Assembly (NCBI RefSeq): GCF_009659535.1
Contig: NZ_VJZZ01000001.1
Location: 62,001-126,000, forward strand
Source: Aggregicoccus sp. 17bor-14
GTDB taxonomy: Bacteria; Myxococcota; Myxococcia; Myxococcales; Myxococcaceae
DNA length: 64,000 bases
Direction: 5' to 3'
The notes under the pieces were generated by a model that was not told the DNA's origin, searched no databases, and saw only the letters and a list, made by a program, of their open reading frames with translations. Of the stretch, positions 1 to 64,000 are shown piece after piece. Within the stretch, counting starts at the first letter, position 1. Every line of letters begins with the position of its first letter. The translations under genes and the position numbers were made by a program.

Positions 1-14
1 CCTCGGCGCAGGGC

Positions 15-482
15 ATGCGCCTGTACTTCGCGTACTCCACCGTGCTGGACCGCGCGGCCTTCCTCGAGTGGAGGGATCAGCACAGCTACGGCTTCTTCGA
101 CCTTCCCGAGGGGAAGCTCGCAGAGGCGGTGGACCTCGACCTCGTCTACGACTTCCCCTCGCGCTGGTGGGGCGGGCGCGTGGCCGGGCTCACGGATGTG
201 CCGGGCAAGAGCGTGTTCGGGCGGGTGTTCGAGATCTCCGCCAAGGACTGGCCCATCATCCAGCACAAGGAGGGGGCCGTGACCGGCATGTGCATCGAGC
301 GCGAGGTGCGCGTGCGCGTGGACGGCAAGGAACTCACCGCGACCGCGTTCACGACGCAGCCGCGGCGGGCCACGCTCGACGGTCCGATCAGCCCTCGCTT
401 CGTGCAGGCGCTCGTGCGCGGGGCGGAGAGTGCGGGGCTGCCCGCGGCGTACATCGAGCGGCTGAAGCGCGGCGAGGGGTAA
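15..482 (+). CDS. gamma-glutamylcyclotransferase (AIG2-like) family protein
   Basis: The 155-residue product opens with a YFAY-type strand and has the compact beta-barrel layout of the gamma-glutamylcyclotransferase/AIG2 fold. The family binds gamma-glutamyl amines or peptides and releases 5-oxoproline. The FGRVFEIS stretch and the following HKEGAV, which places the family's usual acidic residue, support the call; the substrate cannot be inferred. The ATG lies only 14 nt from the window edge, so an upstream start or a link to an earlier gene cannot be excluded. It converges on glgB, with a hairpin repeat between the two stops. Confidence 0.7.
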   Translation: MRLYFAYSTVLDRAAFLEWRDQHSYGFFDLPEGKLAEAVDLDLVYDFPSRWWGGRVAGLTDVPGKSVFGRVFEISAKDWPIIQHKEGAVTGMCIEREVRVRVDGKELTATAFTTQPRRATLDGPISPRFVQALVRGAESAGLPAAYIERLKRGEG

Positions 483-483
483 T

Positions 484-517
484 CCCTCACCCCGACCCTC
501 TGCCAGAGGGAGAGGGG
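484..517. repeat. interspersed palindromic repeat, possible bidirectional terminator
   Basis: A GC-rich palindrome lies in the 54 nt between two convergent genes. The inner stem is CCCTCT (496-501) with AGAGGG (505-510), and the outer CCCTC (484-488) can pair with GAGGG (512-516). One frame reads PHPDPLPEGEG, a peptide signature that recurs in spurious ORFs of many high-GC bacteria because this family of intergenic repeats is widespread. It may act as a transcription stop for both flanking genes; that role is inference, and there is no T-tract. Confidence 0.55.
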
Positions 518-536
518 ACCGCCTCGCCCGCCTGCT

Positions 537-2734
<2,198 letters not shown>

Positions 2735-2738
<4 letters not shown>

Positions 2739-4071
2739 TTGGGCACCTCCATTCGCAGCAGGGCGCGCACGGGGATGCGCACCCAGTCAGGGCGGTTCTG
2801 CAGCTCGTAGCGCACTTCGTACAGCAGCTTCTCCAGCTCGAACGCCGCGAGCCGGGTCATGAAGTCCTCGTCCCGCTCGGGCAGGAACTTCGCCCCGCGG
2901 GTCGCCTTGCGGTAGCCCTCGAGGAAGGCCTGGCGCGCCGGCGTCACGCGGTCCGCGGGCTCTCCGCCCTGCAGCTCCACCGAGGCGGCCGCGTAATCGA
3001 AGGAGCGCAGCATGCCGGCCACGTCCTTCAGCGGTGAGTACTTCTCGCGTCGCTGGGCGAAGGAGCGGCTGGGCTCGCCCTCGAAGTCGAAGATGAGCCA
3101 CTCGCCCTTGCTGCGCAGCGTCTGGCCCAGGTGCAGGTCGCCGTGCACGCGGATCTTCTGGCCGCCGGGCCGCGTGCGCGCGAGCCCCTTGGCCACCTCC
3201 ACCAGCGCATCGCGCTTCTTCTCGAGCTCGGGGAACTGCTTCGAGGCGTCCGCCAGCGTCACGCCCAGCTCGCCGATGATGGAGGCGCTCCAGCGGTCCA
3301 GGTCCTCGTGGTGGATCTCCTCGGGCGCAAAGGCGGGGTCGTTCGGGTCCGAGGCCAGCGCCGAGTGCAGCTCACCCAGGCGCGTGCCCAGGTCGCGCAT
3401 CTCCGCGAGGAAGGCGGCAGGGGGCGCGCCGTGGCGCTTGAACACGTCCAGCGTGTACTTCCAGCCGTCCTCCGCGTTGGGGACGAACTGGTGCACCACG
3501 CTGAGGGTGGCGCCCGCGGGCCCGTCCAGCTGCAGCGCGCCGATGAGGGTGGGCGTCGCGCGGAACTTCGTCTTCGTCGCGAGGAAGCGGCCCACCTCGT
3601 ACTCGGGGTTGATGCCCGCCTCCAGCTTGCGCAGCACCTTGAGGATGACGCGCTCGGCGAACACCACGCTGGTGTTGCTCTGCTCCACGTTGAGCCGGCG
3701 CACGGTGATGGGGTCCGGCAGCGGGGGCAGGGCGTCGGGGAAGGCGAGCCACTCGCCCACGATGCGGCCGGAGCCGGAGGGCAGGGTGCGCTGGTCGCGG
3801 ACGATCTGGAAGAGGGCGCGCAGGCAGTCGTCGTCCTCGAGCGCGTCCTTCACCTCGTCGGTGTCCGCGCCCGCGGGCTCCACCGGCAGCTGGTAACGCT
3901 CGGGGTGCCCCAGCTCGTAGAGCACCTCCACGATGGCGATGAGGAAGGCGCGCCCGGGGATGTCCACGCTGGCGTGGTCCACCACCGAGACGCTCTTGAT
4001 GGGCCAGGCCTTCCCGCCGAACCAGCGCTGCTGGCGCAGGTACTCCGGGACCTTGGTCAGGTTCACCGCCG

Positions 4072-4075
<4 letters not shown>
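2735..4075 (-). CDS. mak: maltokinase (maltose 1-kinase)
   Basis: The 446-residue product phosphorylates maltose with ATP to maltose 1-phosphate, the GlgE donor. It has the aminoglycoside-phosphotransferase-like fold: an N-terminal cap beginning with the typical [13 protein letters not shown], then the catalytic HGDLHLGQ loop (H311-D313) and the metal-binding DFEGEP (D330). GTG at 4075 is chosen because it overlaps the treS stop by 4 nt and falls just before the conserved N-terminus; the open frame continues far upstream inside treS, but that part is a shadow. In many bacteria this domain is fused to TreS; here the two are separate, translationally coupled genes. Confidence 0.93.
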
Positions 4076-5730
<1,655 letters not shown>

Positions 5731-5765
5731 ACGCTGGGGTGGTTCCCGTCTGCGAGAGGGGGCTG

Positions 5766-7766
<2,001 letters not shown>

Positions 7767-7939
7767 AGGTCGCTGGGGGCCCTTATAGGTGTCGGCGCAC
7801 GGAAGGGCGGCAGCAGGGACGGAGCTCCGTCGATGCTGGACGCTGGGCTCCCGAGCGCGTTGGCTTGCCAACCTTAGGGATGGCCTCCGGCTCCGCCCAG
7901 TCTGCCGGTGGGCGTCAGCGGCTCGGACGGTGAAAAAAG

Positions 7940-7968
7940 TTGGTCGGCAGGCGGGCGGCTGCGTTATC
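7940..7968 (+). promoter_or_regulatory. candidate sigma70-type promoter of the ECF sigma gene
   Basis: TTGGTC (7940-7945) and GTTATC (7963-7968) are separated by 17 nt and lie just before the GGAGG and ATG of the sigma-factor gene. The spacing is ideal and both hexamers partly match the housekeeping consensus. A start site about 6-7 nt after the -10 would leave a leader under 10 nt and cut close to the Shine-Dalgarno sequence. No transcript data back this. Confidence 0.4.
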
Positions 7969-7981
7969 CCCGGAGGGCCCG

Positions 7982-8587
7982 ATGCCTCCGTCCGACTCCT
8001 CCGGTCCCCGAGCGAGCGAGCCTGCCGGCGACCTGGTGCTCGTTCGCCGGGTGGCCCAGGGCGATGCCACGGCCATGCGCGAGCTCTACGCCCGCTGTGG
8101 CGCGCGCGCCTACGGGCTCGTCCTGCGCATCCTCCCCGTTCGCGCGGACGCGGACGAAGTCCTGCAGGAGACCTTCCTCGAGGTATGGCGGCGGGCCCGG
8201 CAGTTCGACCCCGCGCGCGGGGGCCTGGAGAGCTGGGTGGCCACCATCGCGCGCACCCGCGCCATCGACCGGATGCGCACCCTGGCGAGCGGGGCGCGGC
8301 TGCTCACGGGCGCGGCCGCAGAGCCCCCTCCGGTGAGCGCGCAGCCCCTGGACCCACGCCAGTCCGCCGAGCAGCAGCAGGATCGCGAGCGCGTGGAGCT
8401 CGCCCTGCGCAGCCTGCCGCCCGAGCAGCGCAGCGTGGTGGAGCTCGCGTACTTCGAGGGGCTGTCCCAGAGCGAGATCGCCGAGCGGACGGCGACGCCC
8501 CTGGGGACGGTGAAGACCCGGGCCCGCCTGGCGCTCGCGAAGCTCGCGGAGCTGCTGCAGGCGCGGGCGCCGGGAAAGGCCGACTAG
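7982..8587 (+). CDS. ECF-type RNA polymerase sigma factor
   Basis: A 201-residue sigma70-family factor with region 2 (about residues 20-95, containing ADEVLQETFLEVWRRA) and region 4 (about 140-195, SQSEIAERTATPLGTVKTR helix-turn-helix). Such factors redirect RNA polymerase in response to envelope or other stresses, usually held by an anti-sigma factor; none is encoded next to it, since the adjacent gene is convergent and only 65 codons long. ATG 7982 is preceded by GGAGGG at good spacing, so it is preferred to the upstream in-frame ATG at 7940. Its stop shares a CTAG with the convergent gene. Confidence 0.93.
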   Translation: MPPSDSSGPRASEPAGDLVLVRRVAQGDATAMRELYARCGARAYGLVLRILPVRADADEVLQETFLEVWRRARQFDPARGGLESWVATIARTRAIDRMRTLASGARLLTGAAAEPPPVSAQPLDPRQSAEQQQDRERVELALRSLPPEQRSVVELAYFEGLSQSEIAERTATPLGTVKTRARLALAKLAELLQARAPGKAD

Positions 8588-8781
8588 GGCTGCTGCGGCT
8601 TCGCGTGGCGGTAGAAGAGGATGAGCGAGTAGCAGTGGAACTCGTTGTCGCTCGACTGCATGACCTGCTTGTCCACGATCTCGAGGTCCGCGTTGCTCTT
8701 GAGCCAACGGGTCACGTTCTCGCCCAGCTCCTCGCGCTCCTTGGCCTTGGTGGCCGAGAAGACCTTCACGCCCGTAAACAT
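8584..8781 (-). CDS. conserved-looking small protein of unknown function
   Basis: A 65-residue protein that I cannot assign to a family. It starts MFTGVKVFSATKAKERE, is mixed alpha/beta with a QSSDNEFH stretch near residue 43-50, and ends in a hydrophobic strand plus a short basic tail; no signal peptide or membrane segment is visible. The ATG at 8781 has AAGGAG 9 nt upstream and was chosen over one 12 codons earlier. Its composition is less G/C-driven than shadow frames, which supports a real gene. The stop overlaps that of the sigma factor through CTAG. Confidence 0.75.
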   Translation of the reverse strand: MFTGVKVFSATKAKEREELGENVTRWLKSNADLEIVDKQVMQSSDNEFHCYSLILFYRHAKPQQP

Positions 8782-8914
8782 CGCCGACCGCTCCTTGCTG
8801 GGATGATCCAGGGGCAAAGTTATCGCACGCGGGTTTTCAGGGTGTCAAAAAACTTGCGTCCCGCGCCCCGAGTGGATCCCCGGCTGCGGACCAGGGGTTT
8901 GCAGGAGAGGCCGC

Positions 8915-9277
8915 ATGCCTAGATTCCCCGCTAGGTCGCACGGTGTGGTTCGGGACTCCGCGGCAGCGGCGGCGGAGCGGGTGGGCGACGGGGGCGGACA
9001 CGTGAACGTGAAGGACAAGAAGGACCTGGCGGTCGAGTTCATCAATGCGATCCGCACGATGGACCCGGCTGCGCTCAACGCGCTCATCGTCAAGGAGGCG
9101 GGCGAGGAGCTGGCCCAGTTCTTCCTCAACTACAGCGCGAACCTCATCTCCAAGGATCCCTCCCGGGTGCTGGAGAACACCTCGTCCCTGATGCTGATGG
9201 GCTACCTCATCCGCACCCACGAGGAGAAGACGGCGCAGCCTCCGCTCGGCGGCTTCCAGTCGTACGCCTTCGCCTGA
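8915..9277 (+). CDS. hypothetical protein
   Basis: The 120-residue product is unrecognised. The conserved-looking part begins at about residue 30 (VKDKKDLAVEFINAIR) and is helical, with a hydrophobic AQFFLNYSANLIS segment; no catalytic motif is seen. ATG 8915 follows AGGAGAGG and is given here, but the first 28 residues are low-complexity, so the GTG at 9002 could be the true start (92 residues). The next gene, the PHP protein, starts 48 nt downstream and may have its own promoter. Confidence 0.7.
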   Translation: MPRFPARSHGVVRDSAAAAAERVGDGGGHVNVKDKKDLAVEFINAIRTMDPAALNALIVKEAGEELAQFFLNYSANLISKDPSRVLENTSSLMLMGYLIRTHEEKTAQPPLGGFQSYAFA

Positions 9278-9286
9278 GCGCTGCCC

Positions 9287-9313
9287 TCGACAGCTGCCGG
9301 GCGGGCTGTTATC
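9287..9313 (+). promoter_or_regulatory. candidate promoter of the PHP-domain gene
   Basis: TCGACA (9287-9292) resembles the -35 hexamer and GTTATC (9308-9313) the -10, 15 nt apart, a spacing shorter than optimal. The -10 lies 12 nt before the ATG, as in the sigma-factor gene, so the transcript leader would be very short. Confidence 0.3.
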
Positions 9314-9325
9314 GACCCCGGGCAC

Positions 9326-10060
9326 ATGCTCATCGATCTGCACGCGCACTCGCACCTGTCCAAGGACTGCACGCTGGATCCGCGCGCCGTCCTGGAGCGG
9401 GCGGCCGTCTTCGGCCTGGACGGCGTCGCCTTCACCGAGACCAACACCCAGGACGGCTGTGACGAGCTCTTCGAGCTCGGCGCGAAGTCCAAGGTGAAGG
9501 TGTTCGTGGGGCTGGAGTTGCTCACGGACAAGGGCCAGTACCTGTGCTTCTTCCCGCGCCCGGAGCAGGCGCCGGAGCCGGTGATGCTGTGGGGCAGCAA
9601 CCGCGAGCGGCCGTGGAGCGCGGCGGAGTGCCTGCCCAAGATGAAGCAGCTGGGCGCGGTGATCGTGGCGGCGCGCCCCTACGATCGCGAGCAGCCCCAC
9701 GCCCCCGGCGACTTCATCAAGAGCCTGGACCTGCTCAGCGGCGTGGAGGGCTTCAATGCCCGGGTGCGCCAGCTCTCCAACGATCTCGCGGTGGAGGCGG
9801 CGGCCGCCCTGAAGCTGCCCTGCACGGGCGGCTCGGATGCGCGCGCGAGCCTCGACGAGGTGGGCCGCGGCGCCACCTTCTTCAAGAACCCCGTGAACAC
9901 CCAGGCCGAGCTGGTGGCGGCGCTCGCCAAGGGCGAGTTCTGGCCGGTGATGGCCGGCGAGCTCCCGCGCCTCACGCGCCCCGGCGAGGCCCAGCAGCAG
10001 CAGGCCTCGCGCAAGGGCGGCGGGGGTGGGGGCCACAAGCAGCGCCGCCGCCGCCGGTAG
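9326..10060 (+). CDS. PHP-domain metal-dependent phosphoesterase-like protein
   Basis: A 244-residue PHP-fold protein. The first metal motif HAHSH is at residues 6-10 (LIDLHAHSHLS), followed by FTETN in place of the usual TDH motif, an acidic VGLE strand and GGSDAR near residue 170, where such proteins carry a late D/H metal ligand. This pattern is typical of PHP phosphoesterases that act on small phosphorylated molecules; the substrate is unknown. The C-terminal 25 residues are a Gln/Gly/Arg-rich tail ending in RRRRR, probably disordered and possibly nucleic-acid binding. Confidence 0.85.
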   Translation: MLIDLHAHSHLSKDCTLDPRAVLERAAVFGLDGVAFTETNTQDGCDELFELGAKSKVKVFVGLELLTDKGQYLCFFPRPEQAPEPVMLWGSNRERPWSAAECLPKMKQLGAVIVAARPYDREQPHAPGDFIKSLDLLSGVEGFNARVRQLSNDLAVEAAAALKLPCTGGSDARASLDEVGRGATFFKNPVNTQAELVAALAKGEFWPVMAGELPRLTRPGEAQQQQASRKGGGGGGHKQRRRRR

Positions 10061-10069
10061 GGCACCGCG

Positions 10070-10777
10070 CTACGACGCCCCCTCGAGCCGCGCCACGCGC
10101 CCTTCCGTGAGGAAGGCCTTGCGCCGCCCGCCGGGGTAGACCCACTCCTCGCTGCGCACGCCGTCCTGGTAGCTGCGCACGCGGCGCTCCGGGTAGCCCC
10201 AGGCCATCTCCAGCGCCTCCTCGCTCATGCCCACGCGCGCCTCCTTGCGGAAGACGGCCTCGCGCACCGGCGCGCTGAGGGCGGCGAGCTGGGCAGAGGG
10301 GTCGCGCTCGATGAGGTAGCGCTCCACCTCGGTGCGCACCGCGTCCGCGGTGTCCGTGCGCGGCGGGAGCACCAGCACCAGCGGCGGCCCCGGCGGCGCC
10401 CCCTCCACGTCCACGTAGACCCAGGTCTGCACGCGCGGCGAGTACAGGACGCGCTCGGCCACGGCCCACGCGGTGGGGAACTCCACCTTCACGATGCGCG
10501 CGCGCCGGCCCGCCGGCAGCACCGCCTCCACCGCGCCCGGGTTGATGGGCTCCCCGCGGGTGTCGTCCAGCAGCCGCACCTCGTCCGGGGCCGCGGGGGT
10601 GAGGAGGCGGTGGCCCGCGTCCCCGAAGAAGGGCGTCACGTTGAAGGAGAGCTTGAGGTAGCGCGGCGCGCCGCTCAGCTCCTTCTCGATGCTCGCGCGC
10701 TCGTCGGGCGCGAGCGCGGTGTGGCTCGCGCAGCCGGACACCACCGCGAGCGCTGCGCACAGGAGCAGGGCGCGCAT
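10070..10777 (-). CDS. putative outer-membrane lipoprotein
   Basis: A 235-residue protein with a lipoprotein signal peptide: a short basic start, hydrophobic core and a lipobox ending VVSGC (Cys at about residue 16). No family is recognised in the mature part; it is mixed alpha/beta, with a C-terminal segment (WGYPERRV, EEWVYPGGRRK) that resembles SmpA/OmlA-like beta repeats found in envelope-assembly lipoproteins. It starts 2 nt after the stop of the membrane-protein gene upstream, so the two are probably co-expressed. Confidence 0.8.
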   Translation of the reverse strand: MRALLLCAALAVVSGCASHTALAPDERASIEKELSGAPRYLKLSFNVTPFFGDAGHRLLTPAAPDEVRLLDDTRGEPINPGAVEAVLPAGRRARIVKVEFPTAWAVAERVLYSPRVQTWVYVDVEGAPPGPPLVLVLPPRTDTADAVRTEVERYLIERDPSAQLAALSAPVREAVFRKEARVGMSEEALEMAWGYPERRVRSYQDGVRSEEWVYPGGRRKAFLTEGRVARLEGAS

Positions 10778-10779
10778 GG

Positions 10780-11358
10780 CTAGAACCTCACCTGGTAGAG
10801 CGCCGTGGTGACGGGCGGCGCGTCGCGGCCCAGGGAGGGCACGTCCGCGAACTCCATCGCGCGCTCGCGCGTCATGCGCAGGAGGCGCCCGCCACCGGCC
10901 GTCTGGTACGCGTCGATGGCCTGGATGACGTGCGAGACGAGCAGGCCCAGGCCCCAGAAGATGCCCACCCCCAGCACCGCCTCGAAGATGACGCCGGCGA
11001 CGATGATCCCCACGTCCACGAGGAGGAAGAGGAGGAAGCCGTCCTGGTCTCCGGCCACGAGGTGTCCGGTGCCGAAGCCCACGATGAGCCCCAGCAGCAG
11101 CGCGAGGATGGGCTTGGTGTCCGAGCGCAGCCCGCCGCCGGTGTCCAGGGCGAGCGGCGCCGTGGGCAGCCCCAGGCCGCTCTCCTGCAGCAGCCGCAGC
11201 ATGGGCGTCTCGGGGACCTTGTAGTCGGACTCGAGCTGCACACCCTCGAGCAGCCGCGCCTGGCGCGCCTCGAAGGTGGAGAGGAAGGTGACGGAGGAGT
11301 CCGCGGCGGGGACCGGGGAGGTCGCGAGCGCGGTGAGCAGCAGGGTGGTGAGGAGCAC
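10780..11358 (-). CDS. hypothetical membrane protein
   Basis: A 192-residue protein with an N-terminal signal sequence (TTLLLTALATSPVPAA) and two or three hydrophobic helices between about residues 80 and 145 (ILALLLGLIVGFGTG, FLLFLLVDVGIIVAGV, VLGVGIFWGLGLLVS). The C-terminal 45 residues are soluble. No family is recognised. It sits immediately upstream of a lipoprotein gene, suggesting a shared envelope role. Confidence 0.78.
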   Translation of the reverse strand: MLLTTLLLTALATSPVPAADSSVTFLSTFEARQARLLEGVQLESDYKVPETPMLRLLQESGLGLPTAPLALDTGGGLRSDTKPILALLLGLIVGFGTGHLVAGDQDGFLLFLLVDVGIIVAGVIFEAVLGVGIFWGLGLLVSHVIQAIDAYQTAGGGRLLRMTRERAMEFADVPSLGRDAPPVTTALYQVRF

Positions 11359-11402
11359 GGTCGCCTCGGGCGGAGTTCAGCGCGGGAGGCCGTGTGTTTA
11401 GC

Positions 11403-11597
11403 TCAGCGCGCCGCCTGTGCCAGCGCCGAGTGAAGCCTCGGCTGCGCTGCGCACCCGCGCCCCGGTGGGCACACAGGGCCGCGGCCCTTCGGATCCGCCA
11501 CGAGCAGGAAGCGTCCATGGCCCCGCGCATCCGTCAGCTCGGGATGCTGACACAGCGCACAGCGGCGGGGGGGACGCTTGGTGGGAGCGAAGGGCAC
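11403..11597 (-). CDS. small cysteine-rich protein
   Basis: A possible 64-residue protein with CALCQHPE near the start and CPPGRGC near residue 42-48, four cysteines arranged like a zinc knuckle. It begins with GTG 51 nt downstream of the FmdB-like gene on the same strand and could be co-transcribed. The short length, GTG start and lack of a clear ribosome-binding site keep confidence moderate. An alternative is chance coding in a high-GC spacer. Confidence 0.45.
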   Translation of the reverse strand: MPFAPTKRPPRRCALCQHPELTDARGHGRFLLVADPKGRGPVCPPGRGCAAQPRLHSALAQAAR

Positions 11598-11648
11598 GGC
11601 ACCGAGTGTGGCCCGGTCTGCCGTGCCCTGCGAATTTTCCGCCGCTCG

Positions 11649-11942
11649 CTACTTCTTGTCGCCCGCGGCGGCGGAGCTGCTGCTCGAGTCGCTGCCGGAG
11701 GACGAAGAAGAGGACGAAGAGGAGGACGAAGACGCGCTGCTGGAGCCGTCCTTCTTCGTGGAGCTGTAGAGGTCCGAGTACCAGCCGCCGCCCTTGAGCA
11801 CGAAGCTGGTGCGGCTCACCATGCGGGTGAGCGCACCCTGGGCACCGCAGGCGGAGCAGGAGGTGGGAGCGGGATCGCTCACCTTCTGGAGCACGTCGTG
11901 GATCTTGCCGCAGCTCGGACAGGCGTATTCGTAGATGGGCAT
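11649..11942 (-). CDS. FmdB-family zinc-ribbon protein with poly-Ser tail
   Basis: The 97-residue product begins MPIYEYACPSCGK, the hallmark of the FmdB/CxxC_CxxC_SSSS putative regulatory family, with zinc ligands CPSC (residues 8-11) and CSAC (29-32). After a GGGWYSDLYSS segment common in the family, the last 35 residues are almost pure serine with a final GDKK. The family is proposed to regulate gene expression or associate with metal-dependent systems, but no biochemical role is settled. Confidence 0.88.
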   Translation of the reverse strand: MPIYEYACPSCGKIHDVLQKVSDPAPTSCSACGAQGALTRMVSRTSFVLKGGGWYSDLYSSTKKDGSSSASSSSSSSSSSSSGSDSSSSSAAAGDKK

Positions 11943-11976
11943 GGCAGTGGGTTCGGCTTCCTTCAGACTTCGTTCT

Positions 11977-13191
11977 TCAGACTTCGTGAGATGGACGGGA
12001 ACGGGCGCCGGCGAGCCGGCCCTTGAGCGGCTCCGCCAGCTTCAGGCGCTCGATGGCGCGCAGCAGCAGCTCGGTGGGGGCGCCCTGGTGGCGGGCGACC
12101 CGGTCCGCGAGCTCGGAGAGGGTGGAGACCTGGGGGGCCTCGTCCCGCAGGAGCGCGTGGAGGTCCGCCTTGAGCGCCTCGGCGAAGCGGCGCTGGATGC
12201 CCAGGTCGTGGAGGTACTTCTCGCGCCCCAGCAGGTCCAGGCGCTGGGTGAGGTTGCGGCTCGCCAGCGCCTCGCGCCGGAAGCGCTCCCGCACGGTCTC
12301 CGACTCCTGGACGATGTCGAGCGCCTTGAGCAGCTGCTGCAGCTCGGTCGGGCTGAGGCCCAGGGCCCAGGCCACCCGGCCCGCCGCGCCGCGCTGGTCG
12401 CCGTACGCGCTGAGCACCCGCTCGCGCTCGCTGCGCGCGTAGGCCTCGAGCAGCCCGTGGTGGGTGAGCGCCGCCTCCAGGTCGAGCATCGTGAGGTCGC
12501 CGCGCGGCCCGTTGTACTGCTCGGCCAGCGCCTTGTGCAGGGCGAGCCGATGCTCGTGCTGCGCGGTGGCGGCCTCGAGCAGCGCCTTGCCCTCCACGCG
12601 CATCAGCTCGTTGTAGCCGTGGCGCGGGGCGGACAGCTGCGAGAAGCGGCCGCGGGGCTTGGGCAGCTCGCGCTTGAGGAACACCGGCTCCTCGGCGACG
12701 GCCGAGGCCGCGTCCTCGGCCTGCTCGCCCGCGGCGGGGGCGCGCTTTCGCGGCGCGATGCGCTCGGCCACGGTCTCCGCCGGCGCGCGCTCGGCGTCCT
12801 TGCGCGAGGCGGGGCGGGGCGCCGGGGGCGGGGCGAAGCTGGGCACTGCGGGAGCCGGGGGCGGCGCGAGCGGGGTCTTCTCCTCGCGCACGCGCGCCAG
12901 CTCCGCCACCACCTCGTAGAAGCCGCAGGCCTGCCGCTGTGCGGCGAGCGCCGGCGCGGTGCCGCTCAGGATGTCCACCAGGGCGTAGGGGCCGAGCGGG
13001 CTTGCGGCCGGCTCCCCGTCGGTCAGGTCGCGCACCCGGAAGTCGTCCGTCTCGGCCAGGAGCGAGAGCGCGTCACGCACCTCGCTGGCGGGGGCGGAGG
13101 CCTTCGCGCGCCGACAGTAATCGGACACCGCCACCGCCACCGGGGTGGGGACCTCGTCGGGCTGCCGCTTCCTCTGCCAGTGAGTCGCCAT
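11977..13191 (-). CDS. protein with C-terminal Fis-like helix-turn-helix
   Basis: This 404-residue protein has an N-terminal helical region (1-110), a Pro/Ala/Arg-rich linker (about 110-180) and a helical C-terminal part. Residues about 238-293 read like the Fis/HTH_8 module (LEAALTHHGLLEAYAR followed by GRVAWALGLSPTELQQLLK), where the GLSPTELQQLL stretch would be the recognition helix. No ATPase or receiver domain accompanies it. It may be a DNA-binding regulator; the target is unknown. It is divergent from the HEAT-repeat gene with a 66-nt spacer, which may be autoregulated. Confidence 0.78.
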   Translation of the reverse strand: MATHWQRKRQPDEVPTPVAVAVSDYCRRAKASAPASEVRDALSLLAETDDFRVRDLTDGEPAASPLGPYALVDILSGTAPALAAQRQACGFYEVVAELARVREEKTPLAPPPAPAVPSFAPPPAPRPASRKDAERAPAETVAERIAPRKRAPAAGEQAEDAASAVAEEPVFLKRELPKPRGRFSQLSAPRHGYNELMRVEGKALLEAATAQHEHRLALHKALAEQYNGPRGDLTMLDLEAALTHHGLLEAYARSERERVLSAYGDQRGAAGRVAWALGLSPTELQQLLKALDIVQESETVRERFRREALASRNLTQRLDLLGREKYLHDLGIQRRFAEALKADLHALLRDEAPQVSTLSELADRVARHQGAPTELLLRAIERLKLAEPLKGRLAGARSRPSHEV

Positions 13192-13257
13192 AAAGTTGGG
13201 GAAAAATCCTCGTTTACGAGAAGCGCTGCCTCTATCTTCGGAGTGCGACGGGTGTCA

Positions 13258-13854
13258 ATGCGCGAGACGGACTCCAACATAAACAGGCCGCGGGGATTTC
13301 AAGTTGGAGAGCCTCCCCGGCTGGCGGGAGTGCGCCTGGGGCCGGCGCTCGCGGGTCTTCTCTACGCCCTGCTCGTGGGCTCCGCAGCGCTCGCGCTCTT
13401 CGGCCGGCAGTTCCCGGGGCACCTCTCGCCCACGCTTTCCCTGGCCGCCCCCTGGGTGTTCCTGCTCTTCGCGGTGGCCTTCGCGGCCTACCGGCTGAAG
13501 CTCGTGCGCGCCGGGAAATACGGGGCTTTCAAGGGCTTTTTCCAGATCGGCGCGGCGCTGCTCTTCTTCACCCTGCTTCTCCCGTCGGCGCGGAACCGTT
13601 ATGAGGAGCGCAGTGAGGGGCTGACCGGGCTATTGCTGGACGGCAACCCCGAGGTCCGGCAGCTGGCGGCCGAAGTGGCCCGCCACCGGCCGGAGGGAAA
13701 GCAGTATGCCCCGGCGCTGGTGCGCTGCCTGAGAGACCCCCTTCCGCAGGTGCGGCAGGAGTGCCACCGCTCGCTGGTGGCCCTCACGGGGCAGGATCTG
13801 GGAGCGCCGGCGGATCCGGCAGGCATCAGGGCTTGGGAGGCACGCTACCCGTGA
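13258..13854 (+). CDS. membrane protein with HEAT-like repeats
   Basis: A 198-residue protein with three hydrophobic helices (about 24-45, 60-80 and 90-110) followed by a cytosolic or periplasmic helical part in which DGNPEVRQLAAEVARH and DPLPQVRQECHRSLVAL are HEAT-type repeats. Such repeats usually mediate protein contacts. The start is uncertain: ATG 13258 is used, with an in-frame GTG 6 nt upstream. The stop overlaps the GTG of the fur-like gene (GTGA), so it is translationally coupled to the regulator. Confidence 0.8.
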   Translation: MRETDSNINRPRGFQVGEPPRLAGVRLGPALAGLLYALLVGSAALALFGRQFPGHLSPTLSLAAPWVFLLFAVAFAAYRLKLVRAGKYGAFKGFFQIGAALLFFTLLLPSARNRYEERSEGLTGLLLDGNPEVRQLAAEVARHRPEGKQYAPALVRCLRDPLPQVRQECHRSLVALTGQDLGAPADPAGIRAWEARYP

Positions 13855-14312
13855 AGGAAGAGGTCAAGTCCAAGGACGAGGTGCTCGAGCACTACATGGC
13901 CCAGCACGGCCTGAAGAGCACGCGCCAGCGCTCGCTGATCATCGACACCTTCTTCGAGGTGGGCGGACACCTGTCCGTGGAGGAGCTCTGGAACAAGGTG
14001 CGCCAGCACGACACGAAGGTGTCCGTGGCCACGGTGTACCGGACGATGAAGCTGCTCAACGAGTGCGGCCTCGCCCACGCGCGCAACTTCGGCGACGGGC
14101 AGACGCGCTACGAGGCGGCGGCGGGGCGCCACCACCACGATCACATGATCTGCACCCGCTGCGGCACCATCGTGGAGTTCGAGAACGACCGCATCGAGGC
14201 GATGCAGGAGGCGGTGGCGCGCAGCCACGGCTTCAAGGTGACGTCGCACAAGATGGAGCTGTACGGCCTGTGCCACGACTGCCAGCGGGCCCTCGCGGCC
14301 GGCGGGGCATGA
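13851..14312 (+). CDS. Fur-family transcriptional regulator
   Basis: A 153-residue Fur/PerR/Zur-type metalloregulator: winged helix with TRQRSLIIDTFF and SVATVYRTMKLL recognition region, then the His-rich GRHHHDHMICTRCG metal site and a second Cys pair (LCHDC) for structural zinc. Iron, zinc or peroxide sensing cannot be told apart from sequence alone. GTG 13851 overlaps the previous stop, and its own stop overlaps the ATG of a thioredoxin-like lipoprotein; an upstream in-frame ATG lies inside the HEAT-repeat gene and is rejected. Confidence 0.93.
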   Translation: MKEEVKSKDEVLEHYMAQHGLKSTRQRSLIIDTFFEVGGHLSVEELWNKVRQHDTKVSVATVYRTMKLLNECGLAHARNFGDGQTRYEAAAGRHHHDHMICTRCGTIVEFENDRIEAMQEAVARSHGFKVTSHKMELYGLCHDCQRALAAGGA

Positions 14313-14824
14313 GGCGGCTCGCCGCCCTGGCGGCGGCGCTCGCGCTGGGGGCCGGCTGCGCCTCGTCCCGTCCGGAGCTGCCGCCGCGCCGCGGCCACCT
14401 CGCCGCGCTGCAGCTGCCGCCCGTGGCCGAGGCGCCCTACGCGCCGGCCGTGGGCGCGCTTGAGGGCAGGGTGGTGCTGGTGGCCTTCGTCGCCACCTGG
14501 TGCCTGCCCTGCATCGCGCAGCTGCCCACGCTGGACTCGCTGCAGAAGGAGCTGGGGCCGCAGGGCCTGCGCACGGTGGCCGTGGGCATGGACCTGGACG
14601 GCGAGCAGGTGCTGGCCCCCTTCGCCGAGTACTACGCCCTGCCGTACCCGCTGGTGGTGGCGAGCGAGCCCCTGCGCACGGGGGAGAGCCCCTACGGGCG
14701 GGTGACGTCCTTGCCCACCTTCTTCCTCCTGGATCGCCGCGGCGAGCCGCTGGGGGCCTGGGAGGGCATCGCCGGCCAGGAGCAGCTCGAGCGCGCGGTG
14801 CGCAAGGCGCTGAAGACGCAGTAG
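14309..14824 (+). CDS. TlpA-like thioredoxin-fold lipoprotein
   Basis: A 171-residue protein with a lipoprotein signal (lipobox LGAGC, Cys near residue 16) and a TlpA/ResA-like thioredoxin domain. The redox motif is ATWCLPC at about residues 61-67. These envelope-anchored reductases keep cytochrome or other extracytoplasmic cysteines reduced. ATG 14309 overlaps the fur-like stop by 4 nt, so a metal or redox regulator and a periplasmic thiol protein are made together. Confidence 0.87.
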   Translation: MRRLAALAAALALGAGCASSRPELPPRRGHLAALQLPPVAEAPYAPAVGALEGRVVLVAFVATWCLPCIAQLPTLDSLQKELGPQGLRTVAVGMDLDGEQVLAPFAEYYALPYPLVVASEPLRTGESPYGRVTSLPTFFLLDRRGEPLGAWEGIAGQEQLERAVRKALKTQ

Positions 14825-14906
14825 GGCTGCGCCCACCGCACACCGCGCTACAGGGTTGGAGCGGAAATCTTGCCGGCAGGGCGGCCACTGTTAGCTTGGC
14901 CGCCGC

Positions 14907-15182
14907 ATGATGGTCCGTCGAAAGCTCCTGGGTGTGGCGGTCGGGGTGGCGCTGCTGCTGGCGACCGCGTCGGTGGCGGACGCGCGCGGCTTTCGCCGCT
15001 ACCTCAGCCTGCGCCAGGAGGTGGCGGCGCTGGACGCCCGCAACCGCACGCTCGCCGAGCAGAACGAGGCGCTGCGCAAGGAGATCTCGGCGCTGCGCAG
15101 CGACCCGCAGGCCCTCGAGCGCGCGGCGCGCGAGGAGCTGAACTTCGTCAAGCCCGGCGAGATCGTCTTCCACTTGGAGTAG
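14907..15182 (+). CDS. ftsB: FtsB/DivIC-like septum formation initiator
   Basis: A 91-residue bitopic protein: one N-terminal membrane helix (residues 5-25), then a heptad-rich coiled coil (LRQEVAALDARNRTLAEQNE) and the C-terminal REELNFVKPGEIVFHL motif of FtsB/DivIC. FtsB joins FtsL and FtsQ in the divisome and helps activate septal peptidoglycan synthesis. It precedes the GAF-GGDEF gene by 2 nt. Confidence 0.9.
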   Translation: MMVRRKLLGVAVGVALLLATASVADARGFRRYLSLRQEVAALDARNRTLAEQNEALRKEISALRSDPQALERAAREELNFVKPGEIVFHLE

Positions 15183-15184
15183 CC

Positions 15185-17347
15185 ATGGCCACGTCCTCCG
15201 CGGTCTCGCGTCTCTCCAAGCTCGTGCGCACCGGGGTGCGCTCCATCCCGGGCCTCTCGGCGCTCGCCGCCTTCGCGCACCTGGGGCGCGGAGGCTTTCG
15301 CGGCTTCTCCACGCTCGAGTGGATGGAGGCCGGCCTCGTGGCCTTCCTGCTCGCCGGGCTCGCGATCACCGCCTCCCGGCGCGTGAGCCGCGGCGCGGTG
15401 GGGGCGACCGTGTCCTTCCGCGACGACGTGGAGCTGGGCGGCCCGCTCATCGCCGCGAGCTTCATCGTCGTGGCGATCGGGGGAGGGGAGCTGTTCCCCA
15501 TCGTCTACCTGCTGATGGCCTTCCTGGTGGCCTTCCTCCCGCGCAACTCGGGGCTCGCGCTGCTGGGCGTGGCGGCCGTGGGCGATGCGCTGGTGACGCT
15601 GGGCGGCGACGAGCGCAACCTCACCGCGTTCGCCACCCACACCGTCTTCCTCGCGCTCTTCGCGGGCCTCTACCACCTGGTGCTCAGCGCCCGCATCGCC
15701 GCCGCGCGCCGCGCCGAGCACGACGCGGTGAAGAACCGCATCAAGGAGGTGGAGGACCGCGCGCGCACCTTCCGCCTGGTGAGCTCGGGCACCCAGGACA
15801 ACACCACGGGCATCGAGGACCAGGAGAAGTGGGTGCTGGCCTCGGTGAAGCAGGTGGAGAGCACGGTGCGCGAGGCGCTGGAGATCGCCGAGACGGCGCT
15901 GCGCACGCACACCTGCGCCGCGTTCATGCTCACCTCGGACGACCGGGGCCTCAAGATGCAGGACGCGGCCTCCGCCTCCGAGCACCTGCACCGCGAGCGC
16001 TTCGCCGCGGGCGAGGGCATCCTGGGCGGCGTGCTCAAGCGCAAGGCGCCGGTGCGCATGTGCGCGGCCGGGGGCCTCAAGGGCGTGAGCTACTACGAGG
16101 AGGGCGCCTCGGAGATCCGCGCGGTGCTCGCGGTCCCCATCGTCGAGGGCGGCGGCGCGGTGCGCGGCGTGCTCGTCGCCGACCGCCTGATGGCCGAGCC
16201 CTTCAGCGAGCAGGACGAGCGCATCCTCGTCGCCATCGCCACCGCCGTGCTGCGCAGCATGGAGGTGGAGCGGGTGATGACGGACATCCGCAAGCAGCGC
16301 GACGACAACAAGAAGTTCCGCACCGCCATCGAGGAGCTCAACCGGGTGGCGAAGGAGCAGGACGTCACCGAGGCGGTGGTGGAGAACGCCCGCGTGCTCG
16401 CGGAGCTGGACTTCTGCGCCCTCACGCTGGTGAGCGAGGAGAGCGGGGCGCGCATGCACCGCGTGGTGCGCGTCACCGGCACCACCACCTCCGGCAAGGC
16501 GCTGGAGGGCAAGACCTTCGCGGACAACGCGGGCCTGGTCTCCAACGTGGTGCGCTATGCGGCGCCCTTGCCCGGGCGCGACCTCAAGTCCATGGGCACC
16601 CCGGTCATCTTCGACGAGGACACCCAGGTGCGTGGGCTGGCCGCGCTGAAGATCTTCCCGCTCAACGCGGACGGCCGCATCCTCGGCACGCTCGTGGCGG
16701 GCTCGCGCCGCCGCGCCGCCTTCGACCAGGAGGTCATCCGCAACCTGGAGGTCGTGGCGCTGCAGGCCGCCCAGGCGCTCAACCGCGCCGAGCTCTACAA
16801 GGCCATGGAGCGCATGGCCACCACGGACGGGCTCACCGGCCTCTTCAACCACCGCACCTTCCAGAGCAAGGCGGACGAGGCGCTCGCGCAGGCCAAGCGC
16901 TACGGGCGCAAGTGCTCGGTCATCCTCACGGACATCGACCACTTCAAGAGCGTCAACGACACCTACGGCCACCCCACGGGCGACGCCGTGCTGCGCAACG
17001 TGGCGAAGATCCTGCGCGAGAAGGCCCGCGACACGGACGTGGTGGCGCGCTACGGCGGCGAGGAGTTCGCCATCATCATGCCGGAGACGGACGCGCGCGG
17101 CGCCCAGGTCATCGCCGAGCGCATCCGCGAGGCGGTGCGCGCGGAGACCTTCGCGACCGAGATCGGCCCGCTGAAGATCACGCTCTCGCTGGGCATCGCC
17201 ACCTGCCCGGACAGCGGCACCGAGAAGCAGGCGCTCATCGACCTGGCGGACCAGTGCCTCTACCACGCGAAGCGCAACGGCCGTAACCAGTCGGTCACCG
17301 TGGCGCAGATGCAGGGCGGCCGGAAGCTGCACGCGGTGGAGGGCTGA
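15185..17347 (+). CDS. membrane-anchored GAF-GGDEF diguanylate cyclase
   Basis: A 720-residue protein with several hydrophobic helices in the first 165 residues, a short coiled linker, two GAF-type sensory domains (about 190-365 and 385-540) and a C-terminal GGDEF domain (about 545-712). The active motif is RYGGEEF near residue 621, preceded by an RDTD inhibitory I-site exactly five residues before GGEEF, so an active, product-inhibited cyclase making c-di-GMP is predicted. Signal metabolites bound by the GAF domains are unknown. It follows ftsB by 2 nt, an unusual pairing of division and second-messenger genes. Confidence 0.92.
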   Translation: MATSSAVSRLSKLVRTGVRSIPGLSALAAFAHLGRGGFRGFSTLEWMEAGLVAFLLAGLAITASRRVSRGAVGATVSFRDDVELGGPLIAASFIVVAIGGGELFPIVYLLMAFLVAFLPRNSGLALLGVAAVGDALVTLGGDERNLTAFATHTVFLALFAGLYHLVLSARIAAARRAEHDAVKNRIKEVEDRARTFRLVSSGTQDNTTGIEDQEKWVLASVKQVESTVREALEIAETALRTHTCAAFMLTSDDRGLKMQDAASASEHLHRERFAAGEGILGGVLKRKAPVRMCAAGGLKGVSYYEEGASEIRAVLAVPIVEGGGAVRGVLVADRLMAEPFSEQDERILVAIATAVLRSMEVERVMTDIRKQRDDNKKFRTAIEELNRVAKEQDVTEAVVENARVLAELDFCALTLVSEESGARMHRVVRVTGTTTSGKALEGKTFADNAGLVSNVVRYAAPLPGRDLKSMGTPVIFDEDTQVRGLAALKIFPLNADGRILGTLVAGSRRRAAFDQEVIRNLEVVALQAAQALNRAELYKAMERMATTDGLTGLFNHRTFQSKADEALAQAKRYGRKCSVILTDIDHFKSVNDTYGHPTGDAVLRNVAKILREKARDTDVVARYGGEEFAIIMPETDARGAQVIAERIREAVRAETFATEIGPLKITLSLGIATCPDSGTEKQALIDLADQCLYHAKRNGRNQSVTVAQMQGGRKLHAVEG

Positions 17348-17366
17348 GGATCTGCACCCGCTCGCC

Positions 17367-18122
17367 GTGACCACCAGCGGGCAGCCTCCGGAGGCGCTCG
17401 TGCAGCGCGCCCGGGCGCGCGCCCGCGAGTGGGGCCTGCCCTTCGTGCCGCGCCCGAGAAAGGCCCCGCTGGGGCCCCTGCTCGAGTCGGTGGCCGAGGC
17501 CTTCCTCGTCTTCGAGCGCGAGGCGGTCACGCTCACCGACCGCCACGGATCTTTCGCCTTCCACGCCGGCATGGCCCACCTGCGCCGCATGCGGCTGGAG
17601 ACGGGGGAGGGCGACACGCTGGTGCGGCTCGCGGACCTGCGCCCCGGTGACACCGTGCTCGACTGCACGCTGGGGCTGGGCCAGGACGCGCTGGTGTGCG
17701 CGCGCGCCGTGGGCCCCGCGGGCAGGGTGGTGGGCCTGGAGGCGAGCCTCGCGCTCTACGCCGTCGTCTCCGAGGGGCTCGCAGCCTACGACGTGGGCCC
17801 CGCGTCCACGCGCGTGGCCGCGCACCACGCGGACGCCCGGGCGTGGCTCGCGCGCCAGGAGTCGGGCAGCTTCGACGTGGTGCTCTTCGACCCCATGTTC
17901 GAGAAGCCCAAGAAGTCCCAGCCCGCCTTCGAGGTGCTGCGCCGCTTCGCCGAGCACGCGCCGCTCGCCCCCGAGACGCTCGCCGAGGCGCGGCGCGTGG
18001 CGCGCCGCTGGGTGCTGGTGAAGACCGGCAAGCACGGCGAGGAGCTGAGGCGCCTGGGCCTCAGCGCCGAGCCCGGCTCGCGCTACACCTCGCTGCTCTG
18101 GGCGCGCGCTCCGGCGCTCTAG
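17367..18122 (+). CDS. class I SAM-dependent methyltransferase, RsmJ-like
   Basis: A 251-residue protein with a Rossmann methyltransferase core: VLDCTLGLGQDAL is motif I and VVLFDPMFEKPKK matches the DPM[FY]-type motif IV seen in the RsmJ/DUF548 family, which methylates the 2-amino group of a guanosine in 16S rRNA. The family assignment rests on these motifs only. GTG 17367 lies 20 nt after the GGDEF stop. The stop shares a CTAG with the convergent nucleotidase gene. Confidence 0.8.
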   Translation: MTTSGQPPEALVQRARARAREWGLPFVPRPRKAPLGPLLESVAEAFLVFEREAVTLTDRHGSFAFHAGMAHLRRMRLETGEGDTLVRLADLRPGDTVLDCTLGLGQDALVCARAVGPAGRVVGLEASLALYAVVSEGLAAYDVGPASTRVAAHHADARAWLARQESGSFDVVLFDPMFEKPKKSQPAFEVLRRFAEHAPLAPETLAEARRVARRWVLVKTGKHGEELRRLGLSAEPGSRYTSLLWARAPAL

Positions 18123-19825
18123 GTGCCGTCGCGCGCGCCGGTGGCGGCGCGCGGCAGGCCGTCTCCGCCCAGCGGCGACATCTGCGCGGACGGCGCGCCC
18201 GCCTGCTCGTGCGGCATCAGCTCGCGCGGGCTGCGGAAGTAGTGGGTGGGCGAGTAGTGCAGGAAGTTGGAGACGCGGCTGGTGTAGAGGCAGGCGTAGG
18301 CCTCCACCTGCTCGCCGAAGCGGCTGTTCTCGTTGCCCTCCTTGAAGAGCAGGCCCCAGTAGGGATTGAAGCCCTCCTCCACGTCGCGCTCGAGCACGTC
18401 CGCAGCGTCCGTGGCGCTGCGCAGGGAGCGCCGCAGGTGCTCGAGCTCGTGCTTCGCCTCGCGCCGCTCCGCCTCCAGGCGCGCGCGCTCCTCCTCGCTC
18501 AGGTCGGGCACGCGCTCGAGCCGCCGGTCCAGGGTGTTGAGCAGGGCCTTGCGCACCGACACCTCGTCGTCGAGCCGCGCGCGCAGGTGCTCGAGCTCAC
18601 TGAGGCGGGAGATCTCGTCCGTGCGCGCCTCGGTGTAGGAGATCTCGTCCTCGATCTCCTGCACGATCATGCAGGTGCGCCACAGCGAGCTCTTCTTCGA
18701 GCGCAGGATGTCTCCGAAGATGTGGTCGCCCACGTAGAGCACCGAGTCGCCCGTGAAGCCCGAGAGCTGCTCGAACTGCACCAGGTTGCCGCCCTGGTAC
18801 ACCTTGCCGCGCTCCAGTGACTTCGCCTCGCCCACGACGCGGCCCTCCTCCGTGGAGTCGTCCAGCTCGAGGAAGGGGCGCTGCTGGGTGAAGAAGCCCG
18901 GCTTCGAGGCCTGCGTGACGACGAAGTCGAAGTAGTTGCGCCAGCTCGGGTACTCGGCCACCACGCCGTCCAGCAGGTAGCGCATCACCGCGTCCGTGTA
19001 GTCCCACGCGGAGTTGGTGAGCAGGAACAGCTTCTTGCCCGCCGAGCGCAGCTTGTGCAGCGCGGGGCCCAGCTCCGGGTCCTTGAAGATGTAGCGGCCC
19101 AGGTCCTTGCGCAGCTCGCGCTTGAGCGAGTTGTCGCGGTGCACCGTGTCGATGGCGTCGCGGATGTCGTCGTAGAGCTTGCCGTAGTCCACGCTCTGGC
19201 CCATCGACTCCTGCAGCTCGATGATGCCGGCGAAGAGGCAGGCCTCGGGCAGGGCGAAGAGCGTGTCCACCCACGCGAACTGCGGGTCCTTGAAGCGCAC
19301 CTGGCGCTCCTTGTAGAGCGCGCGCCACACCTCGGGCTTGAGCGGGCGCAGGCCGTGGAACGCCCGGCCCACGTGGCCGAAGCGGTCCATCTTCACCAGG
19401 TTGCCGTTCGCGCGGTCCACCGCGAGCCCGCGCATGACGAAGTGGTGATCGTACTGGAGCAGCCCCACCTCTCGCGGGTACCCGCGCTCGGACACCAGCT
19501 TCGCCAGCGTCATGTCGAACGAGAGCTGCTCGATGCGACGCATGTGGTAGATGGCCAGCGTGTAGTCCATGTCGAAGCCGACGAGGTCCACCTTGGCGAG
19601 CCGCAGGTTGCGGTTCACGAAGATCTCGCGGCTGCGCTCCACCTCGCGCCGCTCGCGCGGCACGCTGAGCATCTGGGTGAGGGGCTCGTCCGCGAGCAGC
19701 GCATCGGCCTTCTGCAGCGCGGCCTCCGCCCGCTCGAGCGCGAGGGCCGAGCGGAAGCTGCCGTGCAGAGGACCCGTGGACAGGCCGCCGGGGATGGGGG
19801 CGGCAGGTTTCAAGAGAGGGCTCAC
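18119..19825 (-). CDS. HAD-IG family 5'-nucleotidase
   Basis: A 568-residue HAD hydrolase of the cytosolic IMP/GMP 5'-nucleotidase type. The nucleophile motif is VGFDMDYTLAIY (about residue 83), LFLLTNSAWDYTD is motif II and YVGDHIFGDI is the distal acidic motif. A long Arg/Glu-rich coiled insertion (about 405-485) lies in the C-terminal half, as in other bacterial members. It would dephosphorylate purine nucleoside monophosphates; the physiological substrate is not known. GTG 19825 is preceded by GGAGACAG. Confidence 0.92.
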   Translation of the reverse strand: MSPLLKPAAPIPGGLSTGPLHGSFRSALALERAEAALQKADALLADEPLTQMLSVPRERREVERSREIFVNRNLRLAKVDLVGFDMDYTLAIYHMRRIEQLSFDMTLAKLVSERGYPREVGLLQYDHHFVMRGLAVDRANGNLVKMDRFGHVGRAFHGLRPLKPEVWRALYKERQVRFKDPQFAWVDTLFALPEACLFAGIIELQESMGQSVDYGKLYDDIRDAIDTVHRDNSLKRELRKDLGRYIFKDPELGPALHKLRSAGKKLFLLTNSAWDYTDAVMRYLLDGVVAEYPSWRNYFDFVVTQASKPGFFTQQRPFLELDDSTEEGRVVGEAKSLERGKVYQGGNLVQFEQLSGFTGDSVLYVGDHIFGDILRSKKSSLWRTCMIVQEIEDEISYTEARTDEISRLSELEHLRARLDDEVSVRKALLNTLDRRLERVPDLSEEERARLEAERREAKHELEHLRRSLRSATDAADVLERDVEEGFNPYWGLLFKEGNENSRFGEQVEAYACLYTSRVSNFLHYSPTHYFRSPRELMPHEQAGAPSAQMSPLGGDGLPRAATGARDGT

Positions 19826-19917
19826 CTGTCTCCGATAGCACTCTCGCCTCGGACCGACATCCCTCCCGTGCGCCTGCCTTGCTGCGTCTGAACAGGCCGT
19901 GGCACGCTCGCTCGCCC

Positions 19918-20253
19918 ATGCCGTCCTCCGCCCGACGTTCGACGTCCAAGCCCCGGGCCGAGGCCCAGATGCTCGCGCGCCTCGCCGCCCGCATCGAGGC
20001 GCTCGAGGATCGGGTGCGCCGGCTGGAGCGCCAGGTGCAGGGCGCCGCGCGCAGCGCCCCTCGCGCAGCCGCGCCCGCGGAGGTCCGCGCGCAGCGCTCC
20101 GCGGGCCGGCCCCGGCCCCGCTGCCCCGGCTGCACGCTCGAGCTGCCGCCGGGCCGGCGCGCCGAGGCCTGCGTGTGGTGCGGCTTCCGCTTCGACGCCC
20201 TGCGCGCCCTGGAGAAGGCCCGAGGCCCTGCGAAGCGGGCCCCGCGCCGATGA
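19918..20253 (+). CDS. small zinc-ribbon protein
   Basis: A 111-residue protein with a basic N-terminus, a short coiled coil (LARIEALEDRVRRLE type) and a C-terminal treble-clef-like zinc site, CPGC and CVWC about 20 residues apart. Function unknown. ATG 19918 is used; its stop overlaps the ATG of the response regulator by 4 nt, so it may modulate or be co-regulated with that protein. Confidence 0.72.
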   Translation: MPSSARRSTSKPRAEAQMLARLAARIEALEDRVRRLERQVQGAARSAPRAAAPAEVRAQRSAGRPRPRCPGCTLELPPGRRAEACVWCGFRFDALRALEKARGPAKRAPRR

Positions 20254-20918
20254 ACGCGCCCGTCCGCGTCTTCCTCGTCGAGGACCAGCCACAGCTCCTG
20301 CGCCAGCTCGCGAAGGTGCTCGCGAGCTACCCGGAGCTGGAGGTGGTGGGCAGCGCGCGGGACGGCGAGGACGCCCTCGCGCAGCTCGCCGCGCTGCAGC
20401 CCGCCCCGCAGGTGGTGCTGCTGGACCTGGAGCTCCCGGGCCTGGACGGCATCCAGGTCACCGCCCGGCTCAAGGGGCACGCCGGGGCGCCCGAGGTCCT
20501 CATCCTCACCTCGTTCGAGGACGAGCAGCGCGTCTACGAGGCGATGCGCGCGGGCGCCTCGGGCTACCTGGTGAAGCGCCAGGGCCCCGAGCGCATCCGC
20601 GAGGCCATCCGGGAGGTGCTCGACGGCGGCACGGTGCTCGAGCCGCGCATCGCCCGGCGCTTCTGGAACTACTTCCAGTCGGTGCAGGCCGCGCCCCCGG
20701 CCGGCGACCCGCCCAACCCCTGGGATCTCTCCGAGACCGAGCTCGAGGTGCTGCGCTACGTGACCAAGGGCCTGTCCAACGCCGAGGTCGGCCGGGTGAT
20801 GGCCCTGGAGCGGCGCACCGTGCGCACGCACCTCTCGCACATCTACCGGAAGCTCGGGGTGAACAGCCACGTGGAGGCGGTGGTGCTCGCCCTGCAGGCG
20901 GGGGTGGTCGCCCTCTAG
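20250..20918 (+). CDS. NarL/FixJ-type response regulator
   Basis: A 222-residue regulator: receiver domain (1-125) with acidic pocket E11/D12, phospho-acceptor D59 (VVLLDLELPG) and K in YLVKRQG, then a LuxR-type helix-turn-helix (about 155-220: ETELEVLRYVTKGLSNAEVG, RTVRTHLSHIYRKL). It should bind DNA on phosphorylation. No histidine kinase is adjacent, so its partner is elsewhere. Coupled by a 4-nt overlap to the zinc-ribbon gene. Confidence 0.93.
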   Translation: MNAPVRVFLVEDQPQLLRQLAKVLASYPELEVVGSARDGEDALAQLAALQPAPQVVLLDLELPGLDGIQVTARLKGHAGAPEVLILTSFEDEQRVYEAMRAGASGYLVKRQGPERIREAIREVLDGGTVLEPRIARRFWNYFQSVQAAPPAGDPPNPWDLSETELEVLRYVTKGLSNAEVGRVMALERRTVRTHLSHIYRKLGVNSHVEAVVLALQAGVVAL

Positions 20919-20985
20919 ACGCAAGCACCCGCAGCCCCTGCTCAAAGTGGTGGACGCCCGCCCCGGCTGCGTTATCTGAGGGCCC

Positions 20986-22299
20986 ATGCCGAAGGCCTCG
21001 TCCCGCACGGCGTCCGCCCGCAAGGCGGACCCCGTCCTGCAATCTCTCTTCGACGTCCAGGAAGCCACCCTCTCCAACGGCCTGCGCGTGCGGCTCGTGG
21101 AGAATCACCAGGCGCCCGTGTGCAGCCTCTACCTGTTCTTCCAGGTGGGCAGCCGCAACGAGCGCCCCGGCATCACCGGCATCAGCCACCTCTTCGAGCA
21201 CATGATGTTCAACGGGGCGAAGAAGTACGGCCCCAAGCAGTTCGACCGCGTGCTCGAGTCCAACGGCGGCCGCTCCAACGCGTACACGTCCAACGACATG
21301 ACCGTGTACTACGAGGACTTCTCCTCGGACGCGCTGGAGACCGTGCTCGACCTCGAGTCCGACCGCATGGCGGCCCTGCGCATCTCCGACACCAGCCTCG
21401 CCAGCGAGCGCGAGGTGGTGAAGGAGGAGCGCCGCGTGCGCGTGGACAACGACATCAGCGGCATCATGGACGAGGAGCTGGGCACGCTCGTCTACAAGGC
21501 GCACCCCTACCGCTGGCCGGTCATCGGCTGGATGGCGGACATCGAGAACATCAAGCGCGAGGACTGCGAGGCCTACTTCCGCACCTACTACGCGCCCAAC
21601 AACGCGGTGCTCTACATCGCAGGCGACATCGACGCGAAGAAGACCCTCGCGCTGGTGAAGCGTTACTTCGGGAAGATCCCCAAGGGGCCGCCCGCCGAGC
21701 CCGTGATCAACGCCGAGCCGGAGCAGAAGGGGGAGCGGCGCGCCACGGTGCGCCACCCCGCGCAGTCGCCCTCGCTGATGATCGGCTACCAGGGCCCGGC
21801 CGCGCGAGACCCGGACACGCTGGTGCTGGACGTCATCCAGTACGCGCTCACCAAGGGCGAGGGCAGCCGGCTCACGCGCTCGCTCGTCTACGAGCAGCAG
21901 ATCGCCGTCTCGCTCATGCTGGACTGGAGCTGGCGCATCGACCCGGGCACCGTGCTGCTCTACACCGAGCTCAAGCCGGACTCGGATCCGAAGCAGGTGG
22001 AGGAGGCGCTCTACGCCGAGCTCGCGAAGGTGGCGGCCGAGGGGCTCACCGAGCGCGAGCTGCAGAAGGCGAAGAACAACCTGCGCGCGGACCACCTGCG
22101 CGAGCTCGCGACCAACAGCGGCCGCGCGCACGCGTTGGGCACCTACGAGGCGCTGCTCGGCAGCTGGCGCGAGGGGCTGACCCTGCCCTCGGCCTACGCC
22201 GCCGTGGACAACGCCCGCATCAAGGCGGTGGCGGCGAAGTACTTCGCCCCCGAGCGCCGCTCCATCGTCACCCTCGTCCCGGAAGGGGCCACGCCGTGA
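20986..22299 (+). CDS. M16-family zinc metallopeptidase, catalytic member
   Basis: A 437-residue pitrilysin-like protein carrying the inverted zinc motif HLFEH (H68-H72), with the third ligand expected in EREVVKEER about 75 residues later. Together with the next gene it forms the common two-protein M16 arrangement related to mitochondrial processing peptidase. No obvious signal peptide, so a cytoplasmic or atypically exported enzyme. GTTATC at 20971-20976 resembles a -10 element 9 nt before the ATG. Confidence 0.92.
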   Translation: MPKASSRTASARKADPVLQSLFDVQEATLSNGLRVRLVENHQAPVCSLYLFFQVGSRNERPGITGISHLFEHMMFNGAKKYGPKQFDRVLESNGGRSNAYTSNDMTVYYEDFSSDALETVLDLESDRMAALRISDTSLASEREVVKEERRVRVDNDISGIMDEELGTLVYKAHPYRWPVIGWMADIENIKREDCEAYFRTYYAPNNAVLYIAGDIDAKKTLALVKRYFGKIPKGPPAEPVINAEPEQKGERRATVRHPAQSPSLMIGYQGPAARDPDTLVLDVIQYALTKGEGSRLTRSLVYEQQIAVSLMLDWSWRIDPGTVLLYTELKPDSDPKQVEEALYAELAKVAAEGLTERELQKAKNNLRADHLRELATNSGRAHALGTYEALLGSWREGLTLPSAYAAVDNARIKAVAAKYFAPERRSIVTLVPEGATP

Positions 22300-23663
22300 G
22301 CATCTCCAAGACCCAGGCGAAGACCAAGGCGGGCGCGCGCAGCGGCGCGCTGACCCTGCCGCCCCTCGTCGAGTCCACCACCTCCAGCGGCGTGAAGGTG
22401 ATCGCTGCGGAGCGGGGGCCCCTGCCGCTCGTGGCCATCCGGCTGGTGCTGCGCGTGGGAAGCGTGGCGGACCCGAAGGACAAGTTCGGCCTCGCGGACT
22501 TCACCGCGCGCCTGCTGCGCCGCGGCACCCGCATGCTCGGCGCCCAGGACATCGACGAGGCGGTGGAGTTCGTGGGCGCGAGCCTCGCGGTGGGCGTGAG
22601 CGAGGAGGCGACGAGCCTGCACCTCACCACCCCCGCGGAGCACTTCGGGGAGATGATGGCGGTGCTCGGCCAGCTGGTGCGCGAGCCCACCTTCCCGCAG
22701 GCCGAGGTGGAGCTGTCGCGGGCGCGCGCGCTCGCGCAGTTCGCGAACGACCTGGACGATCCCTCCGTGCTCGCGGACCGCGCCTTCACCCGCGCGCTGT
22801 GGGGCGAGCACCCCTACGGCCACGACGTGGGCGGCCGCTCCGCGCACGTGAAGACCTTCACCCGCGAGGACGTGGTCGCCTTCCAGCAGGCGCACTACGG
22901 ACCGCGCGTGGCGATGCTCGTGGTGGTGGGCGCGGTGAGCCCGAAGCAGGTGGCCGCCGAGGCGGAGAAGGCCTTCGCGGGCTGGAGCGGCGGCCCCGAG
23001 GCCCCCGTCACCGTGCCTGAGTCCGAGCGCATCCCCGGCCAGGGGCGCGTGCTGGTGGTCGACAAGCCGGACCAGACCCAGTCGCAGGTGCGCATCGGCG
23101 GGCCGGGCTTCCGCATGGGACACCCGGACTTCTTCCCCGCCACGGCGATGAACATCGCGGTGGGCGGCGGCTTCACCTCGCGCCTGGTGGACGAGATCCG
23201 CGTGAACCGCGGCCTCTCCTACGGCGCGGGCAGCTACTTCGAGGCGCTGCGCGCGGGCGGCATCTTCGCCATCACCACCTTCACCAAGACCCAGTCCACG
23301 CGCGAGATCATCGACGTGGCGCTCGGCGAGGTCGCGAAGGTGCGCGAGAAGGGGCTCAAGCCGAAGGAGCTGGAGAGCGCGCAGACCTACCTCGCGGGGC
23401 TCTATCCGCTGCGCACGGAGACCAACGAGAGCATCGCCGCGGGCATCGTGGACATCCGCCTACACGGCCTCGGCGACGACTGGGTGGAGCGCTTCCGCGA
23501 CCGCCTGCGCGCGGTGACCCCGGCGCAGGTGCGCGCGGTGGCGAAGAAGTACCTGCTGCCCGAGCCTCCGGCGATCGTCGTGCTGGGCAAGGCGGAGGCG
23601 GTGCGCAAGCAGCTCAAGGGCCTGGGGACGCTCTCCGTGGTTCCCGCCTCGGACTTCGAGTGA
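22296..23663 (+). CDS. M16-family peptidase homolog, non-catalytic subunit
   Basis: A 455-residue M16 protein in which the position of HxxEH is occupied by FGLADFTARLL, so zinc cannot be bound in the usual way. The C-terminal M16C domain keeps the conserved NRGLSYGAG substrate-holding segment. In related pairs the inactive partner completes the peptide chamber. GTG 22296 overlaps the stop of the catalytic subunit, supporting 1:1 synthesis; its own stop overlaps the pseudouridine synthase start. Confidence 0.9.
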   Translation: MSISKTQAKTKAGARSGALTLPPLVESTTSSGVKVIAAERGPLPLVAIRLVLRVGSVADPKDKFGLADFTARLLRRGTRMLGAQDIDEAVEFVGASLAVGVSEEATSLHLTTPAEHFGEMMAVLGQLVREPTFPQAEVELSRARALAQFANDLDDPSVLADRAFTRALWGEHPYGHDVGGRSAHVKTFTREDVVAFQQAHYGPRVAMLVVVGAVSPKQVAAEAEKAFAGWSGGPEAPVTVPESERIPGQGRVLVVDKPDQTQSQVRIGGPGFRMGHPDFFPATAMNIAVGGGFTSRLVDEIRVNRGLSYGAGSYFEALRAGGIFAITTFTKTQSTREIIDVALGEVAKVREKGLKPKELESAQTYLAGLYPLRTETNESIAAGIVDIRLHGLGDDWVERFRDRLRAVTPAQVRAVAKKYLLPEPPAIVVLGKAEAVRKQLKGLGTLSVVPASDFE

Positions 23664-24361
23664 GCTCCGTCCGCGTTCTCTTCGAGGGCGCGGGCCTGCT
23701 CGTGGTCGACAAGCCGGCCGGGGTGCTCGTCATCCCCGGCCGCAGCGAGGAGGCCGGGCCGTCTCTGCGCGAGCAGCTGGAGGCCCAGCTGCGCCGTAAG
23801 GTGTACGTGGTGCACCGGCTCGATCGGGACACCTCGGGAGCGCTGGTGTTCGCGCTGGATGCGGCGGTGCACCGCACGCTGTCCATGGCCTTCGAGGAGG
23901 GGCGCGTGCGCAAGCGCTACCTTGCGCTCGTGGAGGGCCGCCTCGAGGCGCCGCAGCGGGTGGAGCTCGCGCTCGCGGCCGGGCGCAAAGGGCGAATGCG
24001 GCCCGCGCGCCCCGGTGAGGAGGGCAAGCCCTCGGTGACGGAGGTGCGCCCCGTGGAGCGCTTCTCCACGGCGTCGCTGGTGGAGGCCGAGCCTCTCACG
24101 GGCCGCACGCACCAAATCCGCGTTCACCTCACGGCGATCGGCCACCCGCTGCTGATGGATCACCAGTACGCCCGGGATACGCCCCTGACGGCGGCGGACC
24201 TGGGCGGGGAGGGGACGCAGCCAGTGCTCGCGCGCACTCCGCTGCATGCGGCGAGGCTCGAGTGGCCCGCGCTGGCCGGAGTCGCTGCCGGTGCGGTGGA
24301 GGCGCCGCTTCCCGCAGACATGGCCGCGGCGATCGCGTTGCTGCAAATGCCCGTGCCCTGA
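23660..24361 (+). CDS. RluA-family RNA pseudouridine synthase
   Basis: A 233-residue pseudouridine synthase with the RluA catalytic motif HRLDRDTSG (D55) and the C-terminal GRTHQIRVHL motif. No S4 domain precedes it, so it is a short RluA-type enzyme acting on rRNA or tRNA uridine; the site cannot be told from sequence. GTG 23660 overlaps the upstream M16 stop by 4 nt. Confidence 0.9.
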   Translation: MSSVRVLFEGAGLLVVDKPAGVLVIPGRSEEAGPSLREQLEAQLRRKVYVVHRLDRDTSGALVFALDAAVHRTLSMAFEEGRVRKRYLALVEGRLEAPQRVELALAAGRKGRMRPARPGEEGKPSVTEVRPVERFSTASLVEAEPLTGRTHQIRVHLTAIGHPLLMDHQYARDTPLTAADLGGEGTQPVLARTPLHAARLEWPALAGVAAGAVEAPLPADMAAAIALLQMPVP

Positions 24362-24398
24362 GCTCCCAGGCTGCGGCGAGGCTCCACGCACCTTCGGC

Positions 24399-25616
24399 CT
24401 AGTCGACGACCACCCGCTTCAGGTGCGAGCCGATGCGCGTCACCAGCTCGTACGAGATGGTCTGCGCCCACCCGGCCACGGTCTCAGCGGAGACGCTCTC
24501 GTCTCCGTCGTTCCCGATGAGGGTCGCGACGACGGGCCGCTCGTCCCGGGCAGCGCGCGTCACGTCCACCACGATGTGATTCATCATCACGCGGCCGAGC
24601 ACGGGGCAGCGCCGGCCGTTGACGAGCACGTGGGCGCGCCCCGAGAGCAGGCGCGGGTAGCCATCGAAGTAGCCCACGGGGAGGACCGCCACCCGCGTGG
24701 GCTCGGAGCAGCGGTAGGTGCAGCCGTAGCCCACGTAGCTGCCGGCGGGCAGCCACTTCACCACCTGGCTCGGGCAGCGCCAGCGCAGCACGGGGTGCAG
24801 CGTGGGCACGTGGCCCAGCACCAGCTTCGTGCTCAGGCGCGTCTCGGGCGAGGGCCAGAGGCCGTAGAGCGAGATGCCGATGCGCAGCGCCTCGTAGCGG
24901 GAGCGGGGGAGGGCGAAGCTCGCGGCGCTCGCGGCCATGTGCCGCTGCAGCGTGCGGGTGTGCGGCAGCGCGCCGCGCAGGCGGGTGAGCCCCTCCTCGA
25001 AGGTGTCGAGCTGCGACTGCGCGTAGGCCTGCTCGGTCACGTCCTCGGTGTTGGCGAAGTGGCTCAGCGCCCCCACCACCTCGAGCACGTCCGCGCTGTC
25101 GCGCAGGAACGCCACGTCGCCGGGCAGCTGCGCGAGCGTGAAGCCCTCGCGGCCGAGGCCCGTGTCCAGGTGCACGTGGACGCGCAGGGGCTGCGTCAAG
25201 CGGGCTGCCCGCAGCACGGGCACCATGTCCACCCACGAGGTGTCCGCGAGCACCGCGTCCACCCCGGCGCGCGCGAGCGCGACCGCCTCCTCCGCCACGA
25301 TGGCGCCGATGACGAGCACCTGGCGCTGCGGGTGCGCGCCCGCGCGCTCCCACTCGCGGATGGCGAGGCCGTCCTGCGGGGTGATGACGTAGAGCACGTC
25401 CACCGAGTCGTGGACGAGCGGGAGCATCTGCTCGAAGCCGTGGCCGTAGGCGTTGCCCTTGAGCACCGAGCCGAGCGAGCGAGGCGTGGCGTGGGCCCCC
25501 TCGAGCGTGCGGAACAGCGCCACGTTCTCGCGCAGGGCCTGGGCGCTCAGCTCGAGCCAGGACGCACACCCCGGTGTGGCGCCTGCGCCGCTGCGGCCCC
25601 CTGCTGTCTCTGCCAT
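24399..25616 (-). CDS. alr: alanine racemase
   Basis: A 405-residue fold-type III PLP enzyme. PLP-binding K53 is in VLKGNAYGHG, and the second-domain catalytic tyrosine lies in YVGYGCTYRC. It interconverts L- and D-alanine for peptidoglycan. The product is slightly longer than typical Alr through an N-terminal 15-residue Gly/Ala-rich segment. ATG 25616 has a GAGG-rich upstream region. It lies 86 nt after the D-threo amino acid enzyme gene on the same strand, so both may be one unit handling D-amino acids. Confidence 0.93.
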   Translation of the reverse strand: MAETAGGRSGAGATPGCASWLELSAQALRENVALFRTLEGAHATPRSLGSVLKGNAYGHGFEQMLPLVHDSVDVLYVITPQDGLAIREWERAGAHPQRQVLVIGAIVAEEAVALARAGVDAVLADTSWVDMVPVLRAARLTQPLRVHVHLDTGLGREGFTLAQLPGDVAFLRDSADVLEVVGALSHFANTEDVTEQAYAQSQLDTFEEGLTRLRGALPHTRTLQRHMAASAASFALPRSRYEALRIGISLYGLWPSPETRLSTKLVLGHVPTLHPVLRWRCPSQVVKWLPAGSYVGYGCTYRCSEPTRVAVLPVGYFDGYPRLLSGRAHVLVNGRRCPVLGRVMMNHIVVDVTRAARDERPVVATLIGNDGDESVSAETVAGWAQTISYELVTRIGSHLKRVVVD

Positions 25617-25702
25617 GCCTCGTTCCTCTTGGATTCCTGCGGCCGGCGGGCCGCGGCTGACGGTGTCCGATGGGGCTAGAGCAAGCCCGGGGCCAGGGCT
25701 GC

Positions 25703-26794
25703 TCACCAGCCCCGCGCCGCGACACCCCACTTGTGCACCACCTCGTCGCCGCGCACACCCCAAAGCTGCTCGTGAAGGTTCACCGACACGCAGACGTGGT
25801 TGGGGACCAGGCGGACGCGCTCGCCCACGCGTGGCCGCCAGGAGCTGCCGGAGAGATCCAGCAGGCCGTGCTCCTCGCTGAGCGAGCGCAGCAGCACCTC
25901 GGGATGATCGCGCAGGGCGGCGTACCCCACGCCCCGGGGCGGCTCCTCCTTCGCCAGGGCCTTGCTGCCCGCGTCCACCACGGCCTGGCCCGGGACGGCG
26001 GTGCTGACCACCGTGGCCAGCACCGAGTAGGAGATCTCCTCCCACGCGCAGGACCCGAGCAGCGCCGAGGCCCGGTCGTAGAAGAGGTGGATGCCGGGGC
26101 GGATCTCGGTGAGTCCCGGGATCTCGTGCGAGCGCCACAGGGTGGGGGTGGAGCCGCCGCTCACCTCCGGCGGCGCGAGCCCCGCGGCCTCCAGGGCGGC
26201 GCGGTGCCTCCCGAGGGCGTGGGTGAGCGCCGCGAGCGCCCCATCCTGCTCGGCGAGCGGGACGCGCACGTGCCCCGGGTAGAAGCAGATGCCTTCGTAG
26301 CGCAGCCCCTCGGTGCGAGACGCTTCCCGGGCGAGCGCGACCGCCTCCTCCGGCTGCTGCACGCCGACGCGGTGCATGCCCAGGTCCAGCTCCACCATCA
26401 CGCCCACGCTGCGCCCCGCTGCCCTGGCCGCATCCGCGAGGGGCGTGAGCACTTCGAGCGAGTCCACGGCCACCCTCAGCCGCACCTGTGCGGGAAGCGC
26501 CATGAGCCGCGCGAGCCGCTGCGCCCCCACGGGCGGATAGGCGAGGAAGAGGTCGTCCGTGACGCTGGCCATCAGCTCCAGCTCGCGCTGCGTGGCCACG
26601 GTCACTCCCGTGGCGCCCGCCTGCAGCTGCAGCGCGGCGAGCTCGCGCGTCTTGTGCGTCTTGATGTGCGGGCGCCAGCGCAGGCCGTGACTGCGCGCGT
26701 ACGCATCGCCGCGGCGCAGGTTCGCCTCCACCTGCGCAAGGTCCACCAGGGCCGCAGGCGTGGTGAGGGCGTCGATGTGCTGGACCTCGGTCAT
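25703..26794 (-). CDS. D-threonine aldolase/D-serine dehydratase-like PLP enzyme
   Basis: A 363-residue alanine-racemase-fold protein of the DSD1/D-threonine aldolase family. PLP lysine K45 sits in PHIKTHKT, and the C-terminal metal site typical of this family is present as PNHVC (H333, C335). Such enzymes cleave D-threo-3-hydroxy amino acids or deaminate D-serine with a divalent metal. The exact reaction cannot be fixed from sequence. ATG 26794 has CAGGAGG upstream, and the frame continues upstream only as shadow. Confidence 0.88.
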   Translation of the reverse strand: MTEVQHIDALTTPAALVDLAQVEANLRRGDAYARSHGLRWRPHIKTHKTRELAALQLQAGATGVTVATQRELELMASVTDDLFLAYPPVGAQRLARLMALPAQVRLRVAVDSLEVLTPLADAARAAGRSVGVMVELDLGMHRVGVQQPEEAVALAREASRTEGLRYEGICFYPGHVRVPLAEQDGALAALTHALGRHRAALEAAGLAPPEVSGGSTPTLWRSHEIPGLTEIRPGIHLFYDRASALLGSCAWEEISYSVLATVVSTAVPGQAVVDAGSKALAKEEPPRGVGYAALRDHPEVLLRSLSEEHGLLDLSGSSWRPRVGERVRLVPNHVCVSVNLHEQLWGVRGDEVVHKWGVAARGW

Positions 26795-27004
26795 GAGCGC
26801 CTCCTGGGAAGCGCCCGCGCGGAGCAGCCCGGGCGCTGCGGCTGCGCAGTGTCTCACGCTCGGCTGCGCTGCGCCTCCCCGGACGCTCCCCGCGCATGCG
26901 ACGCTGCCGCTCCACCCGGAGGGCAGGTCCCTCGGCGCACCGGGCGCGCTAACTCGGGGATTGCGGATCGCCGCACCCGCGAAGCCATCACAGGAGACGG
27001 GCCG

Positions 27005-27607
27005 ATGAGCGCAGCGAGCAGGGAGTTGGAGTTCTGGTTCGATTTCGGCAGCAACTACAGCTACCTGAGCGTGATGCGCATCGAGCAGGCCGCCGCGCGC
27101 CAGGGCGTGCAGGTGCGCTGGAGGCCCTTCCTGCTCGGGCCCATCTTCAAGGCGCTGGGCTGGGAGACCTCGCCCTTCGTGCTGCAGAAGGAGAAGGGCG
27201 CGTACATGTGGAAGGACATGGTGCGCGAGGCGCACAAGTACGGGGTGCCCTGGACGCGCCCGAGCACCTTCCCTCGCCGGGCGGTGCTCCCGCTGCGCGT
27301 GGCGCTGCTCGGCGCCGAGCAGCCGTGGATGGGCGAGCTCTGCCGCCGCGTCATGCTGCGCAACTTCTCCGAGGACCGGGACATCGACTCGCCCGAGGCC
27401 ATGAGCGAGGTGCTCGCAGGGCTGAAGCTCCCGGCGGAGGCGCTGCTCGCGAAGGCGCAGTCCGAGGAGAACAAGCTGCGGCTGCGCACGCAGACCGAGG
27501 CGGCGAGGTCGCGCGGCATCTTCGGCGCGCCGTCGTTCTTCGTGGGCGACGAGCTCTTCTGGGGAAACGACCGCCTGGACGACGCGCTCGCCTTCGCGGC
27601 CCGCTAG
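27005..27607 (+). CDS. 2-hydroxychromene-2-carboxylate isomerase-like DsbA-fold protein
   Basis: A 200-residue thioredoxin/DsbA-fold protein of the HCCA isomerase/GST-kappa family: FWFDFGSNYSYLS with the catalytic Ser region at residues 12-24, and GIFGAPSFFVGDELFWGNDRL, the classic C-terminal signature. The family uses glutathione in aromatic degradation, but many members act elsewhere; no naphthalene genes are nearby, so its substrate is unknown. It has an AGGAGA site before ATG 27005 and shares a CTAG stop with the convergent gene. Confidence 0.9.
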   Translation: MSAASRELEFWFDFGSNYSYLSVMRIEQAAARQGVQVRWRPFLLGPIFKALGWETSPFVLQKEKGAYMWKDMVREAHKYGVPWTRPSTFPRRAVLPLRVALLGAEQPWMGELCRRVMLRNFSEDRDIDSPEAMSEVLAGLKLPAEALLAKAQSEENKLRLRTQTEAARSRGIFGAPSFFVGDELFWGNDRLDDALAFAAR

Positions 27608-28260
27608 TTCGGGCGCACGCGGAAGGGGTTGGAGTAGCCCACCCGCCCCGCGGCGTCGCGCGCACCCAGGATCATGGAGGGCCCGACGCGGTCCACCGTC
27701 ACCTGCAGCGTGCACTCGCCGTTCACGAAGGCCTGCGTGACGGGCGGCGTGAGCGGAGCCCCTTCGCCGTCGAAGAGCAGCACCACGCCGTTGAAGCTGG
27801 CGGCGGAGGGCCCTTGTGCCCGCAGGGTGACCGTGAAGGGCTGGCCGCGCACCTGCTCCGCAACGGGGTCGAAGGTGAAGCCGACCGTCGCGCGCGGGGG
27901 CCCGATGGTGAGGGCGCGCGGCGCGGTGGCGCTGCGCGAGTCGGCGAGCACCACGCGCACGTCCTGCTCTCCCTGCGTGAGCCCCGCCGGCAGCTGTCCA
28001 ACGAGCAGTCCACCGGGCGCGCGCTCGAGCGGGCCGATCTCCACCGAGCCCAGCCACAGCGTCGCGCTCGAGTCCGCTGCGAGCGTGCGCTCGTTGTAGT
28101 CCACCTCGAAGGGGGCCACCGCATCCACCCGCAACACCAGCGTCGCCTGCTCGTCCGCGGCCACCTGCGAGGGCTGTACGGAGAGGATGCGCGGGTCGGG
28201 CAGCGACTGGCCACAGGCGAGCAGGGTGCACGCGAGCAGGAGGCGGGTGAGGGCGCTCAT
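27604..28260 (-). CDS. lipoprotein with Ig-like/IPT-type beta domains
   Basis: A 218-residue protein with signal peptide and lipobox LLACG (Cys near residue 16), then beta-rich sequence resembling two IPT/TIG-like immunoglobulin domains (PRILSVQPSQVAADEQATLVL is a typical IPT opening). No enzymatic motif. Its ATG overlaps the stop of the upstream barrel protein by 4 nt, suggesting a paired outer-membrane assembly. Function unknown. Confidence 0.78.
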   Translation of the reverse strand: MSALTRLLLACTLLACGQSLPDPRILSVQPSQVAADEQATLVLRVDAVAPFEVDYNERTLAADSSATLWLGSVEIGPLERAPGGLLVGQLPAGLTQGEQDVRVVLADSRSATAPRALTIGPPRATVGFTFDPVAEQVRGQPFTVTLRAQGPSAASFNGVVLLFDGEGAPLTPPVTQAFVNGECTLQVTVDRVGPSMILGARDAAGRVGYSNPFRVRPN

Positions 28261-29603
28261 TTCACGTACCTCAGGCCGAGCGAGAGGCCCACGCCGCCGA
28301 GCTGGGCGCTGAGCCGGGGGGTGGAGACGGGCTGCACGCTGCCGCGCGCCTCGAGCAGGAAGGTGGTGTGGCCGCGGGTGTAGCCGCCCTGCAGCGCGGC
28401 GAAGCCGGCGGGGCGCAGGCCTCCCTCGGAGAAGTCCGACTGCCCCTCCTGCTGCAGGCGGTGGCGAAACAGCGTCAGGCCCGCGCCGAGCCGCGCCGCG
28501 AGCGAGAGCGCGCCGCGCTCCAGCAGGCTCGCGCGCAGCGAGGCGAGGACGGGGACGCCGAGGATGCGCGAGTGCGCCGGGTCCACGCCGCCGACCACCG
28601 CTCCCTCGAGGCTCGCGCGCCGCAGGCCCACCTCGGCCTCGAGCGCGAGGCGCTCCTGCAGCGCGGGCAGCACGTAGCCGGCCCCCAGGGCGAGCGCGGG
28701 GCCCTTGCTCGCGCCCTCCGCGAAGAAGGCCCCGGCCAGGGCGTGCACGGACAGGGGCGAGCGCGCGGGGGGCGCCGCGGGCTGCGAGGGCGCCGACGCA
28801 GTGGGCTGCGGCGAGACCTCGGCTTCGAGCGAGAGCCGATCCTCTCCCTGGCGCCGGGACACCGTGACGCCGAGCCGGCGCTGCCCGGGCTCCGGCGTGA
28901 GCTGGTAGAGCGGCGGCCGGCTCGCGCGCAGCGTGGCGCGCCCTCCCTGCACCTCGAGCTCGAGCGCCTCGGGCGTAAGCGCTTCCTCCGCGGCGACGGC
29001 GAGCCAGGCCGGCCCCTGCGCGGGCACCGGAGTGGGGCCGAGCAGCGCGGCGAGGCCTCCGTCCACGGGCACGTCCAGCGGCACGTCGCGCTCGGTCTGC
29101 TCCCCGTGCGCCGTGGCGAGCACGCGCGCGCTGCGCACGCCGGGCGGCACCTCCACCGCCACGCGTGCCTGCCCCTGGGCGTTGGCCCGCACGGGACCGA
29201 AGCGCGCGCGCTGCACCTGCACCACCACCTGGGCGTCGGGCTCGGTGGCGATGTCCAGCGTGGTGCGGCCGAGCAGCGCGAGCCGGAAGGCCGTGGGCAC
29301 CGGCGCCTGCCCTGGCGCGGGCCTCTCCCAGAACAGCAGCGTGACCCACAAGGGGTGGCGCACGGAGGGCGGCGTGTAGGTAAAGCGCACGCCGGCGGGC
29401 CCTGCATCCCCGGGCGCGGAGAGGGTGCCCGCGGAGGCGGCGGCCTCCAGCTGCAGGGGGCCTGCGCCCTCGCGCGCGACGCGGATGGTCACCTGCGCGT
29501 CGCGGCCCAGCAGGGGGCTCTGCGGCGAGGCCTTCACCTGCAGCGCCTGCGCGGCGGCAGCGGCCGGCAGCAGCGCGAGCGCGAGGAGGACGAGGGGGCG
29601 CAT
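28257..29603 (-). CDS. secreted outer-membrane beta-barrel-like protein
   Basis: A 448-residue protein with a cleavable signal peptide (AALLPAAAAAQA type), two Ig-like beta-sandwich stretches (about 20-250) and a C-terminal region of alternating hydrophobic strands that ends LSLGLRYVK, like an outer-membrane porin/barrel strand. No family recognised. ATG 29603 begins the signal sequence. It is coupled to the downstream IPT-lipoprotein gene by an ATGA overlap. Confidence 0.75.
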   Translation of the reverse strand: MRPLVLLALALLPAAAAAQALQVKASPQSPLLGRDAQVTIRVAREGAGPLQLEAAASAGTLSAPGDAGPAGVRFTYTPPSVRHPLWVTLLFWERPAPGQAPVPTAFRLALLGRTTLDIATEPDAQVVVQVQRARFGPVRANAQGQARVAVEVPPGVRSARVLATAHGEQTERDVPLDVPVDGGLAALLGPTPVPAQGPAWLAVAAEEALTPEALELEVQGGRATLRASRPPLYQLTPEPGQRRLGVTVSRRQGEDRLSLEAEVSPQPTASAPSQPAAPPARSPLSVHALAGAFFAEGASKGPALALGAGYVLPALQERLALEAEVGLRRASLEGAVVGGVDPAHSRILGVPVLASLRASLLERGALSLAARLGAGLTLFRHRLQQEGQSDFSEGGLRPAGFAALQGGYTRGHTTFLLEARGSVQPVSTPRLSAQLGGVGLSLGLRYVK

Positions 29604-29649
29604 GGGGGAGGGGAGTTGAGCCGCCCCGTGCGCCCAGGTCAACCGCGCA

Positions 29650-30213
29650 CTAGCCCTCGGCGGGCTGGGGGTCGGCGGAGCCGGCCTCTTCCGACGGAGC
29701 GCTCTCGCCCGCGGCGACGGGCTTGTCCGCCGGACCGTGCGAGCGCGCGGCCGGAGGGCTGAAAGCGGGCTTGCTCGCGGGCGCAGCGCCACCGCGGCCG
29801 TGCACCAGCGTGCGCGTCTCGGAGCGGAAGACGATGTCCACCTTGTCGCCGCGCACCGCGGAGACGAAGCCCTGCCCGAACGTCGGGTGGTTGATCACCT
29901 GGTCCACCTTGAAGGTCTCGCGCACGGAGTAGGGCACCGAGTGCGCCACGTCCTTGCTCGCGAGCGTGTCGTCGAAGGAGATGACCACCTTCTCCACCTT
30001 CTCGCGCGGCGCCGCGGTGCGCTTCGCCGTGGTGCTGCTGCTCTTGCGCTCGCTCGCGCCGGGGGGGCCGCGGAAGGCGTGGTCGCCGCCGCAGGTGTTG
30101 CAGCGCACGCGCACCGGCTTGGTGCCGACCATCGCGAGAATGGTGTGCGCGAGGTCCATCTTGCAGCGGGTACAGAAGGCGTCGACCTCGCCGCCAACCT
30201 TGTGGGTAGCCAT
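29650..30213 (-). CDS. zinc-ribbon protein with UvrD/CarD-like Tudor segment
   Basis: A 187-residue protein. The N-terminus has CTRC (residues 14-17) and CNTC (38-41), a zinc ribbon. Residues about 105-130 read HPTFGQGFVSAVRGDKVDIVF, matching the small beta barrel at the C-terminus of UvrD-type helicases that contacts RNA polymerase and is similar to CarD-type Tudor folds. The C-terminal 50 residues are Pro/Ala/Glu-rich and disordered. It probably touches the transcription machinery, but that role is inference. Confidence 0.8.
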   Translation of the reverse strand: MATHKVGGEVDAFCTRCKMDLAHTILAMVGTKPVRVRCNTCGGDHAFRGPPGASERKSSSTTAKRTAAPREKVEKVVISFDDTLASKDVAHSVPYSVRETFKVDQVINHPTFGQGFVSAVRGDKVDIVFRSETRTLVHGRGGAAPASKPAFSPPAARSHGPADKPVAAGESAPSEEAGSADPQPAEG

Positions 30214-30438
30214 CGGGATGCTCCGGGCCCGCAGCCGGGGAGGGCGGGCCATCAAAAAGGGGCGCGGAAGATAGCGGCAAATCCGCCGGGCGAAAGCACA
30301 AGTTGCCCTGCCGCCGCGAGGAATGCACCCGCACGCTGGGTCGGGGTCGGCGCTGGGCCGCTCGCTCCCCCGGGGCGGGACACAACGGGCTGGATGCTGG
30401 CCGTGCAGGCTCGGTCCACGTACAGTGGCGGCCCCCCG

Positions 30439-31263
30439 ATGACTCCCGAGCAAGCAGAGCCCCGCGCCGTTCCCAAGGAACCCAACCCGTTCGTCTCCAC
30501 CGTGGAGGGGATCGGCAAGGGCCTCATCGGCATGGTGACGGACCTGGGCGGCCTCGCCACGATGGGCTTCCAGGTGGCGCGCTGGAGCTTCCGCCGCCCC
30601 TTCCGCGCCCAGAACTTCTTCGCCCAGCTGGACTTCGTGGGCGTGGGCTCCATCTTCATCGTGGCGCTCACCGGCCTGTTCACCGGCATGGTGTTCGCCC
30701 AGCAGTCCAGCCGCGCCTTCGAGCTCTTCGACGCGGAGAGCCTGGTGGGCCCCACCGTGGCGCTCACCATCACGCGCGAGCTCGCGGCGGTGTTCAGCGC
30801 GCTGATGGTCACCATGCGCGCGGGCAGCGCCATGTGCACGGAGCTCGGCACCATGCGCGTGACGGAGCAGGTGGACGCGCTGGAGACCATGGCGGTGAAC
30901 CCGGTGCAGTACCTGCTGGTGCCGCGCGTGTTCGCCGGGCTGACCATGGTGCCGGTGCTCACCATGATCTTCGACACCGCGGGCCTGAGCGGCGCCTACT
31001 TCGTGGCGGTGGTGGTGAAGGGCATCTCGGCGGGCACCTTCCTCGCGCGCACGCGGCAGTGGCTCGAGGCGGCGGACATCTTCGAGGGCCTCATCAAGGG
31101 CGCCCTGTTCGGGCTCACCGTGGCGCTCATCTGCTGCTACAAGGGCTTCAACGCCTCGGGCGGCGCCAAGGGCGTGGGCCAGGCGACCACCGAGGCCATG
31201 GTGTCCAGCGCCCTGAGCATCTTCATCCTCGACTTCGTGGTCGGCGTGGTGCTGCACGGATGA
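30439..31263 (+). CDS. mlaE: MlaE-family ABC transporter permease
   Basis: A 274-residue integral-membrane permease with five or six helices and the family-typical EQVDALETMAVNP motif. It belongs to the Mla/Mce lipid-transport system that moves phospholipids between the two membranes. ATG 30439 is chosen; an in-frame ATG at 30394 would add 15 residues. Its stop overlaps the ATP-binding gene by 4 nt and the mlaD gene follows, forming mlaE-mlaF-mlaD. Confidence 0.92.
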   Translation: MTPEQAEPRAVPKEPNPFVSTVEGIGKGLIGMVTDLGGLATMGFQVARWSFRRPFRAQNFFAQLDFVGVGSIFIVALTGLFTGMVFAQQSSRAFELFDAESLVGPTVALTITRELAAVFSALMVTMRAGSAMCTELGTMRVTEQVDALETMAVNPVQYLLVPRVFAGLTMVPVLTMIFDTAGLSGAYFVAVVVKGISAGTFLARTRQWLEAADIFEGLIKGALFGLTVALICCYKGFNASGGAKGVGQATTEAMVSSALSIFILDFVVGVVLHG

Positions 31264-32045
31264 GCGCCTCCGGCTCGGATTCCAGCTCACCTCAAGGCTC
31301 CCACCCGATGATCCAGGTGGTGGACCTGCACAAGGCCTTCGGGGAGTCGCACGTGTTGCAGGGGATCGACCTGCAGATCCCCGCCGGCTCCACCTGCGTC
31401 ATCCTGGGTGGCTCGGGCTCGGGCAAGACCGTTCTGATGAAGCACATGATCGGCCTGCTCAAGCCGGACTCCGGCCAGATGATCATCGACGGCGAGGACA
31501 TCGTGCCCATGGGGGTGGATGCGCTGGAGCGCGTGCGCCGCAAGTTCGGCATGGTGTTCCAGGCCGCCGCGCTCTTCGACTCGATGAACGTCTACGAGAA
31601 CGTGGCGTTCCCGCTGCGCGAGCACCGGCGCAAGATGCCCGAGGAGCAGGTGCGCGAGACGGTGCGCGCGAAGCTCGCCCTCATGGGCCTCAACAACGTG
31701 GAGCAGAAGTTCCCGGCGGACCTGTCCGGCGGCATGCGCAAGCGCGTGGGGCTCGCGCGCGCCATCGTGCTGGACCCGAAGATCGTCCTCTACGACGAGC
31801 CCACCACCGGCCTGGACCCCATCACCACCGACTACGTGGACGAGATGATCCTCGCCGCCAAGCGCGAGCTGGGCGTCACCAGCGTGGTCATCTCCCACGA
31901 CATCGCGAGCGCCTTCAACGTGGCGGACCAGATCGCCTTCCTCCACAAAGGCCACATCGTGGCGCGCGGCACCCCCGAGCAGATGCGCGAGAACGACCAC
32001 CCTGCGGTGAAGGTCTTCCTGCAGACCTGGTTCGGGAAGAACTGA
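31260..32045 (+). CDS. mlaF: MlaF-type ABC transporter ATP-binding protein
   Basis: A 261-residue ABC ATPase with Walker A GGSGSGKTV, signature LSGGMRKRVGLARAI and Walker B VLYDEPTTGLD. It energises the MlaE/MlaD transporter. The start ATG 31260 overlaps the permease stop. The LSGGMRKR variant with an Arg is typical of lipid-transport (Mla/Ttg2A) rather than sugar ABC proteins. Confidence 0.94.
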   Translation: MSASGSDSSSPQGSHPMIQVVDLHKAFGESHVLQGIDLQIPAGSTCVILGGSGSGKTVLMKHMIGLLKPDSGQMIIDGEDIVPMGVDALERVRRKFGMVFQAAALFDSMNVYENVAFPLREHRRKMPEEQVRETVRAKLALMGLNNVEQKFPADLSGGMRKRVGLARAIVLDPKIVLYDEPTTGLDPITTDYVDEMILAAKRELGVTSVVISHDIASAFNVADQIAFLHKGHIVARGTPEQMRENDHPAVKVFLQTWFGKN

Positions 32046-32157
32046 CGCGCATGTCCCACCTTTCCCTTCCCATGCTCGCGGCTGTGGCAGCCACGCGGGC
32101 AGCCACGTTAGAAGGGGCCTGCAGCGCCCCGGCCGGCCGCTCTCGGAGTGCATCCAG

Positions 32158-33684
32158 GTGAAGAAGCTCGTCACACCCTTTCGTGTAGGCCTGCTGGTCA
32201 TCACGGCCGGCGCCTTCCTCTTCACCTTCCTCACCTTCGTGCGCAAGGGAGGCCTGGGGGACAAGGACTCCATCTCCGTGTACGCGTACTTCCGGGACGC
32301 GTCCGGCATCGGGCCCAAGAGCCGCGTGCAGATCGCCGGCATCCCGGTGGGCGAGGTGACGGACATCGTGCTGCAGGGCACGCGCGCCAAGGTCACGATG
32401 CGCATCCGCCACGAGGTGGACCTGCACGAGGACGCCTCGCTGACCAAGCGCTCCGAGTCCCTGCTGGGCGACTACCTGCTGGACCTGAACCCCGGCACCG
32501 ACGCCGCGCCGCGGATGCCCGACGGCGGGCAGATCCGCCGCGTCATCGACACCCAGGGCATGGAGGCGGTGTTCGAGTCGCTGGGGCAGATCACCGCGGA
32601 CATCCAGCAGGTGACGCGCGCGCTGCGCGACACGCTGGGCGGAGACAAGGGCCAGGGCTCGCTCGAGCGCATCGTGGAGAACATGGTGCAGCTGTCGGAG
32701 ACGGTGGACGTCTCCTCGCGCGCGAGCGCCGAGCGCATCGAGGCCATCTTGCGCAACTTCGAGAGCGTGAGCCAGGACGTGCGCAACCTCACGCACGGCA
32801 ACCAGGACGACCTCAACCGCATCGTCGCGAACATCGAGGTCATCACCCGCGACACCCGCGACGTGCTGAGCACGGTGAAGGGCATCGTGGGAGCGGGCGG
32901 GGAGGGTGACCTCAAGGAGGGCGTGGCCAGCCTCAAGCAGACGCTCAACCGGCTGGATCACACGCTGGACAACCTGGAGGCCATCAGCACCAACGTGCGC
33001 GAGGGCAAGGGCACCGTGGGCACGCTGCTGTCCGACGAGGGCCTGGGCAACAAGCTCAACGAGACCGTGCGCGACGTGTCCATCTACCTGGACCGCCTCA
33101 CCCAGCTGCAGACCGAGGTGGGCATCCGCAGCGAGTACCTGCTCACGCAGGGGCGCACCAAGAACGCGCTCTCGCTGCGCCTCATCCCCAAGCCGGACAA
33201 GTACTACCTGCTCGAGGTGGTGGACGACCCGCGCGGCAAGGTGGAGACCGAGGTGGTGCAGTCCAACCCGCCCAGCGCGGGCGACCCCGTGGTGCAGACG
33301 CGCACCATCACCAAGGAGACCTTCAAGATCAGCGCGCAGTTCGCCAAGCGCTTCTACTTCGCCACCCTGCGCTTCGGCATCATCGAGAGCACCGGCGGCG
33401 TGGGCGCGGACCTGCACTTCCTGAAGGACACGCTGCACCTCCAGATGGACGCGTTCAACTTCTCCGTCGCCGAGCTGCGCTACCCCCGCGTGCGCACCAC
33501 CCTGCGGGCGCAGGCCTTCGATCACCTCTTCGTCTCGGCCGGCGTGGACGACCTGCTCAACGCCCCCCAGCGTGACCTGACCACCCAGCGGCTCATCGCG
33601 GGCCGCGACTTCTTCTTCGGCGGCGGCCTCTTCTTCACCGACGACGACCTCAAGGCCCTGCTGCCCTCCGCGCCCAAGCCCTGA
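32158..33684 (+). CDS. mlaD: MlaD/Mce-domain substrate-binding protein, long form
   Basis: A 508-residue protein: one N-terminal membrane anchor (about 10-28), an Mce domain (about 35-135, AGIPVGEVTDIVLQGTRAKVTM) and a long helical region (about 140-340) followed by beta-rich sequence. It should bind lipid and form the periplasmic ring of the Mla transporter. It is more than twice as long as the enterobacterial MlaD, closer to long Mce proteins that form tubes. The GTG start at 32158 is 112 nt after mlaF. No MlaB or MlaC gene is adjacent. Confidence 0.9.
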   Translation: MKKLVTPFRVGLLVITAGAFLFTFLTFVRKGGLGDKDSISVYAYFRDASGIGPKSRVQIAGIPVGEVTDIVLQGTRAKVTMRIRHEVDLHEDASLTKRSESLLGDYLLDLNPGTDAAPRMPDGGQIRRVIDTQGMEAVFESLGQITADIQQVTRALRDTLGGDKGQGSLERIVENMVQLSETVDVSSRASAERIEAILRNFESVSQDVRNLTHGNQDDLNRIVANIEVITRDTRDVLSTVKGIVGAGGEGDLKEGVASLKQTLNRLDHTLDNLEAISTNVREGKGTVGTLLSDEGLGNKLNETVRDVSIYLDRLTQLQTEVGIRSEYLLTQGRTKNALSLRLIPKPDKYYLLEVVDDPRGKVETEVVQSNPPSAGDPVVQTRTITKETFKISAQFAKRFYFATLRFGIIESTGGVGADLHFLKDTLHLQMDAFNFSVAELRYPRVRTTLRAQAFDHLFVSAGVDDLLNAPQRDLTTQRLIAGRDFFFGGGLFFTDDDLKALLPSAPKP

Positions 33685-33768
33685 GCGAGCCCCCGCCGGC
33701 TCCAGGCCCTGGCGGCTCGGAGCCCGGGCGGCTTGACCTCGGCGCGCGGAAACGGTAGCCCGCACGCC

Positions 33769-34686
33769 ATGTCACTGCTCGTCGTCGGCTCGGTTGCGCT
33801 GGATTCCCTGGAGACCCCCTTCGGCCAGAAGGAGGACGCGCTGGGCGGCTCCGCCACCTACTTCTCCACCTCGGCCTCGTTCTTCTCGCCGGTGCAGGTG
33901 GTGGCGGTGGTGGGGGAGGACTTCCCCGAGCAGCACCTCACCTTCCTCAAGGGTCGCGGCATCGACCTCGAGGGCGTGACGCGCGAGCCGGGCAAGACCT
34001 TCCGCTGGAAGGGCAAGTACGGCTACCAGCTCAACGAGGCGCAGACGCTGGACACCCAGCTCAACGTCTTCGAGCGCTTCAGCCCCAAGCTCCCCGAGAG
34101 CTACCGCGGCGCGCCCTTCGTGTTCCTCGGCAACATCCACCCCGAGCTGCAGGGGCAGGTGCTGGACCAGGTGCGCAACCCGAAGCTGGTCGCCGCGGAC
34201 ACCATGAACTTCTGGATCCAGGGCAGCCGCGCCGCCCTGCTCAAGACGCTCGCGCGGGTGAACCTGCTCTTCGTCAACGACGCCGAGGCGCGCCAGCTCG
34301 CCGGCGAGCACAACGTGGTGAAGGCGGCGCGCGCCATCCTCCAGATGGGCCCCCAGCGCGTGGTCATCAAGCGCGGCGAGTACGGCGCGCTGCTCTTCGA
34401 CCGCGAGCACATCTTCGCCTGCCCGGCCTATCCGCTCGCCGAGGTCTTCGATCCCACGGGCGCCGGGGACACCTTCGCCGGCGGCTTCATGGGCACCGTG
34501 GCCACCGTGGGCAACCTGCAGCCGGAGACGCTGCGGCGCGCCATGGTCACCGGCAGCGTGATGGCCTCCTTCACCGTGGAGCGCTTCAGCCTCGAGCGCC
34601 TGCGCGAGGTGACCCGCCCGGAGATCCACGCCCGCTTCGCAGATTTCAAGAAGCTCACCCATTTCGAGGATCTGGGCCCGCTGTAG
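33769..34686 (+). CDS. PfkB-family carbohydrate/nucleoside kinase
   Basis: A 305-residue ribokinase-fold enzyme with the C-terminal signature DPTGAGDTFAGGF, where the last Asp is the catalytic base, and an N-terminal sugar-binding strand GGSATYFS. The family phosphorylates sugars or nucleosides such as ribose, fructose or adenosine; the substrate is not evident. The upstream alternative start adds 12 weak residues and is rejected in favour of ATG 33769. Confidence 0.9.
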   Translation: MSLLVVGSVALDSLETPFGQKEDALGGSATYFSTSASFFSPVQVVAVVGEDFPEQHLTFLKGRGIDLEGVTREPGKTFRWKGKYGYQLNEAQTLDTQLNVFERFSPKLPESYRGAPFVFLGNIHPELQGQVLDQVRNPKLVAADTMNFWIQGSRAALLKTLARVNLLFVNDAEARQLAGEHNVVKAARAILQMGPQRVVIKRGEYGALLFDREHIFACPAYPLAEVFDPTGAGDTFAGGFMGTVATVGNLQPETLRRAMVTGSVMASFTVERFSLERLREVTRPEIHARFADFKKLTHFEDLGPL

Positions 34687-34796
34687 CGCGCGCAGCGTCA
34701 GCGGCTGCGGGCCCGGAAGTTCGGCCCCTGCCTTGACGCGGTCGCGCGCGGCTCCCTACGCTCGGCCCCACTCTGGCGCCGTGCGGAGGCTGCGAG

Positions 34797-35162
34797 TTGG
34801 ACGGAAACCGTAGGCACAAGCGAATCCCCTCCCGACTGCGCTGCTGGTGCGAAGGCGACAACGTCACCTTCTACGCACGGGTGGGGGACCTGAGCGAAGG
34901 CGGCCTCTTCCTGCGCACCAGCACCCCGCTCGCGCGCGGCAGCCGCACCCTGGTGCGGCTGCACGGCGAGGACCGGCACGAGCTGCGGGCCGAGGCCACG
35001 GTCATCTGGGCCCGCAGCGAGGAGTCCTCCGCAGCGCAAGGCGGGGAGCAGGCGGGGCCGCCCGGAATGGGGCTGCAGTTCGCCGAGCTCGCTCCGCCCG
35101 CTCTCGAACACCTGCGCCGCATCCTCGCGCAGGAGCAGCGCGGCACTGGCGCGCTCGACTAG
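34797..35162 (+). CDS. PilZ-domain c-di-GMP receptor
   Basis: A 121-residue single-domain PilZ protein. The c-di-GMP-binding motifs are intact: RRHKR (residues 5-9; RxxxR) and DLSEGGLF (about residue 31; [D/N]xSxxG). It probably senses cellular c-di-GMP made by the GGDEF proteins in this window and elsewhere. The start is TTG at 34797 with a GGAGG 8-10 nt upstream, an uncommon start codon; no ATG or GTG fits the motif position better. Confidence 0.88.
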   Translation: MDGNRRHKRIPSRLRCWCEGDNVTFYARVGDLSEGGLFLRTSTPLARGSRTLVRLHGEDRHELRAEATVIWARSEESSAAQGGEQAGPPGMGLQFAELAPPALEHLRRILAQEQRGTGALD

Positions 35163-35207
35163 GTTCTGTCAGGACGGAGCTCCCGTCCCTCCAGCCCGCA
35201 CCCGGCC

Positions 35208-35939
35208 ATGCGCATCGCGATCATCAGCGACATCCACTCCAACATCGAGGCCCTCACCGAGGTGCTGCGCGTGGCGGAGGAGCAGCGCGTGGACCGCATC
35301 GTCTCGCTCGGGGACACGGTGGGCTACGGCGCCTCGCCCAACCCCTGCTGCGACCTGGTGCGCTCGGTGGCCGAGGTCACGCTGCTGGGCAACCACGACG
35401 CCGCGGTGGCCGGGCGCATGGACTACTCGTTCTACTACGACGCCGCCCGCCACGCGCTGGACTGGAGCGCCAGCGTGCTCAGCGACGAGAACCTCGCGTG
35501 GCTGCGCAGCCTCCCGTACACCTACCGGCTCGGCGACGTGGGCTTCTGCCACGGCTCTCCCGTGGAGCCGCAGGCCTACGAGTACATCTTCGCGCTCGAG
35601 CAGGCGCGCGAGCTCACGGCGCACGTGGCGGACCTGCCCGAGGTCACCTTCATCGGCCACAGCCACCTGTGTAAGGCCTTCGCCATCGGCAACGGCGAGG
35701 TGAACGACGTGGTGGCCCAGAAGTTCGGCATCCGCCGCGGCTACAAGTACCTCATCTCGGTGGGCAGCGTGGGGCAGCCGCGCGACTACGACAACCGCGC
35801 GTGCTTCGTCATCTGCGACACCGGCGCGCGCACGGTCGAGTACCTGCGCGTGGAGTACGACATCGACGCGGCGGCGCAGAAGATCTACGACGCGGACCTG
35901 GCGCTGAACTTCGGCAAGCGCCTCTACCTCGGGGTCTGA
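35208..35939 (+). CDS. metallophosphoesterase, YfcE/MJ0936-like
   Basis: A 243-residue calcineurin-like phosphoesterase: DIHSN (D9-N12), GDTVGYG, GNHD and a GHSH motif give the dinuclear metal site. It resembles single-domain phosphodiesterases that are often multi-substrate. No signal peptide, so cytosolic. Substrate unknown. It stands alone between the PilZ gene and a lipoprotein gene. Confidence 0.9.
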   Translation: MRIAIISDIHSNIEALTEVLRVAEEQRVDRIVSLGDTVGYGASPNPCCDLVRSVAEVTLLGNHDAAVAGRMDYSFYYDAARHALDWSASVLSDENLAWLRSLPYTYRLGDVGFCHGSPVEPQAYEYIFALEQARELTAHVADLPEVTFIGHSHLCKAFAIGNGEVNDVVAQKFGIRRGYKYLISVGSVGQPRDYDNRACFVICDTGARTVEYLRVEYDIDAAAQKIYDADLALNFGKRLYLGV

Positions 35940-36005
35940 GCGGCGGCTTCGCCGGCCCTGGAAAAGCGCGGCGGGGCGGGGGGAAAAGTGCCATAACCCC
36001 CCACC

Positions 36006-36698
36006 GTGCGGACCCCCATCCCCGTTCCTGCCTCGGGGCCCCGGCGTCGGGCCCCCCTGCTGCTCCTCGCCCCCGCGTGCGCGCTGCTGCTGCTGAGCGC
36101 CTGCCGGAGCAAGCCGGAGCCCTCGCCCGACTTCGTCGCGGCCTCGCAGCGCTTCAACCGCCTCTACGCCCAGCGCCTGGATGAGGCCTACCTCGACCCG
36201 CAGATGGACGAGATCGAGGCGCAGCTGCAGCGGGTGCCGGACAAGAGCCTGGACGCGCCCTCGGCCGCAGCCCTGCTCGCGCGCATCCGTGAGGGGCGCA
36301 CGCAGGCGCAGAAGCGCGCCCAGGACACCCGGTCCGCGCTCGCCGAGCTGAAGACGCCGCTGGCCATGGCGCCGTCGTCGAGCGCGGGCCCCTCCGAGCC
36401 CCCCGTGGACGCCACCCCGGACGCCGGGCCGCCGGACGCGGGCACGGACGGCCCCCAGGTGGGCACTCCGGAGAGCGAGCTGGTGGGCGGCTTCCGGGGC
36501 TGCTTCTTCCGCGGGCAGAGCGTGAACGTGATTGGCCGCGGGCCTCGCCAGACCTGGGAATTGCAGAGTTCCTCGCGCTGTCGGCTGGAGTACGCCGCGC
36601 TCGTGGACAGCCTCGTCGTCACCGAGGACGGCAAGGTGCTGATGATCAGCCCGAAGAGCGCGGTGAAGCCCGGACCGGCGGCGGACGCCGGCCGCTAG
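36006..36698 (+). CDS. putative lipoprotein
   Basis: A 230-residue protein with a Pro/Arg start, a hydrophobic core and a lipobox LLSAC (Cys near residue 33). The mature part has a helical domain (about 45-115), a Pro/Asp-rich linker (TPDAGPPDAG type) and a small C-terminal beta segment with two Cys residues (RGCFFRG, SSRCRLEY) that may form a disulphide. No family is recognised. GTG start at 36006. Confidence 0.75.
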   Translation: MRTPIPVPASGPRRRAPLLLLAPACALLLLSACRSKPEPSPDFVAASQRFNRLYAQRLDEAYLDPQMDEIEAQLQRVPDKSLDAPSAAALLARIREGRTQAQKRAQDTRSALAELKTPLAMAPSSSAGPSEPPVDATPDAGPPDAGTDGPQVGTPESELVGGFRGCFFRGQSVNVIGRGPRQTWELQSSSRCRLEYAALVDSLVVTEDGKVLMISPKSAVKPGPAADAGR

Positions 36699-36744
36699 CA
36701 CACTGCGCGCATCCCTTTTCCCCTCAGGGGCATCCAAGTCGAAC

Positions 36745-37590
36745 ATGAACGAACAGACCTTCATGAAGCTGATGCAGCTGCTGCCCAAGTCCGCGGTCTC
36801 CACCGCGGTGGGGCTCGCCACCCGCCTGCCCGCGCCCGCGCCGGTGCACCGCATGGCGATCAAGGCCTTCGCCAAGCGCTACAACGTGAACCTCGAGGAG
36901 GCCGAGCACGAGGTGGCGCGCTACCCCACCTTCGCGGAGTTCTTCACCCGCGGGCTCAAGCCGGGGCTGCGCCCCATCGAGGGGGGCGAGAAGGTGGTGG
37001 TGTCCCCGGTGGACGGCGCCGTCTCGCAGGTGGGCTACTCGGAGAACGGGGAGTGCCTGCAGGCGAAGGGCATCAACTACTCGGTGGATCAGCTGCTCGG
37101 TGACCCTGAGGCCGCGCGCTCCTTCCACGGCGGTGCGTGGACCACCATCTACCTGTCCCCGCGCGACTACCACCGCATCCACGCGCCGCTGGGCGGGCAG
37201 ATCGAGGGCTACTCGTACATCCCCGGCGAGTTCTGGCCGGTGAACCCCGCCTCGGTGAAGACCAAGCAGGCCCTGTTCTGCGTGAACGAGCGGCTCGTCA
37301 CCTACCTGCGCGGCACGCCCGCGGGCCGCGTCGCCGTGGTGAAGGTGGGCGCCACCTGCGTGAGCCGCATCAAGGCCTCCTACGACGACGTGCTCACCCA
37401 CACCGGCAAGCCCGGCAAGGAGCACACGTACCCGCAGCCCATGGCGGTGGAGAAGGGCGGCGAGCTGGGGCGCTTCGAGATGGGCTCCACCGTCATCCTG
37501 CTCTTCGAGCCGGGCCGGGTGCGCTGGAGCGAGAGCCTGCAGCCCGAGAGCGTGGTGCGGCTGGGCCAGAAGATCGGAGAGGTGCTGTGA
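36745..37590 (+). CDS. psd: phosphatidylserine decarboxylase proenzyme
   Basis: A 281-residue Psd that converts phosphatidylserine to phosphatidylethanolamine after self-cleavage to a pyruvoyl enzyme. The cleavage motif is MGST near residue 254, a variant of the common LGST, in FEMGSTVILLFEPG. The sequence before it (SPRDYHRIHAPLGG and PVDGAVSQV) fits the bacterial family. The stop overlaps the hisS GTG by 4 nt, an unusual coupling of phospholipid and tRNA-synthetase genes. Confidence 0.95.
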   Translation: MNEQTFMKLMQLLPKSAVSTAVGLATRLPAPAPVHRMAIKAFAKRYNVNLEEAEHEVARYPTFAEFFTRGLKPGLRPIEGGEKVVVSPVDGAVSQVGYSENGECLQAKGINYSVDQLLGDPEAARSFHGGAWTTIYLSPRDYHRIHAPLGGQIEGYSYIPGEFWPVNPASVKTKQALFCVNERLVTYLRGTPAGRVAVVKVGATCVSRIKASYDDVLTHTGKPGKEHTYPQPMAVEKGGELGRFEMGSTVILLFEPGRVRWSESLQPESVVRLGQKIGEVL

Positions 37591-38852
37591 GCCAGAAGGT
37601 CAGTGGCGTGAAGGGGATGAACGATCTGCTGCCGGGCGACACCGAGCTCTGGCAGCACGTCGAGCGCACCGCGCGCGACGTGTTCACCCGCTTCGGCTAC
37701 GGCGAGGTGCGCACCCCCGTGCTGGAGGACACCGCGCTCTTCGTGCGCACGGTGGGCGAGGCCACCGACATCGTGGGCAAGGAGATGTACACCTTCGAGG
37801 ACAAGGGCGGGCGCAGCCTGTCCCTGCGTCCCGAGGGCACGGCCCCGGCCGCGCGCGCGTACATCGAGCACTCGGTGGGCAACCAGGAGCCCGTCACCCG
37901 CTGGTTCTACATGGGGCCGATGTTCCGCTACGAGCGCATGAAGACCGGGCGCTACCGCCAGTTCTTCCAGCTCGGCGCCGAGGCCTACGGGGTGAAGGAG
38001 CCCGCCCAGGACGTCGAGATGATCGACCTGGTGGTGCAGTTCCTCGAGGCGCTGGGGCTTCAGGACATCTCGCTCAACATCAACTCGCTGGGCGACGACG
38101 CGTGCCGCCCGCAGTACCAGGCGAAGCTGGTGGAGCACCTGCAGGCGCACCGCGCCGAGCTGTGCGAGGACTGCCAGGGGCGCCTCGAGCGCAACCCGCT
38201 GCGCGTGCTCGACTGCAAGAACCCGCGCTGCCAGGAGATCGCGCGCGCCGCGCCGGACATCCTCCAGTTCCTCTGCGAGCCCTGCGCGACCCACTTCGCC
38301 GAGGTGCGCCGCAAGCTGGACGTGCTCGGCGTGAAGTACGTGGTCAACCCGCAGATGGTGCGCGGCCTGGACTACTACACGCGCACCACGCTCGAGTTCA
38401 TCGCGGCGCACCCCTCGCTGGGCACCGCGAGCACGGTGGGCGGCGGCGGCCGCTACGACAAGCTGGTGAAGAGCCTGGGCGGACCGGACGTGCCCGGCGT
38501 GGGCTTCGCGCTGGGGCTCGATCGCCTCGTGCTCCTGCTCAAGGAGGCGGGCCAGAAGTTCGCGACCCCGCCGGACCTCTTCCTCGCCGTCGCGGACGAG
38601 GGCTCGCACGACGCGGCCTTCCTCCTGGCGAGCCAGCTGCGGCGCCAGGGGCTGCGGGTCGAGTTCGACACCCGCGGCGGCAGCCTCAAGAGCCAGATGA
38701 AGCGCGCGGACAAGACGGGTGCGCGCTTCGCCCTCGTGCTGGGCGAGGCCGAGCGCACCAGCGGCCAGGCCCAGCTCAAGCCCATGGCGGGCGGGGACCC
38801 GAAGCCGGTGAGCCTCGCCTCCGTGGCCGAGGCCCTGCGCGCGGCACGCTAG
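37587..38852 (+). CDS. hisS: histidyl-tRNA synthetase
   Basis: A 421-residue class II synthetase. Motif 2 reads FRYERMKTGRYRQFFQLG, motif 3 GFALGLDRLVLLL, and the His-specific loop RGLDYYTRTTLEF is present; the C-terminal anticodon domain follows (about 330-421). GTG 37587 overlaps the psd stop. The long open frame to the left is a shadow of psd. Confidence 0.97.
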   Translation: MSQKVSGVKGMNDLLPGDTELWQHVERTARDVFTRFGYGEVRTPVLEDTALFVRTVGEATDIVGKEMYTFEDKGGRSLSLRPEGTAPAARAYIEHSVGNQEPVTRWFYMGPMFRYERMKTGRYRQFFQLGAEAYGVKEPAQDVEMIDLVVQFLEALGLQDISLNINSLGDDACRPQYQAKLVEHLQAHRAELCEDCQGRLERNPLRVLDCKNPRCQEIARAAPDILQFLCEPCATHFAEVRRKLDVLGVKYVVNPQMVRGLDYYTRTTLEFIAAHPSLGTASTVGGGGRYDKLVKSLGGPDVPGVGFALGLDRLVLLLKEAGQKFATPPDLFLAVADEGSHDAAFLLASQLRRQGLRVEFDTRGGSLKSQMKRADKTGARFALVLGEAERTSGQAQLKPMAGGDPKPVSLASVAEALRAAR

Positions 38853-38925
38853 GGCTTGCTAGACTGCGGCCCTCCTGCGGCGCGCCCCAACAGGGCGCGC
38901 CGCTCCTGCACGAGGCGACGAAGCG

Positions 38926-39516
38926 ATGCGAGCACAGGCATGGGTGGGGATGGCGGCGGCGCTGCTCCTGGGCGCAGCGCACGCGCGGGCGCAGGAGCCC
39001 CTTCCGGCAGAGGGCCGGCCGGCGCCCGCCTTCCGACTCCCCGTGTACAACGCGGACGCCGCGGGGGCCGGGGTGGTGGGGCTCGAGCGCTACGTGGGCC
39101 CGGAGGCGCAGGACAAGGACACGCGCCTGGTGCTGCTCTCGTTCATGGCCAGCTTCTGCCAGCCCTGCAAGAAGGAGCTGCCCTATCTCCAGTCCCTGCA
39201 CGCGCGCTACCGCGAGCAGGGCCTGCGCGTGGTGATGGTGTCCATCGACTCGGAGCCCTCGGGCCAGAAGTTGATGGACGAGCTCCTCCGCGAGCACCAC
39301 GTCACGTTCCCCGTGCTCAAGGATCGCTTCAACCTCGTGGCGCGCCGCTGGCTCGGGCAGCAGAGCCCCTTGCCCTCGCTGTTCCTCGTGCGCCCGGACG
39401 GCACCGTGCTGCGCGTGCACCGCGGCTACGACGAAAAGACCTCGCGCCTGCTCGCCGAAGAGGTGGCGGCGGCGCTCGGCTCGGCGCGGCCCGTGGCGGC
39501 CGGCACGGCCCCCTGA
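38926..39516 (+). CDS. TlpA-family thioredoxin-like protein
   Basis: A 196-residue exported redoxin: signal peptide (about 1-22, ending HARAQ) and a TlpA/AhpC-TSA-like domain with the active motif SFCQPCKKELP at about residues 74-84. It would reduce or transfer disulphides in the periplasm. It lies 74 nt after hisS and 4 nt before miaA, with which it may be co-transcribed. Confidence 0.88.
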   Translation: MRAQAWVGMAAALLLGAAHARAQEPLPAEGRPAPAFRLPVYNADAAGAGVVGLERYVGPEAQDKDTRLVLLSFMASFCQPCKKELPYLQSLHARYREQGLRVVMVSIDSEPSGQKLMDELLREHHVTFPVLKDRFNLVARRWLGQQSPLPSLFLVRPDGTVLRVHRGYDEKTSRLLAEEVAAALGSARPVAAGTAP

Positions 39517-39520
39517 GCCG

Positions 39521-40462
39521 GTGGCGGCTCCCTCCTCATCGGACGGTGTCGGGCCACCGCTCACGGTGATCGCCGGGCCCACGGCCTCGGGCAAGAGCGC
39601 GCTCGCTCTCGCGCTCGCCGAGCGCACGGGCGCGGAGATCATCAGCGCCGACTCGCAGCAGGTGTACCGCCACTTCGACATCGGCACCGCGAAGCCCTCC
39701 GCGCAGGAGCTCGCGCAGGTGCCGCACCACCTGGTGTCCGTGGTGGAGCCGCTCGAGCCCTTCTCCGCGGCCGAGTTCCAGCGCCGTGCGGACGAGGCCA
39801 TCCGGCAGGTGCGTGCGCGCGGCCGTCCGGTGCTGGTGGTGGGCGGCACGGGGCTTTACCTGCGCGTGCTGCTGCACGGGGTGGTGGAGGCGCCGGGCGC
39901 GCTGCCCGCCCTGCGCGCCGAGCTGGAGGCGGTGGCGGCGGCGCAGGGCCGCGCCGAGGTGCATCGGCGGCTCGCCGAGGTGGACCCCGAGTCCGCCGCC
40001 CAGCTCTCGCCGAACGACCTGGTGCGCACGGTGCGCGCGCTGGAGATCCACGCGGCCACCGGGCGCCCGGCCTCGGAGTTCCGGCGCGCGCATGCCTTCA
40101 CGCAGGACCGCTATGCGTACAGGCTCGCGGTGCTCGAGCCCCCGCGCGAGGCGCTGTACGCCACCATCGACGCGCGCACCCGCGCCATGTTCGAGCGCGG
40201 CCTGCTCGAGGAGGTGGAGGCGCTGCTCGCGCGCGGCTACGCGGACGCGGCGCCCATGCGCAGCGTGGGCTACGTGCAGGCGCGCGCGGTGGTGGAGGGG
40301 CGCCTCAGCCGCGAGCAGGGGATGGCGGACGCCGCCCAGGAGACGCGCCGCTACGCGAAGCGGCAGCTGACCTGGTTTCGCAAGGAGCGCGGCGCGCGCT
40401 TCCTCGCGCCGCCCTTCACGCCGGAGCGGCTCGAGGCGGCCCTCGCGGAGGGGGCGGGCTGA
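39521..40462 (+). CDS. miaA: tRNA dimethylallyltransferase MiaA
   Basis: A 313-residue enzyme that adds a dimethylallyl group to A37 of tRNAs reading codons starting with U. The P-loop GPTASGKS (G19-S26), the DSQQVYR motif near residue 45 and GTGLYLR near 107 are intact. GTG 39521 is used; it begins 5 nt after the previous stop. The tRNA-Leu(CAA) in this window is a likely MiaA substrate, since it carries A at position 37. Confidence 0.95.
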   Translation: MAAPSSSDGVGPPLTVIAGPTASGKSALALALAERTGAEIISADSQQVYRHFDIGTAKPSAQELAQVPHHLVSVVEPLEPFSAAEFQRRADEAIRQVRARGRPVLVVGGTGLYLRVLLHGVVEAPGALPALRAELEAVAAAQGRAEVHRRLAEVDPESAAQLSPNDLVRTVRALEIHAATGRPASEFRRAHAFTQDRYAYRLAVLEPPREALYATIDARTRAMFERGLLEEVEALLARGYADAAPMRSVGYVQARAVVEGRLSREQGMADAAQETRRYAKRQLTWFRKERGARFLAPPFTPERLEAALAEGAG

Positions 40463-40532
40463 GTCCCGGGAGGAGGGCCTGCGGCCCCTCGCCAGGACTC
40501 ACGCCCTGCGCGCGTGACCTCGAGCGCAGCGC

Positions 40533-42269
40533 TCAGGATGCGGCGCGGCTCTCCGCGCCAGCGGCCGCGAGCGGCCCCCCCGCGGCGAGCGGCAGCGTCT
40601 CCGCGGTCTCGCGCCCGGTGACGACGCGCAGCAGGCGCTGCGGGTCCACGGGCTTCACCAGGAAGGCCTCTGCTCCGGCCTCGAGTGCGCGCTGGCGCAC
40701 GTGCGGGCGGTTGAGGCCGCTCATCACGAAGACGCGGGTGTCGCGCGTGAGGGGGTGACGCTTGAGGCCCTCGCACAGGCGCAGGCCGTCCACCCAGTGC
40801 AGCACCACGTCCAGGAGGATGGCGGTGGGCGGACGGCGGGCCACCGCGCTGTAGAGCGCGAGCTCGTCCGCGAAGGCCACGACGGTGGCTCCGGTGGACT
40901 CGAGCAGCTGCGTCATCGCCTCGCGAGCGTCCGCGTCGTCGTCCACGATGTAGTAGAGGTCCGGCTCCAGGGTGGGGATGGTGGCGGGCGCGGGCTCCAC
41001 CGAGCTGCGCAGCCAGCCTCCGACCAGCTCCCGCAGGCCCGCCCAGCGCGCGGCGGTGAGCAGCGTGTGCGGCGTGGGGGAGGGAAGACCCAGGATGCCC
41101 CCGCCGTAGACGCCCGTGGTGGGCGCGCGGCGGCGCGCCTCGAGGAAGCCTGCGGGCGCGCGGGCTCCGGCGCGCCGCAGCCACGCGAGCGAGCGCGCGC
41201 CCGCGGTGACGTCCTCGAGCAGGTCTCCCAGCCCCTCGCGCACGTAGCGGCGCTCGAGGCGCGCGGCGTCCAGGCCCGCATCCAGCAGCGCCACGGCGGC
41301 GCGGCTGCAGCTCGCGAGCGTCTCGCTGAGCCCCACCTGCAGCGGATGCCCGAGCGCCGCGGCACCCACCGCGAGCTGCCCGGGCGCGACGAGCGTGTGC
41401 CCGGGGCCGTAGGGAAGGCGGGTGGTCTCCAGCGCCGCGAGCTCGAAGCCCTCGTCCACCAGCCCGTCGCGCGCGGCCATCATCAGCGCCTGGCACAGGT
41501 CGGCCGGCTGCACGGCGGGCCCGTACGCGAGCGCGTACACGGAGCCCGCGGCGGGCAGCAGGAACAGCCCCTCCACGCCGGGAAGCGGGGCGATCCACAG
41601 CCGCGCGACGAGGCTGCGCCCCACGTTGCGGCGCAGCGCATCCCAGCGCAGCCGCGCCTGCACCGCCGGCATCGTGGGCGCGCCGCGGAAGCCCGGGAAG
41701 AAGGCGTCGCCGAGGTTGGCCCCCGCGCCCGAGGCGAGTGCCACCGCGTGGAAGCGCTCGCCGCTGCCCTGCGCGCGCACCACGAGGCCGCCGCTGCTCT
41801 TCACGGCGGCCGGGGCGTCGGGCGCGGGCGCCTGGCGCTCCACGCGCTCCACCCGGCGCGTGACGAAGCGGGCGCCCTGTGCCGCAGCGGCCGTGGCGAG
41901 TGCCTCGCGCACGCGCGCCATCCCGCCGGTGCCCTGGGGCCAGCCGTCCACCACCCAGAGGCCTCCGGGAGGCGCGGGCAGCAGCTCGTTGCGGCCCTGG
42001 GCGTGGACCTCGATGCCGCGCAGCTCCAGCGCGCGCCACTCGGGCGGCATGCGGCAGCCGAGCGCGGCGAGGCGCGAGCGGCACTCCGGGGTGAGCAGCG
42101 CCGGGGGCGCCACGGCGTCCGGGCTCCCGCCGTCGTAGACGCGCACGTCCAGCGCGCAGCCGCGCGCGCGGCCGTTGAAGAGCAGCGCCGCCGCGAGCCC
42201 CGCGCCCGCCACGCCTCCGCCGATGATCGCCACCCTCGAACCGCTGGTCAGCCTGCCCGCCGCATCCAT
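40533..42269 (-). CDS. FAD-dependent oxidoreductase fused to a response-regulator receiver domain
   Basis: A 578-residue fusion. Residues 10-425 form a FAD-dependent monooxygenase/geranylgeranyl-reductase-like domain with the dinucleotide motif VAIIGGGVAGAGLA (G17-G24) and a GQLAVGAAALGHPL segment resembling the second FAD-contact region. Residues 438-552 form a complete receiver domain: acidic D443-D445, phospho-acceptor D487, S517 and K539. So both halves look functional. This architecture is unusual; phosphorylation could switch redox activity, or the enzyme could feed a signal. ATG 42269 follows a GGAG-rich site. Confidence 0.85.
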   Translation of the reverse strand: MDAAGRLTSGSRVAIIGGGVAGAGLAAALLFNGRARGCALDVRVYDGGSPDAVAPPALLTPECRSRLAALGCRMPPEWRALELRGIEVHAQGRNELLPAPPGGLWVVDGWPQGTGGMARVREALATAAAAQGARFVTRRVERVERQAPAPDAPAAVKSSGGLVVRAQGSGERFHAVALASGAGANLGDAFFPGFRGAPTMPAVQARLRWDALRRNVGRSLVARLWIAPLPGVEGLFLLPAAGSVYALAYGPAVQPADLCQALMMAARDGLVDEGFELAALETTRLPYGPGHTLVAPGQLAVGAAALGHPLQVGLSETLASCSRAAVALLDAGLDAARLERRYVREGLGDLLEDVTAGARSLAWLRRAGARAPAGFLEARRRAPTTGVYGGGILGLPSPTPHTLLTAARWAGLRELVGGWLRSSVEPAPATIPTLEPDLYYIVDDDADAREAMTQLLESTGATVVAFADELALYSAVARRPPTAILLDVVLHWVDGLRLCEGLKRHPLTRDTRVFVMSGLNRPHVRQRALEAGAEAFLVKPVDPQRLLRVVTGRETAETLPLAAGGPLAAAGAESRAAS

Positions 42270-42312
42270 CCCGCTGTCTCCCCGCTCCAACCGTCCCCGA
42301 ACCCTGCGGTAC

Positions 42313-43371
42313 CTAGTGCCGCGCGGAGTCCGGAGACCCGCCCACGGCGACGCCGTCCACCACCACCTGATCCCTGCCCGCGCGCTTGGCCACGTAGAGC
42401 GCCGCATCCGCCGCGCGCATCAGCTCCGCCACGCTCTCGCGCGGGTGGGTCGCGGAGTGGTCCGCGATGCCCACGCTGATGCTCAGCCCGAAGGGGGCAG
42501 GGCGCCCGTCGTCGCGCTGCACGCCCACCGCCCGCAGCCCCGCGCGCACGCGCTCGGCGAACACCGCGGCCTCCGCGGCCGTCTGGTGCGGCAGCAGCGC
42601 CACGAACTCGTCCCCGCCGAAGCGCGCCGCGAAGTCCACCTCGCGCAGGTTGCTGCGCAGGTGGCCCGCGAGCGCGAAGATGGCGCGGTTGCCCACGTCG
42701 TGGCCCATGCCGTCGTTGATCGCCTTGAGGTGATCCAGGTCGATGACCACCACGGCGAGCGGGTACTGGTAGCGGCGCGCCCGCTTGAACTCCTCCTCGA
42801 GCCGCAGCTCGAGCGCGCGGAAGTTGGCGAGCCCCGTGAGCGCGTCCGTCTGCGCGAGCTCGTGCAGCTGCTGCTTCTGCGCGCTCTGGCGCAGGGCGCG
42901 CTGGATGCGCGCGAGCAGCTCTCGGGCGTTGGCCGGCTTGTGCAGGAAGTCCACCGCGCCCAGCTCCAGCCCCCGCTCCAGCGTGGCCTCGTCCTCGTCC
43001 GCGGTGAGCAGGATGATCGGCACCCGCTCCGTACGCCGGTCGCGCTGCAGCGCCTCGAGGATGGAGAGCCCGTCACCGTGCGGCAGGAAGCGATCCAGCA
43101 GGATGAGGTCCGGCAGCCGGTCGCGCGCGACGGCGAGCCCTGCGTCGCCGTCCGCCGCGGTGAGCACCTCGTAGTGCGTCTCCAGCAGCTCCGCGAGGCT
43201 CTCGCGACTCGCCTCGTCGTCCTCGACGATCAGGATGAGCGGCCGGTTCGCGCCGCTGCCCGGCCGCAGCCGCTCGCCGCGCTCTGCGCCCTCGCTGCCC
43301 CCCTGTGCCGGACCCGCACCGCCACCGGGCGCGCCAGGGCCCGCGGACGCGCGAACCGCGTTGACCGGCAT
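42313..43371 (-). CDS. receiver-GGDEF response regulator (diguanylate cyclase)
   Basis: A 352-residue protein with a 40-residue low-complexity N-terminus, a receiver domain (about 44-160; D51/D52, D93, T123, K145) and a GGDEF domain (about 170-340). The active motif is ARFGGDEF (252-256) with an REVD I-site five residues before it, so phosphorylation-controlled, product-inhibited c-di-GMP synthesis is predicted, as in single-receiver PleD-like proteins. ATG 43371 lies 390 nt from the next gene; the frame runs upstream only as shadow. Confidence 0.92.
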   Translation of the reverse strand: MPVNAVRASAGPGAPGGGAGPAQGGSEGAERGERLRPGSGANRPLILIVEDDEASRESLAELLETHYEVLTAADGDAGLAVARDRLPDLILLDRFLPHGDGLSILEALQRDRRTERVPIILLTADEDEATLERGLELGAVDFLHKPANARELLARIQRALRQSAQKQQLHELAQTDALTGLANFRALELRLEEEFKRARRYQYPLAVVVIDLDHLKAINDGMGHDVGNRAIFALAGHLRSNLREVDFAARFGGDEFVALLPHQTAAEAAVFAERVRAGLRAVGVQRDDGRPAPFGLSISVGIADHSATHPRESVAELMRAADAALYVAKRAGRDQVVVDGVAVGGSPDSARH

Positions 43372-43760
43372 GCCGCAAATGGCAGGCCGAAAGTCTCGAG
43401 TGCCACGCCCAATGGAAGCGTCCCCGCCCCCCCGTGCACCACGCACGAGGCCCGCCGTGTCCCCCGACGAGCTTCCGTTGACCTCCGCCACCTTCACCCG
43501 AGACCTCCGGCTGCCAAGACTGGACGTGCCTGTATGTGCACCCTCTCTACGGGTGAACACCGGAGCACGACGTTCGATGGGAGCGCGGCCGAGCGGGGAG
43601 CAAGCGACGTGCCGTCCCCTGCTCAGGAAAGTCGAGTCATTCCAGAAGCTTGAAAGGCCCGCTGGCCACCCTTCCGCAGAATCGGAAAGAGCTTCCAGGG
43701 GCCTCTCGGGGGAGGCGGCAAGAATTGCCGCCGGGGCGGATGTGGGCGAGGGGGCGTGGA
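43372..43760. other. intergenic region of 389 nt
   Basis: No convincing gene is seen. It holds a perfect hairpin (43714-43732) close to the end of the TPR-like gene and must carry the promoter of the receiver-GGDEF gene; I found no clear -35/-10 pair or activator half-sites. Confidence 0.6.
43714..43732 (-). terminator. hairpin after the TPR-like membrane gene
   Basis: GGCGGCAA (43714-43721) and TTGCCGCC (43725-43732) form a perfect 8-bp stem with a 3-nt loop, 28 nt after the minus-strand stop at 43761. There is no T-run behind it, so it may be an intrinsic terminator of reduced strength or an RNA-processing hairpin. Confidence 0.4.
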
Positions 43761-44507
43761 TCAGCGCCGGGTGAACTGCACCCGCCGGCCGCCACCGCCG
43801 CCGCCCATCATCTGGGGGGGCGGGGCCTCGAGGCCGAACTGCCACCACAGGGGCTCGTAGGGCTTCATCTTGAGCCGCTTGTCGTTCTGCAGCTGGGTGA
43901 GGCTGCTCTTGAGCTTCTCGTCCGCGGGGTTGGCCTCCGCGCCGCGTGCGAGCACGGCGAGCGCCTGATCCTTGTCCTTGAGCTGCAGCAGGCACCAGGC
44001 GTACGCCGCCCAGACGATGCTCTCCTTCTTGCCGGCCTTCGCGGCCGCCTCGAAGGAGGCCTTCATCGCGGGCAGGTCCTTGCGCTGGTAGTGCAGCGCC
44101 CCCTCGAGCGCCTTGGCCATGTAGTTGCGAGGGTTGGCCTTGGCCAGGTGCGGCTGGGCGCCGGCGAGATCCTTGGCCATGTAGCGCAGCATGCCGATCT
44201 GCGCGTGGATCTCCGGGCCCACCAGGAACTGCCACTTGTCCCAGACGAGGCCGGTCTCCAGCGTCTTCACCGCCCGGTCGATGCGCTGCTGCAGGTCGCG
44301 CTGGCTCGAGGGTTGCCCCTGCAGCTCCGTCTGCACGGACGTCATCAGGGCCTGCACCTTGAGCGACACGCGGCGCGCGAGGACGACGTAGGTGGCGAGG
44401 AAGACGATCACGCCGGGGACGAGGCCCGCCCAGACGGAGAAGCCCGCGAGCTTCACCAGCAGGGTCACGGCCACGCCCGCAGCCAGGGCGATGAGGAGGT
44501 TGTACAT
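43761..44507 (-). CDS. membrane protein with TPR-like repeats
   Basis: A 248-residue protein with two N-terminal membrane helices (about 3-20 and 22-44) and a helical repeat region (about 60-210) with TPR-like periodicity (AAYAWCLLQLKDKDQALAVL). The C-terminal 15 residues are GGGGGGRR-rich. It may be a scaffold; no function is assigned. It is transcribed away from tRNA-Leu. Confidence 0.78.
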   Translation of the reverse strand: MYNLLIALAAGVAVTLLVKLAGFSVWAGLVPGVIVFLATYVVLARRVSLKVQALMTSVQTELQGQPSSQRDLQQRIDRAVKTLETGLVWDKWQFLVGPEIHAQIGMLRYMAKDLAGAQPHLAKANPRNYMAKALEGALHYQRKDLPAMKASFEAAAKAGKKESIVWAAYAWCLLQLKDKDQALAVLARGAEANPADEKLKSSLTQLQNDKRLKMKPYEPLWWQFGLEAPPPQMMGGGGGGRRVQFTRR

Positions 44508-44573
44508 GGGCGACCGTTTAGCGACCCTGGACGGCGACCGCAATCTCCGGATGCACCCCGGGAGGGCGCGCGC

Positions 44574-44579
44574 TATAAG
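44574..44579 (+). promoter_or_regulatory. -10 element of tRNA-Leu
   Basis: TATAAG is 21 nt before the mature 5' end of tRNA-Leu, the expected place for a -10 hexamer, and stands out in a GC-rich surrounding. The -35 region at the right spacing is not a clear match. Confidence 0.5.
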
Positions 44580-44600
44580 GGCGACCTTCCGCGCCACGAC

Positions 44601-44686
44601 GGCCCTCTGTCGAAATTGGTAGACGAGGCGGACTCAAAATCCGCTGCGGCTGACCCCGCGTCCCGGTTCGAGCCCGGGGAGGGCCA
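44601..44686 (+). tRNA. tRNA-Leu (anticodon CAA)
   Basis: An 86-nt cloverleaf with acceptor arms GGCCCTC/GAGGGCC, an anticodon stem GCGGA/TCCGC closing loop CTCAAAA, which gives anticodon CAA, a long variable arm typical of leucine tRNA, and T-loop TTCGAGC. It reads UUG codons, uncommon in a GC-rich genome. The 3' CCA is not encoded. A37 fits MiaA modification. Confidence 0.95.
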
Positions 44687-44753
44687 CAAGCAGTCCGCCT
44701 CCGCTGGCGCGGCAGGCGATGGCGCGGCACGCAGCTGAGGGGTGGTGGCTCGG

Positions 44754-45404
44754 ATGAAGGTGCTGCTGGTCGAGGACGACGCCGGCGTGCGAGAGGGGCT
44801 CAGCGAGCTCGTCTCGGAGCAGGCGACCGTGCACGACGTGGGCAGCGTCCCCGAGGCGCTCGCCGCCCTGCGCGCCGGGGTCTACGACCTGGTCCTCACC
44901 GACCTGCGCATCGGCGGAGATCGGCTCGGCGGCCGCACCATCCTCGAGGCCGCCCGCGGCTGCCTCGTCCCGGTGGCGATCATGAGCGCCTCGGTGCCCG
45001 AGGAGGTGGAGCGCACGCTCGCCCCGCTGCACCCGGACGCGCAGCTCACCAAGCCCTTCCAGCTCGAGGACGTATTCGGCCTCGTGGAGCGCTTCCTCGC
45101 GCTGCGCACGCGCGCCCAGCAGGCAGGCGAGGCGACCCCGGCGGCCAGCGGCTGGGAGCCCCACGGCGCGCAGGCGCAGCGGCTGCGCGAGCCGCACGCC
45201 ACGTGGCTGCGGCTTGCGCCCGGAGCGCGCCTGCCCTGGCCCACCGAGGGCCACGCCTGCGGGGTGCTGGTGGTGGAGGGCGAGCTCGAGCTCAACGGCC
45301 AGCGCCGCGGGGCGGCCCAATACTTCTATGTGTCCGCCGACGGCGGCTGCGAGGCGGCCACGCGCGAGGGCTGTCTCGCGGTGTCCCTCCCGCTCGCCCG
45401 CTGA
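44754..45404 (+). CDS. receiver domain fused to a cupin-like domain
   Basis: A 216-residue protein. The N-terminal receiver domain (1-115) has D8/D9, phospho-acceptor D50, S78 and K100. The C-terminal 70 residues (WLRLAPGARLPWPTEGHACG, VLVVEGELELNG) form a short cupin-like beta barrel resembling ChrR-type anti-sigma cupin or sensor domains. This is an uncommon output for a response regulator. The start could instead be GTG 44742, four codons upstream; ATG 44754 matches the usual MKVLLVEDD opening. No kinase is adjacent. Confidence 0.85.
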   Translation: MKVLLVEDDAGVREGLSELVSEQATVHDVGSVPEALAALRAGVYDLVLTDLRIGGDRLGGRTILEAARGCLVPVAIMSASVPEEVERTLAPLHPDAQLTKPFQLEDVFGLVERFLALRTRAQQAGEATPAASGWEPHGAQAQRLREPHATWLRLAPGARLPWPTEGHACGVLVVEGELELNGQRRGAAQYFYVSADGGCEAATREGCLAVSLPLAR

Positions 45405-45412
45405 GGCTCTCC

Positions 45413-46786
45413 GTGCCCGCCTTCTGGCCCGCCCCCCATCCCGCTGCCCTGCTCGGGCGCCCCTCGCGCCGCGCGGCCACCGCCGCGCTCGAGGCGCACG
45501 TGGCGGTGCAGAAGGGCGAGCCCCTGCGCGCGGCCCTCTCCGAGGCGCTGCGCGAGGCGCAGGGGCTCGGGGGCCAGGAGCGGCGCTACGCGGCGCTCGT
45601 CACCCGCGAGCTCTCGCGCCACCAGCGCCTGCTGGACCTGGCGGCGCGCGCGCTCGGCCATGCGCCCGGCAAGCTGGGGATGATCGAGGATCACGCCCTG
45701 GTGCGCTACACCCTGTGGCGGCGGGTGCTGTGCGGCGAGGACTGGAAGCGCATCGGGCCCGAGGTGAAGCTGCCCGGCCCCATCCGCCCCCGCACCCTCA
45801 AGGATGACTTCCTCGAGCGGCTCCTGAGCACGCCCCTGCCGGAGCTGCCGCCCGGGGTGGAGGCGCCGCTGGACCGCATCGCGAGCCGCCACTCCTTTCC
45901 CACCTGGTTCGTGGAGCGGCTCGCCCCGCGGCTCGGCGAGGGCGAGCTGGAGGCGCTGCTCGCGGCCCTCAACGAGGAGCCGGGGCTCACCTTCCGCGCC
46001 CGTCCGGTGACGGAGCGCGAGGCGCTGCTCGCGGCGCTCGCCGAGGAGGGCGTGGCGGCGGAGGCGATACCCGCCGCGCCGGGCGCCCTGCGCATCACGG
46101 ACGCGAGCCACCGGGTGTTCGAGACGCGGGCGATGAAGGCCGGGCGGCTGCAGGTGCAGGACGTGGGCAGCCAGCTCATCGCCGAAGCCTGCGGGCCCCT
46201 GGGCGGCGAGGGCGGCCTGCAGGGGCGCACCGTGGCGGACGTGTGCGCGGGGGCGGGCGGCAAGACGCTGGCGCTGGCGGATGCCGTGGGGCCCTCGGGG
46301 CGGGTGCTCGCGGGAGACCGCTCCCGGCGCCGGCTCGCGGACGCACGCGAGCGGGTGCGCGAGCTGGGCCTGCGCAACGTGTCCTTCCCGCATCCCTTGC
46401 CCCTCGGCAGCGCCGACGTGCTCCTGGTGGACGCGCCCTGCAGCGGCTCCGGCTCGCTCGCGCGCGAGCCCGACCAGAAGTGGAAGCTCACCCCGAAGGC
46501 GATCCTCGAGTTCCAGAAGACGCAGCTTGCGCTGCTGCAGGAGGTGGCGGCCGCGGCGCGCCCCGGAGCGCTCATCGTCTACGCCACCTGCTCGGTGCTC
46601 TCGGAGGAGAACGACGAGGTGGTGCAGCGCTTCCTCGCGCAGGCGCCCGGCTTCGCACTCGAGCCGCTCGCGCCCGTGTACGGGCCCGAGCGCGCGGCGC
46701 TGCTCTGTGACGGGCCCTTCCTGCGGGCCCTGCCGCCGCGGGTTCCGGGCGGAGGCTTCTTCGCCGCGCGGCTGCGCAAGGGCTGA
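45413..46786 (+). CDS. RsmB/NOP-family RNA cytosine methyltransferase
   Basis: A 457-residue protein with an N-terminal NusB-like RNA-binding domain (about 15-130) and a C-terminal Rossmann methyltransferase (about 240-455). The two cysteines of the m5C mechanism are present: DAPCSGSG and YATCSVLSEEN. This is the RsmB layout, which methylates C967 of 16S rRNA. GTG 45413 lies 8 nt after the previous stop, with GAGG in front. The frame continues upstream as shadow. Confidence 0.93.
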   Translation: MPAFWPAPHPAALLGRPSRRAATAALEAHVAVQKGEPLRAALSEALREAQGLGGQERRYAALVTRELSRHQRLLDLAARALGHAPGKLGMIEDHALVRYTLWRRVLCGEDWKRIGPEVKLPGPIRPRTLKDDFLERLLSTPLPELPPGVEAPLDRIASRHSFPTWFVERLAPRLGEGELEALLAALNEEPGLTFRARPVTEREALLAALAEEGVAAEAIPAAPGALRITDASHRVFETRAMKAGRLQVQDVGSQLIAEACGPLGGEGGLQGRTVADVCAGAGGKTLALADAVGPSGRVLAGDRSRRRLADARERVRELGLRNVSFPHPLPLGSADVLLVDAPCSGSGSLAREPDQKWKLTPKAILEFQKTQLALLQEVAAAARPGALIVYATCSVLSEENDEVVQRFLAQAPGFALEPLAPVYGPERAALLCDGPFLRALPPRVPGGGFFAARLRKG

Positions 46787-46986
46787 GCCGGGCGGGGCCC
46801 CGACGGGTCGGTTGCTCCCGCCGCCCCTCGGGGCGCCCAAGCGCGCGAATCGCCGTCCGGTGCAGGGCAGGGGGAAGGAAAACGCGGCGCCGTGCATTCA
46901 GCACTGGCATCGGGAGAAAAGAAGCGGTAGAAGAGCGCCGCTTTCGACGCAACGGCGCGCCCCCCATGGCGCGCTGGAGAAGAGAA

Positions 46987-47059
<73 letters not shown>

Positions 47060-47067
47060 CAGTAAGG

Positions 47068-47104
47068 AAGGCCCGCTCGGGAAACCGGGCGGGCCTTTTG
47101 CTTT
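47068..47104 (+). terminator. intrinsic terminator of tRNA-Ala
   Basis: AAGGCCCGC pairs with GCGGGCCTT (9 bp); after a T-G wobble the stem continues CGG/CCG and closes with a GAAA tetraloop, followed by TTTTGCTTTT. It is the clearest intrinsic terminator in the window and lies 9 nt after the tRNA. Confidence 0.9.
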
Positions 47105-47201
47105 TCCGGGCTCCGCGCGAAGGCACCGCCCCAGACGAAAACGGGCGGCCCTCGCGAGGAGAGCCGGCCGTCCGGATGGCATGAGCCGTCGGGCTCCGGG
47201 G

Positions 47202-48125
47202 CTACTTGCCCGCGAAGATGGCCATCACGTCCTTGAGCAACTTCACCGACTCGTCGTGCGGGCGCTGGAAGGCGTTGCGGCCCATGATGGAGCCGAAGCC
47301 GCCACCCTGGTGGATCTGGCGGATCTCCTCCATCAGCTCCGGCGTGCCCTTCGCCTCGCCGCCCGAGAAGATGACGATGCGCTTGCCGTTGAAGGCCGAG
47401 AGCACGACGTTCTTGATGCGGTCGGCCATCGTCTTGGTGGGGATGTTGAACTTCTCGTAGACCTTCTTCGCCTCGGGCTGCTCGAGGAAGTCCTTGGGCG
47501 GCTTCACCTTGATGATGTGCGCGCCGAGCTGCGCGGCGATCTGCGCGGCGTAGGCGACCACGTCGATCGCGGTCTCGCCGTCCTTGGACAGCTTGCTGCC
47601 GCGCGGGTAGGCCCAGAGCACCGTCGGGAGGCCGTAGCTCTTCGCCTCGGCGATGATGTCGCGCAGGTTCTCGTACTGCTCGTTGCGGGCGCCGGAGCCC
47701 GGGTAGATGGTGTAGCCCACCGCGACGCAGCCCAGGCGCACCGCGTCCTTCACGGAGCTGGTCACCGCCGAGTTGGGCTCGCCCACGTTGCCCAGCGTGT
47801 CCGAGTTGTTGAGCTTGAGGATGAGCGGGATCTCACCGGCGAACTTGCCGGCGGTGATCTCCAGCGCGCCCAGCGGCGCCGCGTAGGCGTTGCAGCCCGC
47901 GTCGATGGCCAGCTGGTAGTGGTAGTCCGGATCGTAGCCCGCGGGGTTGGGCTGGAACGAGCGGTGCGGCCCGTGCTCGAAGCCCTGGTCCACCGGGAGG
48001 ATGACCATCTTGCCGGTGCCGGCGAGGGTGCCCGTGTTGAGCAGGCGGGCGAGGTTGGTCAGGGTGCCCGGGTTGTCGGAGGGGTACCAGGACAGGATCT
48101 GCTTCACGCGGTCGGTGTAAGCCAT
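47202..48125 (-). CDS. class I fructose-bisphosphate aldolase (DhnA/FbaB type)
   Basis: A 307-residue Schiff-base aldolase of the archaeal-type class I family. It cleaves fructose 1,6-bisphosphate to triose phosphates. VILPVDQGFEHGP near the start and the IIKVKPPKDF strand, where the Schiff-base lysine is expected, fit the family, and GSIMGRNAFQRP is a phosphate-binding loop. ATG 48125 has AGAGGAG before it. It is a single-gene unit between the tRNA terminator and a small exported-protein gene. Confidence 0.92.
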   Translation of the reverse strand: MAYTDRVKQILSWYPSDNPGTLTNLARLLNTGTLAGTGKMVILPVDQGFEHGPHRSFQPNPAGYDPDYHYQLAIDAGCNAYAAPLGALEITAGKFAGEIPLILKLNNSDTLGNVGEPNSAVTSSVKDAVRLGCVAVGYTIYPGSGARNEQYENLRDIIAEAKSYGLPTVLWAYPRGSKLSKDGETAIDVVAYAAQIAAQLGAHIIKVKPPKDFLEQPEAKKVYEKFNIPTKTMADRIKNVVLSAFNGKRIVIFSGGEAKGTPELMEEIRQIHQGGGFGSIMGRNAFQRPHDESVKLLKDVMAIFAGK

Positions 48126-48250
48126 CGGCTCCTCTGGGGATCGGCGCGGGGGCGCCTGATCGAGAATGTTGCGCCGATTGTGCAGACCCCGCCCCGTCCG
48201 GCAAGGAGATCTCGCGATTTGTACGCGGCCCGCGTTGCCCTCCCTACAGC

Positions 48251-48817
48251 CTAGGGAGCCCGGGCCACCACCTTGAGCGGCCAGGTACCCAGGGGCTGGC
48301 CCGCCACGCGCACCAGCACGGAATAGGTGCCCGGGCCGCGGCACTCGGTGGGATCCCAGTCGACCGTGTACTCGGAGACCTCGCCCTGCACGCCGGTGAA
48401 GGAGAGCGTGCCCGAGGCGCTCATCGCCGTGTCGCCGCGCGCATCCAGCACCACCACGTCGATGGGGGCCGTGCGCCGCGCGCTGCTGCGCACCTTCACG
48501 CGCGTGCTGAAGGGCTCGGTGCGCAGGGGGCTGCCCGTGAGCGCAACCTCCGAGAGCGCGCCGGTCTGCCGGGCGCCCTTCATGTGCTGCACGCCCAGCA
48601 CCTCGAAGCGCTCGTCCACCGCGCGCACCTGGGGGCCGGCGGGCTCGGGGGCGGAGCGGCTCGCAGAGAGCTCCTCGCCCTTGGGCAGGGCGCCGAGGCC
48701 CGTGAGCCCCAGCGAGGGGACGGACATGGGCGGCTTCTTCGCCTTGGCTTTCGGCTTCTCGGCGAGGACGGCCGAGGAGCAGAGCAGGGCGGCGACCACG
48801 AGCAGGGCAGGGCGCAT
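48251..48817 (-). CDS. exported hypothetical protein
   Basis: A 188-residue protein with a signal peptide (about 1-19, ending AVLAEK) and a basic Lys/Pro stretch, then a beta-rich domain with a final segment resembling an Ig-like fold (VSEYTVDWDPTECRGPGTYSV). One Cys in the mature part. No known family. It is 19 nt after the GNAT-like gene and may belong to the same transcript. Confidence 0.75.
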   Translation of the reverse strand: MRPALLVVAALLCSSAVLAEKPKAKAKKPPMSVPSLGLTGLGALPKGEELSASRSAPEPAGPQVRAVDERFEVLGVQHMKGARQTGALSEVALTGSPLRTEPFSTRVKVRSSARRTAPIDVVVLDARGDTAMSASGTLSFTGVQGEVSEYTVDWDPTECRGPGTYSVLVRVAGQPLGTWPLKVVARAP

Positions 48818-48836
48818 GGGCGCCAGTCTAGCCCTC

Positions 48837-50012
48837 CTACAGCGCGCGCTGGTAGATGCGGTAGGTCTTGGAGCGCTGGCCGCCCATGGACTCGATCGCG
48901 CGGTTCACGAGGTGGTTGTCCTCGAGCGTCCAGGAGATCTCGCCGCCGCGGTAGCCGAGGCGGTGCGCGGTGCGCAGGGTGTCCAGGTAGAGGATCGCGT
49001 CCAGGCCCCGGCGCCGGTAGCCCTCCTTGATCCCCAGCGTGATGAGCCGCAGCCGCTCGATGCGCCGCGAGGCGAGCACCAGCTTGGCGAGCCCGATGGG
49101 CAGGCCGTAGCGGGTGAGCCGGCCGCCGGCCGCCTTGAGGGCGTAGTTCGCGTCCGGCAGGGTCATGGAGAAGGCGACGGGCTCGCCCTTCACCTCGGCG
49201 ATGAGCACCAGGTCCGGGCGGACGATCGCCTTGAGCTCGCGCGCGAGGTGATCGAACTCGTGGTCCGTCATGGGCACGAAGCCCCAGTTGCGCTCCCACG
49301 CCGCGTTGTAGATGTCCTTGATGAGGGCGATCTCCTTGGAGAGCTCCTTCATCCGCACGGGGCGCACGGTGATGCCCTCGCGCTTGCGCATCTTCTCGGC
49401 GATCCGCACCACCTTCTCGGGCGGGGTGGCGGACGCCGAGAGCTCGAAGGCCCAGAGGTCCTTCGCCTTGCGGAAGCCGCACGCCTCGAGCAGCCCCGGG
49501 TAGTAGCCGGGGTTGTAGGGCATGAGGATCGCGGGCGAGCTGTCGAAGCCCTCCACGAGCAGGCCGAACTCGTAGTTGCTGCTGAAGCTCGCGGGGCCCA
49601 GCACCTCGGTGAAGCCGCGCGCCTTGAGCCAGCTGCTCGCTGCGTCGAACAGGCCGCGCGCGACGCCCGGCTCGTTCACGCAGTCGAAGAGGCCGAAGAA
49701 GCCGTACGTGGTGCCGTGGTACTCGTTGTAGCGCGGGTCCTTCACCGCCGCGATGCGGCCCACCACCTCGCCGCCGCGGCGCGCGAGGTACAGCTCCACC
49801 TCGCCGAACTCGAACCAGGGGTTCTTCTTCGGGTCGAGGAAGTCCTTGCGCTCCATCTCCAGCGGCGGGACCCAGTGCGGGTCGTGCCGGTAGAGGGCGT
49901 AGGGGAAGCGGATGAACGCCTCCCGGTCCGCGGCGCCGCGCACGGGCGTGATGCTGACGTCCGCGGGGACGGGAGGAAGCTCGAGGGCCTGTTGCTCGGC
50001 GGGAAGGGCCAT
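48837..50012 (-). CDS. GNAT-like acyltransferase, candidate bacterial ceramide synthase
   Basis: A 391-residue GNAT-fold protein without close resemblance to small acetyltransferases. It opens with a RFPYALYRHDPHWVPPLE-type segment common to a family of large GNAT-like proteins and ends with a GYRRRGLDAILYLDTL acyl-CoA-binding loop (R/Q-x-x-G-x-G/A-like). The bacterial ceramide synthase described in Caulobacter is a GNAT-like protein encoded near serine palmitoyltransferase. Here the gene follows a serine-palmitoyltransferase-like gene by 13 nt on the same strand. Function as ceramide synthase is inference from context. Confidence 0.8.
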   Translation of the reverse strand: MALPAEQQALELPPVPADVSITPVRGAADREAFIRFPYALYRHDPHWVPPLEMERKDFLDPKKNPWFEFGEVELYLARRGGEVVGRIAAVKDPRYNEYHGTTYGFFGLFDCVNEPGVARGLFDAASSWLKARGFTEVLGPASFSSNYEFGLLVEGFDSSPAILMPYNPGYYPGLLEACGFRKAKDLWAFELSASATPPEKVVRIAEKMRKREGITVRPVRMKELSKEIALIKDIYNAAWERNWGFVPMTDHEFDHLARELKAIVRPDLVLIAEVKGEPVAFSMTLPDANYALKAAGGRLTRYGLPIGLAKLVLASRRIERLRLITLGIKEGYRRRGLDAILYLDTLRTAHRLGYRGGEISWTLEDNHLVNRAIESMGGQRSKTYRIYQRAL

Positions 50013-50025
50013 GGGCGTTGGAGTC

Positions 50026-51555
50026 TTACTCAGCCTGCTTGCCGTTGCGAATAAAGAGGTTCGCGCCCTTCTCGAGCAGCATGCCTGGCAGCTCGGTGCG
50101 CTTCTCCCAGAGCCGCAGCGGGGTGCCGCTCAGGCGCTTGAGGTCCTCGGACTGGAGGTTGGCCGCACGCCAGGTGAGGGTCTCCACCGCGTCGAAGAGC
50201 TTGCCCGCCACCTCGCGGCCGCTCATGCGGCTGATCTGCTCGAGGGAGAAGCCGCGCTCGGCGAGGAGCCCCGCGCTCGCGGCCGCCCAGCGCTGGCTGG
50301 CCTCGTTGGAGAGCACCGCGGTGCCCGGACGGGCGATCTGCACCGGCGTGTACACCGTGGGACGGGTCTCCGGGATGACGCCCATCTTCTTGCCGATGCG
50401 CTCGAAGGTATCCAGCACGCGGTCCAGCTGCGCGTCCGTGTGCGTGGCCATGTAGCTGGTGCGGATGAGCGCGTGGCCCGGCTCCACCGCGGGGGCGGTG
50501 ACGGGGTTGGCGAACACGCCCGCCTCGTGCAGCGCGCGCCAGAAGCGGAAGCACTTCACCTGGTCGCCGATCAGCACCGGCACCACCGGGGTCACCGAGA
50601 CGCCGGTGTCGAAGCCCATGGCGCGGAAGCCGTTGTGCATCTTCTCCGCGATGTCCAGCAGGCGCGCGCGGCGCTGGGGCTCGGCCTGGATGATCTCCAG
50701 GCTCTTGAGCGCCGCGGCCACGCTGGCCGGGGTCATGGACGCGCTGAAGATGACCGAGCGCGCCTTGTGGCGGATGTACGTGATGACGTCCTGGGGACCC
50801 GCGAGCACGCCGCCGAGCGAGGCGAAGCTCTTGGAGAAGGTGCCCATCACCAGGTCCGTCTCGCGCTCGAGGCCGAAGTACTCGCTGGTGCCGCGGCCGT
50901 GCTCGCCGATGACGCCCATGGCGTGCGCGTCATCGGTCATGACGCGGGCGTTGTACTTCTTCGCCAGCTCCACGATGCGCGGCAGGTTGCAGATGTCGCC
51001 CTCCATGGAGAAGACGCCATCGGTGACGATGATCTTGCCCGCCTCGGGGTCGGCCGCCTGCAGCAGCTGCTCCAGGTGCTCGAGGTCGTTGTGGCGGAAC
51101 TTGCGCTCGGTGGCGAAGGAGAGGCGGATGCCGTCCACCAGCGAGGCGTGGTTGCCGCGGTCCGAGAAGACGATGTCGTGCCGGCCCAGGATGGAGGCGA
51201 GCGCCAGGTTCGTCTGGAAGCCGGTGGAGATCACCACCGCCGCGTCGCGGTTGAGGAACTGGGCGAGCTTGTGCTCGAGCTCCTCGTGCAGCACCAGCGT
51301 GCCGTTGAGCAGGCGCGAGCCGGAGCAGGTGGAGCCGAACTTCTCCACCGCCTTGATCGCGGCCTCCTTCACCCGGGGGTCCGCGGAAAGGCCGAGGTAG
51401 TTGTTCGAGCCGACCATGATCACGCGGCGGCCGTCGATCTCCACCTCGGTGGCCCCGTGGCTCGCCTCGATCACCCGGAAGTAGGGGTAGAGCCCCGTCG
51501 CCTTCGCGATCTTGTAGTCCTTCCAGCTGCTGCACTTCTCGAACACGTCACTCAT
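50026..51555 (-). CDS. alpha-oxoamine synthase, serine palmitoyltransferase-like
   Basis: A 509-residue fold-type I PLP enzyme of the AONS/KBL/SPT family, which condenses an amino acid with an acyl-CoA. Conserved features are NNYLGL near residue 51, D209/H211 in TDDAHAMGVIGEHG, and PLP lysine K242 in GTFSKSFASLGG; FSKS is typical of serine palmitoyltransferases rather than AONS/KBL. A 100-residue C-terminal extension (about 410-509) is unusual. With the next gene it probably starts sphingoid-base synthesis. ATG 51555; an in-frame extension of 20 residues is low-complexity. Confidence 0.88.
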   Translation of the reverse strand: MSDVFEKCSSWKDYKIAKATGLYPYFRVIEASHGATEVEIDGRRVIMVGSNNYLGLSADPRVKEAAIKAVEKFGSTCSGSRLLNGTLVLHEELEHKLAQFLNRDAAVVISTGFQTNLALASILGRHDIVFSDRGNHASLVDGIRLSFATERKFRHNDLEHLEQLLQAADPEAGKIIVTDGVFSMEGDICNLPRIVELAKKYNARVMTDDAHAMGVIGEHGRGTSEYFGLERETDLVMGTFSKSFASLGGVLAGPQDVITYIRHKARSVIFSASMTPASVAAALKSLEIIQAEPQRRARLLDIAEKMHNGFRAMGFDTGVSVTPVVPVLIGDQVKCFRFWRALHEAGVFANPVTAPAVEPGHALIRTSYMATHTDAQLDRVLDTFERIGKKMGVIPETRPTVYTPVQIARPGTAVLSNEASQRWAAASAGLLAERGFSLEQISRMSGREVAGKLFDAVETLTWRAANLQSEDLKRLSGTPLRLWEKRTELPGMLLEKGANLFIRNGKQAE

Positions 51556-51916
51556 CGCGGGGCCTCGGGGCGTCGGTTGCCCGGGTGGGGATAAAGGGGG
51601 CGAGCTGGAGTGCAATGGGCATTCCAGGCGGAGCCTTCCGGCGGGTGCCGCTCCGCGTCGACGCGGGGGCGGCTCTTAGAGATTGGGTCTGGCGGTGTCA
51701 AGGCGAAGGCCGGGTCCCGGTCCTAACTCTGGGAGAACACTCAATTCCCCTGGAGGCCAAGAAGGCAGGCGGGCCTCCGGTGGGATCGGCAACATCCGCG
51801 GAGCAGGCGGACCGCCCGTCCGTGTGCTCGCGTGCAGCGTTTAACACGGCGCCGCGCCGGCCGCCGCAGCGTCCGAGATCAGGCCGCAACCCTGACAGGC
51901 GTGTCAGACTGTAGGC
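51556..51916. other. divergent intergenic region of 361 nt
   Basis: It separates the serine-palmitoyltransferase-like gene from the PAP2-type gene and must hold promoters for both. A perfect inverted repeat (CTGACA-GGCG-TGTCAG) lies 9 nt before the PAP2 start. I found no other clear motif, and the open frames inside it lack coding character. Confidence 0.55.
51892..51907 (+). promoter_or_regulatory. candidate operator (inverted repeat) before PAP2 gene
   Basis: A perfect 6-bp palindrome CTGACA (51892-51897) and TGTCAG (51902-51907) with a 4-nt spacer, ending 9 nt before the GTG. The spacing is right for a dimeric regulator or for a small hairpin over the ribosome-binding site. Confidence 0.35.
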
Positions 51917-52861
51917 GTGAGGCCTACCGCCCCCAGCCCCCTGCAGCTCCCGGTGCGCCTGCTGCCAGTGGACGCGGTGATCGTCGCCGTGTGCGCGGGC
52001 GCGAGCCTCGCGCTGCTCTCCCCCTGGGGGCGCTGGGCGCCCGGGGCAGCGCGCTCGGCGGCGGGCTTCGGAGTGCTCGCGCTGGGGCCCCTGCTCCTGC
52101 GCTGGCTGCAGGCGCGTGCGCCGCAAAGCCGCACGCTGCGGCTGCTCGCCTCCTTCTGGATGCTGCCGGTGGCGGGGCTCGCGCACACGCTGCTCAACCC
52201 GCTCGTCGACGCCGTGGGGCACCCGCTCTACGACGCGCAGCTCGCGCAGCTGGACGCGCACCTGCTCGGCGTGCAGTTCGCCCTGTGGGCCGAGCAGCAC
52301 GGCCCGCGCTGGCTCGAGGACGTGCTGCTGGTCTGCTACTACGGGCACTTCGTCTGGTCGCTGGTGCTCGCCGGCGCGCTGTACGCGCGGGCCGAGCGCC
52401 GCGCCTTCGAGACCTTCCTGCTCGCGGTCTCCGTCTACCTCGCGGCCAACTACGCGCTCTATGCGCTGGTGCCGGCCGTGGGCCCGCGCTTCTTCCTCGC
52501 GGCCCACTTCGCCGAGCCGCTGCGGGGCCTGTGGCTCGCGCCGCGGCTCGCCGGGCTGATGATGCTCCCGGCCTTCCTGCGCGACTGCTTTCCCTCGGGG
52601 CACACGGGGCTCGCGCTGCTGGTGTTGATCACCGCGTGGCGGCGCGCCCGGGGCGTCTTCTGGGTGGCGCTCGCGCCGTGCGCGGGGCTCATCGCCGCGA
52701 CGCTCGTGGGCCGCTTCCACTACGCGGTGGACCTCGCCGCGGCGCTGCCGCTCGCCTGCGGGGTGGCGGCGGCGGCCGAGGCGCTCTACCGTCGCCTGCC
52801 GGATACGGAGGGCGCCGTGGCGCGCGCCGAGCCCGGCGTCCCGGAGTCCGAACCGCAGTGA
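51917..52861 (+). CDS. PAP2-family membrane enzyme, IPC-synthase-like
   Basis: A 314-residue protein with about seven membrane helices and the PAP2 catalytic residues: CFPSGHTG (C224, H229) and GRFHYAVD (H268, D272). The C-terminal order, the CFPSGH variant and a central YYGHFVW segment resemble the PAP2_3/Aur1 inositol-phosphorylceramide synthase group rather than simple lipid phosphatases, but the KxxxxxxRP box is missing. It would transfer or remove a lipid phosphate. GTG 51917. Divergent from the sphingolipid-like pair. Confidence 0.82.
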   Translation: MRPTAPSPLQLPVRLLPVDAVIVAVCAGASLALLSPWGRWAPGAARSAAGFGVLALGPLLLRWLQARAPQSRTLRLLASFWMLPVAGLAHTLLNPLVDAVGHPLYDAQLAQLDAHLLGVQFALWAEQHGPRWLEDVLLVCYYGHFVWSLVLAGALYARAERRAFETFLLAVSVYLAANYALYALVPAVGPRFFLAAHFAEPLRGLWLAPRLAGLMMLPAFLRDCFPSGHTGLALLVLITAWRRARGVFWVALAPCAGLIAATLVGRFHYAVDLAAALPLACGVAAAAEALYRRLPDTEGAVARAEPGVPESEPQ

Positions 52862-52894
52862 GCCCTCCCGCGCCACGAGCCCCCAGGAGCCTCC

Positions 52895-54082
52895 ATGTCC
52901 GTGCTGGCAGCCCGCGTCTCCCGCTTCGGCACCACCGTCTTCTCCGAGTTCAGCGCGCTCGCCGTCCAGCACGGCGCGGTGAACCTGGGGCAGGGCTTCC
53001 CCGACTTCGACGGGCCGGACGCGGTGAAGGAGGCTGCCCAGCGCGCCATCCGCGACGGCGTGAACCAGTACGCGCTGAGCGCGGGCGCGCGCGACCTGCG
53101 TCAGGCCATCGCGGAGCATGCGCAGCGCTTCTACGGCCAGGGCGTGGACCCGGACACCATGGTCACCGTCACCAGCGGCGCCACCGAGGCGATCCTCGCC
53201 ACGCTGCTGGGCCTGGTGAACCCGGGCGACGAGGTGGTGGTGTTCGAGCCGGTCTACGACTCGTACGACGCGAGCATCGCCTTCGCGGGCGGCGTCGCGC
53301 GCCACGTGCCCCTGCACCCGCCGGACGCGCAGCACGCCACCTGGTGGTTCGACGAGGCCGAGGTGCGCGCCGCCTTCGGGCCGCGCACCCGCCTGCTCGT
53401 CCTCAACACCCCGCACAACCCCACCGGCAAGGTGTTCACGCGCGCGGAGCTGGAGCTGCTCGCGGGCCTGTGCGAGGAGCGCGGCGCGTACGTGCTCGCG
53501 GACGAGGTCTACGAGCACCTCGTCTTCGCGCCCGCGCGCCACCTGCGCGCGGCCACGCTCCCGCAGCTGCGCGAGCGCACCGTCACCGTGAGCAGTGCGG
53601 GCAAGAGCTTCAGCTTCACGGGGTGGAAGATCGGCTGGGCCATCGCGCCGCCGGCCCTGCGTGACGCGGTGCAGCGCGCCCACCAGTTCATCACCTTCGC
53701 CGTGCCCTCGCCGCTGCAGGCGGCGGTGGCCGTGGCCCTGCGGCTGCCGGACGCGTACTTCCGCGACCTCACCGCCCTCTACACGGACAAGCGGGCGCGG
53801 ATGCTCGGGGCGCTCGGCGAGGCGGGCCTGACGGCGCACGCTCCGGAGGGCAGCTACTTCGCCATGGCGGACATCCGCGGGCGCGGCTTCGCGGACGACG
53901 TGGCCTTCTGCCGGCACCTGGTGACGCAGGTGGGGGTGGCGGCCATCCCGCCCAGCGTCTTCTACTCTCCGGAGCACCGCGCGCTCGGGCAGGGCTTCGC
54001 CCGCTTTGCCTTCTGCAAAACGGAGGCGGTGCTGGACGAGGCGCGCCGCCGGCTGGTGCGTGGCCTGGCGCGCACGGGGTGA
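52895..54082 (+). CDS. class I PLP aminotransferase
   Basis: A 395-residue aminotransferase with [10 protein letters not shown] substrate/PLP loop, LADEVYEHL and PLP lysine in [16 protein letters not shown]; the opening [11 protein letters not shown] matches the methionine/kynurenine aminotransferase (YbdL/KYAT) subgroup. It probably transaminates methionine or aromatic amino acids. It follows the PAP2 gene by 33 nt. Confidence 0.92.
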
Positions 54083-54138
54083 AGCGCGCGCTCTTGCGCG
54101 CCTTGCGACCCCCAACCCCCTTTGCTACTAGGCCGGGC

Positions 54139-56079
<1,941 letters not shown>

Positions 56080-56106
56080 AGCGGCGCGCGAGGGGAGGGC
56101 AGGGCC

Positions 56107-56835
56107 GTGAGCTTCTTCGGCGAGCTGTACCTGCGCTCCACCCTCCCGTTCCTCTCGGAGCAGCTCACCGCGCGCGAGGTGGACTACCTCGCGCGCGCGC
56201 TCGGCCCGCGCGCTCCTGCCGGCTGGGTCGTGGACCTGGGCTGCGGCCACGGCCGCCACGCGGCCCCCTTGAACCGGGAGGGGCCCTTGGCGGGGCGCGT
56301 CATGGGCCTGGAGCGCGACGAGCGCTCGCTTGCGCAGCGGCTGCCGGGCTTTCCCGTGGTGCGGGGAGACCTCCGGACGCTGCCCTTCGGCGCCCGGGCG
56401 CTCGCCGGGGCCTACGCCTGGTACACCAGCCTCTTCACCTACTCGGACGAGGAGCACCGGGAGATGCTGCGCGAGCTCGCCCGGGTGCTGCGGCCCGGCG
56501 CGCCCCTGGTGCTGCAGACGGTGCCCTGGGAGCGGATGGCGGCCGCGCCCGAGGCGGCGTTCCGCCAGGCGCTTCCCGACGGGAGCGTTCTGGAGGAGAC
56601 GAGCCGCTTCGACCCCCGCACGGGACGCGACCACGGGGAGCGGCGCTTGAGCATTCCTGATGGCCGCGTGCTGTGCGGCGCATACGCCATTCGTTACTAT
56701 CCGCTCGCGGATCTGACACAACTGCTGGAAAGTGCCGGGTTTTCAGTGGCATGGGTGCACGGCGGCCTGGCGGGGGAGCCGTTGTCGTCCACCTCGACCG
56801 ACCTCATCTTGGGAGCAGAGCGCACACATGGCTGA
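56107..56835 (+). CDS. class I SAM-dependent methyltransferase
   Basis: A 242-residue methyltransferase with motif [13 protein letters not shown], a downstream [22 protein letters not shown] acidic loop, and a small C-terminal domain. It resembles ubiquinone/phospholipid-type or small-molecule methyltransferases; substrate unknown. It lies between the large and small subunit genes of the mutase and overlaps the latter by 8 nt, so it is expressed with them. GTG start at 56107. Confidence 0.88.
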
Positions 56836-57232
56836 GAGGAAGCTTCGAATTTTGGTGGCCAAGCCGGGCCTGGACGGACACGACCGCGGGGCGAAGATCA
56901 TCGCCCGGGCGCTGCGCGATGCCGGCATGGAGGTCATCTACACGGGGCTGCATCAGACCCCCGAGATGATCGTGAACGCGGCGGTGCAGGAGGACGTGGA
57001 CGCCATCGGCATGTCCATCATGTCCGGCGCGCACATGACCCTGTTCCCGGCGGTGATCGATCTGCTCAAGGGCAGCCAGGCCACCGACATCGCCGTTTTT
57101 GGTGGCGGGATCATCCCGGACGACGACATTCCCAAGCTGAAGAAGCTCGGGGTGACCGAGATCTTCACGCCCGGCAGCTCGACGCAGGACATCGTCCAGT
57201 GGATCCGAAACAACATCTCCAGCCGCCTGTAG
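56828..57232 (+). CDS. B12-binding subunit of acyl-CoA mutase
   Basis: A 134-residue small subunit with the base-off B12 motif LDGHDRGAK (H near residue 18) and the later conserved FGGGIIP and PGSS segments. It completes the split mutase with the large subunit upstream. The size matches IcmB. ATG 56828 falls inside the methyltransferase 3' end. The stop is inside the following gene's 5' part. Confidence 0.95.
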
Positions 57233-58173
57233 GCTGGCTCAACTCGCTCCCGCGCAAGGTCGACATCTACGAGGTCGGCCCTCGCGACGGGCTGCAGAAC
57301 GAGCTGCGCACGCTGCCCACCCGCGACAAGGCGCGCCTCATCGAGGCGCTGGTCGCGGCGGGTGAGAAGCGCATCGAGGTCACCTCGTTCGTCAGCCCCA
57401 AGTGGATTCCGCAGCTCGCGGACGCCGAGGAGCTCCTGCGCCTGGTGGGGCGCAAGCCGGGCGTGGTGTTCAGCGCCCTGGTGCCCAACCTCAAGGGGCT
57501 CTCTCGCGCGCGGGACGCCGGGCTGGAGGAGGCCGCGGTCTTCATCTCCGCGAGCGAGGCCCACTCGAAGAAGAACATCAACAAGAGCATCGCGGAGGCG
57601 GTGGCGGGGGCCAAGGAGGTCATCCACGCCGCCTCGGGCGAGGGCATGCGCGTGCGCGGCTACCTCTCCACGGTGTGGGGCTGCCCCTACGAAGGCGCGG
57701 TGCCGGTGGAGCGCGTGGTGGGCATCTGCCGCGAGCTCGCCGACGCGGGCATCTACCAGCTGAGCCTGGGGGACACGATCGGCGTGGGCACCCCGCGCCA
57801 GACGGAGCAGATCCTCGAGGCGCTCGCGCCGCACATCCCCGTGGACCGCATCGCGCTGCACCTGCACGACACGCGCGGCACCGCGCTCGCCAACGCCCTG
57901 GTGGGCCTGTCTGCGGGCGTGACGACCTTCGATGCGAGCATCGGGGGCCTCGGCGGCTGTCCCTACGCGCCCGGAGCGGCCGGCAACCTCGCCACCGAGG
58001 ACGCCGTCTTCATGCTGCACGGCATGGGCGTGGACACCGGCATCGACCTGGACAAGCTCGTGGAGGCCGGGGAGATCGCGCAGGAGCTCATCGGCCGCAA
58101 GCTCGCGGGCAAGTACCTGCAGGCCGCGCTCGGCGAGCGCGAGAAGAAGGCCTCGCGCCGCGCCGCCACCTGA
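57199..58173 (+). CDS. hydroxymethylglutaryl-CoA lyase-like enzyme
   Basis: A 324-residue DRE-TIM-type lyase: [12 protein letters not shown] opening, HLHDTRG metal site and the signature [15 protein letters not shown] with catalytic Cys. This is the HMG-CoA lyase family; in leucine degradation it cleaves HMG-CoA to acetyl-CoA and acetoacetate. The best start is GTG 57199, which overlaps the B12-subunit gene by 34 nt; no other start matches the N-terminus. Confidence 0.92.
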
Positions 58174-58212
58174 GCCCGGGGTCCGCTCCCGCAGGGAGGG
58201 GCGCTCCCGCGC

Positions 58213-60129
58213 TCAGCGCCCCGCGAGCAGCGGCCCGAGCCGCTCGGGGATGCCCAGCAGCTGCGCCGCCGCCTCGAGCATGCGGCGCTCCTGACGGTCC
58301 ACGCGCCCGTCCACCAGCGCCATCTGCACGATGTGGCGCAGGAACACCTCCGCCTCGGCGGAGGCGGTGGGGATGAGCCGGTCGAAGAGCGCGGGACCGG
58401 CGCTCAGCGCCCGCTCCACGTTCACCCACGGCACGCTCCAGCGCTCGGCGCAGGTGCGCAGGAGCCGGCGCTCCCGGGCGTCCACCTCGCCGTCCGCCGC
58501 CGCGAGCGCCGCCATCATGTAGAGCAGCCGCTGGCGCTCCTGGGCGTCCATCGGGGCATCCGTCGGCGCGGCCGGTGGGGCGCCGCTGCGGGGCGCCCGC
58601 ACGCGCGCCGCCTCGCGCGCATCCCAGGCCTCGAAGGGCAGGGCGCTGTGCAGCACCCAGTCGCGCTCGCCGCTGCCCAGGGGCGTGCTGCAGTAGTCGC
58701 AGCTGGGGGCGGCGCTGTCGGTGAGCGGTGCGTGGCACTGCGGGCAGCGGTCGGTGGAGAGGCCGTGCTCGGTGGGGGTGAGCGCGCCGTGGCGGCGCAG
58801 CAGGGTGAACATCCAGCGCTGGGGCACGGTGGGAAGCTGCGGCGGGCGCTCGCCCTCGGGGCCCACGCCCATGCGCGCGCTCCAGCGCACCTCCACGTGG
58901 GCCCGGTCCCAGTCCCCCGCGTGCACCTCGAGCGCGCGCGTGAGCACCGCGCCCACTGCGCACTCGAGGAAGACCTTGCGCCGGCCCTGGCGCCGCAGCG
59001 CCTCGAGCTCGGCGGAGAGCGCCGCGAGCGCGTCCGCGTGGGCGAGCTTCGCGAGGCGGGTGGGATCCCTTCGGCTCTGCGCCTCCACCCAGCGCCAGAA
59101 CACGAGCGAGGTGCGGTCCTCGAGCATCTCGAGGTTGAGCGCCGGGTCCGCCTGGCGGGCGTCGAGCAGGCCGTCCACGGTGGTGTGGTGGCGCACGTGC
59201 TCGCTGCCCTGGGTGATCTCCGAGAGCGTCCAGTCGTAGTTGCCGCTGTTCACGATGGCGCTGCAATACTCGCAGGCGTTGCTCGCGCCGCCCCGGAACG
59301 GCGCGCCGCAGTTCGGGCACTTGCCCTGGTACAGGTCCTGCCCGATGCGCGTGAGCGCGCCCGGGCGGCGCACGAAGGTCCACACCTCGACGAAGGGCTC
59401 GGGGGCCACGCGGCGCGCGGCCGCGAGCGCCGCCTCGTCGCTCATGCCCGCCGGCACGTCCGTGTCCCGCATCTGGGCGCGCACCCGCAGCTGCACGCTG
59501 TCGAACCAGCGGCTCTGGTTCAGCCCGATGATCTGCACCTCGAGCACCTGCACGTCCGCCATGGCGTCGCGCACGCCCTGCGCCGAGAGCAGCTGCAGCT
59601 GCACCCCCAGGCGCTGGTAGGTCGCGTCCGAGAGGAAGGGGCGCAGGGCGGTCAGGTCGCGGCGGAACCACGCCTCCTGCAGCCGCACGAAGAGGCCCCT
59701 CGTGCGGTCGAGCAGCGGGAGCAGCTCGAAGCCCGGGTCCTTGAGCTGCAGCGCGTTCACCCAGCCCTGCACGTCCCGCGAGGAGACCTGCGTGCGCAGC
59801 TCGGCCTCGCGCTGCTGGAAGGCGCGCTGGGTGCTGCCCCGGGGGCTGAGCCGGCGCTGGTACACGACGTAGCCCACCACCGCGAGCCCCAGCACCGGCA
59901 GCATCAGCTGCGGGTAGTGCAGGGTGAGATCCAGCAGCATCCAGAGGATGAAGCCGAAGTCGCCGTCGCCCCCGCCGCCACTCGGGCCGTGGCCGCGGTA
60001 GTGCTCGCCGCCACCGGCGCGGGCGAGCGCCACGCAGGGCACCAGCAGCAGCACGAGAAGGGACAGCAGCGTGGGCAGCGCGGCCAGGGGCCTGCGCCCG
60101 CCCCGGCGCGGGAGGGTGGGGGTGCGCAT
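58213..60129 (-). CDS. Tim44-like/TerB-domain membrane protein with zinc ribbons
   Basis: A 638-residue protein with a signal/anchor helix (about 15-37), a second membrane helix (about 70-90), a Tim44-like domain (about 125-265), a zinc ribbon (C271/C274/C286/C289), a second Tim44-like domain (about 335-450), a second zinc ribbon (C462/C465/C477/C480) and a C-terminal TerB-like helical domain (530-638). It is of unknown function; TerB domains occur with metal or stress proteins. ATG 60129 begins the signal; the frame continues upstream 21 codons. Confidence 0.85.
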
Positions 60130-60257
60130 CGCTTCGGACTCTACCGCCTTTCCGCCTTGCCAGGGCCTGCGGCCGGACGCAGTCTGCCGCACCCAGCTGG
60201 GGCCCTCTCGTGGCCCCGTTGGCCGTACGAAGGGCCTACGAACGAGGAGCGAGACGC

Positions 60258-61034
60258 ATGCCGGAGTTCAAGATCGACGCGCGCGGTCCCATCGAGATCT
60301 GGACCATCGACGGGGAGGGGCGCCGCAACGCCATCAGCCGCGCGATGCTGCAGGAGCTCGCCAGCCTGGTCGAGCGGGTCTCGGCCTCGCGCGACACCCG
60401 GGCGGTCATCCTCACGGGGGCGGGGGACAAGGCCTTCTGCGCGGGCGCGGACCTCAAGGAGCGCAGCACCATGAGCGAGCCCGAGGTGCGCGCCTTCCTC
60501 GATCAGCTGCGCCGCACGCTGCGCGCCATCGAGAAGAGCGACTGCATCTTCATCGCTGCGCTCAACGGCACGGCCTTCGGCGGCGGCACGGAGCTCTCGC
60601 TCGCCTGCGACCTGCGCGTGGCCGCGCCCGCCGCGGAGCTGGGCCTCACCGAGGTGAAGCTCGGCATCATCCCCGGCGGCGGCGGCACCCAGCGGCTCGC
60701 GCGGCTCATCGGGCCGGGCCGCGCGAAGGATCTCATCCTCACCGGCCGCCGCCTCAACGCCGCCGAGGCCTTCAGCATCGGGCTGGTGAACCGGCTCGCC
60801 CCCGAGGGGCGCCTGCTGGACGCCGCGTACTCGCTCGCCGAGGCGATCGTGGAGAACGCGCCCGTGGCGGTGTCCACCGCGAAGCACGCCATCGACGAGG
60901 GCGTGGCGATGGAGCTCGACCAGGCGCTCGCCCTGGAGTTGCAGAAGTACGAGGCCGTGCTCAAGACGGAGGACCGGCTCGAGGGGCTGCGCGCCTTCGC
61001 CGAGAAGCGGCCGCCCGTGTTCAAGGGCCGCTAG
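60258..61034 (+). CDS. enoyl-CoA hydratase, methylglutaconyl-CoA-hydratase-like
   Basis: A 258-residue crotonase-family enzyme with [10 protein letters not shown] oxyanion-hole loop and [19 protein letters not shown], the C-terminal catalytic segment typical of AUH/LiuC, which hydrates 3-methylglutaconyl-CoA in leucine degradation. The substrate remains inference from context with the HMG-CoA-lyase-like gene. ATG 60258 has GAGGAG upstream; the upstream extension of 16 residues is unlikely. Confidence 0.9.
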
Positions 61035-61063
61035 GGCGCCACCCGGGCTGCGCAGAAACGACG

Positions 61064-61094
61064 ACGGGACGCCCGGTCTCCCGGAGCGTCCCGT
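61064..61094. terminator. hairpin between convergent genes
   Basis: ACGGGACGC (61064-61072) pairs with GCGTCCCGT (61086-61094), and CCGG/CCGG continues inside to a TCTC loop with one bulged A. The 13-bp hairpin lies between the hydratase stop and the YtxH-like stop, so it may terminate both strands. No T-tract. Confidence 0.6.
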
Positions 61095-61124
61095 GTGTGC
61101 GCGGCTTGCGCGGCGCGTGCGTGC

Positions 61125-61466
61125 CTAGGCGCTGGCCTGGGTCTCGCTGCGGGTGTTCTTGGCCTTGTCCAGGTAGTTCATGGCCTTCTCGCGCACGTCG
61201 GTGCGCAGGTCCGAGCCGGGCTTCGGCGCGAGCAGCAGGGCCACGATGCTGCCGGCGGCGGCGCCCAGGAGGAAGGCCCCCGTCACGCCCAGGCCGGTGG
61301 AGACCGGCTTGTGCTTGGCGAGCCCGATGAGGTTCAGGACGTCGTCGGCGTCGAAGTCGTCCCACTTCTCCTTGGAGTAGCGGGGCAGGTCGTCCGTCAG
61401 CTTGTTCTCGAGCCAGTTCTTGTAGAGCAGGCCCTTGGTCTTCCACTTCGCCTTCTTCGCGAACAT
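61125..61466 (-). CDS. YtxH-domain protein
   Basis: A 113-residue protein with a central Gly/Ala-rich membrane helix (VTGAFLLGAAAGSIVALLLAPKPG) of the YtxH stress-protein family, and a polar C-terminus with Lys/Arg and Gln. Such proteins are usually general-stress or envelope proteins; function unknown. ATG 61466 is preceded by GGGGGA. Its frame extends 62 codons upstream as shadow. Confidence 0.85.
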   Translation of the reverse strand: MFAKKAKWKTKGLLYKNWLENKLTDDLPRYSKEKWDDFDADDVLNLIGLAKHKPVSTGLGVTGAFLLGAAAGSIVALLLAPKPGSDLRTDVREKAMNYLDKAKNTRSETQASA

Positions 61467-61698
61467 CGAGTTCCCCCTGTCCTGTGGTGCGGGTAGCCGG
61501 AGGGGGCCCACCCCCTCCATCGTGCCCAAGGTAGGGCGGGCAGGGCAGCGGGGCATCCCCCCGGGAGGTGCGAATCCGCCCGTGCGACCAGGCGGGCGCT
61601 CCAGGCGTTGCTCGCATGACGATCCCCGGGACGATGCGCGCCGGCAGCGCACACTCGGGGCAGCCAGGCAGGCGGGATTTTGCTATGCCGCCCGCGCC

Positions 61699-63228
61699 AT
61701 GTCTCTCGACCAGAACCTGCTCCAGAAGATCGCCCAAGTCGAAAAGGGCGGCGCCCAGAAGTACCACGCCAAGAACGCCGAGGCGGGCAAGCTGTTCGCC
61801 CGCGAGCGCATCCGCCTGCTGGTGGACGAGGGCTCCTTCGTGGAGGACGCGAAGCTCGCCAACAACATGGACCCGGAGCTGCCCTCCGACGGCGTCGTGA
61901 TCGGCGTGGGCAAGGTGGACGGCCGCACCGTGGCCATCATGGCCAACGACTCCACGGTGAAGGCCGGCAGCTGGGGCGCGCGCACGGTGGAGAAGATCCT
62001 GCGCATCCAGGAGACGGCGAAGGGGCTGCGCTGCCCGCTGCTGTACCTGGTGGACTCCGCAGGCGCGCGCATCACGGACCAGGTGGAGATGTTCCCCGGC
62101 CGCCGCGGCGCGGGCCGCATCTTCTACAACGAGGTGCACCTGTCGGGTGAGGTGCCGCAGATCTGCCTCCTCTTCGGGCCCTCCGCCGCTGGCGGCGCCT
62201 ACATCCCGGCCTTCTGCGACCTGGTGATCATGGTGGACGGCAATGCCTCCATGTACCTGGGCAGCCCGCGCATGGCCGAGATGGTGATCGGCGAGAAGGT
62301 GACGCTCGAGGAGATGGGCGGCGCGAAGATGCACTGCTCCGTCTCGGGCTGCGGCGACGTGCTGGTGAAGAGCGAGCCGGAGGCCATTGCCGCCGCGAAG
62401 AAGTACCTCTCCTACTTCCCGGAGAACTTCCGCCAGCTGCCCCCCACCGTGGAGCCCAAGGCCCCCAAGGCCAGCGGCAAGCGGGTGGACGAGATCATCC
62501 CGGGCGACCAGAACAAGCCCTTCGACATGCACGCCCTCATCGCGGAGCTCATCGACGAGGGGAGCTGGTTCGAGGTGAAGAAGCTCTTCGCCCAGGAGCT
62601 GATCACGGGCCTCGCGCGCATCGGCGGGCGCCCGGTGGGCATCGTGGCGAACCAGCCCAAGTACAAGGGCGGCGTGCTCTTCGTGGACTCGGCGGACAAG
62701 GCCGCGCGCTTCATCTGGCTGTGCGACGCCTTCAACATCCCGCTGCTGTACCTCGCGGACGTGCCGGGCTTCATGATCGGCACGAAGGTGGAGCGCGCGG
62801 GCATCATCCGCGCCGGCGCGAAGATGATCTTCGCGGTCTCCGAGGCGAGCGTGCCGCGCATCTGCGTGGTGGTGCGCAAGGCCTACGGCGCCGGCCTCTA
62901 CGCCATGAGCGGCCCGGGCTTCGCCCCCGAGGCCACGCTGGCGCTGCCCCAGGCGATGATCGCCGTGATGGGCCCCGAGGCGGCGGTGAACGCCGTGTAC
63001 TTCAACAAGATCCAGGAGAAGCCCGAGGCCGAGCGCGCTGCCTACGTGCAGCAGCTGCGCGACGAGTACCGGGCGGACGTGGACATCTACAAGCTCGCCG
63101 GCGAGCTCGTCATCGACGAGATCGTCCCCGGAGACAGCCTGCGCGCCGAGCTGGACAAGCGTTATGCCCTGTACAGCCGGCGCTTCGAGCCGCGCGCGGA
63201 GAAGAAGCACGGCGTGCTGCCGGTCTGA
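61699..63228 (+). CDS. acyl-CoA carboxylase carboxyltransferase subunit (PccB/MccB-like)
   Basis: A 509-residue biotin-dependent carboxyltransferase beta subunit with two crotonase-like halves; oxyanion-hole loops are FGPSAAGGAYIP in the N-terminal half and the YGAGLYAMSGPG stretch in the C-terminal half. Such subunits carboxylate propionyl-, methylcrotonyl- or geranyl-CoA with a separate biotin subunit not found here. With neighbours that resemble leucine degradation, methylcrotonyl-CoA is a plausible substrate, but propionyl-CoA fits too. ATG 61699. Confidence 0.92.
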   Translation: MSLDQNLLQKIAQVEKGGAQKYHAKNAEAGKLFARERIRLLVDEGSFVEDAKLANNMDPELPSDGVVIGVGKVDGRTVAIMANDSTVKAGSWGARTVEKILRIQETAKGLRCPLLYLVDSAGARITDQVEMFPGRRGAGRIFYNEVHLSGEVPQICLLFGPSAAGGAYIPAFCDLVIMVDGNASMYLGSPRMAEMVIGEKVTLEEMGGAKMHCSVSGCGDVLVKSEPEAIAAAKKYLSYFPENFRQLPPTVEPKAPKASGKRVDEIIPGDQNKPFDMHALIAELIDEGSWFEVKKLFAQELITGLARIGGRPVGIVANQPKYKGGVLFVDSADKAARFIWLCDAFNIPLLYLADVPGFMIGTKVERAGIIRAGAKMIFAVSEASVPRICVVVRKAYGAGLYAMSGPGFAPEATLALPQAMIAVMGPEAAVNAVYFNKIQEKPEAERAAYVQQLRDEYRADVDIYKLAGELVIDEIVPGDSLRAELDKRYALYSRRFEPRAEKKHGVLPV

Positions 63229-63377
63229 CACGCCGCGCCACAGGCTGCCCGTCCGTCCGACTCCCGACGCTCTGCCGCGCCGGGATGAGTGACGGGCGGA
63301 CGCTGCGAGAAGCGCAACTTGCGGCCGGGCCCGCGAAAGCCCCGCCGCGCCACCCTTTGCGATACATCCTCGATCCC

Positions 63378-64000
63378 ATGGACTTCGAACTGCCCGAGAC
63401 TCACCGCGCCCTGAAGGCGTCGCTGCGCGACTTCTGCGAGCGCAAGGTCAAGCCGTACGCCCGCGACTGGGACCGCGACGAGAAGTTCCCGATGGAGGTC
63501 GTGAAGGAGCTGGGCGAGCTGGGCGTGCTCGGCATGCTGGTGGCCGAGGAGTTCGGCGGCGCGGCGCTGGACTGCCTGGCGGTGGCCGTGGCGGTCGAGG
63601 AGATCGCCCGCTACGACGGCTCGCTCGCGCTCACCGTGGCGAGCCACAACGGCCTGGGCACCAGCCACCTGCGCGTGTTCGGCAACGAGGCGCTGCGCAA
63701 GAAGTACCTGCCCAAGCTCGCCACCGGCGAGTACCTGGGCGCGTGGGGCCTCACCGAGCCGGGAAGCGGCTCGGACGCGGCCGGCATGAAGACCACCGCG
63801 GTGCGCCACGGCGACACCTGGGTGCTCAACGGCGCCAAGATGTTCATCACCCAGGGCACCGTGGGTGACGTGTTCGTGGTGCTCGCGCTCACCGACCCCT
63901 CCAAGAAGCAGAAGGGCATCACCGCCTTCGCGCTGGAGAAGGGGATGAAGGGCTTCAGCCAGCGCGCCATCCACGGCAAGCTCGGCATGCGCTCCTCGGA
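63378..64000 (+). CDS. acyl-CoA dehydrogenase (3' end cut by window)
   Basis: The first 207 residues of an acyl-CoA dehydrogenase: N-terminal helical domain, the AWGLTEPGSGSDAAG flavin/substrate loop near residue 120-135 and FITQGTVGD. The catalytic glutamate lies beyond the window edge. It could be isovaleryl-CoA dehydrogenase given the neighbours, but the deciding residues are not visible. ATG 63378. Gene continues past 64000. Confidence 0.9.
   Translation, partial: MDFELPETHRALKASLRDFCERKVKPYARDWDRDEKFPMEVVKELGELGVLGMLVAEEFGGAALDCLAVAVAVEEIARYDGSLALTVASHNGLGTSHLRVFGNEALRKKYLPKLATGEYLGAWGLTEPGSGSDAAGMKTTAVRHGDTWVLNGAKMFITQGTVGDVFVVLALTDPSKKQKGITAFALEKGMKGFSQRAIHGKLGMRSS

Follow-up and report, generated by a model that had tools for sequence, protein, structure and literature searches.

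A putative ceramide locus of Aggregicoccus sp. 17bor-14 with an extended serine palmitoyltransferase and a probable head-group transferase gene

Gene content of the locus

We found that a short segment of the window (the whole 64,000-nucleotide stretch of Aggregicoccus sp. 17bor-14 DNA that was analysed) carries genes for a serine palmitoyltransferase (SPT), a GNAT-type ceramide synthase homologue and a PAP2_3 membrane protein, which together probably make a phospho-ceramide (rough probability 0.82). Ceramide is a fat typical of animal membranes, and, judging from sequence comparison, the spt and GNAT genes almost certainly make it in this soil bacterium. In the pathway that we propose, SPT would join L-serine to a long-chain acyl thioester to give 3-ketosphinganine, the GNAT protein would N-acylate either the sphingoid base itself or the 3-keto form of it, and the PAP2_3 protein would transfer a phospho-head group, either inositol phosphate or phosphoethanolamine, from a phospholipid to the ceramide; the reduction step would be encoded elsewhere in this lineage, with ElbA as a candidate. 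What we observed is homology to known proteins, conserved catalytic residues, placement within clades, linkage of the genes and their co-occurrence; from these we infer the substrates, the order of the steps and the head group, and every statement on function draws on homology, gene linkage or published studies of relatives. The window belongs to a 6.9-Mb genome from the family of Myxococcus, Corallococcus, Archangium and Citreicoccus. The features of the locus are:

48251 to 48817, minus strand: DUF6941-like gene downstream of cerS (weak Pfam DUF6941 match, below the cut-off)
48837 to 50012, minus strand: GNAT-fold bacterial ceramide synthase (cerS/bcerS; yghO/aca family), 391 aa, predicted from homology and adjacency to spt
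50026 to 51555, minus strand: serine palmitoyltransferase (spt), 509 aa, PLP lysine K242, predicted from homology, tree and catalytic residues
50026 to 50373, minus strand: C-terminal module of SPT, residues 395-509, motif [LVI]F-D-x-V-E-x-[LM]-T-W-R
51556 to 51916: intergenic region of 361 bp between the divergent spt and PAP2_3 genes, presumed two-way promoter region
51917 to 52861, plus strand: PAP2_3 membrane protein, 314 aa, probable phosphoceramide head-group transferase (AUR1/IPC-synthase-like)

The start of spt is the ATG at 51555 (MSDVFEKC...), and the matches of relatives begin at the same residue. A first-pass annotation of this DNA had placed the spt and GNAT genes next to each other on one strand, 13 nt apart, and the PLP lysine at K242 in GTFSKSF; the gap indeed spans 50013-50025 on the minus strand, and K242 lies within MGTFSKSFASLGG. 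That annotation described the pair correctly, but the range that it covered also holds the third gene, at 51917-52861 on the plus strand, which its text did not mention. Since the minus-strand genes hold the G+C-rich third positions (G+C 0.95) and are conserved (67-87% identity to relatives), the long plus-strand frames lying over spt and the GNAT gene are shadows.

Comparison of coordinates by eye revealed the GNAT gene directly after spt in 34/34 Myxococcaceae genomes with both genes inside a contig; in the 35th genome, spt lies at a contig end. The DUF6941-like neighbour is kept even beside degenerate SPT genes in relatives. With regard to the Caulobacter-type five-gene set (aasR, cerR, acpR, spt and cerS), no cerR, acpR or aasR was found among the identified spt neighbours; an AasR-like protein (36%) is encoded on another contig of the window's genome, and a search for AcpR beside its gene was negative. 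Two database records may be mentioned here. One, BNCN01000013.1, titled Comamonas sp. KCTC 72670, contains a full Myxococcus-type sphingolipid locus (SPT identity 84%) and is probably mislabelled or contaminated; the other, a Priestia megaterium plasmid, carries an SPT-like gene (L182:3998-5212), 54% identical to the window SPT, with no GNAT or CerR gene annotated alongside.

The PLP enzyme and its GNAT partner

Based on several lines of sequence and model comparison, we assign the PLP protein at 50026-51555 as a serine palmitoyltransferase. Its best solved relative is the Sphingobacterium multivorum SPT (8guh/3a2b), with 401 bits over residues 5-390, as compared with 270 bits for KBL (1fc4), 221-225 for cysteate acyltransferase and 198 for AONS (1bs0). 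The same Sphingobacterium SPT was the first structural match of the AlphaFold2 core model, with 49% core identity in the structural alignment and with the fold and catalytic residues in common. The Asp and His of the PLP site (D208 and H211), the PLP lysine K242 and the SPT-type arginine R365 were conserved in all 19 myxobacterial and all 6 reference SPTs aligned. A tree of 58 alpha-oxoamine synthases, cysteate acyltransferases not among them, placed the window enzyme inside a clade containing all reference SPTs (support 97/90), with E. coli KBL (100/100), E. coli BioF and the PKS-linked synthases (PKS-AOS) outside it. The enzyme scored below the curated cut-off of each NCBIfam SPT model, NF047600 (SerpalmtaseCFB; 512.2 bits, cut-off 640), NF047599 (370.1, cut-off 500) and NF047603 (311.2, cut-off 670), which argues against those particular models and not against membership of the SPT family; the scores would fit a separate myxobacterial branch of SPT. 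SPTs of Myxococcus, Stigmatella and Sorangium have been reported to group with Bacteroidetes SPTs (PMC9386255).

The GNAT protein is classified as a CerS homologue by sequence. Full-length homology links it both to E. coli B YghO (34% identity, E 2e-79, residues 19-391) and to the CerS proteins of Sphingomonas and Roseomonas (39-41% identity), whose genes sit in Caulobacter-like sphingolipid regions. Kinship with Caulobacter CC_1154 was bridged through these relatives, yghO and CC_1154 having been entered as one gene, 'aca' (PMC9386255); CC_1154 and YghO share with the window protein a GNAT-type length and linkage to spt. No useful match came from a sequence search against solved structures. 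Among plasmids, the closest relative (52%) is from Streptomyces and belongs to an SPT-GNAT-SDR operon; the same operon is present in Rubrobacter, and the three genes are linked in Aureispira. The gene lies directly 3' of spt, whereas the Caulobacter-type cerS is in an operon separate from spt (PMC11324152). As for the distribution of the family, E. coli BL21(DE3) has a complete yghO-aasR-cerR-acpR-spt set (L048:9283-14886), and yghO is present in 4501/5426 complete E. coli genomes. In several Myxococcota lineages a second CerS-like GNAT gene, its product 54-59% identical to the window GNAT, follows CerR (loci L124, L125, L126, L198, L217-L221 and L227).

Thus, the expectations of the first-pass annotation were largely borne out: the SPT-like enzyme groups with SPTs, apart from both KBL and AONS; the likeness of its partner to bacterial ceramide synthase holds along the whole protein and through the CC_1154 equivalence; and SPT clade, CerS homology and conserved linkage agree with the pair being the start of ceramide synthesis. 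Its view of the pair as ceramide-synthesis genes stands, but not its implied novelty, as the Myxococcus and Stigmatella SPTs had already been recognised (PMC9386255). The pathway itself is known, and the pair would be a further instance of it, set apart by an uncommon form of SPT, a gene that probably serves the head-group step and the lack of a reductase; what is new is the SPT-linked PAP2_3 gene, the SPT tail module on inactive orthologues, and the absence of CerR with ElbA as a candidate.

A PAP2_3 gene linked to spt

The protein encoded at 51917-52861 matched Pfam PAP2_3 above the cut-off and has the invariant motifs DCFPSGHT and RFHYxxD (His/His/Asp). A sequence search against solved structures gave nothing useful; its predicted model (mean pLDDT 84) matched best the IPC synthases 9vj4 (Z 17.9, 253 residues) and 9ivc (Z 17.7, 257 residues), a match that takes in the N-terminal helices, although fold alone does not show function. 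Among 50 genomes, homologues were found in 22/29 with a true SPT and 0/21 without (Fisher p 2.6e-8, not corrected for kinship), and all 22 PAP2_3-bearing genomes have a copy within ~6 kb of spt. The gene is kept near spt in relatives from four families; the next genes past it (for an aminotransferase and methylmalonyl-CoA mutase) were not found there in the other families. In Myxococcus, Corallococcus and Archangium, spt is separated from PAP2_3 by an MMPL transporter gene that is in line with the latter, whereas the window locus has none between them.

Because the protein matches IPC synthases best and occurs only with SPT, it is probably a phosphoceramide head-group transferase, as inferred from fold, motifs and co-occurrence. 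It shares with AUR1/IPC synthase and Bacteroides BT_1522 the fold, the PSGH and RFHYxxD type motifs and a ceramide-synthesis context, but the solved IPC synthases are 14-15% identical to it. In Bacteroides, the PI-ceramide synthase step has been attributed to BT_1522, an AUR1 homologue (PMC9246714), and production of ceramide phosphoinositol by M. xanthus is reported in work cited there. The window's genome contains a myo-inositol-phosphate synthase family member; however, four of the PAP2_3-bearing genomes searched lacked a recognisable inositol-phosphate synthase, so that inositol cannot be assumed as the head group in every carrier.

Absence of CerR and the candidate ElbA

In relatives including Myxococcus xanthus AM003, SPT and CerS are followed by CerR; in AM003 (L205) the three form an SPT-GNAT-CerR operon. 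The first two genes and their order in such operons, of Actinomycetota as well as Myxococcus, are as in the window, but the locus of the window's lineage is without CerR: none was found beside spt-cerS in the loci of the window genome, Citreicoccus, Corallococcus, Archangium and Pyxidicoccus fallax. The best CerR candidate in the window's genome (G000:C7:277557-278528; L115:11558-12583), 35-38% identical, is ElbA, encoded upstream of a HAD gene and a reductase-ligase-ACP-acyltransferase megaprotein gene with the ElbD layout. ElbA falls inside the CerR clade (98/98) and has a counterpart in every genome searched. We rejected the reading of this gene as a relocated CerR orthologue: it belongs, as elbA, to the elb cluster for ether lipids, and SDRs like it are present whether or not a genome has CerR. 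Insertions in elbA left ether lipids unaffected (PMC9131029), which leaves ElbA free for another role. By its place in the clade, ElbA may be a replacement for CerR, a candidate that we offer as a lead and not as a finding.

Alternative readings

The PLP enzyme might be another alpha-oxoamine synthase (AONS, KBL or a sulfonolipid cysteate acyltransferase), with the GNAT protein acylating something else. The fold is common to all alpha-oxoamine synthases and the curated SPT models score under their cut-offs, but the position in the tree apart from KBL and BioF, the far lower score of cysteate acyltransferase than of SPT, the SPT-type GTFSKS motif and a partner that is a CerS homologue found in conserved operons with CerR make this reading very improbable. 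A more serious rival concerns the PAP2_3 protein, which may be an ordinary lipid phosphatase acting on phosphatidate, undecaprenyl pyrophosphate or ceramide phosphate. Its fold and motifs are common to PAP2 phosphatases, LpxE (Z 14.5) and PgpB (Z 13.8) also match the model, and a ceramide-phosphate phosphatase would give an identical linkage to SPT; these matches, however, extend over 163-172 residues, as against ~255 including the N-terminal helices for the better-matching IPC synthases, and the protein strictly co-occurs with SPT. We judge a phosphatase to be the less probable assignment, at something like one chance in four, and favour a head-group transferase.

It is also conceivable, though rather unlikely, that the product in the window's lineage is a 3-keto (unreduced) ceramide, CerR having been lost. 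The absence of a CerR orthologue beside spt-cerS in the taxa named above points in this direction, as does the build-up of oxidised ceramide in Caulobacter cerR mutants (PMC11087976), but the presence of ElbA, a CerR-clade protein, in every genome searched and the KDSR homologues reported in Myxococcus (PMC9278070) argue for a reduced product.

A C-terminal module retained on inactive SPT relatives

The SPT-like protein had been credited with a C-terminal extension of 100 residues; the extension is real but longer, as similarity to the SPT core ends near residue 394, giving a tail of ~115 residues. This module is 67-83% conserved within Myxococcaceae and ~30-39% in other families of the order, and it was absent from the six reference SPTs, Sphingobacterium multivorum SPT among them, and from the non-myxobacterial genomic hits. 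It has no Pfam family, and a literature search, with most subscription journals outside it, gave nothing relevant on a C-terminal extension of bacterial SPT; by these comparisons the tail is an undescribed module of Myxococcota. AlphaFold2 gave a good core and a helical tail of low confidence, so we claim no fold for the tail.

We found that 13 genomes of the same family without a catalytic SPT carry SPT relatives instead (L134-L140 and L142-L147; for example, L134:3807-5153 and L143:2435-3913), all 13 of which have lost K242 and R365 and kept the module residues E458, T461, W462 and R463. These degenerate SPTs form one clade (100/100), on long branches, within the SPT clade, and in four loci (L137, L140, L143 and L145) they share with the window SPT its nearby DUF6941 and 47181-type genes, so that they are apparently descendants of one and the same gene that have lost their catalysis. 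Their dN/dS, ~0.11-0.23 in five pairs of close relatives, is similar to that of true SPTs, suggesting that they are not decaying pseudogenes; the module on them is under purifying selection. In L140, MlaC-like and TolC-like genes are beside the degenerate SPT gene, and L145 is similar by eye.

These observations are most simply explained if the module has its own function, probably in docking or regulation, and if this function outlives SPT catalysis; because it is conserved independently of catalysis, it would most likely dock SPT to a partner or the membrane. In several of the genomes with degenerate SPTs, one or two CerS-like GNATs are encoded near a PKS to which an alpha-oxoamine synthase is fused, and the two loci read have an AasR-like gene as well. 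Clusters of a CerS-like GNAT, an AasR-like ligase and such a PKS, in genomes with no catalytic SPT, are found at L152, L131, G017:C104, G015:C127, G054:C64, G012:C761 and G019:C38. PKS-made sphingolipids are possible in Myxococcota; the layout is related in kind to that for the PKS-made sphingolipids of Pseudomonas fluorescens (PMC12134224).

More tentatively, the module may be a new regulatory or docking unit independent of catalysis, such that in several Myxococcaceae lineages the ancestral SPT has become an inactive protein in which the module still functions, the sphingoid base now coming from a PKS-fused alpha-oxoamine synthase, a bacterial parallel to LCB1/SPTLC1; we regard this fuller scheme as a speculative one that is more likely wrong than right. 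LCB1/SPTLC1 is the inactive subunit of eukaryotic SPT.

Significance

A compact myxobacterial locus thus gains predicted ceramide-forming steps and a likely head-group step, by which the route to the ceramide phosphoinositol reported in M. xanthus becomes testable, and the loss of CerR makes ElbA a concrete candidate for the missing function. To our knowledge, regulation of SPT by an inactive relative has so far been known only in eukaryotes; if confirmed, a tail that outlives its enzyme would be a bacterial form of it.
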